Virus record (IMG/VR): IMGVR_UViG_3300034236_000020 | Location: 1-45,030 of that record | Origin: a virus | Direction: 5' to 3' (one strand) | DNA: 45,030 nt | Shown here: positions 1 through 45,030 of the stretch, piece by piece | How positions within the stretch are numbered: the first letter of the stretch is position 1 | Layout: each line of letters starts with the position of its first letter | Notes under the pieces: model-generated | What the model was told of the DNA's origin: nothing | The model's input: the letters and a program-made list of their open reading frames with translations, nothing else | Databases searched by the model: none | Made by a program: the position numbers and the translations under genes

Positions 1-96
1 GAGCATATGGCTGATGCCACGGCCGCAATATATGCCGGCGTCCGTACTACCAGCTTTAAACAGTCGCTGCATCTGATGCAATTCAGGGCAGCGTAA
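1..96 (+). CDS. 3' end of an unidentified middle gene (possible RuvC/RNase H-fold nuclease)
   Basis: Frame 1 is open from the window edge to a TAA at 94-96, giving the last 31 residues of a protein. The tail contains HMADATAAIYAGV. This resembles the last acidic motif of RuvC-like resolvases, where an Asp in a D-A-x-A helix completes the active site, but one short motif is weak evidence. It lies directly upstream of further rightward genes in the interval that in N4 lies between the SSB and vRNAP genes. Family unproven; only the reading frame and stop are certain. Confidence 0.5.
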   Translation, partial: EHMADATAAIYAGVRTTSFKQSLHLMQFRAA

Positions 97-127
97 TTCA
101 ACCGTAGTATCGTTTTAAGAGAGTCTT

Positions 128-646
128 ATGAATATCACACTCAAGCAGTCCGACATCGAGAAAGCAGTTCGCATGTACATCGAGCGTCAAGGCTTCCATC
201 TGCAAAACAAAACCCTGGGCATCGACTTCTCGATGGGCCGCGGTGTAAACGGTCTGTCGGCGGCTCTGTCGATCGAAGACTCAATGGTCATTCCTGGCTT
301 CACCGATCAGGTTGATCCAGGTACTGATGCTCCATCACAGGCTGTGCAAGCCATGCTGAACAACAATGCAGGGATCACAAACAAAGTGATCGGTACCTAC
401 AAGGTCAAAAAAGCAGTTGTCGAAGCTGAGCCAGTTGTTGTCGAAGTTGATGAAGTGCTCGAAGTCGCCAAGGTTGCACCAGCTACGCTGGCTGAAACTA
501 TTGCTGCAGTAGCAGCTGTCGCCACGCCAGAAACCGAAGCGGCCAAAGCCGAACCTATCGCTGAAGCCAAGGTAACTGAACTTACTCCAGCCCTGGCCGT
601 AGTTGCTGAAGCACAAGCAAAGCCGACTACCTCGTTGTTCGGCTAA
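128..646 (+). CDS. phage protein, conserved N-terminal domain with Ala/Val/Glu-rich tail
   Basis: A 172-residue protein with a clear ribosome binding site (AGAGAG, 5 bases before ATG). Residues 1 to about 95 form a compact domain that starts MNITLKQSDIEKAV and contains DFSMGRGVNG. Similar N-terminal domains occur in many phage hypothetical proteins next to replication genes. Residues about 96-165 are low in complexity (Ala, Val, Glu, Pro, Thr) and look unstructured, and the protein ends SLFG. It follows the partial gene by 31 bases and precedes a membrane protein by 6. No function can be assigned. Confidence 0.75.
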   Translation: MNITLKQSDIEKAVRMYIERQGFHLQNKTLGIDFSMGRGVNGLSAALSIEDSMVIPGFTDQVDPGTDAPSQAVQAMLNNNAGITNKVIGTYKVKKAVVEAEPVVVEVDEVLEVAKVAPATLAETIAAVAAVATPETEAAKAEPIAEAKVTELTPALAVVAEAQAKPTTSLFG

Positions 647-652
647 GCTAAA

Positions 653-832
653 ATGAACGTCCTTAAATGGATCGCTTGTGGTATGTTGGCGATCCTCGGA
701 CTGGGCGTGATGATAGCGGGTTCAGCCATCTTGGCTGGCCTGCTTGTCCTGGCAACTGTAGTAGGCACTATAGTCCTAGCAGCTGTCGGGATCCGTACCT
801 GGTTCCGATACCGGGCAAGTAATGTAAAGTAA
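653..832 (+). CDS. small membrane protein (59 aa)
   Basis: ATG at 653, TAA at 830-832. The product is almost entirely hydrophobic: a short Lys/Trp start, a first membrane segment around residues 6-25, a second around 27-50, and a basic end (RTWFRYRASNVK). Two closely spaced membrane segments and a positive C-terminus suit a small holin or inner-membrane modulator, but size and hydropathy alone do not prove this. It starts 6 bases after the previous stop with a weak ribosome binding site, so translational coupling is likely. The frame is open and the composition is protein-like. Confidence 0.6.
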   Translation: MNVLKWIACGMLAILGLGVMIAGSAILAGLLVLATVVGTIVLAAVGIRTWFRYRASNVK

Positions 833-1004
833 CACTGTATCTTCCCTTCGGGGAAGGCCAACAAGAGTGGAACTTTTATCAGCAACAGTGAAAGCCAAAG
901 ACGCAATCTAAGGTGAGGTAATTCGAGTGGGTAGGCCCACACCAAGTAACTGCCAAGTGATGTACCCCTAACCTGAGCTAGACAGGCGAAATGTGACCGA
1001 ATAA
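833..1004 (+). other. non-coding stretch with two hairpins
   Basis: No convincing reading frame. It contains CTTCCC-TTCG-GGGAAG (841-856), a UUCG-capped hairpin without a U tract 8 bases after the previous stop, and GTGGG-TAGG-CCCAC (927-940). The first may be a 3'-end stabilising or processing hairpin for the upstream mRNA. The second leads into the structured RNA that starts at 1005. Confidence 0.45.
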
Positions 1005-1159
1005 GCGGGGCGGTCTATAGGGTTCCACCCTTGTTGATATAAGTAGCCGGTCTGGTAAGCGCACCAGCGAACCGAAAGTATCAACACGTTGATGTCAACG
1101 TCAACGTATTCAAAGATTAAGGGCCGATGAGGGTCTGTCTTTGCGTTAAGCTGCCCCGC
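1005..1159 (+). ncRNA. compact multi-branched structured RNA, unidentified family
   Basis: A 10-pair closing helix joins 1005-1014 to 1150-1159 (GCGGGGC with GCCCCGC, then two G.U and one G-C pair). Four arms lie inside: AGGGT-TCC-ACCCT (1019-1031); a long arm with 8 perfect pairs TGTTGATA/TATCAACA (1032-1039 with 1079-1086), then CGGT/ACCG and CTGGT/ACCAG capped by AAGCGC; ACGTTGA/TCAACGT (1086-1092 with 1101-1107); and CAAAGA/TCTTTG (1111-1116 with 1138-1143) with GGCC/GGTC inside it. The G.U pairs only work on the plus strand, so the RNA would be read rightward. It ends 18 bases before the tRNA-Tyr-like gene, suggesting a shared precursor. I recognise no known RNA family; it is not RNase P RNA, tmRNA or a typical group I intron by eye. 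Confidence 0.55.
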
Positions 1160-1177
1160 ATTAGTGGGTAGCACAAT

Positions 1178-1267
1178 CCCGTGGTAGACGAATGGTAAAG
1201 TCAGAGTGTCGTACGCACTCTAAAATACTCCAAAGGTATGAGGGTTCGACTCCCTTTCACGGGGCCA
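1178..1267 (+). tRNA. tRNA-Tyr(GTA)-like, class II
   Basis: Acceptor CCCGTGG (1178-1184) pairs with TCACGGG (1257-1263), followed by G1264 and an encoded CCA (1265-1267). The D loop contains GG, the anticodon stem is GAGTG/CACTC, the long variable arm has ATAC/GTAT, and the T arm is GAGGG-TTCGACT-CCCTT. The anticodon at positions 34-36 is GTA, which together with the long arm points to tyrosine. Two things are odd: the loop reads TCGTACG, so position 33 is C instead of the near-universal U, and the discriminator is G whereas bacterial tRNA-Tyr usually has A. It is either a divergent tRNA or a tRNA in decay. Confidence 0.7.
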
Positions 1268-1293
1268 AGACCAGAGAGCAGATAGACGTAAAC

Positions 1294-1416
1294 ATGCTGG
1301 GTCGCTCCCTGAGTTTGCGAGACAAAAGGTTGAGTTCGGTTGTACAGCTGGACATACATATCTTCTGCTTTCTGGTGTTGGTTGCAGTTCTGTGCACTGT
1401 GCGCACTTTAGAGTAA
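1294..1416 (+). CDS. possible 40-aa membrane peptide
   Basis: The frame runs from ATG 1294 to TAA 1414-1416 and ends with a hydrophobic helix (about residues 22-36, IFCFLVLVAVLC) after a basic, polar N-terminus. No good ribosome binding site is visible before the ATG, and a longer version of the frame would start inside the tRNA-like gene, so it may be chance. The hydrophobic C-terminus is the only support. Confidence 0.25.
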   Translation: MLGRSLSLRDKRLSSVVQLDIHIFCFLVLVAVLCTVRTLE

Positions 1417-1432
1417 GGGCCATTAGCCCTTA
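1414..1432 (+). terminator. hairpin TAAGGGC/GCCCTTA
   Basis: A perfect 7-pair stem with loop CATTA. No U tract follows, so Rho-independent termination is doubtful; it may be an RNA 3'-end or processing structure between the tRNA-Tyr-like gene and the next protein gene. Bases 1433-1502 hold nothing else except the AT-rich leader (TTTTTAATTAAAATAATTAAGGG) of the gene at 1503. Confidence 0.35.
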
Positions 1433-1502
1433 GAGCATGGAATGACTAGTGGTAGCCACGGTCAGCAATCAACATTTTTAATTAAAATAATTAAGGGATA
1501 TC

Positions 1503-1709
1503 ATGCAAGTAACCAAAATCGTTACAAAGTCCGGACGTGTTTACCACACCAAGGAACAAGTCAGCAGTGAAACCATTGCTGAGAATGCTCGGCGTCTTGG
1601 TTGGGGTGAAATCGACAGTGTGAGTATCATGATCATGTCTGAAGAAGAGTACGGCAATATCCCTGCGGATATTGAAGCTGATTCATTCTTCGGTGAAGCA
1701 CCGCAGTAG
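1503..1709 (+). CDS. hypothetical protein (68 aa)
   Basis: Starts with a good ribosome binding site (AAGGGATATC) after an AT-rich leader. The first third is basic (VTKIVTKSGRVYHTKE) and the last third acidic (EEEYGNIPADIEAD). The fold is probably small alpha/beta, with no catalytic motif visible and no cysteines. It is flanked by tRNA-like elements on both sides. Function unknown. Confidence 0.65.
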   Translation: MQVTKIVTKSGRVYHTKEQVSSETIAENARRLGWGEIDSVSIMIMSEEEYGNIPADIEADSFFGEAPQ

Positions 1710-1719
1710 TAAAAAGTAC

Positions 1720-1834
1720 GGGCGCCGTGGCAGAGTGGCTTAATGCTAGTGCAGGGTTATTGATTTGACGAAGGTGCCCTGTGCACCGCTTGAGTCCGAT
1801 CTTCGTGAGTTCAAATCTCACCGGTTGTCCACCA
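1720..1834 (+). tRNA. degenerate tRNA-like element with a 20-nt anticodon-region loop
   Basis: The element has tRNA landmarks: a class II D arm (GCA-GAGTGGCTTAA-TGC), a canonical T arm (GTGAG-TTCAAAT-CTCAC, 1805-1821) and an encoded CCA (1832-1834). The acceptor pairs are only partial (GGGCGCC with GTTGTCC, two wobbles and one mismatch, and extra bases next to the T stem). No 7-base anticodon loop can be drawn: the only strong central stem, CAGGG/CCCTG, encloses about 20 bases. At 115 bases it is longer than a normal class II tRNA. It may be a pseudo-tRNA, a tRNA with an insertion in the anticodon loop, or a tRNA mimic. Confidence 0.45.
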
Positions 1835-1974
1835 GGTTTGTAGTAGAATCACCGAGCAGCGGACAAGTCCAGTCCAGCGTGAGAGTAGGCCAAATGCGGC
1901 AGCTCAAGCAATAGCGCAAACAAGACCGTGGGGATGATGCAACATAGTTCCACGTTAAGCTACAGTGCATCACT
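1835..1974 (+). other. non-coding stretch before a terminator, possible small RNA
   Basis: No protein frame is supported. Short pairings are visible: GGAC/GTCC near 1860, GCC/GGC near 1890, and a 7-pair stem TGATGCA/TGCATCA (1935-1941 with 1966-1972) directly before the terminator at 1975. Together with that terminator this could be the body of a small RNA of about 150 bases, but no family is recognised. Confidence 0.3.
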
Positions 1975-2012
1975 AAAGCCCTGGTCCTCCTCACAGAGTC
2001 CAGGGCTTTTTT
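1975..2012 (+). terminator. Rho-independent terminator ending the rightward block
   Basis: A 10-pair stem AAAGCCCTGG/CCAGGGCTTT (1975-1984 with 2000-2009), a 15-base loop and a U tract through 2012. It ends rightward transcription just before the convergent vRNAP gene. The tRNA-like element at 2026 lies after it. Confidence 0.8.
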
Positions 2013-2025
2013 CACATAGATCAAT

Positions 2026-2112
2026 GGGGCAGCAAAGCAGCGTAAAACTTCTGACGAAGCGGTAATCCCGGCGTCAGGTGCGGGTAACTACGTAGTCCCG
2101 TCTGCTCCACCA
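2026..2112 (+). tRNA. degenerate tRNA-like element with enlarged anticodon and T loops
   Basis: A full 7-pair acceptor (GGGGCAG 2026-2032 with CTGCTCC 2102-2108, one G.U), discriminator A and an encoded CCA (2110-2112) frame an 87-base element. Inside are a D-type stem AAG/CTT, an anticodon-type stem CTGAC/GTCAG (2051-2055 with 2073-2077) with a 17-base loop, and a T-type stem GCGGG/CCCGT (2080-2084 with 2097-2101) with a 12-base loop that lacks TTCRA. The D loop has no GG pair. This cannot be a normal tRNA. It ends 2 bases before the vRNAP stop codon and follows a terminator, so its expression is uncertain. Confidence 0.4.
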
Positions 2113-2114
2113 TA

Positions 2115-5100
2115 TTATTGACCAAAGTTGTTTGTAGTAAATGGTGCAGCCAAAATGCTAACCGTGGTCACGGAATCCAGTGAACCAAAGTAGCTCAGCG
2201 CGCCGGCGTTAAACGGATTACCGAAGTGATGGATGAAACCTGAATCCAATACAGTAGGCTGGTCACCAAGCATATGCTCAGCTGCCAAAAGAGCCAGCAC
2301 CCGACCAGGTGCATCCTTGTAGATACGACCAAGCACCTTCTGGATGCGGACGTAGTACTTCGAGAACATGATCAACCCCGTGTCATTAGCGTACTGGATT
2401 TTCCGGTGCGTCGGGACGTCGTAGTTGATGAATGCTTCAGAAGCACGCTGCACTGCTTGCTCATGGTTCATCGACTTGATGTCATGCTGGTACAGCGTGT
2501 ACCGGGCCAGGAAGTCACTGATCTGCGTGGCATAGCTCATCATCTTGTATGGTGCCGTGCTGTGGTGCATTGTCAGCAGCTGCGTAGCCTTCAGGATGTG
2601 TGGATTGATCCCGTCGATAAAGCCGTCCACCTTTTCAGTGAAGCGGGACTTGTACGAGTAGATGTCCTCATCAACGCCCACATCTTCCACGATGGTAGGC
2701 ATCAAGCCAGCATCAATCAATGGACGGATTGGGTTACGAGCCAGGCTGTCTTCCAGACGCTGGATCAAGTACTTGGCTTTGGCCGAATCCATACCCGGCT
2801 CAAAATGGCCGATGTTTTGCTGATGCTTTAAAGCAAACAGCTTGGCGTTGTCTTGCTTGTATTCCCAAGCCGATTTAAACGCTACACGGTGGCTATCAAA
2901 AATCTGCTTTGGTGATACACCCATCAGGAAGAGCTGTGACCAGTTCGACCGTAGGTTACCTGTCATGGTCGACCAGCTCTTGACCACCAGGTTGGCCTTC
3001 GTCTCTTTGACGATCGCTTGCCAGATATCTTCCGACTGACGTGCACGCAGCTGAGCTTTGTCCTTAAAGGCGTAGCTCATGATTTCAACGAACATGTTTT
3101 CGACGAAGCTGCGCTGTGCCTTTTCCTTGTCGAATACCGAGCCAATGCTCAGCTTACGATAGCCGAAATTGATATCCAGGATATCGTTGCGGACCATCAT
3201 GCCATCCTTACCAAACAGGTTCTTAGCCAACTGCTGTGTTTCTCGCGGCAGCATGTCCCAGATTTCCCGCAGCTGTGGATCGGTCGATGTCGGACCAACC
3301 TGCAAGTAAGTTTCCGGATGATCGGCAAAGTCCAGCTTGTATTGCTCATGCAATGCCTTGATCGCGTTAGCGTTCTGCACCTTAGATGCTACTTTGTCGA
3401 AGGTGTTACCAGCCATTGAGCCCAGCAGGTGATCGGTGCGGTTGTCGCGGTTAAGCAGCTTGTCTTTAACGACATTGCTCATCATGTAGCGGTAGTTCGT
3501 TACATCACCATTTGGATTAAGCACTGGTGCCATGTGGGCTTCTTTGCTCACCGTTGGATCGAAGCCGGTACCAGTGAACATGCTTTGAATGGCCGCACGC
3601 TTGCCGGCACGAATAGCAGCCATGTTTGCGATGTTCTGTTGGCCAGCTACCGATACTGGATGTGCCCCATTGATTACCTGGCTGCCCTTGGCTTTAGAAT
3701 CAGTCGTGCTGATGATGCCCGAGTTCCATTGCTTGAGACCACCATCACGCAAAGAGTAGATCCGCTTTTGTTCACTGACAGGATCCGCTGCATCGCGTGG
3801 CAAATAGCCGGGCATAGCCGTATAGCCTTTTTTGATCAACTGCAGACCTTCGTCATCAGTAGCCATCACCACCGTCATGTATGGATCATAGACTTCAGGT
3901 ACATAACCTTTCATCTGCAAAGCTTCGCTGTCTGAAAACAGTTTGTCTTTGCTTTCGACCTGCAATGCCGTGTGAGTCTTCATGATCATTTCAATGCCAT
4001 GACCACCATCGGTGCGTGCAGCTTCCGCATCAAAGACTTCAGATACCAATTTCATATCAACACGGCTGGCATACTTCATTGCATACAACGAAGCCAGACG
4101 ATCAATGATTGGCGTGGCTGCCTGAACCTGTGCCGTAGTAACACTGGCCGCCATACCCGTACCATACAAGCGTGCGATGTTCCCAGCATTCATCAACTGG
4201 TGAGCCGTGGCGACCTTACTAGTAGCCATGAAGTAACCCAGCCCTTTAGCTGAGTTGATATAGAACCTGTTCATCTTGCCACCAGCAACTAGCTGTGCTT
4301 CATGCTGATCAATTTCAGTCTGCAGATCAGTTGAGCTGTTGACCAGGTTTTGCAGTTGGGCCACCGTATAGGTACCCAGCAGAGACTGCATGTCACCACG
4401 CAATACCACCGCGGTCATTGCTTTCTTATGTTCATCCGTCAGGTCTTCACCATCATTGGCAAAGGATCCTGTTACTGCTTTTGAAATGCTGCTGATAGTG
4501 TCCTTGCGAATACCTTCCAGGTGCTTAGTACTACGCAACAGGAAGTGGTAAACCTTGTTCAAGTCGGTTGCACCACGTACTTCATTGAGCAATGAAGCAG
4601 CTACACCCAGTTGCCCAGTCATCGTCTTATCGCGCAAGCGTAGGTAGGCTTCCATGATCCCATCAACACGATCGCCTGCTACGGTAGACAGAGTGTTACC
4701 TGCCAGTTTAACGAAAGCATTTGCGTTGTTCTGGAAGAACGGCTTCTTACCAAATGCTTCAACCGCATCACGTACCTTGTCGCTCATGTCCTCGGCGGTA
4801 TCAGCAATGCTGTTCAACGCTTGCGATGCACGAGAGATCATACGTTCATTGCGCTTGGCTTCGATTTCAACCATCTGCTTGACCAGAGCATTGAGCTTTT
4901 GGTCTGCTTGCTGGCCACGGAAAGTATTGGTCAGGCGGCCGGCTACCCAGCTCATAACCGTATTGAAAATCTTATTCAGTCGTTCGTTGAAACCCATGCT
5001 TGGGTTACTCGTAGCACCGGTAGCGGTGTTGAAATTCAACAGCTCACGGAAGCCAGAATGTACCAATCCCAGGGCAGCGAAGCGGCTCATGTAATCGCTC

Positions 5101-8100
5101 TTGCCCGTGGCATCTTGTTTGATAGCGAAGACAAAATCGTACAGTGCTTGTGCCTGGTCTTTTTCAATCTGAGTAGCTGTGGCCCAATCGCCTTTATGGA
5201 ATGACTCAACCGTTAGCTTGGCACGGACCTCGTTATAGAGACGGGTCATTTCCTTGTAAGCTACCGTCATCACACCGTCATTGTTCGACAGTGCAGTGCG
5301 CATGGTGGCTTCAACTTGTTCGAGTACGAAAGCTTCCTGGTTGGTGAAACCAAAACCAGCAGCCAAAGATTCAGATGCAAATGGAGCCTCACCGGTGCTC
5401 AATGCCTGGGCGTAAACATCAAGCGGATCCTGTGCTGTTTGTTCCATCAATGCAGCTTTGAAGGAACCGAAAGGACCATACACTGACTTAACCAGCGTAG
5501 AGAGCAACCCTTGCAAATGAGTATCATGTTCAGCACTGATCTGTGCACCATTGTTCGACTGAGCCAGGGCAGCATAGATGTCCTGAGTACTTAGGTTACG
5601 TACTGGTTGGGTCTGGCTTAACGACCGAAGTTGAGTAGGTGCTGCAGTGGTTTTGCTTGTCTTGTTCAGCAAGCCTGCCACGTTGGTGATCAGCACATCC
5701 ATACCAGTTGCCATCGCATCATTCGGGCGGCCGAAAACCAGTGAGGAAAGAATCTTCACGAAGGTTTTCATACCGTTCAACAAGTAGCTGCCGGCGTTCT
5801 TTGGTGCCATCTCAATGCCAACCAGCACAGCCTGGAAATCGGTATTGGTCATGCCCCAGCTCACCAGTTCATGGACATTACTGGTGGCGTTACCAAACTT
5901 CCCTGTTTCACCAGTGGCAGCCAAACGGGCTTCTACTTTCTCACGCAATACTTCAAGCTCTTGCACCATTTCGTAAGCAGCACCCTTGCCATCGGCTTGG
6001 GATTGCTCAATGATCTGGGCCAGCGCAGCATGGGTAAGTTCGTGCATCAGCAGTTCAGTCGTCAAGCCAGAAGACTTGAATTCAGGTGCCATGACGTAGA
6101 TCACGTTACCACCCAGGACATACCAGCCACGGGAGTTAGCTTCAGCACCATTGATCAGCTCAGCTGGTAACGTGTCCTTGGTCACGTAACGGATTGTCAG
6201 GTCAACATCAGCACGCTTGGCCAGCTGATTGAGTAGATTCTTCTGGAACTGATCAGTCAATTTTGTACTCAGCATTGACGCTACTTCAGTTAGTGTCATT
6301 ACTGGTTTAGCCGTGAATGCTGCTACCAAATCTTTGTCTGAAGCGATCGCAGATTTCCCAAGCTCTGCCACTGGCGAACCTTTGGTTTTCGTATCCATTT
6401 CCGGATCGGCTTTGACCTTTGGCGCTTTCGGATCACGCTTGGCCAACTCTGCTTTGATCGCTGCTTCCAGCTTATCGCTGACAGTGGTGAGGGCCAAGCG
6501 GTCGACGTCTGAAACACCGACCTCAAGCGCCGAGCGCAGCGAGGCCGCCGAGGAACGGTGAGAAGACTCGACAGCGAAGGCACCACCTTCCATCGCATAT
6601 TGATTCACTGAGACCATCGTTGCCATGGTGTCCAACTTCATACTGTCAGCACGGTAAGCCAGGGACTGGGCTAACTCAGCCTGCAGGTACAGAACTCCTT
6701 CAGCTGGTGCTTCATGTTTCTCAGCGAAGTCAACGAGCGATACAGCCAGCTTGGTCAGGATTGCATCAGATACTTTACCCGCTGCCATCATGGCGTTGAG
6801 TCCACGTACTGTGCGCAGCAATGCATCACGTACCTCAGACGCCGGCGAGTAGTTGAGCATCGTGTCCCACGTCGCTTCGTTCATGCTACGTGCAGTTTCG
6901 ATGATGCCACCCACGCCATGACCTTGTGCATCGTGAATGTTCAAGGCTTTGCCCTCCTTGTTTGCTCGTACCGAAATAGCCGAGTCGGCCGAGTGCATGC
7001 TGACTGGGACCATAGCCACACCTGGTCCAGCAGGGGATACTTCATAGCCGTGAACCTGGGTGGACTTGCTGCCATCAGCGAAAGGCTGGCCGAACTTCAC
7101 CACATTCTGATAGGTGTCTTTGTCCGAGAGCTTACGCTCGGCTTTGGCCACCATGATGCCTGCCTTCAGGTTGTTTGATTCCTGAGACATAGGCGTGTTC
7201 ATTACCGGCATCAAGGCAGCCGTCTGCTTACGTAGGTCTGCTTCCTGTGCATTGGTGAGATCATGCAACGGTACACCAGTAGTCTTGTTGACTGCGATCT
7301 CACCGTCAGCAATAAGCTGAGTCGTCAGCTCTTCACGCAGTCCCTGGTACACCGCGTTGTACACTTCAAACGTCAGCTGTGCAGTTTTGTTGAACTCAGT
7401 ACGCTGCGCGATGAACACTTCAAAGTCTTGCTTCATCGTTTCTTCAACGGCCTTACCCAAGGATTCCTTGAACACTGTCTTGAGTTGACGCGTTTGCTGT
7501 GCTGTGAACTCATGTTCCATGAGCTCCACGTTACCAGGCAGACGAACACCCAGACCAACCAGGTGCTGCAAGATATCGCTGTTCGACATCTCACCTTCTT
7601 CAATGACCGAGTAGATTGAGTCAATGAAGTTGTCAGCCATCGAATCAACTGCATTGTTCACCGACGAACCAAATACCATAGCCGTCAACGGAGTCTTGAT
7701 GATGTTCCGGCCTGCCTTCTGCACAACGCCTTTGCTATCAGCTAGTTCGCCGGTAAAGGCGTAGATCGAAGCCATGAGAGCAGGATCCAGATTGGCAGCA
7801 TTGATCGCTTGCGTCATGTGCAAAGCAGTGTTTTCGTACAGGTCGAAATTCTCTGGTGCATCGCGCCAGTTGTTGTATTCGATGTGCTCACTACCTTGCT
7901 GAAAGAAACCACCACGGTTCAGTAAGGCGTACATTTCCTTGACCGAGTTCGCTGCACCAAGCAACAGATGCGACAGCATCGGGCCATTTGTTACACCGTC
8001 AACCTCAGCCATCATTTGAGTAGTGAAATCTGACTTGCCTTCCTTCTTGGCCAACGCCATCTGGGCCATGGCCATCAGTGCGTCGAGCGAGTGCATGTCT

Positions 8101-11100
8101 TCACCACCAGCTTTAACACCAGCGACCAATACAGTCTGATCATTCTCGGACAAGACACCACTATCGGTACCGGTCAATGACTTCACCAGGACGACCACGG
8201 CTGCTTTGATTTCTGGCTTAGCGATAGTCGTAGTGAACTTAGCTAACGCTTTTTCTTTGCTCAGCTTATCCGTCTTGACCCCTAATCCCTCTGCTACGCG
8301 CAGCTTGAAATTCGTCATGGCTTCGGTATCACCAAAGGCAATTTTTGTTTCCCAGGCCGAGCGATACAGCATGTGACGGTGAATCTTGCTGGTCTGTGGA
8401 TTGATCATGTTCGTGGCAATACCGACACGCTGCTGCATCCAGACAGAGTGTTCAAAGTACATAGGCGTATCAGTACCAGCCTGGCCAACGTACCCCATGA
8501 ACCGATCGAGCTCGCGTGCCAGTCCATCATTCTTGGCTTGCAGCGACTTACGACGACTCTTGTGCACGATCTTGGAAGGATCTTCCTGACCTGCGATCTG
8601 TAGCATTGTGTCAGGGGACACCTGGCCAGCCAGATTGAACATGTCAGAGCGTACATAGCTCGCTTCAGCATCATCATGCTTTACCTGCTCGGCCAGTTCC
8701 GATGGAATGGCCATGTTGGTATTGCGTGTCGTTTTCTGCGTAGCAGTAATAGGCTGTGTGCCAGGAGCCTTCAGGGAAGGTTCCACACCAAACAGCTTGT
8801 CGAGGATCCCTTGGGATCCTTTATTAGCCTGGAAGATCGCCTCAGCCTTTTCGTTGAGATTACCATCGGTGCGAGCCAATTTAAGGAAGTAGAACTTAGC
8901 ATTGGTGTCGGTTGCTTTGCTCTTCGTGAGTTCAGCCATCTCAGTACCGGTCACCGTATTGCGGACCAGGATCCCCTGATCAAGCAACAGTTTCATGGCA
9001 TGTGCACCAACTGACGATTCCAGTTTGGATTGTAAATCCCGCGGTGCGGAAGCCAAGGATTTAAGACCCAAGCTTGCGACGATGCGTTGGCCCAAAGCAT
9101 TGGCCACGATGTTCTGGCGAGTACCGATGTGCTCTAGCTTGTTGTATTCGATTGTCGATACTGGGGCGGTTTCATCCCGACCAAGGATTGCATTGATATC
9201 TTCTTTGGTGTTGAGCTCAGGACGTGTAGCTGCTTCAGCGGTCCAGCTGAATGCAGCATAGGCGATAGCCGTTATCGTATTCTCGTCGAGCTGGCCCTGT
9301 TCATTCATCAGGAACTGGATCAGATCCTCATAGCCATAACCTGGGTTACCTTTCTTGAGGTTGGCCGTGATGTTACCTGCCCATGCCGTAGCTGTAGCAA
9401 GGAAGGTTTTCAGTACCAGTTTTTGCTCATCAGTTGGTGCTTCTTTTGAAGCCAAGAAATCTGATAGCTTGAATCCTTCAGCCTTGTTCTTCCATGCTGA
9501 GAGAAAGTTGACCATCTTGGCAAGTGGGCGCTGGGTACCAGTGTCTTCATTACCTGCTGTCTGGGCAAAGTGAGTCCCGACCAGGTTCTGTTCCTGGTAC
9601 GGTACCGACGAATCATGTTCGGTATCGAACACAGTGAGAGTGGTAGTTTTCTCTTTTACTTCTGCCACCGCTTCAGCCGGCGTAGCCTCTGCAACGGGCG
9701 CAGGGTTCGCTTCGCTCACCGCTGCTGGTTGCTCGGCCACTGCCGTCTTCGCTGGCTGATCATTGATGGTGCGGTTACCTTTTGTGTCTGAACTAGACAC
9801 AATTCCTTCCTGCTCCATCTCTTCTAAGATACGGGCAGCCCGGTTGTAACCTACCTTGAGGTGCTTCTGCACATTGGTGATACTGGCATTTTTAGAGCCA
9901 ATGACATGCTCAACTGCTGCGTCATAGAGGGTGTCTTTTTCAGCTGGATTTTCAGCTGCTTTGGTATCAGCTTCTTTTCTGGCGGCGGTAGCCGCTGCTG
10001 CTTCCGCGACCGCAGCTTCTTGTTTTGCATTGCGTTCACGACCAGCTTCAAGTTTAGATTTAGGCTTAGGTGGAGTGCTAGCGGTGGGGGGTTCAGCTGG
10101 TACAGCTGGACGTGCGGTGTCCTCCTCATTTGTTGGGGTATCGATATTTCCGGAAGGTACACTGTCTTGCTTGGAGGATTTGGATTGTACGCCAAATTTT
10201 AAGGTAGTGGCGGAATTCATTTCGGTATGGGTGGCACGCAACGCTTTTGCCTCATTGGCGATCTCATTGACCAGGCGAGCAGATTTCATGCTCAAGCCGC
10301 CACCGGAACGCAATATCTTCTCCGAATACGTATCAGATGGATATGCTTTCCATCCACTGTTTGTTTTAATGATCTGACTACCCAGGCCAAAATCCCTGAT
10401 TGCTTGACGTGCTGCGGTTGCTTTGTCTTCATGGTCAGTGGCGAAATTACCCAACATACCAAGGTTGCGCTTGGCAGTTGGTTCATTGTCAGAAGCGATT
10501 GCCGCGGCAATACGTGAACGATACTGAGCAATACCCACGTTCTTGTTTGAACCGTACAGTACCTCTTGAGATACCTTCGATTGAGTAGACAGAGCATTCT
10601 CAGCCTGTCGAGCATCACTGAACACACGTAGATGAGCACGCTGTTCATCAGTAAGTGAGTTGGTGGTGTCATCAGCCAGCTTCAATGCTTCTGTATGTGA
10701 CAGAGCATCAGGTTGAGTCATCGACAGGTTGATCAGCCGAGTAGCTGCTGTGTTGTCAGCTGCTGCCGCGGTAACCAGGGTACTTACTTCATCTGGAGTG
10801 GCAGCAGCCTCATTAGCATTGACCAATCCACCCATAAAGTTACGACCGGTAGAGAGCTGGCGATCCAGGGAAGCCAAGGTAGCACGGGACTTTCCTGCTG
10901 CCTGGGTATCGGTGGCATCAGCCAATACGTCTTTCCAACCATCACGGAAATCCTTCAGCTCGGCAACTTTAGCTGCATCCGTAGGGTACTTAGCAATCTC
11001 AGCTTCGTAGTGAGCAATCTTGGTTTTGGCTTCAGCGATACTGGCTGGCGAGAAGGTATCAGCATCTTCTGTTGCCTTGGCATGCTGCTCTTCCAGCTGG

Positions 11101-12407
11101 GATAACAGCTCACCTGCTTTTTTCAGGTTCTCTGCTTTGACTTCAGGAGCGGTATCCGGCTTCATGGCATGAGCCACAAGCACACCCATCCCACGAGACA
11201 GATCGTAATCTGGGCTCTTTGGGTTGGTGAATGCTGTGATGTCATTGTTGGCCACGGCATCAGCAACCTTCTGCTTTGTCTCAGCAGTAGTGACACGTTC
11301 TTGAGTTTGCTTGGTTTCAGCATTAGGACTCTTGTGCAAGCCAGCCATACCTACACCCATTGCAGCACCAGCCACCAGGCCGGCACCTGCAGCGTTAGCC
11401 ACGCCCTTCATGTGATCTTCTTCGCCCATGGCGATGTTCGTGAAGTATTGTTCCTGTGCTGATTGTGGAAGCTCTTCAGTAACACCTTCGGAGAACGCTT
11501 CCTTACCGATCTTAGCCAGCTTTGATCCGGTCAACGTGCGTGCACCAGTGGCCAGATCGGTTGCTGCGTCACCAAATACTTTGTTCGACACTACACCGAT
11601 GCCCGCTGTGACAGCACCAGCAGCCAGAGCAGGTAAAGCATAGTCGGAGTACTCACGACCAGCGGCCTGAGCTTGATCAGCTACAGTACCAGCTGTTTGA
11701 GCACCCTCGACACCGGCACCAATAGCCGACAAGCGGAAACCGGCAGCCTCAATAGCTGCCTTGGCCGCGGTGGATCCTGCTTCTGTACCTAGTGCAGCAG
11801 TCTCAGCCATACCAACTTTGCCAGCGGCGGTTGCTGCTTCGGCTGCCAGACGTCCTTCGATAGTTGACATGGCTGCTTTTACGGCGATGCCCCGTGCAGC
11901 TGCACCAGCTACACCCATACCTGCCAACATGGCAGGAAGGGATTCAGTCACACTACCCAAAATCGAACGAGGGTTTGCCAGTGAGGTGATTACCGTATCA
12001 CTGAAGCCTTCGGCATCACGCACTTTGGCATCAGCTGCCTTCTGTGCTTTGCTCAGGTATTCTCCCAGTACTTCATTAGTGGCTGCTGGGTCATAACCAA
12101 TTTCCCGCATAGCATTACCGACGGCCCCACCAGAAGCCAACGAACCCAAGCCGACCACTGAAGCACCCAGGTTGACTGCACCTTGTCCCAGCTTGACACC
12201 GATATCACTGACCGTACCAAGAACGTCAGTTTGATTAACTGTAGGGTTAGCATCCCTTAATGCCTGTGTTTTCAGCGCAGTCTGATACTCCGAATCCAGC
12301 TGGGCCATCTTAGTCTGACGGGCTGCCGAGATCTCTGCCATTTTACGGTCAAGGATCTCATCGCTCACTTTAGGCGTCGAAAGGCTGGTATAGACTGAAT
12401 CGGTCAT
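2115..12407 (-). CDS. virion RNA polymerase, N4 gp50-like, with FtsK-gamma and zincin-like domains
   Basis: A 3430-residue protein packaged in the capsid and injected with the DNA, where the N4 homologue transcribes early genes from hairpin promoters. Visible order: an Ala/Gly-rich, helix-rich N-terminal part with hydrophobic segments (about 70-370) suited to ejection; charged Ala/Pro linkers; an FtsK-gamma winged helix (about 826-882, GYNRAARI); a T7-type polymerase from about 920 to 2040; a zincin-like motif HELTH at 2122-2126; and a long C-terminal region. Polymerase motifs are R1327 in QQRVG, D1470 (motif A, EVDGVTNGP), R1567 and K1571 (motif B) and D1826 (motif C, NIHDAQ), with spacing close to that of N4. 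At K1571+8, where T7 has Y639 and N4 Y678, this protein has Phe. It is the last late gene on the leftward strand. Confidence 0.95.
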   Translation of the reverse strand: MTDSVYTSLSTPKVSDEILDRKMAEISAARQTKMAQLDSEYQTALKTQALRDANPTVNQTDVLGTVSDIGVKLGQGAVNLGASVVGLGSLASGGAVGNAMREIGYDPAATNEVLGEYLSKAQKAADAKVRDAEGFSDTVITSLANPRSILGSVTESLPAMLAGMGVAGAAARGIAVKAAMSTIEGRLAAEAATAAGKVGMAETAALGTEAGSTAAKAAIEAAGFRLSAIGAGVEGAQTAGTVADQAQAAGREYSDYALPALAAGAVTAGIGVVSNKVFGDAATDLATGARTLTGSKLAKIGKEAFSEGVTEELPQSAQEQYFTNIAMGEEDHMKGVANAAGAGLVAGAAMGVGMAGLHKSPNAETKQTQERVTTAETKQKVADAVANNDITAFTNPKSPDYDLSRGMGVLVAHAMKPDTAPEVKAENLKKAGELLSQLEEQHAKATEDADTFSPASIAEAKTKIAHYEAEIAKYPTDAAKVAELKDFRDGWKDVLADATDTQAAGKSRATLASLDRQLSTGRNFMGGLVNANEAAATPDEVSTLVTAAAADNTAATRLINLSMTQPDALSHTEALKLADDTTNSLTDEQRAHLRVFSDARQAENALSTQSKVSQEVLYGSNKNVGIAQYRSRIAAAIASDNEPTAKRNLGMLGNFATDHEDKATAARQAIRDFGLGSQIIKTNSGWKAYPSDTYSEKILRSGGGLSMKSARLVNEIANEAKALRATHTEMNSATTLKFGVQSKSSKQDSVPSGNIDTPTNEEDTARPAVPAEPPTASTPPKPKSKLEAGRERNAKQEAAVAEAAAATAARKEADTKAAENPAEKDTLYDAAVEHVIGSKNASITNVQKHLKVGYNRAARILEEMEQEGIVSSSDTKGNRTINDQPAKTAVAEQPAAVSEANPAPVAEATPAEAVAEVKEKTTTLTVFDTEHDSSVPYQEQNLVGTHFAQTAGNEDTGTQRPLAKMVNFLSAWKNKAEGFKLSDFLASKEAPTDEQKLVLKTFLATATAWAGNITANLKKGNPGYGYEDLIQFLMNEQGQLDENTITAIAYAAFSWTAEAATRPELNTKEDINAILGRDETAPVSTIEYNKLEHIGTRQNIVANALGQRIVASLGLKSLASAPRDLQSKLESSVGAHAMKLLLDQGILVRNTVTGTEMAELTKSKATDTNAKFYFLKLARTDGNLNEKAEAIFQANKGSQGILDKLFGVEPSLKAPGTQPITATQKTTRNTNMAIPSELAEQVKHDDAEASYVRSDMFNLAGQVSPDTMLQIAGQEDPSKIVHKSRRKSLQAKNDGLARELDRFMGYVGQAGTDTPMYFEHSVWMQQRVGIATNMINPQTSKIHRHMLYRSAWETKIAFGDTEAMTNFKLRVAEGLGVKTDKLSKEKALAKFTTTIAKPEIKAAVVVLVKSLTGTDSGVLSENDQTVLVAGVKAGGEDMHSLDALMAMAQMALAKKEGKSDFTTQMMAEVDGVTNGPMLSHLLLGAANSVKEMYALLNRGGFFQQGSEHIEYNNWRDAPENFDLYENTALHMTQAINAANLDPALMASIYAFTGELADSKGVVQKAGRNIIKTPLTAMVFGSSVNNAVDSMADNFIDSIYSVIEEGEMSNSDILQHLVGLGVRLPGNVELMEHEFTAQQTRQLKTVFKESLGKAVEETMKQDFEVFIAQRTEFNKTAQLTFEVYNAVYQGLREELTTQLIADGEIAVNKTTGVPLHDLTNAQEADLRKQTAALMPVMNTPMSQESNNLKAGIMVAKAERKLSDKDTYQNVVKFGQPFADGSKSTQVHGYEVSPAGPGVAMVPVSMHSADSAISVRANKEGKALNIHDAQGHGVGGIIETARSMNEATWDTMLNYSPASEVRDALLRTVRGLNAMMAAGKVSDAILTKLAVSLVDFAEKHEAPAEGVLYLQAELAQSLAYRADSMKLDTMATMVSVNQYAMEGGAFAVESSHRSSAASLRSALEVGVSDVDRLALTTVSDKLEAAIKAELAKRDPKAPKVKADPEMDTKTKGSPVAELGKSAIASDKDLVAAFTAKPVMTLTEVASMLSTKLTDQFQKNLLNQLAKRADVDLTIRYVTKDTLPAELINGAEANSRGWYVLGGNVIYVMAPEFKSSGLTTELLMHELTHAALAQIIEQSQADGKGAAYEMVQELEVLREKVEARLAATGETGKFGNATSNVHELVSWGMTNTDFQAVLVGIEMAPKNAGSYLLNGMKTFVKILSSLVFGRPNDAMATGMDVLITNVAGLLNKTSKTTAAPTQLRSLSQTQPVRNLSTQDIYAALAQSNNGAQISAEHDTHLQGLLSTLVKSVYGPFGSFKAALMEQTAQDPLDVYAQALSTGEAPFASESLAAGFGFTNQEAFVLEQVEATMRTALSNNDGVMTVAYKEMTRLYNEVRAKLTVESFHKGDWATATQIEKDQAQALYDFVFAIKQDATGKSDYMSRFAALGLVHSGFRELLNFNTATGATSNPSMGFNERLNKIFNTVMSWVAGRLTNTFRGQQADQKLNALVKQMVEIEAKRNERMISRASQALNSIADTAEDMSDKVRDAVEAFGKKPFFQNNANAFVKLAGNTLSTVAGDRVDGIMEAYLRLRDKTMTGQLGVAASLLNEVRGATDLNKVYHFLLRSTKHLEGIRKDTISSISKAVTGSFANDGEDLTDEHKKAMTAVVLRGDMQSLLGTYTVAQLQNLVNSSTDLQTEIDQHEAQLVAGGKMNRFYINSAKGLGYFMATSKVATAHQLMNAGNIARLYGTGMAASVTTAQVQAATPIIDRLASLYAMKYASRVDMKLVSEVFDAEAARTDGGHGIEMIMKTHTALQVESKDKLFSDSEALQMKGYVPEVYDPYMTVVMATDDEGLQLIKKGYTAMPGYLPRDAADPVSEQKRIYSLRDGGLKQWNSGIISTTDSKAKGSQVINGAHPVSVAGQQNIANMAAIRAGKRAAIQSMFTGTGFDPTVSKEAHMAPVLNPNGDVTNYRYMMSNVVKDKLLNRDNRTDHLLGSMAGNTFDKVASKVQNANAIKALHEQYKLDFADHPETYLQVGPTSTDPQLREIWDMLPRETQQLAKNLFGKDGMMVRNDILDINFGYRKLSIGSVFDKEKAQRSFVENMFVEIMSYAFKDKAQLRARQSEDIWQAIVKETKANLVVKSWSTMTGNLRSNWSQLFLMGVSPKQIFDSHRVAFKSAWEYKQDNAKLFALKHQQNIGHFEPGMDSAKAKYLIQRLEDSLARNPIRPLIDAGLMPTIVEDVGVDEDIYSYKSRFTEKVDGFIDGINPHILKATQLLTMHHSTAPYKMMSYATQISDFLARYTLYQHDIKSMNHEQAVQRASEAFINYDVPTHRKIQYANDTGLIMFSKYYVRIQKVLGRIYKDAPGRVLALLAAEHMLGDQPTVLDSGFIHHFGNPFNAGALSYFGSLDSVTTVSILAAPFTTNNFGQ

Positions 12408-12438
12408 GTTATTCCTGGTTTATTGCGGGTGAGTACCC

Positions 12439-12464
12439 ATTATATACAAGTTGCACTGGGTCAA
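12439..12464 (-). promoter_or_regulatory. candidate sigma70-type promoter before vRNAP
   Basis: On the minus strand TTGACC (12464-12459) is followed after 14 bases by TATAAT (12444-12439), 32 bases before the vRNAP ATG. The -10 is perfect but the spacer is about 3 bases short. N4 late promoters are read by host sigma70 polymerase with the phage SSB and are typically weak, so a non-ideal spacer would fit. The -35 lies inside the inverted repeat at 12456-12479. Confidence 0.35.
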
Positions 12465-12479
12465 GTTGCCTTGACCCAG
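12456..12479. repeat. perfect 10-bp inverted repeat between gp51-like gene and vRNAP
   Basis: CTGGGTCAAG and CTTGACCCAG surround a 4-base spacer. It sits 8 bases after the gp51-like stop (minus strand) and overlaps the -35 of the candidate vRNAP promoter. There is no U tract on the minus strand, so it is more likely an operator, an RNA processing hairpin or an mRNA-stabilising 3' hairpin than an intrinsic terminator. Confidence 0.55.
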
Positions 12480-12486
12480 ATTACTT

Positions 12487-14013
12487 TTACAGACCCGCTT
12501 CGCGGCGAGCTTCTCGCACTTGCTTTTGTTGAGCACGGGTAAGAACCCCTGCTTCTTCTTTGTTGTCGATCCAGTCAAGAGCTTTCTGGATATCAGCCCG
12601 GCTCGCCCCTGGACGAAGCATGTTCAGAGTGCTATCGAAGTTATCGGCAACATCCTTCACACGAGCCGTTTGAGCCAGTTCCCAACGATTACCAGGAGCA
12701 CCACCACTAGCAGCTGCGTCTGCTTTCAACTTGTATTCATTGATGACGGAATCTTTACGACGTTGTTCAGCTACTGCTTCAGCACGAAGACGCGAAACAT
12801 TGTCGACTACAGGCTGGGCCGGAGCTGCAACAGGGGTAGTTTGTGTTTCTGCTGCTGGCTTAGTCGCAGACTTTTCACCACGTAAATTACCGTAAAGCTC
12901 GGATTCATTTACCTTCATCTGCGAGCGTAGACGGTCACCTTGGTTTTGCAATGCCATGGCCTTGCCTTCGATAGTCCTCGATTGCAATGCCGAACCAGGA
13001 GAGCCGGCTAGTGAACCAGCCGTATCCGTGACTTCATCACGAATCGTACCGTCACCACGCCACCAACGCTGGTAGATGCCCATCAATGACGTCATTGCAT
13101 CGGCCGACAACATGTTAGGGTTTTTCAGCTTCATCTCATTAAACGCCTGGAATGCTTGACGTTTAGCGGCTGGGTCCGTCATCTTGCCGATTTCATCGAC
13201 AATCATTTTGGTACCTTCAGCCGACGATGCTGACATCTTCGACACTTCACCCATGCTTTGAATGTTGGCAGCATACAGTTGCTCCAACTTGTTCTGCTGG
13301 TCAAGTTTTTGTGCACGCTGATTCAAAGCTAGATTACCTTGAGCAACACCCAATTGACCCTGGGCTACACCAAGCTGACCTTGAGCTACACGATCTTGAT
13401 TGACCATATGTTTCAGGTTGGCTTCGTGCATACCCTGATCACGGACCCAGCCTTTCTTCTGCTCGTCCCATACTTGATCTTCATGGGTACTGGAGCGCAG
13501 GAAGCCTTCAAGATCAGATGAGTGCTTACCACCAGCATCGGTGTATTCCTTCCGATACTGCTCGATCAATGCAGGATTCTTGGCTTGTACAGCTGACTTG
13601 AACCGGTCCATGATTGGTGCAGTCTTCTCATCCAACATGGCATTGTTGAAGTCGACACCCATCTTGACCTGCTTGTAACGCTGGTCGAGTAGTCCCTCTG
13701 CAGCACCACGAACCTGGTCATGGTTGATGGCATTACCATAGCCAGCCTTGAGTTGGTCTACAGCACCACTGGCAATAGCTGCTTGCAATGCTTCAGGTGT
13801 CTTACCCAGCTGACCTAACTTGTTCAGGAAATCCTGAGTGTTGTTGGTCTTGATAGCGACATCGTTCTTTGCTTGAATATCTTCCGAGCCCTTGATGACA
13901 CTTTGTACACCATCAAACGCACCGTTGATACTCTTCTGAGCAGAGTCCATGGCACGCCATGCAGTGCTGGCATCACCTTGGGTTACGTTCTGCCACGTAA
14001 TTGGTTGGCCCAT
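12487..14013 (-). CDS. N4 gp51-position internal virion protein
   Basis: A 508-residue hydrophilic, mostly helical protein rich in Gln, Ala and Lys. Around residues 213-236 a seven-residue unit is repeated (QGQLGVA, QGQLGVA, QGNLALN), which predicts a heptad coiled coil that continues to about residue 250. Residues 375-415 are a Thr/Pro/Ala linker. In N4 the gene next to vRNAP encodes one of the capsid-internal proteins that leave with the DNA, and position plus composition support the same role here. It starts 2 bases after the previous gene stops. Larger than I would expect for N4 gp51, so the match is by position only. Confidence 0.7.
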   Translation of the reverse strand: MGQPITWQNVTQGDASTAWRAMDSAQKSINGAFDGVQSVIKGSEDIQAKNDVAIKTNNTQDFLNKLGQLGKTPEALQAAIASGAVDQLKAGYGNAINHDQVRGAAEGLLDQRYKQVKMGVDFNNAMLDEKTAPIMDRFKSAVQAKNPALIEQYRKEYTDAGGKHSSDLEGFLRSSTHEDQVWDEQKKGWVRDQGMHEANLKHMVNQDRVAQGQLGVAQGQLGVAQGNLALNQRAQKLDQQNKLEQLYAANIQSMGEVSKMSASSAEGTKMIVDEIGKMTDPAAKRQAFQAFNEMKLKNPNMLSADAMTSLMGIYQRWWRGDGTIRDEVTDTAGSLAGSPGSALQSRTIEGKAMALQNQGDRLRSQMKVNESELYGNLRGEKSATKPAAETQTTPVAAPAQPVVDNVSRLRAEAVAEQRRKDSVINEYKLKADAAASGGAPGNRWELAQTARVKDVADNFDSTLNMLRPGASRADIQKALDWIDNKEEAGVLTRAQQKQVREARREAGL

Positions 14014-14014
14014 A

Positions 14015-14548
14015 TTAGATCCCGTTCTTCTTCATGTAATCACCTACCGATTGATAGGCACCTGGATTGCTGGCCACCCGAGCTTTTTGGCGATCTTCAA
14101 GTGCTGCATTAGTAGTCTTCTGCTGGGCACCGTAGTTGAGCTCAAACTGCTTCTTGCTTTGAGCCAGCTGGTCTTTAGCCAGACCATATTGCTTCATACC
14201 CATCCAGGCGTTGCCCAGACCCTGTGCTAAGCCAAGTGCTGCACCACCCCAACCTTGAGTAGTGACACCATTTTCAGTGGAACCAAGGAAGCCAGAATCC
14301 TTACCCCAGCCTTTAAGACTGGACAACCATCCACCACTATCACCACCCCCAATCATTCCATTACCGGAAGATGCAAAATCCACCCCACCCAAACCAGGGG
14401 ATTCAAGACTTTTCATATAGTCCGTACCACCGAATGGGCTCGATTGAATGTTACTGGACCAAGGTGTAATCTGGTTGATTGTAGGTGCGGAAGCCACGAG
14501 AGGATTGGGTTGTGGTCCCCAGTTCATGCTGCTCAAATAATCTGCCAT
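14015..14548 (-). CDS. N4 gp52-position small virion protein
   Basis: A 177-residue protein with a Gly/Ser/Asn/Pro-rich, probably flexible first half (to about residue 95), then a helix-rich second half (GAALGLAQGLGNAWMG, then a charged stretch rich in Gln, Lys and Ala). It lies between two candidate ejection proteins with only 1 base to the next gene. The amphipathic, Gly/Ala-rich central helix would suit membrane or channel contact during DNA ejection. No catalytic motif is visible. Confidence 0.65.
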   Translation of the reverse strand: MADYLSSMNWGPQPNPLVASAPTINQITPWSSNIQSSPFGGTDYMKSLESPGLGGVDFASSGNGMIGGGDSGGWLSSLKGWGKDSGFLGSTENGVTTQGWGGAALGLAQGLGNAWMGMKQYGLAKDQLAQSKKQFELNYGAQQKTTNAALEDRQKARVASNPGAYQSVGDYMKKNGI

Positions 14549-14559
14549 AGTGTATTTCC

Positions 14560-16869
14560 TTACAAGGTATCGTTCAATTTAGGGAGCGTGAGTGACACAT
14601 TTACGAATTCCGAAATTGCATCTAGGCTCAATACCCCAATGTTACCGGAATGCACTGTTCGATGATAGAAATCATGCGGTGATTCACCGAAAATCACCAA
14701 AGGAGTCATCCAATTACTGTTCTCCAGTAGTTTATTTGCTTCATCAAGCTTTGTTTGTTCCTGTTTAGCGAAAACTCCAAAAGCATCTGCTTCAGCTTGT
14801 AGTTTGCCGAAGTCTCGTTGGAGTTCAGTACTAATACCTTTTGTTAGCCCAGTCGACAGCTGTAGAAGTTCAGTGGCCCATGGTGCACCAGCCAATCCAC
14901 CTGCATCAATGGCCTGATATACCCCAGCAATGGCTGCAATGATAGCTACAAGTAAGGCAAACTTAACACCAACAACACGTACAAAGAGTTTTATAGCTGC
15001 CGCAATAAGGATTTGTTCAATCAGCTTGATCGCAAGCATGTAGATCACACCTTCAATCGTTACTGTACCTAATGCCAATGCAGCACCGATTGTTTGCCAG
15101 GTTTGCCCCCAACTCCAGATGGTAATAATGATGGCAGCAACAATCAGCAGATATCGGAAAAAATCCTGTTGGTACCATTTAATCTCGGTCACCACCTTTG
15201 AGTTGAATATGTAATGCAATGACCTAGCGTATAGCTCTTCTTTAACTGGAATTGAGTAGTTCTGTGTTACTGAACGATCGATAGGGATCAAGAGAATGTC
15301 ATCATTCTCATCTGCGGTGGCCGCGTACTCACCATAGATCCAGTACTTTACTTTCAGATTGTGTAATCTGATTTCTTCATATTGGGTTTCGGTTGTTTGC
15401 TTCCTATACCAATGACTCTTGACTTCAGTGCTCCACGTTGTCGGTGTCGTTAAACCTGTACCCGGTGCCGGTGTAGACGTCCCATGTTCAACAATAGTTT
15501 CCGTTTCCCAACCAGAGGTGTAGTGGCCAACTTTACCAATCACACCCTGGATGATGTTTTTGTTGATGTGACGAAAGCCCAAACTCAGTTTGAACTTGGA
15601 ATCTTGGATGACCAAGGCAGCATCATTGATGCTGGAACCCAAAGCTTTACCGAGCACAGCCGAAAGAAATCCTTTTGGTTTAAACGGCTCTGCGTCCTTC
15701 AGATCACCACCATTGGTGGCTACAATCAGATCACCAAAGAAATCGAATAGGTACCTCATCTCAACTTGGTTGGTCGTGACTGCAGGTACCGACATCATCA
15801 ACATAGCTTGTTCAACTTTGTCAATGTCTGGGTTTTCATGAATAGCGTCACATACTTGCTCGTAATCGATATTCAGATACTTCGTCATGCGACGACTCTG
15901 CTTATACCACTGTGAAGTAGTATCAGCGGTACCTTTAACTCCATCAACACGGAAGTATGTCCAAGGGAAAAAACTTCCCGTAGACAGGTGCAATGTATCA
16001 TGTAGGTTGTCAATTTCAGGGTAGACACCGGTGCCGGCCTGGTACATCCAATAACCAATCTCACCATCAGCACGGGTGTATTTCGTGTGATGAAACTCAG
16101 CCTTCGGATCGAAGCCAAGGATTTGAATCTGAAAGGATCCTGTGGCCATTCGTTGACGGGTGACACTAACACCCTCGGTCACTACAGTGTAGTCCTCACT
16201 CCAGGTGTACTCCACACGCAGGTAGTCATTCGGTGCTGAAGGATCGAGCTCGAATGTTTTTGGTTTGACCTCCCCGTTGAGCTTGCGAAGCAAAGCCATA
16301 GAGATAGCATTGTCAGTCGTAGTGTGGCCACCTGCATTAGGCGATGGTCCCCAGATATCCAGTGAACCATTGCTCATCTCTTGTAGCGAGGCTTCGATCA
16401 CACACACAACAATGTTAGTTAAGGTTACTGGCTTGCCTTTGGCTGCCGTAAGTACACCCAGTACATTCGTCTTGGCGTTGTATCCATGATTCTCAATCAG
16501 CTTCATCCAACCGATATGGAGATTGTTGAACGCACCGTAGTGGTAATAATCAAGTGTAATGTTCTGGCCAAGCAGGGATACTATCTTTGCTTGAACTTGG
16601 TCCTTACCCATGTTTGCAACAAGGGTAGTAGAGGATGGTAATCCGTAGATGTAATTATTCTTACCGTATCGGAATAGTCGATCAGCTTTTACACCGATCG
16701 AGTCCACGAGGGCTTCTAAAATGTTCTCTGTAAACTGATCACCATCATCCTGGAACAATCCGCGTACAGCACCATGCTTAACTGCATTAGGTAGGGTCGA
16801 GTCTTCAATGACCCTAGCCGTAGATGTGGCTACATTAGTTTGGTATTTGCTACTGAACAAGCCCATCAT
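14560..16869 (-). CDS. N4 gp53-position protein with multiple membrane segments
   Basis: A 769-residue protein. Residues 1 to about 560 are soluble and beta-rich with many aromatic residues. Residues about 570-665 hold three or four closely spaced hydrophobic helices (for example RYLLIVAAIIITIW and LLVAIIAAIAGVY). A helical region follows to the C-terminus. Membrane segments in a late structural block suggest a protein that inserts into the host envelope during ejection. It follows a strong leftward terminator (16881-16913), so it may be read at a different level from the capsid genes. Confidence 0.65.
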   Translation of the reverse strand: MMGLFSSKYQTNVATSTARVIEDSTLPNAVKHGAVRGLFQDDGDQFTENILEALVDSIGVKADRLFRYGKNNYIYGLPSSTTLVANMGKDQVQAKIVSLLGQNITLDYYHYGAFNNLHIGWMKLIENHGYNAKTNVLGVLTAAKGKPVTLTNIVVCVIEASLQEMSNGSLDIWGPSPNAGGHTTTDNAISMALLRKLNGEVKPKTFELDPSAPNDYLRVEYTWSEDYTVVTEGVSVTRQRMATGSFQIQILGFDPKAEFHHTKYTRADGEIGYWMYQAGTGVYPEIDNLHDTLHLSTGSFFPWTYFRVDGVKGTADTTSQWYKQSRRMTKYLNIDYEQVCDAIHENPDIDKVEQAMLMMSVPAVTTNQVEMRYLFDFFGDLIVATNGGDLKDAEPFKPKGFLSAVLGKALGSSINDAALVIQDSKFKLSLGFRHINKNIIQGVIGKVGHYTSGWETETIVEHGTSTPAPGTGLTTPTTWSTEVKSHWYRKQTTETQYEEIRLHNLKVKYWIYGEYAATADENDDILLIPIDRSVTQNYSIPVKEELYARSLHYIFNSKVVTEIKWYQQDFFRYLLIVAAIIITIWSWGQTWQTIGAALALGTVTIEGVIYMLAIKLIEQILIAAAIKLFVRVVGVKFALLVAIIAAIAGVYQAIDAGGLAGAPWATELLQLSTGLTKGISTELQRDFGKLQAEADAFGVFAKQEQTKLDEANKLLENSNWMTPLVIFGESPHDFYHRTVHSGNIGVLSLDAISEFVNVSLTLPKLNDTL

Positions 16870-16879
16870 GACCTCGTGA

Positions 16880-16915
16880 TAAAAAAATGGGGAGCCACAT
16901 ATATGAGCTCCCCGT
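16880..16915 (-). terminator. leftward Rho-independent terminator after gp54-like gene
   Basis: GGGGAGC (16889-16895) pairs with GCTCCCC (16907-16913) around an 11-base loop. On the minus strand a run of seven T follows (16887-16881). It lies between the 305-aa gene and the 769-aa gene and should reduce readthrough from the capsid genes into the ejection-protein genes. Confidence 0.85.
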
Positions 16916-16933
16916 TGTGCTGCACTTTCGGCT

Positions 16934-17851
16934 TTAAGCGTTTACGCCGTCGAGTACTTTCTGCACCACGCGGCCGACGGTCGCATCGTTGAGCTTGTTC
17001 ACACCATCAGCTACTGTACCTTCATCAGACATACGACGAGCAGACCAGGTATCAACGAGTAGCTTAGCTGCCTTCTGCTCAGCATCACGTTGGAAACCAT
17101 CTGTCTGAGCCTTGTACAAGAGCTTTTGGCGGCCAATGATCGAGTCATCATCAACACCCATCGACATCGTTTGGGCTTTTTCTGATGCGGTCTTCTGCGC
17201 CAGGAGAGCGATTTCACCGGTAGTTTTGGTGTTGGTATTGACCGTCAGGTCAAATTCAGCCTGCAGTTTGCAGACTTGAGCATCCAATACTTCACCAGTT
17301 TTCGGGATGTTCAGCCCCTCGCTGAGGGTATTGGCATTCTTCGCCAGGATTCCTGCGTTTTCCGAAACCAGATTTACCAGCTGCTGGTCGACCATTGCAG
17401 CTTGCTTATCAAGCAGTACACCTTGTTTCGGTACATTCAGAATTTCAGCTGTCGTCTTGGCCGCTTCAGCGATCAAGTTAAGTCGTTGCTGTGTCGAGAT
17501 CAGTACCTGAGCATTGATCTGGTCGATCTCCGCGGCCACCTTAATCTTCTCAAGTGCCAGTACTTCCAGAGCAATCGCAGCTTTTTGTACTTCAATGCCG
17601 GCCAGGATAATCTGTTGTGCCAGTAGGTCTGCTTGCAAGGCAATCTGACGCTTTTGGACGACAAAGCTCATTGCAGTCATCATTACTTGGTCCAACGCAC
17701 CCAGGTAGACCGTAGAATATTCTGGACCCTTGATCCGATTTTTATTGAACTCCGATTCGAGATGGGCTTTAGTAGCCGCCATCAACTTGTCGAAGACACC
17801 TTCCCCATCAATGTGGCCGGTGGTCAGTTCAGTGAGTGCAATTTCAGTCAT
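16934..17851 (-). CDS. N4 gp54-position coiled-coil virion protein
   Basis: 305 residues (about 32 kDa, matching the size known for N4 gp54). Nearly all of it is predicted helical with Ala, Gln, Leu and Glu heptads. An internal repeat is visible: LNVPKQGVLLDKQ near residue 138 and LNIPKTGEVLDAQ near residue 180. In N4 the equivalent is a capsid-internal protein ejected with the DNA. It is followed by a strong terminator. Confidence in the role comes from size, order and coiled-coil content. Confidence 0.7.
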   Translation of the reverse strand: MTEIALTELTTGHIDGEGVFDKLMAATKAHLESEFNKNRIKGPEYSTVYLGALDQVMMTAMSFVVQKRQIALQADLLAQQIILAGIEVQKAAIALEVLALEKIKVAAEIDQINAQVLISTQQRLNLIAEAAKTTAEILNVPKQGVLLDKQAAMVDQQLVNLVSENAGILAKNANTLSEGLNIPKTGEVLDAQVCKLQAEFDLTVNTNTKTTGEIALLAQKTASEKAQTMSMGVDDDSIIGRQKLLYKAQTDGFQRDAEQKAAKLLVDTWSARRMSDEGTVADGVNKLNDATVGRVVQKVLDGVNA

Positions 17852-17883
17852 GTTCTACCCGAGTGGACTACGTTGATTACTGA

Positions 17884-18618
17884 TTACGCGTCGATGGAGC
17901 GCGTAGCTGCTTGACGAGCCGCCAGTTCTTTCAGTTCGTCTTCAGTCAACTGATCAAGCACGTCGATGGCAAAGGCTTTGATCAGCTTACCTTTACGAAC
18001 CTTTTGTTTCGACACTGGATCAGTGACAGTGATGAAGATCTGAGCCATGCGATCACGGAGGACGTTGTACATGATCCGGGGAACATGCCAGCCTTCGTCA
18101 ATGCCGAACGGTACAAACTTGGTCAGGGTGCCAACCAGGTTGTTACCTGCGCCGATGATTTCGCCTTCCCATTCTTTCTTGGCTGGGTCCATGCAGGTGA
18201 CACGAATACGAATCAGCTCATTAGCATGACGCTTCATTCGCAGACGACGTTCACCGGCCGTTTCACCAGGTACGGGCAGCGATTCTTGATCAGCGTACTG
18301 ACGTGGGGAAAGGGTCTTCATGGATACTTTTTCAAATTGGACAGGTGCCAACGATGCAGCCTGGTATGCCTGGGTCGGTACAGCAGCCACGGGTGTTGCA
18401 GGTTCTGCAACTTCATCACGGTTAGGTGCACCTTCACCGGCGAGAGCTTCAGCGACTTTAGCGCGCAGCTTCTCCAAGCCAATGGAAGGATGATAGGACA
18501 GGCCCATCAGGTCGGCTTTACCCTTGAGGGTGGTCAGCTCATCAGGTACTGGCAGTGCCGGCAGTTCGTCGTCAATGCCTGGGATGCCGGATGCTTCAGT
18601 TTGATCTTCGTTTTGCAT
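17884..18618 (-). CDS. N4 gp55-position protein with HeH/SAP-like helix pair
   Basis: A 244-residue protein. Residues about 28-58 (LKGKADLMGL, HPSIGLEKLRAKVAEAL) look like an HeH/SAP helix-extended-helix motif often found in phage head proteins. A Pro/Ala linker follows, then a C-terminal domain with Arg-rich helices (ERRLRMKRHANELIRIRV) and a beta-rich part (GEIIGAGNNLVGTLTKFVPF). It comes just after the major capsid gene. A head completion or capsid-associated role is plausible but not shown by any motif. Confidence 0.65.
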   Translation of the reverse strand: MQNEDQTEASGIPGIDDELPALPVPDELTTLKGKADLMGLSYHPSIGLEKLRAKVAEALAGEGAPNRDEVAEPATPVAAVPTQAYQAASLAPVQFEKVSMKTLSPRQYADQESLPVPGETAGERRLRMKRHANELIRIRVTCMDPAKKEWEGEIIGAGNNLVGTLTKFVPFGIDEGWHVPRIMYNVLRDRMAQIFITVTDPVSKQKVRKGKLIKAFAIDVLDQLTEDELKELAARQAATRSIDA

Positions 18619-18670
18619 GATGTTCCTATGAATAGTATTCAGGGGGTATTCAATGTACTACTAGCTTAAA

Positions 18671-18702
18671 AATGGGAGAGAGAAACTATTCCCCTCCCCC
18701 AT
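18671..18702 (-). terminator. leftward terminator after the major capsid gene
   Basis: On the minus strand the stop of the capsid gene is followed by a G-rich arm (complement of 18691-18702), a loop, a pyrimidine arm ending CTCCCAT, and TTTTT (18671-18667 region). The stem has one mismatch and wobbles. The G-rich arm contains GGGGAGGG. It may set a high capsid-to-downstream transcript ratio. Confidence 0.6.
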
Positions 18703-18707
18703 CGGTA

Positions 18708-20129
18708 TTACAGCTTGGCCGCGGTCTTGATCAGGGCGATACGTTCAGGGCGGAGAGCCATGAAGCCGTAGTACCACTTGATCGACATGAAGCCGGTTTC
18801 ACCGTACGGGTCGTTGCGGTCAGCAGTTTCCGTACCTGGCTTCTTGTGGGTGATGGTGAACTTCACAGTCTTACCATCGGTTTGGAAACCAATCGTGGTG
18901 AACGATTCATCACCAACAACCAGCAGCGGGAACACGTCGTAACGACCGGCCGTTTCGTAGCAGGTTGCATCAGCCGAAGCGTCTGCACCAGCGCCTGCCC
19001 ACTTCATCATTTCTGGAACAATGACGATGCGGAACTTGTCAACTGCGCCTTCTTCGCCCAGCACGGTGTTACCACCAGCTGCGTACTTCTCGACCGAGAT
19101 ATAAGCCGGCTCATTGTGCAGGTCTTTCATTGCACGGAAGGTCGGGATCATTTCCGAACCGGCGTACATGACGCGTGCTGCAGGCAGAACACGGGTATCA
19201 ACCAGGCGAGTGCCGGTGATGATAGTCGTATGCTTCGGCGTACGGTTGTTGTCCAGGTCGATCGACAGACGCATTAGATCGGTGTAGTTCACGATGTCAT
19301 CGCTACCAACAGTGACGTTCGACACTGCGTTACCGGCGAACTTGACGGTACCAGCGTTGTTGATCAGGTCGATCTGCAACGCATCTTCGGTGATTTCGTT
19401 TGCACCGTTAATCATTTCGCGGTTGATGTGTTGCAGCAGATCCGCATCGCTGTCGAAGTCTACCGATTCCTGGGTGTATTCGTCGAAGAAACCGAACTTC
19501 TCGAAGGTACCTTCGATGGTTTTGCGCTTGAAGCCGACACGGTTGACACGACCGCCCGATTCGGACAGCACTGGCAGTTTGCCGGAAATGGTACCGATAT
19601 CTTTCGAGGAACCGTACAGGTTACCCGAAGACTGCACCGCAGTAGCGCCGACATTCAGTGCAACGATGGTGTTAGCCTTGGTCACGTTCGATACACGGAA
19701 CGGATTTGGACCAACCAGGGTCAGCGTAGCGAAACCAGTACCAGCCGAGCCATCAGCACCAGCGGTTGCAACCAAGCCCGAAATGTTGTCGTTGAGGGCA
19801 GTAACCGCGGCAGCTTTCGATGCATTGGCGACGACCAGATTCAGCGACGGTACCGAGACACGGTAATTCGTACCCAGGATGGTGACACCAGCCGCATCGA
19901 TACCTTGATCGTTGATGTTGGCATCATCGAGCAATGGCAGGTAGTGATAACGGATGATTTTCTTGCCCATGTTTTTTGGCATGGAGGTGACATCGGCCAG
20001 CTGCGTGAAGAATTGCAGTTTGCGTGCTTCGATCAGTGCTTGCTTCTGGAAATATTGATCCAGGAGCTGAGGGCTCATGGTCGACAGATCACCGGGGGTG
20101 TTACCACCATTATATTGACGTGCAGTCAT
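18708..20129 (-). CDS. major capsid protein (N4 gp56-like)
   Basis: 473 residues, located between the scaffold-like gene and the gp55-like gene exactly as in N4. The N-terminus ([10 protein letters not shown], then a long helix with [12 protein letters not shown]) and the middle [31 protein letters not shown] are typical of the HK97-fold capsid proteins of this group, with the E-loop followed by the long spine helix. It ends [11 protein letters not shown]. The gene is followed by a hairpin terminator, as expected for the most abundant late product. The ribosome binding site on the minus strand (GAAAGG) is good. Confidence 0.88.
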
Positions 20130-20165
20130 TTGATGCCTTTCAGAATTTTTAAAGTATGGTTTGGA

Positions 20166-21470
20166 TTAGAACTTAAATTGCTTCATGTCTTCATCAGACA
20201 TGGCCAATGGGTTGAAGTCGGCCGGAACCTTGTTTCCCGTTGGAGCAGCAGCCTTGGTGCCACTTGCTTGGCGCCGCTTGTCTTTCAGCTTGTCGTCTTC
20301 CACCTGCTTAGGTTTTGGTGCTACGACTACTTGCGCCGGAGCGGTAGTTTCCTTCTTCGACTGGGAGCTACCCGAGTTGAGATGGTTAAACCCGCCACGC
20401 GCGTTGATCGCGTCACCCACTTTCTGATAGGCTTGGAGGTCGGACAGACCCTTCAGTCGGCCAAAGGTACGCTCGCTTTCGATTTCCGTAGTTACGATAT
20501 CGAAGATCCCGGCACTAATGTGGTCGTTGATCAGTCGAATCACCTGCGGATTCCCAGCTACTTCACTCTTGGACGGCTTGTCCCACTTATTGGCAACCAC
20601 ATCCAATGTCCGTGCGTAGTGCGGGCTTTCCTTCAAGTCGGCCAGTACTTCGTCCAGTTCCATTGATTGGTCATCAACTGAGTGGTTACCAGGCTTGTAC
20701 TCACTGGCCTTGGCAGCGGACAGATCCAAAGGATCCATCTTACTGTCAACGATTAATTTGTTAATAGCGCCTGGATCGCGCTTGTGCACGTCGATCAGGA
20801 AGTTAAGCTGGGCTTCATCCATCAAGCCAGCACCTTCAAGCATCTTCACCAGTTTCAGGCTTGGCTTCAGGCCAGCCATCTTCTTGTTGTAGTTAGCACC
20901 CATTTGCATCAGCTGAATGGCATCATCAACGCTCTTTACCGTAATGTCACGGCCATTGGCTTTGAATGGTGCAGTCAACCGTTCATATGCTGCCTTATAG
21001 TCGATGGCTCCGCTTTCGTCCTTGGCGTCTTCGACGCCGGACTTCGCTTTACCATCGCCTTCATCTTTTACTTCTTCGTTCTTGGCATCGGTTTTTGCAT
21101 CGGCAGTTTTGCTGTCTTTGCCTGCAGGATCCGCGTTTGCCGTACTCTTCGCATCTGCAATACTGCCTGCCACATCAGCCGTCTTGTCGGCTTCGCTTTT
21201 CCCACCGTTTTCATCGCCAGCACCCTTGTCGTCGACATCATCCGATTCGAGAGCTGCGGCAGCTGCTGCCGTGGCAGCTTTCTCTTCGTCAGTTTCTTTC
21301 ACTTCGCCATCAACATCAGCTGTGGTATTCGCTGCTGGTGCCGAAGCCAGTGAAGGGGTGTTCAGCTTGGCCATGTCCTCATCGGACATGTCAAGGAAGC
21401 TGTTCACTTCCTGGTTGTCGTCGTTGCTGGTGTCCAGGTCGTCATCAATCTGATCTTTGTCGAGGGCCAT
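20166..21470 (-). CDS. probable scaffolding protein (N4 gp57 position)
   Basis: A 434-residue, very acidic, Ala/Asp/Lys/Glu-rich protein directly upstream of the capsid gene. Residues 1-160 are low-complexity and acidic. A more ordered helical part follows (about 160-370), then a Gln/Lys/Pro linker and a short C-terminal end. MSDEDM occurs twice: near residue 28 (LDMSDEDMAKL) and at the extreme C-terminus (LAMSDEDMKQF), so both ends carry the same short peptide. Scaffolds often bind capsid through a short terminal helix, so the duplicated peptide is a candidate contact. Its start overlaps the previous stop as TAATG. Confidence 0.75.
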   Translation of the reverse strand: MALDKDQIDDDLDTSNDDNQEVNSFLDMSDEDMAKLNTPSLASAPAANTTADVDGEVKETDEEKAATAAAAAALESDDVDDKGAGDENGGKSEADKTADVAGSIADAKSTANADPAGKDSKTADAKTDAKNEEVKDEGDGKAKSGVEDAKDESGAIDYKAAYERLTAPFKANGRDITVKSVDDAIQLMQMGANYNKKMAGLKPSLKLVKMLEGAGLMDEAQLNFLIDVHKRDPGAINKLIVDSKMDPLDLSAAKASEYKPGNHSVDDQSMELDEVLADLKESPHYARTLDVVANKWDKPSKSEVAGNPQVIRLINDHISAGIFDIVTTEIESERTFGRLKGLSDLQAYQKVGDAINARGGFNHLNSGSSQSKKETTAPAQVVVAPKPKQVEDDKLKDKRRQASGTKAAAPTGNKVPADFNPLAMSDEDMKQFKF

Positions 21471-21814
21471 TATTCACCACCCTCAGCACGTAGTTCTTCA
21501 AGGATAGCTTCACTTTCTTGAACTGATTTTTCTGCCAGACCTGCCATATGCAGTACGGTCTGGAAATATTGATTCAGGTTTGAGATCGAATCTATTTGAC
21601 GGATGATCGACGCCTGCTTTTCAGGAGTCTGACAAGCTGGGTCACCTTTAGCGTGCACCAGGCGCACAGCTTCGGCTTCAAAATACCCTGCTTTGATGAC
21701 CTTCTGAAAGTCACGGTTGGTGATCAGTCGTTCGAGTGCGGTGCCCAGAGCTTTCTGCTCTTTAGCGTCTTTTACATCGCGCTCGATGCTATTGATCTCG
21801 TCTTGATTGCTCAT
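21470..21814 (-). CDS. N4 gp58-position helical protein (114 aa)
   Basis: A small, charged, helical protein with one Cys. It sits between portal and scaffold and shares TAATG with the scaffold gene, so translation is coupled. Likely a coiled coil (ending ESEAILEELRAEGGE). No enzyme motif. The position suggests a head-assembly accessory protein. Confidence 0.65.
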   Translation of the reverse strand: MSNQDEINSIERDVKDAKEQKALGTALERLITNRDFQKVIKAGYFEAEAVRLVHAKGDPACQTPEKQASIIRQIDSISNLNQYFQTVLHMAGLAEKSVQESEAILEELRAEGGE

Positions 21815-21846
21815 GTGTGTTCTACCAGTGCTGTTAAGAGTTAATA

Positions 21847-21882
21847 GAAAGTGGTTACAACGACGTCACTATAACCACTTTC
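21847..21882 (-). terminator. 11-bp hairpin after the portal gene
   Basis: GAAAGTGGTTA (21847-21857) pairs perfectly with TAACCACTTTC (21872-21882) around 14 bases. It lies between the portal stop and the gp58-like start. The downstream minus-strand bases (TATTAACTC) are a poor U tract, so it may be a weak terminator or an mRNA 3'-end stabiliser. Confidence 0.5.
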
Positions 21883-21899
21883 TTATTGAAGTGCAGCAA

Positions 21900-24107
21900 T
21901 TATTTGCTCTTCGGAACCTGTTTCGCAGCTTTTACGTCCAAATGGTGCTGCATGATGGCTAATTCAGCGGCCGACTGGTGTTGAACTGTGGCTTTTTGCA
22001 GTTCACGTTCTTGATGCACACCTGTCTCTTGCTCAACATAGTCAAGGTTCTTCAGATCCGTGTCGGACTTCAGATGTTCCTGCTTGGCCACCTCAGTACC
22101 GGCCTTCTGCTGGTGCAGAATGGCAGTCGAGCCCAGTGATGCAGCCTTAGCCTGTTCAGTAGCGATCTGCGCCTGCAAGAGAGCGATCTGTAGCTGTACC
22201 ATCTGCTGTTGTGCAGGGTCCGGCTGTGGTTGGAACATCTCAATCTTTTTGGCCAGCTCAGGCATCTTGCGCAGACGAGCAATATCCGACAGGATCATCT
22301 TCGTCATGTCAGGATCCATGTTTGGTCCCATGGTTTGGAGCATCATGGCCAGTTCCTGGGCCTTCTTCTCATCTTCCTCGGCAGTGGATACACCAAGCTT
22401 CAGATCGAAGTTACCAGGCAAGTCGTCTTTACGTACAGCAACGAATTCTTCATTCGTTACACGTACAACTTCCTGTGGTTCAAGGAACTCGGCATTCATG
22501 GAGATGATCTTACGACCGATTGCCATCAAGCCAGCAGAGAAACGACGCAGGATTCCAAGCTCACGCTTAGATGCCGCATCAAGTGCACCGCGTACGCCAG
22601 CAGCTACCTGGCCAAGTGAGTTCCCGGATACACCTTGACTGAAGGATTTCACACCGGTGAGTGATTCAGCTTCCATATTCTGGAGCTGGAGCATTGTGCC
22701 GGCCGACTGAGGGATTTCAGCGTAGGTATGCATGTGCACACCCACCCGTGGATCAACGTTGCCGTTGTATTCATAGTCCTTACCGTCGAGCCATTTCTTT
22801 TTATTCGTGGCATCAAGCATGTCTTTACGCATACCAGTCTGACCATTGGCCGACTTGGCCATAATGTCGATCATGCCTCGCGTTACAGCACCGGCAATCC
22901 TCTGGTTGTCTTCGATCAGCACACCATCTGGCTCACCATGAGTCTGACGACGTACCGGCAGATACTGAATGATGACGAATGGCAGTTGCTTGTCTGGGAA
23001 TGGGTTCTCAGTCAGACGAATCAGAATGTCACCTACCCAGGCAGCCACGATCGGGACGGTAGTACCATCATTGTGAATATCCCAGAAGCCCCAGTATTCA
23101 TGGACCACAATCTTCTTACGTGGCTCATCCGTAAAGTTAAAGCTCATTGATGTCAAATCGCCGCGGTGATCCGGTTCATTCAACGGACCATTGTTCGCTA
23201 CCTGGATTTGATCCAGATTGCTGTATTTACCATCCTTACGAAGAATGGACAGCGAGGACTCGAAGCTGTGGATGATGAAACCAGCTTTTTCTACATCGCC
23301 CTGACACGTTGGATCAACAATGACGTTGCGATAATCACACACTTCAACGGTTGGTCGATTCTGTACTGTGCGTTTTTTGGTCACCAGTTCTTGACCGGTG
23401 ATCTGTGGTCGATATGGTTGGTTGCTTTCTTGTGAGATGCGTAGAGCTTCCTTCATTTCCATCGGCACATCAGTGTCGAACTGCGAAGGGGACTCTTTCT
23501 GCATCTGATCAATGTGCATGAGTACTTCACCATAGGTAGGATCGAGCACGTACTGGAAGATCGGAGTGACTTCCTGGTATTCCTCTTCTACGAACTCCCA
23601 ACCTACCTTGACGATGGCTGTACCTTCGTCTACTGCAGTACGAACCAGGGTATCAATGAAGTTGACCTTATTGATCTTGGTATTGAACTGGTTATTCAGC
23701 AGTAGTTCATTTTGCTGTGCCGCTTTACGGTCTTCCCAGGACACTGGCCGTACCTTGAACACATCATCAGTGGACAAGTAAGGTTCAGACAAGGCAGCGT
23801 AGCGCCATTCAGCTTGCTTACGGATCAACTTAGGCACAATGGTTGAGTTGCCTTTGGGTGCAATGACCTTTGCCTTACCAGTTACATTGAGATTGTCAAG
23901 CCAGATACCAATCTTTGTTTCTTGACTGGAATGGCTGTTTCGTGCATCCTGCAAGTCTTGCTTGAGGTCACGAATAGTAGGCGGGTTCTCCCAGTTGGTG
24001 AGCCCCGTCTTAGGTGCAGATGCGTCCTTGATGTCGCCATCATCGTCATTGTCCACATCATCTGGTTCGTTGAGTGGATTTTTACTGAGTTGTACTTGAT
24101 CGATCAT
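21900..24107 (-). CDS. portal protein (N4 gp59-like)
   Basis: A 735-residue protein, near the 94 kDa size class of the N4 portal. The acidic N-terminus (DDVDNDDDGD) is followed by the portal core, with TLVRTAVDEGTAIVKVGWEF near residue 155 and CDYRNVIVDPTC near residue 260, which resembles the clip/stem region of podoviral portals. The C-terminal 130 residues form a long Gln/Ala/Lys-rich helix, as in barrel-bearing portals (PQPDPAQQQMVQLQIALLQAQ region). It forms the dodecameric vertex through which DNA and vRNAP leave. The next gene upstream is a dUTPase in the opposite direction. Confidence 0.88.
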   Translation of the reverse strand: MIDQVQLSKNPLNEPDDVDNDDDGDIKDASAPKTGLTNWENPPTIRDLKQDLQDARNSHSSQETKIGIWLDNLNVTGKAKVIAPKGNSTIVPKLIRKQAEWRYAALSEPYLSTDDVFKVRPVSWEDRKAAQQNELLLNNQFNTKINKVNFIDTLVRTAVDEGTAIVKVGWEFVEEEYQEVTPIFQYVLDPTYGEVLMHIDQMQKESPSQFDTDVPMEMKEALRISQESNQPYRPQITGQELVTKKRTVQNRPTVEVCDYRNVIVDPTCQGDVEKAGFIIHSFESSLSILRKDGKYSNLDQIQVANNGPLNEPDHRGDLTSMSFNFTDEPRKKIVVHEYWGFWDIHNDGTTVPIVAAWVGDILIRLTENPFPDKQLPFVIIQYLPVRRQTHGEPDGVLIEDNQRIAGAVTRGMIDIMAKSANGQTGMRKDMLDATNKKKWLDGKDYEYNGNVDPRVGVHMHTYAEIPQSAGTMLQLQNMEAESLTGVKSFSQGVSGNSLGQVAAGVRGALDAASKRELGILRRFSAGLMAIGRKIISMNAEFLEPQEVVRVTNEEFVAVRKDDLPGNFDLKLGVSTAEEDEKKAQELAMMLQTMGPNMDPDMTKMILSDIARLRKMPELAKKIEMFQPQPDPAQQQMVQLQIALLQAQIATEQAKAASLGSTAILHQQKAGTEVAKQEHLKSDTDLKNLDYVEQETGVHQERELQKATVQHQSAAELAIMQHHLDVKAAKQVPKSK

Positions 24108-24172
24108 AATTGGCCCATGGAAATGATGAGCGATTATCCCATAGAAACTAATTCTGTAAAGGAATACCTAAC

Positions 24173-24595
24173 ATGAAGCTGATAGCACACCACTCAAACT
24201 TTAAATTACCCACCAAAGGTACTAAGTTCGCCGGAGCATATGACATCTACATGCCTGAATCCGGTCAAGCCAATAACTATGAAGGTACCAAGCATATGCT
24301 TGGCTTTGCTTCCGAGGTACCTGCAGGCTATGTGGCCCTTATCCTTCCCCGGTCGGGTGTGGGATCCAAGCAAGGCCTTGAACTCAGCAACACCTGTGGT
24401 GTAATTGATGCAGATTTCCGTGGGGAATGGTTTGTTGTCTTGAAAACAAAGCACTTTCATGGCCATAAGTGGACAGCCGGTGATAGAATCTTGCAGTACC
24501 TGCTGGTTCCTGTACTCGACTCCCCTCCTGAGCTGGTCCATGCTCTCACCCCCACCCACCGTGGTAGCGGTGGTGGCGGATCAACTGGCACTTAA
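24173..24595 (+). CDS. dut: dUTP diphosphatase (trimeric type)
   Basis: A 140-residue protein that hydrolyses dUTP to dUMP and PPi, keeping uracil out of phage DNA. All five motifs can be placed: AGAYDIYMP (I), PRSGVGSKQG (II), GVIDADFRGEW (III), GDRILQYLLVPV (IV) and RGSGGGGSTG (V). Motif III has Phe where Tyr is usual. Motif V has Gly in place of the Phe of GGFGSTG, the residue that normally stacks on the uracil ring. It is the only rightward gene inside the leftward late block and ends at its own terminator, which looks like a later insertion. The catalytic Asp of motif III is present. Confidence 0.93.
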   Translation: MKLIAHHSNFKLPTKGTKFAGAYDIYMPESGQANNYEGTKHMLGFASEVPAGYVALILPRSGVGSKQGLELSNTCGVIDADFRGEWFVVLKTKHFHGHKWTAGDRILQYLLVPVLDSPPELVHALTPTHRGSGGGGSTGT

Positions 24596-24612
24596 TGCCA
24601 CATCAAATAGAG

Positions 24613-24638
24613 AACGGCCCCAATCGGGGCCGTTTTTC
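24613..24638 (+). terminator. Rho-independent terminator after dUTPase
   Basis: A 9-pair stem AACGGCCCC/GGGGCCGTT with loop AATC, followed by TTTTT-C-TTT on the plus strand. It ends the dUTPase transcript and lies between it and the convergent gp67-like gene. On the minus strand only a weak U-rich tail (TTCTCTATTT) follows. Confidence 0.88.
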
Positions 24639-24653
24639 TTTGGTTAGTACAGA

Positions 24654-25403
24654 TTATCGCCAACCCCCACGTTGAGCACGGGTATTGCCATCCAGGCTGT
24701 CAATTTCCCCCCCTTCACCTTCCAACTGTTGGCACTCAAGCTCATAACGCTGAGCCCAGTTGTTGCCAGCATTGAATTCCGCCCCCATACCGATGGGATT
24801 ATGTACCCGTGAAGCCACAAAATAGAGCAATGCCTGGACATGGGTGTCAGGTAGCTCGATGTTGATTGCCATCGGATTGATATCGGCAATCTTCGGCATG
24901 AATTTTGGATGGTTAGCCTGGTAATCTACCACCAGACTAGCTGTCCGGTACTCTTTGGCCAGCTCAGTACCAGGATTAACGACATCAATCGGTACACGAA
25001 TGCTGTTCATCGTAGGTGTAACGATGCTGAAGTGATCTGTGTAGTCATTCAAGTTGAATGCATAACCTGAATCACCTGAAATAGTCAAAATCTTGATGAT
25101 ATCGTCGAGAAACGGATCATCTGGTGTGTCTTTGATGTATCGAACAAGCTCCAAACTGTTCTTACCTTCTACGGCAAACTTGCTATGCAAGGGGTACACG
25201 ATCCGATCGCTTTGAAGTTCGATGATCAGTTGCCCTCGCTTGAGATCAAACCTCTTATACAGAGAGGTCAAGCCCAACATCACATGGTTACCGACACTGC
25301 GATACTGTTCATCACCGATCTCACCGGCAGCTGCACCACCCATAGATACCTGGGAGAGCTCACCTTGGGTCAGCTGCTCGAAAATCTGAGAAAGTTTTTG
25401 CAT
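24654..25403 (-). CDS. N4 gp67-like tail/connector protein
   Basis: 249 residues (about 27 kDa; N4 gp67, a tail tube component, is about 30 kDa). The N-terminus is polar and helical. The middle is beta-rich with many aromatic residues. The C-terminus is acidic then Arg/Gly-rich (NTRAQRGGWR). It lies directly after the large terminase with 14 bases between them, as gp67 follows gp68 in N4. No enzyme motif is visible. Identity by order and size. Confidence 0.65.
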   Translation of the reverse strand: MQKLSQIFEQLTQGELSQVSMGGAAAGEIGDEQYRSVGNHVMLGLTSLYKRFDLKRGQLIIELQSDRIVYPLHSKFAVEGKNSLELVRYIKDTPDDPFLDDIIKILTISGDSGYAFNLNDYTDHFSIVTPTMNSIRVPIDVVNPGTELAKEYRTASLVVDYQANHPKFMPKIADINPMAINIELPDTHVQALLYFVASRVHNPIGMGAEFNAGNNWAQRYELECQQLEGEGGEIDSLDGNTRAQRGGWR

Positions 25404-25417
25404 ATTTACCTTATAAA

Positions 25418-27085
25418 TTAAACAACGTAAGAGGACATTCGGTCTGGGGCTTCATCCATGGTATCGATTTCCCACATCCCACTCTTTTCATTCTCAGAAA
25501 GGGGTGCTTCTTCAGATGGCTTGAAGGCATGCATCAGTGGCAGCATCGAGATGGTGTCGATGAAGTCATCATGCTTGGACCGGAATCCGGACACGGCCAC
25601 CAGTTCTAACTCATTTATGGCTTCCAGCATGGCAGGTGTACGCTTGAGCTCAATCGGGAAGTAGATCTTACCTGCCTTGAACAAGGGAACAGCCACGTTG
25701 AAGCGAGCCATCTTGTTCGTATTTGGTCGGATACCTGGCTGCCCGTTGTTCAGTTCCGAAACCAGGGTGAAATAGATATTCTTCGACAGCATCTGATCTT
25801 GGATCCATGGAATGAAGCCGGCCTGCTGCCCCGACACCTCAATACCTACACCCTGCGGTCGCCACTTCTGGCCCAGCCGGAATAGATCATCCATGTTCTT
25901 ACCCATGTCCTGACGTTTGCACGTCCCGTCCACCCAGAACCAGTCACCATTACTGTTGTATGCCCAGACCGAGATAACACTGAAGTCACTGGCTTGCTTC
26001 TCCGACGTGGCAAAGTCGGTCGTGACAAAGTAGTTGAATTTGGATCGGTTCTGTAGGATGGTCTCCAACCGATACCAACGGATGTCTTCATCTTTAACGA
26101 GGCGGTCCTCTTCGGACATAATCCGGAGCATCAGCTCCTGGTTGAATGTCTCGACTTTGCCCAGCTTTACAGCGTCTTCGTACTGCTTCTTTACATACTC
26201 GTAAGTGAAGCGATCAGGCCAGCTGCCACGGAACTCTTCCTTACTGCAGGGAAAGCGCTCGCATACAGGGAATACGTTGACTGCCCAAGCCCCCGACTCA
26301 ACTGCCTTGTACAAAGGATCTTTAGCATTGAACGGTGTACCGGACCAGATGATCATGTTTTTGGTCGGATGAAGCGCGTAGTTCACCGCTTTGTACACAG
26401 TGTCTTCGACTGCACTGATGACAGTCGCTGATCGTGCATCTTCATCGCTGATCAAGTCATCAAGCACCGCCAAGCCTGGCCGCTTACCCATCTCCTTCGC
26501 ACCACGGACACCAGTCTTAGCACCATAGCCCTTGATGATAAACATCTTGCCATCAGCATTACGGAATGCCCAACGGATATCGGTGAAGTGAGCTTCAGGG
26601 ATGTACTGCTTCAAGAAGTCGGAATTCTCCCAGCGGAATTCCAAGTTCTTCCGCATGTTCTTAACACCGTTCTCAATTGAGTCGGAGACGTACAATGCCA
26701 GGTCGATACGACCGAAGCCAGGAATCTCACCATAGGTAGCGATGTACAGGAACAAGTACTCACCCATCAGAGTGGTCTTGGCAATACCGCGATGGCATAG
26801 GTTGATGATCCGGCTGCCACCCTTGGTCAAGGTGTCCAGCATATGGTAGTGAACGAGAGGAGTCTTGTGCTCCTCACCCTCTACACCATTCACCAGCTTA
26901 ATGAAGGTGATGAACTCCAAGGCGAACTCACTTGGCACATACTTGGGATCGACACTGTAGGACGTGGCGTTAAGATATTCTTCCACTTTCCAAGGTGCGG
27001 CGGACTCCAGTGCCTGGGCCACCGGCCCAGTACCCACAGCAACTGCCAGTGCAACCGCTGCCGCGGCGTTAGTAAGTCCAATCAT
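25418..27085 (-). CDS. terminase large subunit (N4 gp68-like)
   Basis: The 555-residue packaging motor. ATPase motifs: a Walker A-like CHRGIAKTT near residue 98 and Walker B LAVLDDLI near residue 207, with a following SGTPF coupling motif near 250. The nuclease domain has VTTDFATSEKQASDFSV near residue 350 and the acidic HDDFIDT near residue 518, the expected RNase H-fold metal sites. The first 30 residues are unusually hydrophobic and Ala-rich (LTNAAAAVALAVAVG) for a terminase, but no later Met fits. Its start overlaps the preceding small membrane gene by 17 bases. Confidence 0.93.
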   Translation of the reverse strand: MIGLTNAAAAVALAVAVGTGPVAQALESAAPWKVEEYLNATSYSVDPKYVPSEFALEFITFIKLVNGVEGEEHKTPLVHYHMLDTLTKGGSRIINLCHRGIAKTTLMGEYLFLYIATYGEIPGFGRIDLALYVSDSIENGVKNMRKNLEFRWENSDFLKQYIPEAHFTDIRWAFRNADGKMFIIKGYGAKTGVRGAKEMGKRPGLAVLDDLISDEDARSATVISAVEDTVYKAVNYALHPTKNMIIWSGTPFNAKDPLYKAVESGAWAVNVFPVCERFPCSKEEFRGSWPDRFTYEYVKKQYEDAVKLGKVETFNQELMLRIMSEEDRLVKDEDIRWYRLETILQNRSKFNYFVTTDFATSEKQASDFSVISVWAYNSNGDWFWVDGTCKRQDMGKNMDDLFRLGQKWRPQGVGIEVSGQQAGFIPWIQDQMLSKNIYFTLVSELNNGQPGIRPNTNKMARFNVAVPLFKAGKIYFPIELKRTPAMLEAINELELVAVSGFRSKHDDFIDTISMLPLMHAFKPSEEAPLSENEKSGMWEIDTMDEAPDRMSSYVV

Positions 27086-27254
27086 CTTTATCCTTTGTTC
27101 CGTTGAACACGATATCTAATCCAATAACAAAACAGATAAATGCCCAGAACCATCCAAGCCAAGGACCAGCAATAAACGTTAGAGCTACCCCGATTATGAT
27201 CGCTGGAACTAACGCAATTAGCAGCCCCACTATTAATCCTTGTAATTTCTTCAT
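27069..27254 (-). CDS. small two-segment membrane protein (61 aa)
   Basis: A basic start (MKKLQG), two hydrophobic segments (about residues 7-28 and 32-50) and an acidic end (GTKDKDDWTY). It overlaps the gp69-like stop by 4 bases and the terminase start by 17. Topology and tight packing suggest a real, coupled gene. It could be a holin-like or inner membrane protein; N4-type lysis genes are not otherwise visible in this window, which makes that worth testing. Confidence 0.65.
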   Translation of the reverse strand: MKKLQGLIVGLLIALVPAIIIGVALTFIAGPWLGWFWAFICFVIGLDIVFNGTKDKDDWTY

Positions 27255-27952
27255 GGTCGTACCACCTGGGCATCGCCCATGTCAATAACGTTCAACCGGC
27301 TATGTGCTGTTTGCTCGGCGTTCATCGCCCCAGCCTCGATCATCAACCGTTGTTGGCGTGACAACTCCAGCGTAGTCGCCCGCAGCTGAGCAATTGCACT
27401 ATCTTCCTTTACTCCGATGTCCATTTCAACCTTGATGGTTTCAGGCATCTTCAATGCCCCCATCAAATGAGCCGCGGCATCTGACCTTACCTTTTCGCTC
27501 TTGGCATTCATCATCAGGTCGGCCTGCACATTCAACGCCCGTTGAAACAAATCCTGGTTCAGCACATAGCTCGGCACCAGAGTCTGAGCCATGATCAAAT
27601 TGACAAGTTTGCCCTTATTATAAGCCGTCACATAACTGGCAATATCCTTGGCCGTAACCCCAGCCGCAACGAACGCAGCATACTTATCTGGAAACGTCTT
27701 CGTGTAGGCATCAATGTTCGTACAGCCCAACAGCTTGTGGCTTACATACTTGACCGCCTCAATGTAACTCTCGATCTTGAACTTACCATCGTTCATCACG
27801 CTGGTATAGCTAACCAAGTTCTCTCGATACTGCTCATACAAACCAGGATCAGCAAGTGTCAGGTTGATCTGATCAATCAGTGTCTGGTTGACACAACGCT
27901 TCACCTTGGCTGGCAAAGCATCCTGGAACTGTTGGACTGTGAGTGCTGTCAT
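27251..27952 (-). CDS. probable terminase small subunit / N4 gp69-like
   Basis: The frame is open upstream, but the ATG at 27952 (MTALTVQQF) is the likely start, giving 233 residues; the upstream part (HHETCDIVSL) looks non-coding. The C-terminal half (VRSDAAAHLMGALKMPETIKVEMDIGV split by positions 160-185, then EDSAIAQL) resembles the small-terminase C-terminal region of related podoviruses, where a short segment contacts the motor. It is the first gene of the leftward late block, directly before the large terminase. DNA-binding residues are not obvious, so the call is moderate. Confidence 0.6.
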   Translation of the reverse strand: MTALTVQQFQDALPAKVKRCVNQTLIDQINLTLADPGLYEQYRENLVSYTSVMNDGKFKIESYIEAVKYVSHKLLGCTNIDAYTKTFPDKYAAFVAAGVTAKDIASYVTAYNKGKLVNLIMAQTLVPSYVLNQDLFQRALNVQADLMMNAKSEKVRSDAAAHLMGALKMPETIKVEMDIGVKEDSAIAQLRATTLELSRQQRLMIEAGAMNAEQTAHSRLNVIDMGDAQVVRP

Positions 27953-28204
27953 TGGTAGAACCCTGTCATTGGTATATCGGCCGACTATCGGCCACAATGA
28001 ACAGGATTGTACACAGGAAACATATGGAAGGGAAACAATGTCGCAGGTTTCGTGATGGTAGTTGCAAATTTTATATGGCAACTTTTTATAATTTTGGTGA
28101 TAGGGAGATGGATGCAGTACTGAGGTACAGGAGCCTAAAACCTAAAACCACCCCCCCGGCTAAAACCAAAACGCAAATAGGGATCCTATTCGTCTTCGGT
28201 AACG
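27953..28204. other. divergent gap expected to contain the genome ends (terminal repeats)
   Basis: No gene between the leftward gp69-like gene and the rightward early region. In N4 these two genes lie at opposite ends of a linear genome with direct terminal repeats of about 400 bases, so this gap should be the joint. It contains an AT-rich segment (TTTTATATGG ... TTTTTATAATTTTGG, 28069-28095) with a TATAAT at 28087-28092 region, and a tandem-like C/A-rich stretch (CCTAAAACCTAAAACCA, CCCCCCC, GCTAAAACCAAAACGC, 28135-28175). No end can be placed from sequence alone. Confidence 0.4.
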
Positions 28205-28221
28205 GCGCTCCGCGCATGCTG
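28205..28221 (+). promoter_or_regulatory. vRNAP early promoter 1 (hairpin type)
   Basis: Stem GCGC/GCGC with loop TCC (28209-28211), then ATGCT and predicted +1 G at 28221 (GTGG). With the loop centre at -11, the start falls on G as in N4 P2, whose template strand has a GGA loop. It drives the gene at 28278. Confidence 0.75.
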
Positions 28222-28277
28222 TGGTTGATCTAACGTGGATCAGCAATCATTCATCTTCATCCTTTAGGAGTACTACC

Positions 28278-28502
28278 ATGGGTCACGCATTCACCGCATT
28301 CTTCCTCTTCCTTACCAAACTGTTCAGTGCAGCAGAGAAGACTGCATCATCGCTCAACAACCTGGCTACCTGGGCTGATGAGTCATCGGGTGTGTTTGTC
28401 GACGAGTCACGTCACAAGCGCAAGCAGTTACTCAAGGCTCAAGAAGCTGAAGCAGCATTGACTTCATTGCCAGCACCTGTGCCTGTACCAGTAGCAGAGT
28501 AA
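28278..28502 (+). CDS. early protein 1 (74 aa)
   Basis: The frame is open from 28221, which is the predicted transcription start, so the ATG at 28278 with AGGAG 8 bases before it is the real start. The N-terminus is aromatic and hydrophobic (AFTAFFLFLTKLF), the middle polar and acidic, then basic (RHKRKQLLKAQEAEAAL), and the tail Pro-rich. It could sit on the membrane through the N-terminal helix. First gene made after DNA entry. No family recognised. Confidence 0.7.
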   Translation: MGHAFTAFFLFLTKLFSAAEKTASSLNNLATWADESSGVFVDESRHKRKQLLKAQEAEAALTSLPAPVPVPVAE

Positions 28503-28509
28503 TGACATA

Positions 28510-28535
28510 GCTCATCCTTCGGGGTGAGCTTAGTT
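28510..28535 (+). terminator. terminator after early gene 1
   Basis: AGCTCATCC (28510-28518), UUCG loop, GGGTGAGCT (28523-28531), one G.U pair, then a short U-rich stretch (TAGTTCTTT). It separates promoter 1 from promoter 2. Bases 28536-28643 hold no supported gene. Confidence 0.65.
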
Positions 28536-28643
28536 CTTTACACACTACACAATCAACACCACACACTACAGCGTATAGACAGTACTAGCGCAGCATGTCC
28601 CTCAACTTCCTACGTCGACATGCGCTCGGCGGGAGAGAGTCCC

Positions 28644-28660
28644 GACCTCCGGTCATGTGG
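28644..28660 (+). promoter_or_regulatory. vRNAP early promoter 2 (hairpin type)
   Basis: Stem GACC/GGTC with loop TCC (28648-28650), spacer ATGTG and predicted +1 G at 28660 (GTGATACC). It is the start for the small-gene cluster 28891-30137. Confidence 0.8.
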
Positions 28661-28890
28661 TGATACCGATGATGTAATCCTCATTGGCTTTTCATGAATT
28701 CATACTGAACACTGTTCATCCATGCTCGTTCATCATCAATGTATGTGAGTACTCACTTACGTCGCAGGTCTGATGGATAGTGAGGGTCAGGTGCCTAATG
28801 GCACTGCGTTGTACCTGTGCTATCTCATTCACCCATTCATTCATCCCCATTTCCATCCCTTTCACCATTCCGATAGGTCACCGATATACT
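28661..28890 (+). other. long 5' leader of the promoter 2 transcript
   Basis: 230 bases without a supported frame. It contains a perfect palindrome GTGAGTACTCAC (28745-28756), a hairpin GTGCC-TAAT-GGCAC (28791-28804) and a pyrimidine-rich tract with repeated CATTCA/TTCATCC words (28825-28870). Such a long leader is unusual for a compact phage and may hold a regulatory RNA element. Confidence 0.4.
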
Positions 28891-28974
28891 ATGTCTACTC
28901 ACACCACATCTAAGCTCATGCTTGTGTTCTTTGCCTCATTCCTGTTCACATACATCTTCACCCATGCAATGTAA
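28891..28974 (+). CDS. early membrane peptide (27 aa)
   Basis: ATG at 28891 gives a 27-residue peptide with one hydrophobic helix (LMLVFFASFLFTYIF). A longer in-frame version from 28780 has no ribosome binding site and crosses the leader hairpin. The ribosome binding site is weak (ATAGGTC). A single-span early peptide could affect the host membrane. Moderate support: clear hydrophobic composition and fitting position. Confidence 0.45.
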   Translation: MSTHTTSKLMLVFFASFLFTYIFTHAM

Positions 28975-29015
28975 TAGGTCATAGTTGTCTAATCATCTAT
29001 ATTAGGAGATCTATC

Positions 29016-29108
29016 ATGCGTTCATACATCTGTCCTCGTTGTTCGTTCGTACATTGGGGCTCTAAATATCGTCGTTGCACTCGCTGCAATGCACCCATCA
29101 AACTGTAA
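29016..29108 (+). CDS. early zinc-ribbon mini-protein (30 aa)
   Basis: ATG at 29016 with a strong TAGGAGAT ribosome binding site. The 30-residue product has two knuckles, CPRC (residues 6-9) and CTRC (21-24), separated by 11 residues, and is strongly basic, so it should bind one zinc ion. Candidate nucleic-acid- or protein-binding early effector. Below usual length cut-offs and easily missed by gene callers. Confidence 0.65.
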   Translation: MRSYICPRCSFVHWGSKYRRCTRCNAPIKL

Positions 29109-29121
29109 TAGGAGAATCATC

Positions 29122-29346
29122 ATGTCCATGAGTATGCGTAATACCAAGGCTCAGCTCTTCGCTGAAGTGCAACGCCTTGAAGCTGAATTGGCTAAGGCCC
29201 AAGCCTTGGCTGTCCATCAACCAGTAGCACGCGCTTATCCACCTAAAGTAAGCTTGCCAGTACCTCAGTGGCAGCTTGCTCGTATCAATGCTATGGCTGC
29301 TGCTCGTGAAGCGGCAATGGCCATAGGTAAGACTGTTAAGGTATGA
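29122..29346 (+). CDS. early protein (74 aa), helical
   Basis: The ATG at 29122 follows TAGGAGAATC; the frame extends upstream but that part overlaps the zinc-ribbon gene. Residues 8-30 form a charged coiled-coil-like helix (LFAEVQRLEAELAKAQAL). The second half is Pro- then Ala-rich. It shares ATGA with the next gene, indicating coupling. No function recognised. Confidence 0.65.
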   Translation: MSMSMRNTKAQLFAEVQRLEAELAKAQALAVHQPVARAYPPKVSLPVPQWQLARINAMAAAREAAMAIGKTVKV

Positions 29347-29558
29347 AGATTCGACCTATCAAGCCAGGTCACATCACCAATTGTCCATGGTGTAAGGCTG
29401 CTGGTCACAAGGTACAGGCCGTATGGCATCTAACTGGCCTTAACAAACAAGCGTGTGATGCACATAAGTCCCAGTTAATGGGGCTGAAGTGCTCACATGA
29501 TCATAAGTATTCAACCCACTACACTGAAGCCGACTATCAAACTTGGCTCAAACTATAG
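29343..29558 (+). CDS. early protein with possible zinc site (71 aa)
   Basis: The start overlaps the previous stop as ATGA. It contains CPWC (residues 14-17), then C38xxH and C50xHxH, so one or two metal sites are possible. Aromatic and basic overall. It resembles small phage zinc proteins by spacing only. Function unknown. Confidence 0.65.
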   Translation: MKIRPIKPGHITNCPWCKAAGHKVQAVWHLTGLNKQACDAHKSQLMGLKCSHDHKYSTHYTEADYQTWLKL

Positions 29559-29568
29559 GAGTATCACC

Positions 29569-29832
29569 ATGTCGTATCTGCATACCATCACTACTGATGT
29601 ATTGAATCCTGTTGTATCTGCTACCGCTGTATCGCAACACTTTGAATATATCTGTGTATGGCCGGATGGTACCTATTGTGATCCAGAAGACCTGCATGAG
29701 ATGTCATTCATGGGTGATGACTACGCTAATGTGGCTGTTGGTCCTGATGAAGATCAAGCATTGGTGGCACAAGCACATGCTAATCAAGCAGCTAAAGCAT
29801 TCACATCTGTCATGCAAGCATTGGTACGTTGA
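29569..29832 (+). CDS. early acidic protein (87 aa)
   Basis: The ATG at 29569 follows ATAGGAGTATC; the longer frame from 29497 overlaps the previous gene. The product is acidic in the middle (DPEDLHEM, GDDYANVAVGPDEDQ) and ends with an Ala-rich helix. Acidic early proteins of phages often act as DNA mimics or bind host enzymes, but that is only a composition argument. Confidence 0.65.
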   Translation: MSYLHTITTDVLNPVVSATAVSQHFEYICVWPDGTYCDPEDLHEMSFMGDDYANVAVGPDEDQALVAQAHANQAAKAFTSVMQALVR

Positions 29833-29834
29833 TC

Positions 29835-30137
29835 ATGAACAAGCCTGACTTCTCTAACTCACCTGTGCTGAATGTAAAGATGCACAGCATGATGCTCGAA
29901 GCACTTCGGTTACTAACTCCGCATCATCCATATGCTGATGCCCTCATCTTCGTTGAGTTTTACGAGGTTGATGGTATTTCATTGCTTATTGATGAAGCTG
30001 TGGTTATGTATAACCCTGATACTCTCGATGGTATTACTATCGATAGCTTGTGCCGTATTCTCTCTGAGGTTTTCCATATGTATGGAATGAATGTCACTGA
30101 TATTCATGGTGCTCCACCGGGCACTGTGCTTCATTAA
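29835..30137 (+). CDS. early protein (100 aa)
   Basis: Starts at ATG 29835, 2 bases after the previous stop (a TTG at 29829 would overlap it). An acidic, mixed alpha/beta protein (FVEFYEVDGISLLIDEAVVMY). Last gene of the promoter 2 cluster before promoter 3. No family recognised. Confidence 0.6.
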   Translation: MNKPDFSNSPVLNVKMHSMMLEALRLLTPHHPYADALIFVEFYEVDGISLLIDEAVVMYNPDTLDGITIDSLCRILSEVFHMYGMNVTDIHGAPPGTVLH

Positions 30138-30158
30138 TTAAGTCCCATCTACGCTACG

Positions 30159-30176
30159 TGGCCTCCGGCCATGTGG
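30159..30176 (+). promoter_or_regulatory. vRNAP early promoter 3 (hairpin type)
   Basis: Stem TGGCC/GGCCA with loop TCC (30164-30166), the strongest of the set (a further G.T and C-G pair are possible outside). The spacer is ATGTG, counting the last stem A, and predicted +1 is G at 30176 (GTGGAG). Because transcription would start at 30176, the ATG at 30171 cannot be used and the gene starts at 30225. Confidence 0.8.
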
Positions 30177-30224
30177 TGGAGATTCGCTCCAATTCATATC
30201 AACTCATATCAAGGACTATCTATC

Positions 30225-30506
30225 ATGGCATTCGCTAAAGACAATACCAATACCGCAACCTCCGGCATTCCTGCTAACAAGAAGGCTGTTGGCTTCATCA
30301 ATTTCTTCCTGCCTAACGTTGGTGGTGGCCGCCGTAAGGTTGGTGCAATCCCTTGCCGCGAGATGTACGCTAATGAGCGTGCTCTTGCTGAATGGTTCGC
30401 TGCTGATCCTGCTGGTCGTGCTGCGCTGTTCCTCGGCATGTTGCAAGTTGAATACAACGCTTCGACACCGGCTGAAGATACCGCCTTCGATCTGCCTGAA
30501 GCGTAA
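30225..30506 (+). CDS. early protein (93 aa)
   Basis: The ATG at 30225 follows AAGGAC. Residues 16-60 contain KKAVGFINFFLPN, then GGGRRKVGAIPCRE, with a Gly/Arg loop; the C-terminus is acidic. Sole gene between promoter 3 and the terminator at 30522, so it is made in large amounts early. It could be a small host-directed factor. No family recognised. Confidence 0.65.
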   Translation: MAFAKDNTNTATSGIPANKKAVGFINFFLPNVGGGRRKVGAIPCREMYANERALAEWFAADPAGRAALFLGMLQVEYNASTPAEDTAFDLPEA

Positions 30507-30521
30507 TACCAAGTGCGGTAC

Positions 30522-30571
30522 AAGAGCAGCTACTACCTCCCTTAATTGGGTGGTGGTGGCTGCTCTTTTTT
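30522..30571 (+). terminator. strong terminator between promoter 3 and promoter 4 units
   Basis: A long stem AAGAGCAGC... / ...GCTGCTCTT (30522-30567) with several G.U pairs and one mismatch, loop TTAATT, and six T (30566-30571). Promoter 4 follows 25 bases later. Confidence 0.88.
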
Positions 30572-30596
30572 ACACACAGACAGTGGAGTTACATGC

Positions 30597-30614
30597 TGTC
30601 CTCCGGACATGCTG
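30597..30614 (+). promoter_or_regulatory. vRNAP early promoter 4 (hairpin type)
   Basis: Stem TGTCC/GGACA with loop TCC (30602-30604), spacer ATGCT and predicted +1 G at 30614 (GTGATG). It drives the macro-domain gene and both RNAPII subunits to the terminator at 33945. Confidence 0.8.
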
Positions 30615-30648
30615 TGATGTTCCCTATTATTCATTGAAGGAGTTAGTC

Positions 30649-31014
30649 ATGATATTCGTATTCGGTAGTAACTTAGCAGGTATTCATGGTGCCGGTGCAG
30701 CTAAACACGCATTGGATAAGGAAGGCGCAGTATGGCGTGAAGGTCGTGGTCATCACGGTAATAGCTATGCTATTCCTACCAAGGATTTCAACATCCGTTC
30801 ATTAGAACTGACCCACATTGAAAGTTATATCCATCAATTCATTCTGTATGCAACCACGCATCCTCACCTTCAATTCATGGTTACTCGTATTGGTTGCGGC
30901 TTAGCGGGCTATACCGATGAACAGATTGCACCAATGTTTACTGATGCACCTAGTAACTGTTATTTTGATGAAGCATGGGCTGAGTATCTACCCAATCATC
31001 AATGCTGGGGCTAA
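30649..31014 (+). CDS. macro-domain-like early protein (A1S_2505-type phage protein)
   Basis: The ATG at 30649 follows AAGGAGTTAG. The 121-residue product has the signature IFVFGSNLAGIHGAGAAKHA, a Gly-rich loop, then HHGNSYAIPTKD and TRIGCGLAGYTDEQIAPMF, ending with a conserved CYFDEAW. This pattern belongs to a widespread phage protein family related to macro domains, which bind ADP-ribose. Binding or removing ADP-ribose could counter NAD-based host defences or alter host ADP-ribosylation; that is inference. First gene of the promoter 4 unit, ahead of RNAPII. Confidence 0.75.
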   Translation: MIFVFGSNLAGIHGAGAAKHALDKEGAVWREGRGHHGNSYAIPTKDFNIRSLELTHIESYIHQFILYATTHPHLQFMVTRIGCGLAGYTDEQIAPMFTDAPSNCYFDEAWAEYLPNHQCWG

Positions 31015-31039
31015 ATAAATAATAACCAAGGAGATAGTC

Positions 31040-32020
31040 ATGTCGCATTTCATCATTCAAGAGCATAACGAGAAGCGATTTAATCGCAAACATATTGATG
31101 GCTACATCCGTGAAGCCATTCAATCTGATCCTGTTATGCAGGAGAAGATTGCAGAGGGCATCTTATTAGTGGATCAATACATCTTCGCAGCACGTAATGA
31201 TCGGTATTACAAATCCAAGAATGTTCGTGTTATGCAGCTATATAACATGGACATCGAAGCACTGGTCACTGATATCTTTGTTGGTGTGGCATATAGCCAG
31301 CGTCCTGAGTTGTTTACCAGTGTTACAGCACAGATGGCTGCACGTCTTCGGTTCTCGGATAAGACTGAGGCTATCATCACCACTGCTGAGCTCATGGCTG
31401 TGCTGTGTAATACTGATGCATTCGACATTCTCAAGCCAGCAAAGATGGCATCACTGCATATTGTGAGTCGTATTCCACTGTCTGAGAAGCTGGTGACATT
31501 CATTGATGAGTCCCAGTTTCTCCCACCAATGGTAGTGCCACCACTAGAGTTAACATCTAACTTCTGTTCAGGTTATCTGACTCATAATGATTCACTCATT
31601 CTAGGTTCAGGTAATCATCACGATGGTGATCTCTGCTTGGATGTACTCAATACAATGAATGCAGTTGAACTATCATTGGATACTGAGTTTCTATGCTCAG
31701 TTGAGGAAGAACCAAATGAGCCTATTACAATGGAAAATGTCATCAAAGCCGCAGCTAAACGTGGTGTTCGTATGACTGAAGGGCAGGCTAAGATTGAGAT
31801 TGTTACTCAGTTGAATAACTGGAAGCAATTCAAGATACATTCATATCGCTTCTATGATCTCATGGCTTCACAAGGTAATGTGTTCCACATGACCCATAAG
31901 GTCGACAAACGTGGCCGGGCATACAGCCAAGGCTATCACATAAATCCACAGGGATCAGCATTCAAGAAAGCTAGTATTGAGCTTGCTAATCCTGAGTATA
32001 TCGAGGGTGTGCCATGCTAA
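31040..32020 (+). CDS. RNAPII subunit 1 (N4 gp15-like), N-terminal part of a T7-like RNA polymerase
   Basis: 326 residues with the ribosome binding site AAGGAGATAG. The C-terminus carries DKRGRAYSQGYHINPQGS (residues 289-306), equivalent to the T7 RNAP DWRGR ... NPQG motif that contacts the template and nucleotide. The chain ends about 20 residues later, just before the catalytic palm. It forms a heterodimer with the next polymerase subunit and transcribes middle genes in N4. The split point matches N4 gp15/gp16. It overlaps the next small ORF by 7 bases. Confidence 0.9.
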   Translation: MSHFIIQEHNEKRFNRKHIDGYIREAIQSDPVMQEKIAEGILLVDQYIFAARNDRYYKSKNVRVMQLYNMDIEALVTDIFVGVAYSQRPELFTSVTAQMAARLRFSDKTEAIITTAELMAVLCNTDAFDILKPAKMASLHIVSRIPLSEKLVTFIDESQFLPPMVVPPLELTSNFCSGYLTHNDSLILGSGNHHDGDLCLDVLNTMNAVELSLDTEFLCSVEEEPNEPITMENVIKAAAKRGVRMTEGQAKIEIVTQLNNWKQFKIHSYRFYDLMASQGNVFHMTHKVDKRGRAYSQGYHINPQGSAFKKASIELANPEYIEGVPC

Positions 32021-32247
32021 TTCTATTCTATGGCAATCAGGAATATAGCCGGTACTCTACTTGGAAAGAGCTACATAAAGATTTATATCCACATACTCAA
32101 GTTCAATCTGATGTATATAACGGTGGTTATGTCCTAGCAAGAGGTAATAATCCCAAAGTAGATTGGTATCGCTGCGATATGACTCCAGTACTACTGGTGG
32201 ATGTACCAAAGCGACTCCGCATGCTTCAACTCGTACTTAACCTATAA
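32014..32247 (+). CDS. small protein between RNAPII subunits (77 aa)
   Basis: ATG at 32014 overlaps the subunit 1 stop by 7 bases. The product is aromatic and basic (FYGNQEYSRYSTWKELHKDLYPH). It ends 15 bases before subunit 2. In N4 the two subunits are adjacent, so this may be an insertion or an extra early gene. No motif recognised; the ribosome binding site (GAGGGTGTG) is acceptable. Confidence 0.55.
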   Translation: MLILFYGNQEYSRYSTWKELHKDLYPHTQVQSDVYNGGYVLARGNNPKVDWYRCDMTPVLLVDVPKRLRMLQLVLNL

Positions 32248-32262
32248 CTAAAGGAAACTATC

Positions 32263-33531
32263 ATGGCAATGACCAAATTCACCGGTTGGCAGTATCTTCT
32301 TATCGATGTAGCCAATAACTTTGGCCTTGATAAGCTGCTGTTTGAAGAACGTATCTCATGGGTTGAATCCAACATGAATCAGTTGGAACTGTTGGCTGAT
32401 AACGCTGACTGTAAGCCGTTGTATATCAAAGCTGTCATGGCTGTGCGTAAAGCACTGCGTCATGAGCCTACTGGCCATCTGGTTGGTATGGATGCCTGCT
32501 GTTCAGGTATTCAAGTAATGTCAGCACTCACTGGATGTGTTGATGGTGCCATGAACACTGGCTTCATCAATCCTAATGTACGTGCTGATGCATACACTCT
32601 GTGTACTGTCTTCATGAACGAAGAACTAACTGGTTCTGTCACTCTCAGTGGTGGTCTGGTTGTATCCCGTAAGGATGCTAAAGATGCTCTGATGACCTCG
32701 TTCTATGGCTCTAAAGCCAAGCCAAAGGAGATATTTGGTGAAGATACACCCGAGCTCAATGCCTTCTACGTAGCAGCACAACGTGTAGCACCGGGTGCAT
32801 GGGAGCTATTGCAGGATCTGCTCGCATCATGGCAGCCATTCGCACTGAAGCATAGCTGGAAACTCCCAGATGGCTTCGATGCTGTAGTCAAGGTCATGAA
32901 GAAAGAGGAAGCACGCATTGAGGTAGATGAACTCGATCACAGTACGTTTACCTATGAGTTCTACGTCAACGAAGGCAGCAAGAATGGCCTGTCACTGGTA
33001 GCTAACGTAGTACACAGCGTGGATGCCTACATCCTGCGTGGTGTGCATCGTCGGTGCAACTACGATCATGGCATGGTCGAGCGTGCATTAGACTGCATCG
33101 CCAGTGCATTACATGATGGTGCTCGCAATGGTGTTAAGCCAACGCAACCACTCGATACGGGTACCAAATTGGCTTACTACGTCGAGCAATTCACCCGTAG
33201 TGGTATGGCTGATGTGGTCATTCTGCCATTTATCACAGCAGCAAATGTTAATCAACTGTCTACGATTCATTTGGAAAAGTTGCGTGACATTATCCTCACC
33301 ATGCTGGTACATTCGCCGTTCCCAGTTGTAACTGTTCACGATGAATTCAAATGTGGTGCAAACCACATGAACCATCTGCGTCAGCACTACATCAACATCT
33401 TTGCCGAACTGGCTGAAAGTAATCTGTTGTCGGACCTGCTGTCTCAAATCCACGGTACGCCGTGCACCTTCAAGAAGTTGTCAAATGATCTGGGTTCCAA
33501 GATCCGCGGCAGCAATTACGCGTTGTCTTAA
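32263..33531 (+). CDS. RNAPII subunit 2 (N4 gp16-like), catalytic part of a T7-like RNA polymerase
   Basis: 422 residues with the ribosome binding site AAAGGAAAC. Motif A is MDACCSGIQ with D77. Motif B is R136xxxK140 ... FY148G, so Tyr is kept at the T7 Y639 position. VVHSVDAYILR around H251 matches the T7 H784 region, and motif C VHDEF has D360. Together with subunit 1 this rebuilds a complete single-subunit-type polymerase from two chains, as in N4. It reads middle genes after vRNAP has made it. Confidence 0.93.
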   Translation: MAMTKFTGWQYLLIDVANNFGLDKLLFEERISWVESNMNQLELLADNADCKPLYIKAVMAVRKALRHEPTGHLVGMDACCSGIQVMSALTGCVDGAMNTGFINPNVRADAYTLCTVFMNEELTGSVTLSGGLVVSRKDAKDALMTSFYGSKAKPKEIFGEDTPELNAFYVAAQRVAPGAWELLQDLLASWQPFALKHSWKLPDGFDAVVKVMKKEEARIEVDELDHSTFTYEFYVNEGSKNGLSLVANVVHSVDAYILRGVHRRCNYDHGMVERALDCIASALHDGARNGVKPTQPLDTGTKLAYYVEQFTRSGMADVVILPFITAANVNQLSTIHLEKLRDIILTMLVHSPFPVVTVHDEFKCGANHMNHLRQHYINIFAELAESNLLSDLLSQIHGTPCTFKKLSNDLGSKIRGSNYALS

Positions 33532-33553
33532 TTATAAAAGTAAGGGGTAATAC

Positions 33554-33892
33554 ATGGTAAACGAAGTAAATGACATGGTGAAACTTGTCAAAGAATGGGA
33601 GCAAATCCTCCCTCATTGGGCTGTACGAGCAGCACAGCCTGGCATCCTGGATGTAGGTGCTCAGCTCTGCACAAGGGATGGCCGCCGTATGGGCAATGCC
33701 CATATCATCGGGCTCAAGGCTGGTACGCTGGACTACGGCCGTCCGTACTACAGAGTGCTCACTGATGCTGGTACTCACATGGTCATGAATAGCTCAGAGA
33801 TAAATGAGTGCTTCTGGCCACCACGTTGGATCAGTGACATCAATGAAGTGATCAAGAAGTTCGATCGCAATGACCAGCCTGAGCCACAGTGA
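33554..33892 (+). CDS. early protein after RNAPII (112 aa)
   Basis: The ribosome binding site AAGGGGTAAT precedes ATG 33554. The N-terminus is helical. The middle contains GAQLCTRDGRRMGNAHIIG and YYRVLTDAGTHMVMNSSEINECFWPP, a beta-rich pattern often seen in small phage proteins of mixed annotation. The last gene before the early terminator. No function assigned. Confidence 0.65.
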   Translation: MVNEVNDMVKLVKEWEQILPHWAVRAAQPGILDVGAQLCTRDGRRMGNAHIIGLKAGTLDYGRPYYRVLTDAGTHMVMNSSEINECFWPPRWISDINEVIKKFDRNDQPEPQ

Positions 33893-33915
33893 AGCAGTGG
33901 TTGCAGTAGGAAGAG

Positions 33916-33934
33916 CCGCACTCCGTGCGGTCTG
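33916..33934 (+). promoter_or_regulatory. fifth TCC-loop hairpin, possible vRNAP promoter or attenuator
   Basis: Perfect stem CCGCAC/GTGCGG with loop TCC (33922-33924). With the loop centre at -11 the +1 is G at 33934 and the transcript would begin GTGAGC, matching the GTG start of promoters 1-4. The spacer lacks the ATG common to the others. A terminator begins 11 bases downstream, so any product would be about 45 bases long. Confidence 0.4.
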
Positions 33935-33944
33935 TGAGCTAGCT

Positions 33945-33979
33945 GAGGTGGATCCCATACGGGGTTCACCTCTTTTTTT
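33945..33979 (+). terminator. early-region terminator
   Basis: A 12-pair stem GAGGTGGATCCC/GGGGTTCACCTC (two G.U pairs), loop ATAC, then seven T. The strongest terminator on this strand; it should end vRNAP early transcription after RNAPII. Confidence 0.92.
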
Positions 33980-34008
33980 ATGCAAAACCCCATTGGAGTA
34001 AGACAGTC

Positions 34009-34311
34009 ATGACACCTGAAGAATTATGGAAGTCCCTGGAACCCCAGGTGGAAGAGCTGATCTTGATGTTGGACGGTCAAGTTATTCGGCGAAGAGCGGA
34101 AAAAGATCTTTTCTTCTTGGGTCGCTATGGTAAACAAAGTCACATTGAACAGATTGCCGCTTCGTTAGCTTTGTGTGTACCTGATCCAATTTGTTTTGTG
34201 GATGCACCTCCAGGTGATCCATGGCATCCCAAACCATTATCAAAAAAGAACTATGCAGCCCCAAGACAGTCTTTTAAGGGTCGTATGAGAAGTGTGAACC
34301 GAAACAAGTAA
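34009..34311 (+). CDS. hypothetical protein (100 aa)
   Basis: Starts 30 bases after the early terminator with TTGGAGTAAG before the ATG. An acidic N-terminal helix is followed by a basic C-terminus (APRQSFKGRMRSVNRNK). First gene of the next transcription unit. No motif recognised. Confidence 0.6.
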   Translation: MTPEELWKSLEPQVEELILMLDGQVIRRRAEKDLFFLGRYGKQSHIEQIAASLALCVPDPICFVDAPPGDPWHPKPLSKKNYAAPRQSFKGRMRSVNRNK

Positions 34312-34391
34312 AACTTCTAAACCGATAATCTAAGTGGTCGGAAATTCGATTTTCCTACTATATACAACCGGTAAACTAACAAGGAACCATC

Positions 34392-34619
34392 ATGCCCGTC
34401 CGTAAGCTAAACGACGCCCAAAAACGGGCAGTTGTTACCATTTATACATCGATCTATCGTCCTAAGTCTATCAAAGAGCTCGCTAGATTCCTGTGTGTGA
34501 GTCCTCGCACGATCGGCCGAGTGCTTGAAGAAGCAGGTGTTACTAAGGTCATGCGTATCTTGAACAGGTACAAATACACCTCACTGATGATGATCAGATC
34601 ACTTGAAGTAATCCACTAA
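34392..34619 (+). CDS. helix-turn-helix DNA-binding protein (75 aa)
   Basis: Residues about 10-50 fit a homeodomain-like HTH: DAQKRAVVTIY, then SIKELARFLCVSPRTIGRVLEEAG. Highly basic. The ribosome binding site is AAGGAACC. It could be a repressor or activator at the early/middle boundary; N4 middle transcription needs extra factors, but equivalence to N4 gp1 or gp2 cannot be claimed. The 80-base gap before it has an AT-rich segment (TTTTCCTACTATATACAA, 34350-34367) that might be a middle promoter. Confidence 0.75.
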   Translation: MPVRKLNDAQKRAVVTIYTSIYRPKSIKELARFLCVSPRTIGRVLEEAGVTKVMRILNRYKYTSLMMIRSLEVIH

Positions 34620-34650
34620 CCTATTCAATCCTAGTAAAGAACCAACTAAC

Positions 34651-34986
34651 ATGAACATCAACGTAAAACAAATCTCAGTAGCATTGATCATGCTTGATAG
34701 TTTGATCACCAGTATGAATTCGGGTGATTACACACCTGTGAAGCTTTCAGAGCTGAACATGATCCGTGCTCTGATCAGTGGTGAATGTGTAGCACCAACA
34801 ACTCCAGAAGCACAGCCGATACTTCGTAGCACGGTTATGGGACTCTTTCCTACCATGCAAAGCCTTCAGTCTGTAGTGGACCTGGCTGTCAGCCAGTTAC
34901 CTATCACTACACCAAATGCCGTCAACGCTTTGTTGATGACCTACCACAATAGTCTGCTTTATCAGGTCGACTCCTGCAAAAGCTAA
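34651..34986 (+). CDS. hypothetical protein (111 aa)
   Basis: A mostly helical protein of moderate hydrophobicity (VALIMLDSLITSMN, LQSVVDLAVSQL) with a Thr/Pro linker in the middle. Spaced 31 bases after the HTH gene and 15 before the next. No motif recognised. Confidence 0.6.
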   Translation: MNINVKQISVALIMLDSLITSMNSGDYTPVKLSELNMIRALISGECVAPTTPEAQPILRSTVMGLFPTMQSLQSVVDLAVSQLPITTPNAVNALLMTYHNSLLYQVDSCKS

Positions 34987-35001
34987 ACCAAGGAAAAAAT
35001 C

Positions 35002-35148
35002 ATGAACACAAAACTGATTGCACTGATCCGCGCCAAGTTCTTGGCAAAGCTGGCCACAAAAACTGGTTGGGGTAAGAATGACGTAATGACTACATACGAT
35101 CAATGTGTCAATGAAGCTCTTCTTGAGCTGATGGATGAAGCTCAATAA
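35002..35148 (+). CDS. mini-protein (48 aa)
   Basis: ATG at 35002 with the ribosome binding site AAGGAAAAAATC, the same pattern as its neighbours. The first half is basic and amphipathic (LIRAKFLAKLATK), the second acidic (ALLELMDEAQ). The regular spacing supports it as a real gene although it is short. Confidence 0.6.
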   Translation: MNTKLIALIRAKFLAKLATKTGWGKNDVMTTYDQCVNEALLELMDEAQ

Positions 35149-35153
35149 GCATC

Positions 35154-35330
35154 ATGGGTATTCCAACACTACCCAATGAAGTAAATAGCGCGATTCAGCA
35201 TTTAATGCGTCGTGATGTCAAATTAACCCGTAATAGTCGACTCAAGCGGCTTATTAAAACACAGAAGAAGCAACAAGCAATGCTGAACCTGGTCTTACCT
35301 ACATCCAGAAAGAAAAGCTATGAAATTTGA
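35154..35330 (+). CDS. basic mini-protein (58 aa)
   Basis: ATG at 35154, 5 bases after the previous stop, ending at 35330 inside the start of the next gene. Strongly basic (RRDVKLTRNSRLKRLIKTQKK), suggesting nucleic acid contact. The ribosome binding site (GATGAAG) lies within the preceding gene. Moderate support. Confidence 0.5.
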   Translation: MGIPTLPNEVNSAIQHLMRRDVKLTRNSRLKRLIKTQKKQQAMLNLVLPTSRKKSYEI

Positions 35331-35535
35331 AGCCTACTCCATTGGATTGGTTTGTGCCAGCATCTGCACGTCTTTACCAGTGGATAAAGCAGTTCAACGT
35401 ATGAACAAAGAAAATCCTGCTGGTGCAAATTTAAAATGGGCATTGTCTGAAGATAAGGCGTTCCGGTGTGGGTTGGCAAACGGCTGTGATTGCCCCGACT
35501 ACCCTGGTAATAAACACTATCTACTTAACTGCTAA
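35320..35535 (+). CDS. hypothetical protein (71 aa), Cys-containing
   Basis: Starts 11 bases before the previous stop with AAGAAAAGC ahead of the ATG. A short hydrophobic stretch near the N-terminus (SIGLVCASICTSL) and a C-terminal CGLANGCDCPDYPG could be a metal- or disulfide-bearing loop. No family recognised. Confidence 0.6.
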   Translation: MKFEAYSIGLVCASICTSLPVDKAVQRMNKENPAGANLKWALSEDKAFRCGLANGCDCPDYPGNKHYLLNC

Positions 35536-35550
35536 ACCAAGGAAGAAATC

Positions 35551-35754
35551 ATGAAACTGAAAGACTTTATCAAACAATTGAACATGCTCGTTGCTCAAGG
35601 CCACCACGAGAAGCAAGTGTTCTATCGTCATAGCGCCAGTGGTGATTGTGGCTTGCTTTCATCGGCTCACGTATCCAACGAAGTCAGTGATGAAGGTCCA
35701 TTCGACCTTGAACCTGGCGAAGAGTACATCAGCATCACTGCTGGTGGCAATTAA
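35551..35754 (+). CDS. hypothetical protein (67 aa)
   Basis: The ribosome binding site is AAGGAAGAAATC. Residues 1-20 form a helix (LKDFIKQLNMLVAQGHH), followed by a short beta-rich domain ending EYISITAGGN. This short layout is common in phage proteins listed as hypothetical. Directly upstream of the MoxR gene in the same unit. Confidence 0.6.
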   Translation: MKLKDFIKQLNMLVAQGHHEKQVFYRHSASGDCGLLSSAHVSNEVSDEGPFDLEPGEEYISITAGGN

Positions 35755-35778
35755 AACCAATCCAAGAAAGAATTCCCC

Positions 35779-36891
35779 ATGGCTAAGAACTACGCTCCCG
35801 ATGTTGGAGCAAACCCACGCTTGCGCGTAAAAATCAGTCAAGCTGTACGCATGGTAACCAAAGCTATTTCATGTAAATTGGTACCTATGATCCATGGCTC
35901 ACCAGCCATTGGTAAATCAGGCATCGTGCACCAGATCGCAAAGGACTACAACCTGATGCTGATCGACTTGCGCTTGTCACAGTGCGATCCAACTGACTTG
36001 CTGGGCTTTCCACAGATCATTGCTGCGATCAACCGTGCTGGCTACACACCAATGGAGACATTCCCCATTGCTGGTGATTCCTATCCGGTTAAGCTGGATA
36101 AAGAAGGCAAAGAGATTCTGGGCACTGATGGGCGCCCTGAACGCTATGCTGGTTGGCTGCTGTTCCTGGATGAGTTCAACTCAGCCAGTGTTGCAGTACA
36201 AGCTGCAGCGTATAAGATCGTTCTTGATCGCATGGTCGGTAAATACCATCTCCATGAAAAAGTGGCTGTGGTCTGTGCAGGTAACCTGGAAACTGATGGT
36301 GCCATCGTTGAACAGATGAGTACTGCACTGCAGTCCCGGATCATGCACCTTGAACTCATGGTTGATCTACCTGAATGGATCAAGTGGGCTGGTCCTGCAG
36401 GCATCGACTATCGCATCCAGAGCTATCTGGAATCACAACCATCGGCACTGTACTCGTTCAAGCCAGACCACAGCGATCGTACCTATAGCTCGCCACGTAC
36501 CTGGGAATTCGCCAATCGCATCATCAGCAAGTATGACGTGAAAGATGAAGATACCCTGTCGTTACTGGCCGGCTGTATTACCGAAGGTGTGGCACGGCCA
36601 TTCCTGACGTTCTGCGACATCTTCGACAAGCTACCATCGATCCACGACATACTCATGGCTCCGGGTGCTATTCGTGTACCTGGTGAGCCTTCTATCTTAT
36701 TTGCCATGTGTGGGAGCATTGCTCACCATGCTACGGCCATTAACATCGGTGGCCTGCTCCAGTTCATTAAGCGTATGCCTCTGGAATTCCAGGTTGTATG
36801 TGTACGGATGACACTGGCCCGTAACAACTCCATGGTCAACGACGCAGACATGCAGAAGTGGCTAGCCATGCACGCTGAGGAGCTTTTCTAA
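35779..36891 (+). CDS. MoxR-type AAA+ ATPase (N4 gp24-like)
   Basis: 370 residues. Walker A is GSPAIGKS (40-47), Walker B is LLFLDEF with D131 and E132, the sensor 1 Asn is in CAGN (about 169), and an Arg at about 187 in LQSRIMH is the arginine-finger candidate. MoxR ATPases act as chaperones that remodel partners carrying a von Willebrand A (VWA) domain. The partner here is the metallopeptidase/VWA protein at 38342. The same pair exists in N4 (gp24/gp25). Its role in phage growth is unknown. It overlaps the next gene as TAATG. Confidence 0.85.
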   Translation: MAKNYAPDVGANPRLRVKISQAVRMVTKAISCKLVPMIHGSPAIGKSGIVHQIAKDYNLMLIDLRLSQCDPTDLLGFPQIIAAINRAGYTPMETFPIAGDSYPVKLDKEGKEILGTDGRPERYAGWLLFLDEFNSASVAVQAAAYKIVLDRMVGKYHLHEKVAVVCAGNLETDGAIVEQMSTALQSRIMHLELMVDLPEWIKWAGPAGIDYRIQSYLESQPSALYSFKPDHSDRTYSSPRTWEFANRIISKYDVKDEDTLSLLAGCITEGVARPFLTFCDIFDKLPSIHDILMAPGAIRVPGEPSILFAMCGSIAHHATAINIGGLLQFIKRMPLEFQVVCVRMTLARNNSMVNDADMQKWLAMHAEELF

Positions 36892-37256
36892 TGTCCAAGA
36901 AAAAACCAAAAGAAAAGAAGCCCTGGTCGATCACACAGGAGGATATCGCTTCGATTACCAATGAAGAATTCATCCGTGGAACAGATCGTTTACTTCCTCC
37001 GTTGGACGAAATTCCCAAGGCTTTCTTGAAGGGTAACGTGTACACCAGGATCGTTGAAGCCATGTACGTCGGTGATAAGCCGGAGCATGCGCAGATTGAT
37101 TTCCTTCCTGGCTTCGTCAACGACGGCACATCATTAGCTCGGGTCACCATGGCTCATATGCGCTATATGATGGGCACCGACTATCATCATAAGATTGCCG
37201 GCATTGGCTACATGATCTCCAAGATCATCCACGTCACAATCATCATCAACAAATAG
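36891..37256 (+). CDS. hypothetical protein (121 aa) after MoxR
   Basis: Its start overlaps the MoxR stop. A Lys-rich N-terminus (SKKKPKEKKPWS), an acidic helix (TQEDIASITNEEFIRGTD), then an aromatic, helix-rich part with AHMRYMMGTDYHHK. Position suggests a link to the MoxR/VWA pair. No motif recognised. Confidence 0.6.
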   Translation: MSKKKPKEKKPWSITQEDIASITNEEFIRGTDRLLPPLDEIPKAFLKGNVYTRIVEAMYVGDKPEHAQIDFLPGFVNDGTSLARVTMAHMRYMMGTDYHHKIAGIGYMISKIIHVTIIINK

Positions 37257-37263
37257 GATCACC

Positions 37264-37641
37264 ATGAACCACACTCATCCACTCTCTCTCGGCGTTAAGC
37301 ACGTAGAAGGGGTCATCGAAAAGCTGCTCGATCGTATCACCCCTGTTCTCGTAATTGCACCGTTGGGAGAGTGCTGGGTGTGGGTTGCTCGTACCAATCG
37401 CAACGGCTACGGCCGTATGCATTACGAGGGCAGCGAGAAGATGGCCCATCGGCTGTGTTATGAAGCCTGTATTGGCCCTATTCCGGAAGACCATCTTCTT
37501 GATCACCTTTGCCGCACACGTTGCTGCATCAATCCGGCTCATCTTGAGCCAGTAACGCATAGCGAAAATACACTGCGAGGTAAGGCTAAATTATTTGGTC
37601 GTGACCTCCATCCAGTCACTCTTGAGGAAATTACAGCATGA
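37264..37641 (+). CDS. HNH endonuclease
   Basis: 125 residues. The N-terminal part has ECWVWVARTNRNGYGRM, typical of phage HNH proteins, and the catalytic region is LLDHLCRTRCCINPAHLE, with His-Asn-His spaced as in the HNH_3 type and Cys residues for a structural zinc. Homing nucleases of this type insert between phage genes; here it separates the MoxR gene from its VWA partner. It overlaps the next start as ATGA. Confidence 0.88.
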   Translation: MNHTHPLSLGVKHVEGVIEKLLDRITPVLVIAPLGECWVWVARTNRNGYGRMHYEGSEKMAHRLCYEACIGPIPEDHLLDHLCRTRCCINPAHLEPVTHSENTLRGKAKLFGRDLHPVTLEEITA

Positions 37642-37922
37642 GCACTGACAACATCCCCGAGCGTCGCAAATCACCTGATGAAAACGCACGCATCCTGGTA
37701 GGCATCAAAGCCGTTATCACCAGCTACTATCTGGACCTCGACGCACGTAAGCACGGCGGTGTAGCCATGAATCGTGCACTCAACAAGATCGAACAGATCC
37801 TGGGCATGAGCTGGCACGAGCACCAAGTCGCAATGCGTGAAGCCACCCAACTTAATCCCACAAAGAAGGCTTTGGATTTGCACAACATGTTCCAGGACAG
37901 TTTGCATCCAAAGAATAAGTAA
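37638..37922 (+). CDS. hypothetical protein (94 aa)
   Basis: Overlaps the HNH stop by 4 bases. Helical and charged (SPDENARILVGIKAVITSYYLDLDARKH with gaps at 12-38, then ALNKIEQILGM). Ends at a terminator. No motif recognised. Confidence 0.6.
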   Translation: MSTDNIPERRKSPDENARILVGIKAVITSYYLDLDARKHGGVAMNRALNKIEQILGMSWHEHQVAMREATQLNPTKKALDLHNMFQDSLHPKNK

Positions 37923-37943
37923 GCGCCCACTAACCCCCAAACT

Positions 37944-37963
37944 GGCCGCTGATGCGGCCTTTT
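37944..37963 (+). terminator. Rho-independent terminator
   Basis: GGCCGC-TGAT-GCGGCC followed by TTTT. It separates the HNH unit from the next genes, so the insertion may carry its own end signal. Confidence 0.75.
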
Positions 37964-37982
37964 CCATTTATGGAGTATCACA

Positions 37983-38285
37983 ATGTACGGACAATCCCTT
38001 TCCTGGTTTCAGCGATTTCTGCAGCGCTTTCAAGCCACACCAATTCAGATGGCCAAGGCTGAATTGAAAGATGCAGAACTGGCTCACTTGCAGTGTATTT
38101 CCATGGCAGAATATGCCGATCTCCGAATGAAGACACACAAGCTCACAGCTGACTATCACGCAGCTCGTGCTGAGCGTTTGGCTGAATATCTTGCTGAGAA
38201 TGACCGTGATTTTGACGATGATATGGACCTGCGCGTTCCCCTCGTTGAAGCCATGCTTCCAGGTCAACATCTTCCAGGGTATTAA
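37983..38285 (+). CDS. hypothetical protein (100 aa), coiled coil
   Basis: An aromatic/basic N-terminus (WFQRFLQRFQA), then a long charged helix (AKAELKDAELAHLQ ... TADYHAARAERLAEYLAEN). Acidic C-terminus. It lies just upstream of the VWA protein and could be a structural partner. No family recognised. Confidence 0.6.
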   Translation: MYGQSLSWFQRFLQRFQATPIQMAKAELKDAELAHLQCISMAEYADLRMKTHKLTADYHAARAERLAEYLAENDRDFDDDMDLRVPLVEAMLPGQHLPGY

Positions 38286-38290
38286 GGCGC

Positions 38291-38308
38291 GTCACCGCGC
38301 TCGGTGAC
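38291..38308 (+). terminator. hairpin GTCACCG/CGGTGAC without U tract
   Basis: A 7-pair stem with loop CGCT, 6 bases after the stop of the coiled-coil gene. No T run follows, so it is more likely a 3' stabilising or processing hairpin than a terminator. Confidence 0.4.
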
Positions 38309-38341
38309 CCTGAATTTACATCCACTAACCCAGAGGAAATT

Positions 38342-39550
38342 ATGCGATCCCCTTATGAATCAATCAACCGCTCAACGCCGATCGATTATCCAGCACTTAA
38401 CAAGCTACTCGACAAGGCGAAAGTAGCGCTGATGGTCAACGCGAACAGCACGTTCTTCACAACGATCCTGTTCAGCATGAAATTCATGTGGGATGAGAGC
38501 TGCCAGACTGCATGGACCACTGGTCTGCGTTTGGGATTCTCTCCTCATTTCTTTCTTTGGCTTACTCCGGAGGAGCGTGTATTTGTGCTTGTACATGAGT
38601 GCTGCCATCCAGCCTATATGCACATTGATCCTTTCCGCAAAGGTACGCGTGACCATCGCATGTGGAATGCGGCTGCCGATCATGTCATCAACTTGATGCT
38701 GAAAGCTCAAGGGTTCACCATGCCACCGATCGGCTTAGCTGATGATCGCTTCATTGGCCTGGCTACTGAACAGGTCTACAAGACTCTCATGGATGAACAA
38801 GATCAAGGTTTACCACCACCAGCTCTTGGCGATATGGAAGACATTCGTGATCCTGGTGATGAAGCTGGTGCTGATGGTAACCAGATGTCTAAAGCTGATG
38901 TCAAGCGTGCGTTGGATGACATCCTCATCCGTGCACAAGTTGAGTCACGCATGCAAGGTGACTCACCTGGCAGCATCCCTGGTGAGATTGAACTCTATCT
39001 CGATAAGCTGCTCAATCCAAAATTACCATGGCAGCAGATCCTTCGCAAATGGCTAAAGGAACTCGGCAAGTACGACTACAGCTTTAAAAAGCCCAACCGT
39101 CGTTTCTTCCCACAGTATTACCTACCATCGTTGTGGAGTGAAGGCGCCATGGTCGACTTCCAAGCCTGGGTTGATATCTCCGGATCAGAAACCGATGCTG
39201 ACTTTCTTCGCTTCATCTCTGAGCTGCATGGCATCTTGAAGATGATGATGCCCAAGAAAATTGAGCTTGGCCAGTTCGATACCTGCATCCAGTCGATCAC
39301 GACAGTCAAGAACGTTATGGACCTGGCCAATGTGGAATTCCATGGCCGCGGTGGTACCAACATTACTGACGTACTGGACCACATCGAAAAGACCAAACCC
39401 AAGGTAGCCATGGTCTTCAGTGATGGTGGCTTCAGACATGATCGTGCCGAAGTCAAAGGTGTCAACGTGCTGTGGATGATCCATGACAATCCAGGTTGGA
39501 CAGCACCATTCGGTAAGGTCGTTCATTACAACACGTTCGACAAGGAATAG
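38342..39550 (+). CDS. metallopeptidase-like plus VWA-domain protein (N4 gp25-like)
   Basis: 402 residues. The N-terminal domain has HECCH (85-89) and AADH near residue 113, the pattern of DUF2201-type putative metallopeptidases. A Gly/Asp-rich middle follows (DPGDEAGADGNQ). The C-terminal VWA-like domain has the MIDAS start DISGS (278-282) and MVFSDGGF as the last metal strand. It pairs with MoxR, which would open or load the VWA protein using ATP. Whether it cleaves proteins is unknown. Confidence 0.85.
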   Translation: MRSPYESINRSTPIDYPALNKLLDKAKVALMVNANSTFFTTILFSMKFMWDESCQTAWTTGLRLGFSPHFFLWLTPEERVFVLVHECCHPAYMHIDPFRKGTRDHRMWNAAADHVINLMLKAQGFTMPPIGLADDRFIGLATEQVYKTLMDEQDQGLPPPALGDMEDIRDPGDEAGADGNQMSKADVKRALDDILIRAQVESRMQGDSPGSIPGEIELYLDKLLNPKLPWQQILRKWLKELGKYDYSFKKPNRRFFPQYYLPSLWSEGAMVDFQAWVDISGSETDADFLRFISELHGILKMMMPKKIELGQFDTCIQSITTVKNVMDLANVEFHGRGGTNITDVLDHIEKTKPKVAMVFSDGGFRHDRAEVKGVNVLWMIHDNPGWTAPFGKVVHYNTFDKE

Positions 39551-39552
39551 AC

Positions 39553-39750
39553 ATGAAATGCGCTCATTGCAATGACACAGGCAGCCTTACTAAACTTTTA
39601 TGGGGTTCATTAGATTGCGTGTACTGCAATGCGGCTATTGAACGTGCAACATTAAATGAATGGGGTGAAAAAGTAACCCCTAATGTAGATGAAATAGATC
39701 TCTGGTTAATTTACCTGCATGGTAAAGAAACCACTCAAACCAAGGAATAA
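39553..39750 (+). CDS. zinc-finger-like protein (65 aa)
   Basis: Two CxxC pairs (C3-C6 and C22-C25; KCAHC and CVYC) in the first 25 residues predict one zinc site of DnaJ-like or ribbon type. Starts 2 bases after the VWA stop. Acidic C-terminus. Possibly an accessory of the helicase that follows 6 bases later. Confidence 0.7.
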   Translation: MKCAHCNDTGSLTKLLWGSLDCVYCNAAIERATLNEWGEKVTPNVDEIDLWLIYLHGKETTQTKE

Positions 39751-39756
39751 GAACAC

Positions 39757-41085
39757 ATGAGCACATATACCCATGATGACTTCGATAATGACGATGAAGA
39801 TTCCATCAACGATACACCAACACCTCAAGACGGACCAAAACCTGCAACCTTCACACTGAGCGAGGACCAGGAAAAGGCTAAGGACATGTTCATCAATTTC
39901 CTGCTCAGCCCACAAGAGCAGGTACTTGTCTTGCAGGGATACGCCGGCACTGGCAAATCCACATTGGTCAAGTCCTTAATGGACAACATGCCAAAGTATT
40001 TGAAGATGGCCAAAGTCGTGAACCCATCCATGTTCGAGTACCAGGTACAGCTTACTGCCACCACTAACAAGGCGGCCGAAGCACTGGCACAAATCACCGG
40101 CCAGGAAGTACGGACCATTCATAGCTTTCTTGGCTTGCGTGTGTCTAAGGATCCTCGCACTGGTCAAAGCGAATTGATCCCTCGGGACAATACACCTGAG
40201 CATGGCTACATCCTGATCATTGATGAAGCCAGCATGATCGACAGTAACCTGCTGTCAATCATTTTTGCGAAGACGACCAACTGCAAGATCATGTTCATCG
40301 GTGATCCTGCACAGCTCCCGCCAGTGAAGTACAGCAGCACTCCGGTATTCAATGCTGGCTTCAAAACAGCAAAGCTGGAAAAGGTCATGCGTCAGGCTGA
40401 AGGCAATCCGATCATCCAGCTGGCTACGCAATTCCGTGAGACAGTCAGTACTGGTATCTGGACCAACTTCACGCCGGACGGCCATCACATCGTGCATACC
40501 AATCGAAGCAATTTTGAAGACCTCATCATTGCTGAATTTACTCGACCTGATTGGCGTCACCGGGATAGCAAAGTGCTGGCCTGGCGTAACGAAACAGTCC
40601 TGAACTACAACCATGCGATCAACAAGCAAATCTCCGGCACACCGCATTTCAACGAAGGTGATTATGCGGTCTGCAACAAGTTCGTCCAATGCGGGAAGAA
40701 CGGCATCAAAACTGATCAGATGGTGTACATCACCACTATCGAAGATGAAGTTGTCTACAAGGACGTTGTAGGAAATTGGGTGACCCTCGATTACATGAAT
40801 CGTTGTTTCTTCCCTCGCTCATTGGCGGCCAAGAACGAACGTGTCAAGCATGCCAAAATTCACGATGACATCGGCTTGCTGCGTGAGATTGAAGATCGCT
40901 GGATTGACTTACGTGCAGCGTTCGCACAAACCCTTAACAAAAGCCAAGGCAGTACATACGACAAGGTGTTTATCGACCTTGATGATGTAAGCCGCTGCAA
41001 CATGGGTGACTTGATCGCTCGGCTACTGTATGTCGGCGTCTCACGCGCTCGATATCACGTTTACCTTACCGGGGATTTCGGATGA
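39757..41085 (+). CDS. SF1B helicase, Dda/RecD2-like (N4 gp37 position)
   Basis: 442 residues. Motif I is GYAGTGKST (near 65-73), motif Ia TATTNKAAEAL, motif II IIDEAS (near 151), motif III GDPAQLPPV, and motifs V/VI LNKSQGSTYDKV and LLYVGVSRAR at the C-terminus. This is the 5'-3' SF1B type used at phage replication forks. The first 30 residues are acidic and probably disordered. It overlaps the next gene as ATGA. Confidence 0.9.
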   Translation: MSTYTHDDFDNDDEDSINDTPTPQDGPKPATFTLSEDQEKAKDMFINFLLSPQEQVLVLQGYAGTGKSTLVKSLMDNMPKYLKMAKVVNPSMFEYQVQLTATTNKAAEALAQITGQEVRTIHSFLGLRVSKDPRTGQSELIPRDNTPEHGYILIIDEASMIDSNLLSIIFAKTTNCKIMFIGDPAQLPPVKYSSTPVFNAGFKTAKLEKVMRQAEGNPIIQLATQFRETVSTGIWTNFTPDGHHIVHTNRSNFEDLIIAEFTRPDWRHRDSKVLAWRNETVLNYNHAINKQISGTPHFNEGDYAVCNKFVQCGKNGIKTDQMVYITTIEDEVVYKDVVGNWVTLDYMNRCFFPRSLAAKNERVKHAKIHDDIGLLREIEDRWIDLRAAFAQTLNKSQGSTYDKVFIDLDDVSRCNMGDLIARLLYVGVSRARYHVYLTGDFG

Positions 41086-41309
41086 AAAAGCCAAAGTACT
41101 TATTAATGGTCACTGACATGGACTGCATCATGGCGGTGTTAGTTAAACCATCCATTGCTGATGAACTCGGCAATGACAACGATTCAATCCTGCAGTACAT
41201 CAGTGAACAGAATGACGATGAGATCTGCAACAGTATCACTGAGATCATCAACAAAGTTCAGATGGACAACGTGATCATTGTAGGTGAATATCTGGGGGCG
41301 ATTTACTAA
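41082..41309 (+). CDS. hypothetical acidic protein (75 aa)
   Basis: The start overlaps the helicase stop, and the stop overlaps the next start as TAATG. Acidic and mostly helical (SIADELGNDNDSILQYI). Coupling on both sides suggests a replication accessory role, but no motif is visible. Confidence 0.65.
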   Translation: MKKPKYLLMVTDMDCIMAVLVKPSIADELGNDNDSILQYISEQNDDEICNSITEIINKVQMDNVIIVGEYLGAIY

Positions 41310-41839
41310 TGAACACCAGCACATCACCCCGTCTTAGTCCTGTAACTAAGCAGATCATCAAGGTCAATCTTGAGCATGTCATGTACGCCAACACTAAGCG
41401 TCGTGAACAGACCAAGCTACAGGAAATCAGCACTAAGAACATGGTGCTGTGCCGGTACTCTCACAACTCATTCAGCTACAAGGGTGAGTACTACTGTTTT
41501 GAGTCCAATCCACTACGTTACAAGAATCAACGTCTCATGGCCGATCTTCAACCGGTCATGGATAAGTGGTTAGACGACAAACAAAACATTGAGTACAACG
41601 AGATGCCATTTGTGAACGGCTTCTTCAACAAAGTCCTCAATGCCAGTAATAGTGTAGAGGACTATCGCTTGTTGCTCCCTGACTGTGTTCATCGAGCTAT
41701 AAACCTAGTGCCCTGGGGTGAAGGTGAAATCTTCCCTCGTGAACTCAGTGATGAAAAAATTGCTGAATTCAAGGCTGCTCATGCTAACTGGATCATGTTG
41801 CTCAAAAAACGAATGATCCTTGACCTGGTAACCACGTAG
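41309..41839 (+). CDS. hypothetical protein (176 aa)
   Basis: A basic N-terminal half (ANTKRREQTKLQEI), then aromatic (YKGEYYCFESNPLRYKNQ), then acidic. Its position between helicase and DNA polymerase matches unnamed N4 genes of similar size. No catalytic motif recognised. Confidence 0.65.
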   Translation: MNTSTSPRLSPVTKQIIKVNLEHVMYANTKRREQTKLQEISTKNMVLCRYSHNSFSYKGEYYCFESNPLRYKNQRLMADLQPVMDKWLDDKQNIEYNEMPFVNGFFNKVLNASNSVEDYRLLLPDCVHRAINLVPWGEGEIFPRELSDEKIAEFKAAHANWIMLLKKRMILDLVTT

Positions 41840-41851
41840 AAAGGAAACATA

Positions 41852-42052
41852 ATGGCCAACAAAAATGTCTTGCACTTGCCTGAAATTGGCCTCAAGGTCG
41901 AGCAGGCAGGTGGCCGTAAGAAATTGTTTACGGTCACCTATGGCAAACAGGTGCAGTCTAATCTGCCCTATGCTCGTGCGGCTGAGGAATTTGGCCGCTG
42001 TTTTTTCCACGCTCTGGCTTGCCAGGGACATCTTGACAACGACGGAGAATAA
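41852..42052 (+). CDS. hypothetical protein (66 aa)
   Basis: The ribosome binding site AAAGGAAAC precedes the ATG. A small basic, beta-rich protein with an amphipathic C-terminal helix (ARAAEEFGRCFFHAL). Ends 5 bases before the DNA polymerase start. No motif recognised. Confidence 0.65.
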   Translation: MANKNVLHLPEIGLKVEQAGGRKKLFTVTYGKQVQSNLPYARAAEEFGRCFFHALACQGHLDNDGE

Positions 42053-42057
42053 TTTCC

Positions 42058-44754
42058 ATGCGACATCAAATATTCGAGCCGTCACCCAGCGGCAAGTATC
42101 GCGTCGCCCTGCTTATGAAGGGTTCGGCATTCAAGAAAGCTGAGTTGCAAAAAAACTACGTATCAAAATTAGCCGCGCACGGTTTAACATCGAATAACGT
42201 TGTCGCCTTTACACTGGAGTACAATTCGCTTGGGAAGGCTCCTGTGAAGCATATCAAGGAATACCTTGAGTTGCTGCTTCCGGAGCTGAACTCCCTTTCT
42301 ACTGAGTATCTCTATTGCTCAGACAGCAACTTCTTCAAGGTGCTAGTTGGCCAAACCAAGGCTGACATTCACGCTGGCTACGTCCTCCCCTGCAGTATCA
42401 AAGGCTATGAGCACATGCAAATTGTGCTGGGCCTGAACTACAACCAGCTGATCTACGATCCCTCATTGCTTAACAAGCTCGATGCCAGCTTGTTTGCATT
42501 GGCTTCTCATGCCACTGGTGGCTATCAAGCACCCGGTACCGGGATCATCCAGCAGGAAATCTATCCAGAAGCCCTCAGTTCGATCCAGGCGGCCTTAGAA
42601 GCTCTGCATGACTACCCTGTGTTGGCTGCCGACATTGAAGCCTTCTCGCTGCGTTTTAACGAGGCTGGCATCGGTACGATCGCTTTTGCCCCTGATACTG
42701 GCCGGTTTGTTGCTTTCGCTTGCGATTACAGACCGAATACCATGGCTATGGCTGGCGTACAAGGCCAGGAGGAGCGTAGAAAAGAGCACGGCAGGTTTGT
42801 ACCCAACCCAGAGGTTAGAGCGGCCCTGAAGGCGTTTTTCACGTCCTATAAGGGTCGTCTGATCTGGCACAGTGCTGGTTACGACGTCAAAGTGATTATT
42901 TACACACTTTGGATGAAGACTCCAGACGATACGGCTGGTCTGCTTGAAGGACTGGAGATCATGTACCGGCTTGATGGTCATGGCATTGACGACACCAAGA
43001 TCATCACCTACCTGGCTACAAACAGCACGGCTGGCAATATCCTGGGCCTTAAAGCCAATGCCCAAGAGTTCGCCGGTAACTGGGGCAAGGAAGACATTAA
43101 GGATATCAAGCTGATACCTCTTCCTGAGTTGCTTCGGTATAACGGTGTGGATTGCCTGTCTACCAACTTCGTTCATGCTAAGTACTGGGGTCGCATGGTG
43201 GCTGATCAGCAGCTGGAGCTGTATCACAACTTTATGATGCCAAGCCAGAAAGTAATCACTCAAATCGAGCTGACTGGTATGCCAATGAGTCGGACCAAGA
43301 TCGATGAGATTGAGGTCAAGCTTACTGCTATCGATGCTGCCTACCAGGCGGTTGTACGTAAACAACCGATCGTGGCCAAGTTTGAAGACTGGAAGACAGA
43401 GCAGCTGTGGCAGAAGGACTACGAAGAGCGTCGTGATAAAGCCAAGAATCCTGACAAAATTCAGCATAAGGATCGAGCTACATTCCCTCAGCATGTGTTT
43501 AACCCTGGTTCTGGGCCGCAGCTGCAAATACTGCTGTACAAAATGCTTGGGCTGCCGGTAGTAGATACGACGGAAACCGGTCTACCATCCACCGGTGAAG
43601 ATACGCTGACCAAGCTGCTCGATCATCCGATCGGCGTAGCTAACAAAGCGCTGATCGAAGCACTGATTGGTATCAGTCAGGTCAGTACTATCCTGTCTAC
43701 GTTCGTACCAGCATTCAAACGAGCCATTGATCGTGATGGCAGTGGTATTGTCTGGCTTCATGGGAACTTCAACGTTGGTGGTACGGTCTCTGGCCGGCTC
43801 AGTTCATCTGACCCTAACCTGCAGAACATTCCAGCCAAGTCCATCTTCGCTAAGCTGATCAAGGAAGCTTTCATGGGTCCAGCTGGCTGGATCTTTGCTG
43901 GTGCTGACTTCAATTCACTTGAAGACATGATCTCAGCGTTGACTACCAAGGATCCAAACAAACTGAAAGTTTATACCGATGGCTTCGATGGTCATTGCCT
44001 GCGAGCGGCGTACTATTACCGCGACCAGCTAATGCACATCGACGTGAACGATCCTGTGTCAGTGAACAGCATCAAAAAGACGCACGAGGATCTACGTCAA
44101 GAATCGAAGATCCCAACCTTCGCATTGACCTACCAGGGCACCCATCACACGTTGATGAAGAATCTGGGTTGGCCACAAGAGAAAGCTCAGCGCATCGAGC
44201 TCAACTACCACCAGATGTATGTAGTCTCTGACCAGTATGTGCAAAGCAAGTTGAAAGATGCAACGATCACTGGTCACGTTACTGTGGCCTTTGGCTTGCG
44301 TGTCCGGACACCATTGCTGGGTCAGACAATCTGGGGTGCAGCTCGTACTCCATACCAGGCCGCAGCTGAAGGTCGTACAGCCGGTAATGCACTGGGTCAG
44401 TCTTACTGCATGTTGACCAGCCGATCCATGATCGACTTCATGCAGAAGGTATGGGCATCACCATACCGGTTAGACATCAAGCCATGTGCAATGATTCACG
44501 ATGCCAACTATGTGCTGTTCCGGGAAGATCCGGACATTGCTGAATGGGTTAATCGTGAGCTCATCCTCAGTATGCAATGGCAGAAGCTTCCAGAAATTCA
44601 GCACCCTACTGTGAAGCTTGGGGCTGCACTAGAAATCTTCTGGCCAAGTTGGGCTAATCCAATCACCTTACCTAACAACGCAACAGCCGATGAAATCGTG
44701 GTTGTGTGTATGAAGGGTAAGCACGACTATCTCAATCCAAAACCTAAACCATGA
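42058..44754 (+). CDS. DNA polymerase, family A (N4 gp39-like)
   Basis: 898 residues. Residues 1 to about 185 are an extra N-terminal domain of unknown fold (contains YLYCSDSNFFKVLVG). The 3'-5' exonuclease follows: D192/E194 (ADIEAFS), D276 (HSAGYD) and Y361/D365 (YNGVD). Polymerase motif A is ADFNSLE with D617 and E622, motif B is R680xxxK684 ... F688 ... Y692, and motif C is H814-D815-A816 where most family A enzymes have HDE. No 5'-3' exonuclease is present. It replicates the phage genome, probably with the helicase upstream and the SSB outside the window. Confidence 0.95.
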   Translation: MRHQIFEPSPSGKYRVALLMKGSAFKKAELQKNYVSKLAAHGLTSNNVVAFTLEYNSLGKAPVKHIKEYLELLLPELNSLSTEYLYCSDSNFFKVLVGQTKADIHAGYVLPCSIKGYEHMQIVLGLNYNQLIYDPSLLNKLDASLFALASHATGGYQAPGTGIIQQEIYPEALSSIQAALEALHDYPVLAADIEAFSLRFNEAGIGTIAFAPDTGRFVAFACDYRPNTMAMAGVQGQEERRKEHGRFVPNPEVRAALKAFFTSYKGRLIWHSAGYDVKVIIYTLWMKTPDDTAGLLEGLEIMYRLDGHGIDDTKIITYLATNSTAGNILGLKANAQEFAGNWGKEDIKDIKLIPLPELLRYNGVDCLSTNFVHAKYWGRMVADQQLELYHNFMMPSQKVITQIELTGMPMSRTKIDEIEVKLTAIDAAYQAVVRKQPIVAKFEDWKTEQLWQKDYEERRDKAKNPDKIQHKDRATFPQHVFNPGSGPQLQILLYKMLGLPVVDTTETGLPSTGEDTLTKLLDHPIGVANKALIEALIGISQVSTILSTFVPAFKRAIDRDGSGIVWLHGNFNVGGTVSGRLSSSDPNLQNIPAKSIFAKLIKEAFMGPAGWIFAGADFNSLEDMISALTTKDPNKLKVYTDGFDGHCLRAAYYYRDQLMHIDVNDPVSVNSIKKTHEDLRQESKIPTFALTYQGTHHTLMKNLGWPQEKAQRIELNYHQMYVVSDQYVQSKLKDATITGHVTVAFGLRVRTPLLGQTIWGAARTPYQAAAEGRTAGNALGQSYCMLTSRSMIDFMQKVWASPYRLDIKPCAMIHDANYVLFREDPDIAEWVNRELILSMQWQKLPEIQHPTVKLGAALEIFWPSWANPITLPNNATADEIVVVCMKGKHDYLNPKPKP

Positions 44755-44767
44755 AAGGAAGCAGAGT

Positions 44768-44899
44768 ATGAAAAAATTTACCTACACCCTGATTTGTATT
44801 GCAGCCATCCTGGCTAGCATTTTCTACTCTGCTTCCCGTGGCACCAAAGGCCAGCAGACGGATTATTTTCAACGTGTTTCAACAACGAGGGTGACATGA
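44768..44899 (+). CDS. small membrane-anchored protein (43 aa)
   Basis: The ribosome binding site AAAGGAAGCAGAG precedes ATG 44768. MKKF is followed by a hydrophobic helix (about residues 5-21) and then a polar tail. It looks like a signal anchor; there is no lipobox. Its stop overlaps the next start as ATGA. Confidence 0.55.
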   Translation: MKKFTYTLICIAAILASIFYSASRGTKGQQTDYFQRVSTTRVT

Positions 44900-45030
44900 A
44901 CAATAAAGACTATAAAGAAGTAGCCATGAAGACTGCTGAAATCATCATGGAGATTATTAACAAGCCACTGGCTGTCCCATTTTCAGAAAACAAAGCCAAA
45001 GTAAAGATGGCTGTTTTAGAACAACTCATG
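44896..45030 (+). CDS. 5' part of a hypothetical protein, cut by the window edge
   Basis: ATG 44896 overlaps the previous stop by 4 bases, and the frame is open for 45 codons to the end of the window. The visible part is helical and charged (DYKEVAMKTAEIIMEIINKP). The rest lies outside the window. Confidence 0.6.
   Translation, partial: MNNKDYKEVAMKTAEIIMEIINKPLAVPFSENKAKVKMAVLEQLM

Follow-up and report, generated by a model that had tools for sequence, protein, structure and literature searches.

The window, that is the whole stretch of 45,030 nucleotides analysed here, carries on its minus strand, at positions 2115..12407, a gene for a protein of 3430 aa which we assigned to the virion RNA polymerase (vRNAP; N4 gp50-like) from PHROG 2206, from the PDB chains of the N4 vRNAP and from the gene neighbours. 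PHROG 2206 ("virion RNA polymerase") covers aa 120-3415 of the product (E=0), and the best PDB alignments are obtained with the solved N4 vRNAP chains 11fw, 9pnq and 9pnr: by full-length homology, the product of this ORF is an N4-type vRNAP. The neighbouring genes are N4-like as well (portal, major head protein, large terminase, single-subunit RNAP and DNA polymerase), and homology and gene order together suggest that the enzyme is packaged in the virion and ejected from it. The whole window is found again, reversed and 99.998% identical (over 45 kb), in a second viral record of 77,718 bp, which carries the same vRNAP gene, including the FtsK-gamma domain described below. The phage also has a tRNA-Tyr (gta) gene, at window positions 1178-1267.

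The N-terminal domain (NTD) of the vRNAP, delimited by alignment with relatives, spans aa 1-739 (10191..12407, on the minus strand, as are all the parts of this gene given hereafter); in N4 it is the membrane-binding, ejection-side domain. The hydrophobicity peaks of the window protein lie near aa 76-97, 149-180 and 257-357, all of them in the NTD. The RNA polymerase domain, placed by alignment with that of N4, extends from about aa 936 to aa 1990 (6438..9602), its end being approximate. Its motif A is intact (Asp1469, in DGVTNG), and the motif A Asp is kept in 66 of 66 vRNAPs; motif B is present with Arg/Lys (R..IK..LTAMVFGS, here RNIIK..LTAMVFGS). One position of motif B, Tyr678 in N4 and Tyr639 in T7, is involved in the discrimination between rNTPs and dNTPs, and replacing this Tyr by Phe in T7 relaxes the discrimination of the sugar. 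The window vRNAP has a Phe at this position (F1579), as have 37 of the 66 full-length relatives, among them LUZ7-type and Litunavirus Pseudomonas phages. Beyond the polymerase, the sequence contains a zincin-type metallopeptidase motif, HELTH, at aa 2122-2126 (6030..6044). Around this motif, aa 2000-2260 (about 5628-6410) form the second strongly divergent stretch with respect to the closest relative, L040 (see below).

Between the NTD and the polymerase lies a low-complexity linker (aa 740-935), in a region which is hypervariable in all relatives, and it is inside this linker that we find an FtsK-gamma winged-helix domain (aa 823-881, 9765..9941). The N-side interdomain linker (aa 740-822, 9942..10190), recognized by its composition and the counterpart of the N4 linker 907-1006, consists of A/P/E/T/K/Q/S for 76% and of order-promoting residues for 7%. 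The C-side linker (aa 882-935, 9603..9764), of low complexity too and with a sequence common to gamma-less relatives, consists of A/P/E/T/K/Q/S for 72% and adjoins the RNAP domain. The FtsK_gamma profile PF09397 matches aa 823-881 with 79.8 bits (E 5e-24), and reaches 73.1 bits within the whole protein and 78.1 bits within a 161-aa piece of it, the curated cut-off being 30.6 bits. A phmmer search against the PDB returned the FtsK-gamma entries 2j5o, 2ve8 and 2j5p (P. aeruginosa, E. coli) at about 1e-13. In an AlphaFold2 model built from a 27-sequence alignment, the core of gamma has a pLDDT of 91-96 per 10-residue block, while the linkers on either side are mostly below 70. When this model was submitted to Foldseek, the first 13 matches were all FtsK-gamma chains, the best one being that of P. 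aeruginosa; the predicted domain lies at 0.5-1.1 A from the 2ve8 and 2ve9 chains over 57-59 residues (about 52% identity), and at 0.5-0.9 A from the KOPS-bound 2ve9. By profile, PDB sequence match and predicted fold, aa 823-881 form a genuine winged helix of the FtsK-gamma family. A Pfam scan of the whole protein revealed no FtsK alpha-beta AAA+ motor.

These results agree with most of what the first-pass annotation had read from the letters of the DNA. It had proposed an FtsK-gamma winged helix in the vRNAP from a series of motifs, which we located at aa 825-879 (9771-9935); its residue numbers (826-882) and its coordinates are correct to within a few residues. It had placed the domain between Ala/Pro/Glu linkers and directly before the polymerase, as found. 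It had finally named a profile search and a structure overlay as checks, and the lack of a profile match as the outcome that would speak against it: PF09397 came out far above its cut-off, and a winged helix close to the FtsK-gamma/KOPS structures is predicted.

The DNA-recognition helix region, GYNRAARILEEME (aa 853-865, 9813..9851), was placed by alignment with the gammas of E. coli and P. aeruginosa. GYNRAAR is intact in it, and VGYNRAA is invariant across the 27 gammas aligned. In this alignment N855, R859 and E862 correspond to N1296, R1300 and E1303 of E. coli FtsK, which we take to be the residues reading KOPS, and all three are unchanged. Gamma may bind KOPS DNA. The alignment of gammas also shows that K848 (9864..9866) replaces R1289 of E. 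coli, a position at which an Arg is found in 80 of 80 bacterial FtsK and in 29 of 33 phage gammas, both samples having been picked mostly by the KVGYNRAA motif. In E. coli, the change of R1289 is the one which costs most recombination, this residue makes a salt bridge with E184 of XerD, and the XerD contacts of gamma are a subset of its DNA contacts (PMC5052618). The Lys weakens the idea of an activation of XerD but does not kill it, because Lys848 could still serve and keep the salt bridge. The XerD-activating surface with Arg1289 belongs to what gamma does in FtsK, and does not define the domain family.

We then consider how gamma is distributed. Among about 102 distinct vRNAPs of full length, collected from two vRNAP scans of viral contigs and from 16 annotated phages, it is found in one, that of the window; this sample contains the best 80 of each scan and misses unsampled clades, and a second gamma-bearing vRNAP beyond it is quite possible. 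No gamma is present anywhere in 46 other large vRNAP-bearing (N4-like) records. The survey of other vRNAPs, also suggested at the outset, thus finds a domain which is not widespread. The closest relative, L040 (a 77.6-kb record whose vRNAP is 81% identical), is devoid of gamma, and the next ones, L052 (57%) and L053 (47%), have a plain linker, which is recognizably homologous on either side of the place where gamma is inserted. Judging from these alignments, gamma is an insertion peculiar to one lineage and not a general feature of N4-type vRNAPs. At the same place L040 has a different insert, EKVVHVGKEFATSLEAEKYLYDNFLGESLKATRKADKSGYVIESRKK, which measures about 60 aa and does not resemble gamma, and for which no Pfam, PHROG or phage match was found. 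In the corresponding region of 59 vRNAPs, the Pfam domains detected were limited to this gamma and the tail end of a helicase. A 3726-aa relative, L068:1229-12406 (IMGVR_UViG_3300001765_000124), has an SF1 helicase between its N-terminal part and its polymerase (AAA_30, E 7e-20, aa 682-855; UvrD_C_2, aa 1066-1118), followed by a zincin-like HELAH motif. Gamma itself points to a slot before the polymerase that accepts cargo, and the helicase of L068 is another such cargo. Gamma is frequent in annotated phages (286 records); among the matches listed there, it is attached to names of the RdgC/exonuclease, small DNA-binding or translocase type, no vRNAP being among them. The nearest gammas found are chromosomal FtsK C-termini, mostly from gamma- and betaproteobacteria, which are 48-62% identical. 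Many Methylococcaceae are among the matches listed, but these were picked by short peptides and we claim no host from them.

We also looked for the sites that gamma could read in the phage. In the 77.7 kb record, both strands were searched for copies of KOPS, GGGNAGGG, and of the related motifs GGGCAGGG, GAGAAGGG and GAGAAG. There are 2+1 copies of GGGNAGGG on the two strands, for 3.6+2.2 expected under a dinucleotide model, and 2+4 copies in a gamma-less relative, which is therefore not poorer than the gamma phage; GGGCAGGG is at or below expectation and GAGAAGGG is absent from both strands of this record. Three copies for about six expected, and six in the gamma-less relative, mean that there is neither enrichment nor usable skew. 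These counts do not support a reading of KOPS by gamma on the genome of the phage itself. Gamma could have a preferred site other than KOPS. As for Xer recombination, the best dif-like site in the phage scores 16 of 22, as does random sequence, and no tyrosine recombinase gene was found in the phage. Of the two docking sites that the first-pass annotation had envisaged on this side, KOPS-like sites of the phage are thus not borne out, and XerCD is weakened, both by these negative results and by the Lys replacing Arg1289. The other uses that it had envisaged, on host KOPS or on DNA in general during entry, may still apply.

Several explanations may be given for the presence of gamma. A single lineage, known from metagenomic contigs, could reflect an assembly chimera in which bacterial DNA carrying gamma was joined to phage DNA. 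However, the two records agree over the 45 kb, even if the same reads may underlie both of them. A single open frame runs through gamma, the flanking linker can be matched on either side with that of gamma-less relatives, and among the matches listed no bacterial FtsK is closer than about 62%: we consider a chimera as extremely improbable. Gamma could also be a mere passenger, arrived recently by illegitimate recombination in a permissive linker and playing no important role. Its presence in one vRNAP of the whole sample, its absence from L040 despite 81% identity and the length of the slot, which varies from 47 to 528 aa across the 66 full-length relatives, all fit such a history. The domain is nevertheless full length and in frame, it keeps every invariant position of the family, and its third-position GC matches that of the gene (0.525 vs 0.541). 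Because the invariants are kept at only about 50-60% identity to the nearest bacterial gammas found, gamma has probably been constrained for some time. On the whole, we regard the absence of a role as rather unlikely.

The DNA bound could, on the other hand, be that of the host: gamma would bind host KOPS, or compete with FtsK for KOPS or XerD, and the enzyme would be held on the nucleoid or segregation would be disturbed early in infection. The recognition helix is identical to that of proteobacterial FtsK, the closest relatives of the domain are the chromosomal FtsK C-termini mentioned above, and KOPS is not enriched in the phage genome, three facts which favour host sites; binding to host sites has also been discussed for a terminase-gamma fusion (PMC8190038). 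But only about four copies of the vRNAP are packaged in N4 (PMC12633501), few in comparison with the many KOPS, the Arg most important for XerD is a Lys here, and the phage has neither a dif-like site nor a tyrosine recombinase. Docking on the host chromosome appears doubtful to us.

We tentatively prefer a possibility closer to the architecture of the enzyme: a horizontally acquired, intact FtsK-gamma may work in the vRNAP linker as a dsDNA-binding module near the incoming DNA. In N4, residues 907-1006 of gp50 form a 100-aa low-complexity linker which joins the membrane-inserting NTD to the RNAP and can span about 250 A, the NTD enters nanodiscs, and it has been proposed that the RNAP and the CTD refold in the cytoplasm, held to the membrane by the linker (PMC12633501). 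In the window phage, horizontal transfer would have put gamma into this flexible connection between NTD and polymerase. After ejection the NTD would remain at the inner membrane, the linker would bridge the gap to the polymerase, and gamma would grip dsDNA beside the polymerase, most probably that of the entering phage; in the first minutes of infection, the template would thereby stay close to the enzyme, or the DNA would be protected or retained. The binding of DNA is the safest part of this scheme, given the intact predicted fold and recognition helix. That gamma acts after ejection, and on the phage's own DNA, we infer from its place: hanging on the tether between membrane and polymerase, it would find in the incoming genome the DNA most available to it. 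We count in favour of this proposal the linker shared on both sides with gamma-less relatives, the intact motif A, and the precedents described below for gamma in proteins of the virion or injected type (polyvalent proteins with an FtsK wHTH, L015 and a small terminase fusion). Against it, the lack of enrichment in GGGNAGGG means that a sequence-specific binding to the phage's own DNA has no visible sites, and the binding is probably not through KOPS in the phage genome. None of the relatives sampled has gamma, so that it cannot belong to the core mechanism of entry. Moreover, one KOPS site is bound by three gammas (PMC5357621), and the single gamma of each chain may therefore have a weak hold on DNA.

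It has been proposed that three vRNAPs sit on each ejection tunnel (PMC12633501), which, together with three gammas per KOPS, makes a bolder model conceivable: the plan of FtsK would be rebuilt with the polymerase as motor, with an NTD anchored in the membrane, then a long disordered tether, the transcribing RNAP, and gamma to grip the DNA, and three vRNAPs would supply the three gammas for one KOPS-like site, orienting or loading the polymerase on phage or host DNA during entry. Here one supposition is piled upon another, and we hold this model to be quite improbable. The simpler module, which we prefer, already touches on the question of how N4-type vRNAPs, which are giant injected polymerases, stay with DNA at the membrane. 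A portable and structurally understood dsDNA-binding domain on a tether is also a ready-made probe, which one can delete, exchange or mutate along known lines.

Finally, we compare this vRNAP with known systems. Its gamma resembles those of FtsK/SpoIIIE (P. aeruginosa 2ve8, 2ve9 and 2j5o, E. coli 2j5p; PF09397) by its sequence (about 52%), by its predicted fold and by GYNRAAR; in contrast to FtsK, there is no translocase motor, gamma is internal in a polymerase instead of C-terminal, a Lys replaces Arg1289 at the XerD contact and the phage genome is not enriched in KOPS. The succession of NTD, low-complexity linker, RNAP and CTD, the metallopeptidase motif and the gene neighbourhood are shared with N4 gp50 (Schitoviridae), whose linker is however a 100-aa low-complexity tether (PMC12633501), whereas that of the window vRNAP holds a DNA-binding domain predicted to be folded. 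According to Iyer et al. 2017 (PMC5512222), the FtsK wHTH is one of the rare DNA-binding domains found in polyvalent proteins, and its predicted ligand is dsDNA. N4-type RNAPs are described there as polyvalent proteins themselves, with possible fusions to metallopeptidase, ART, lysozyme and PBECR domains; gamma is not among the fused domains named in the passages considered. The window vRNAP combines an RNAP, a metallopeptidase motif and a predicted DNA-binding domain, and would be a multidomain effector of the polyvalent type if it is transferred with the DNA. Giant multidomain proteins of the injected type with gamma as DNA-binding unit include the phage and plasmid proteins with FtsK wHTH of the same source (Cupriavidus WP_029307715) and L015 (IMGVR_UViG_2654588150_000002), a protein of at least 2884 aa with a lytic transglycosylase, two FtsK-gamma (aa 828 and 979), a pyrophosphatase and an Eco57I-type methylase. 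We had considered L015 as a second gamma-bearing vRNAP and rejected it: unlike the window protein, it is of the lysozyme/pyrophosphatase/methylase type and has no N4 RNAP module. It is a gamma-bearing polyvalent protein, and as such a precedent for gamma in proteins of the virion or injected type. An internal FtsK-gamma is also present in a VapE-like protein of 926 aa (L023:4762-7539). The small terminase of the Bacillus phages Sam46 and Sam112 has an N-terminal FtsK_gamma, and hardly any KOPS were found there (PMC8190038); as in our case, gamma is carried by a DNA-handling protein of a phage with few KOPS, but by a packaging protein and not by a polymerase ejected from the virion. In the literature covered by our search, which lies mostly outside subscription journals, no paper pairs "FtsK gamma" with "virion RNA polymerase", and the passages considered in the papers naming both "vRNAP" and "FtsK" describe no gamma-vRNAP fusion; to this extent, the first-pass annotation was right in taking the fusion for undescribed in N4-type vRNAPs. 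As gamma is already known in polyvalent proteins and in a small terminase, we conclude that the window vRNAP presents an already known theme in a new domain architecture.
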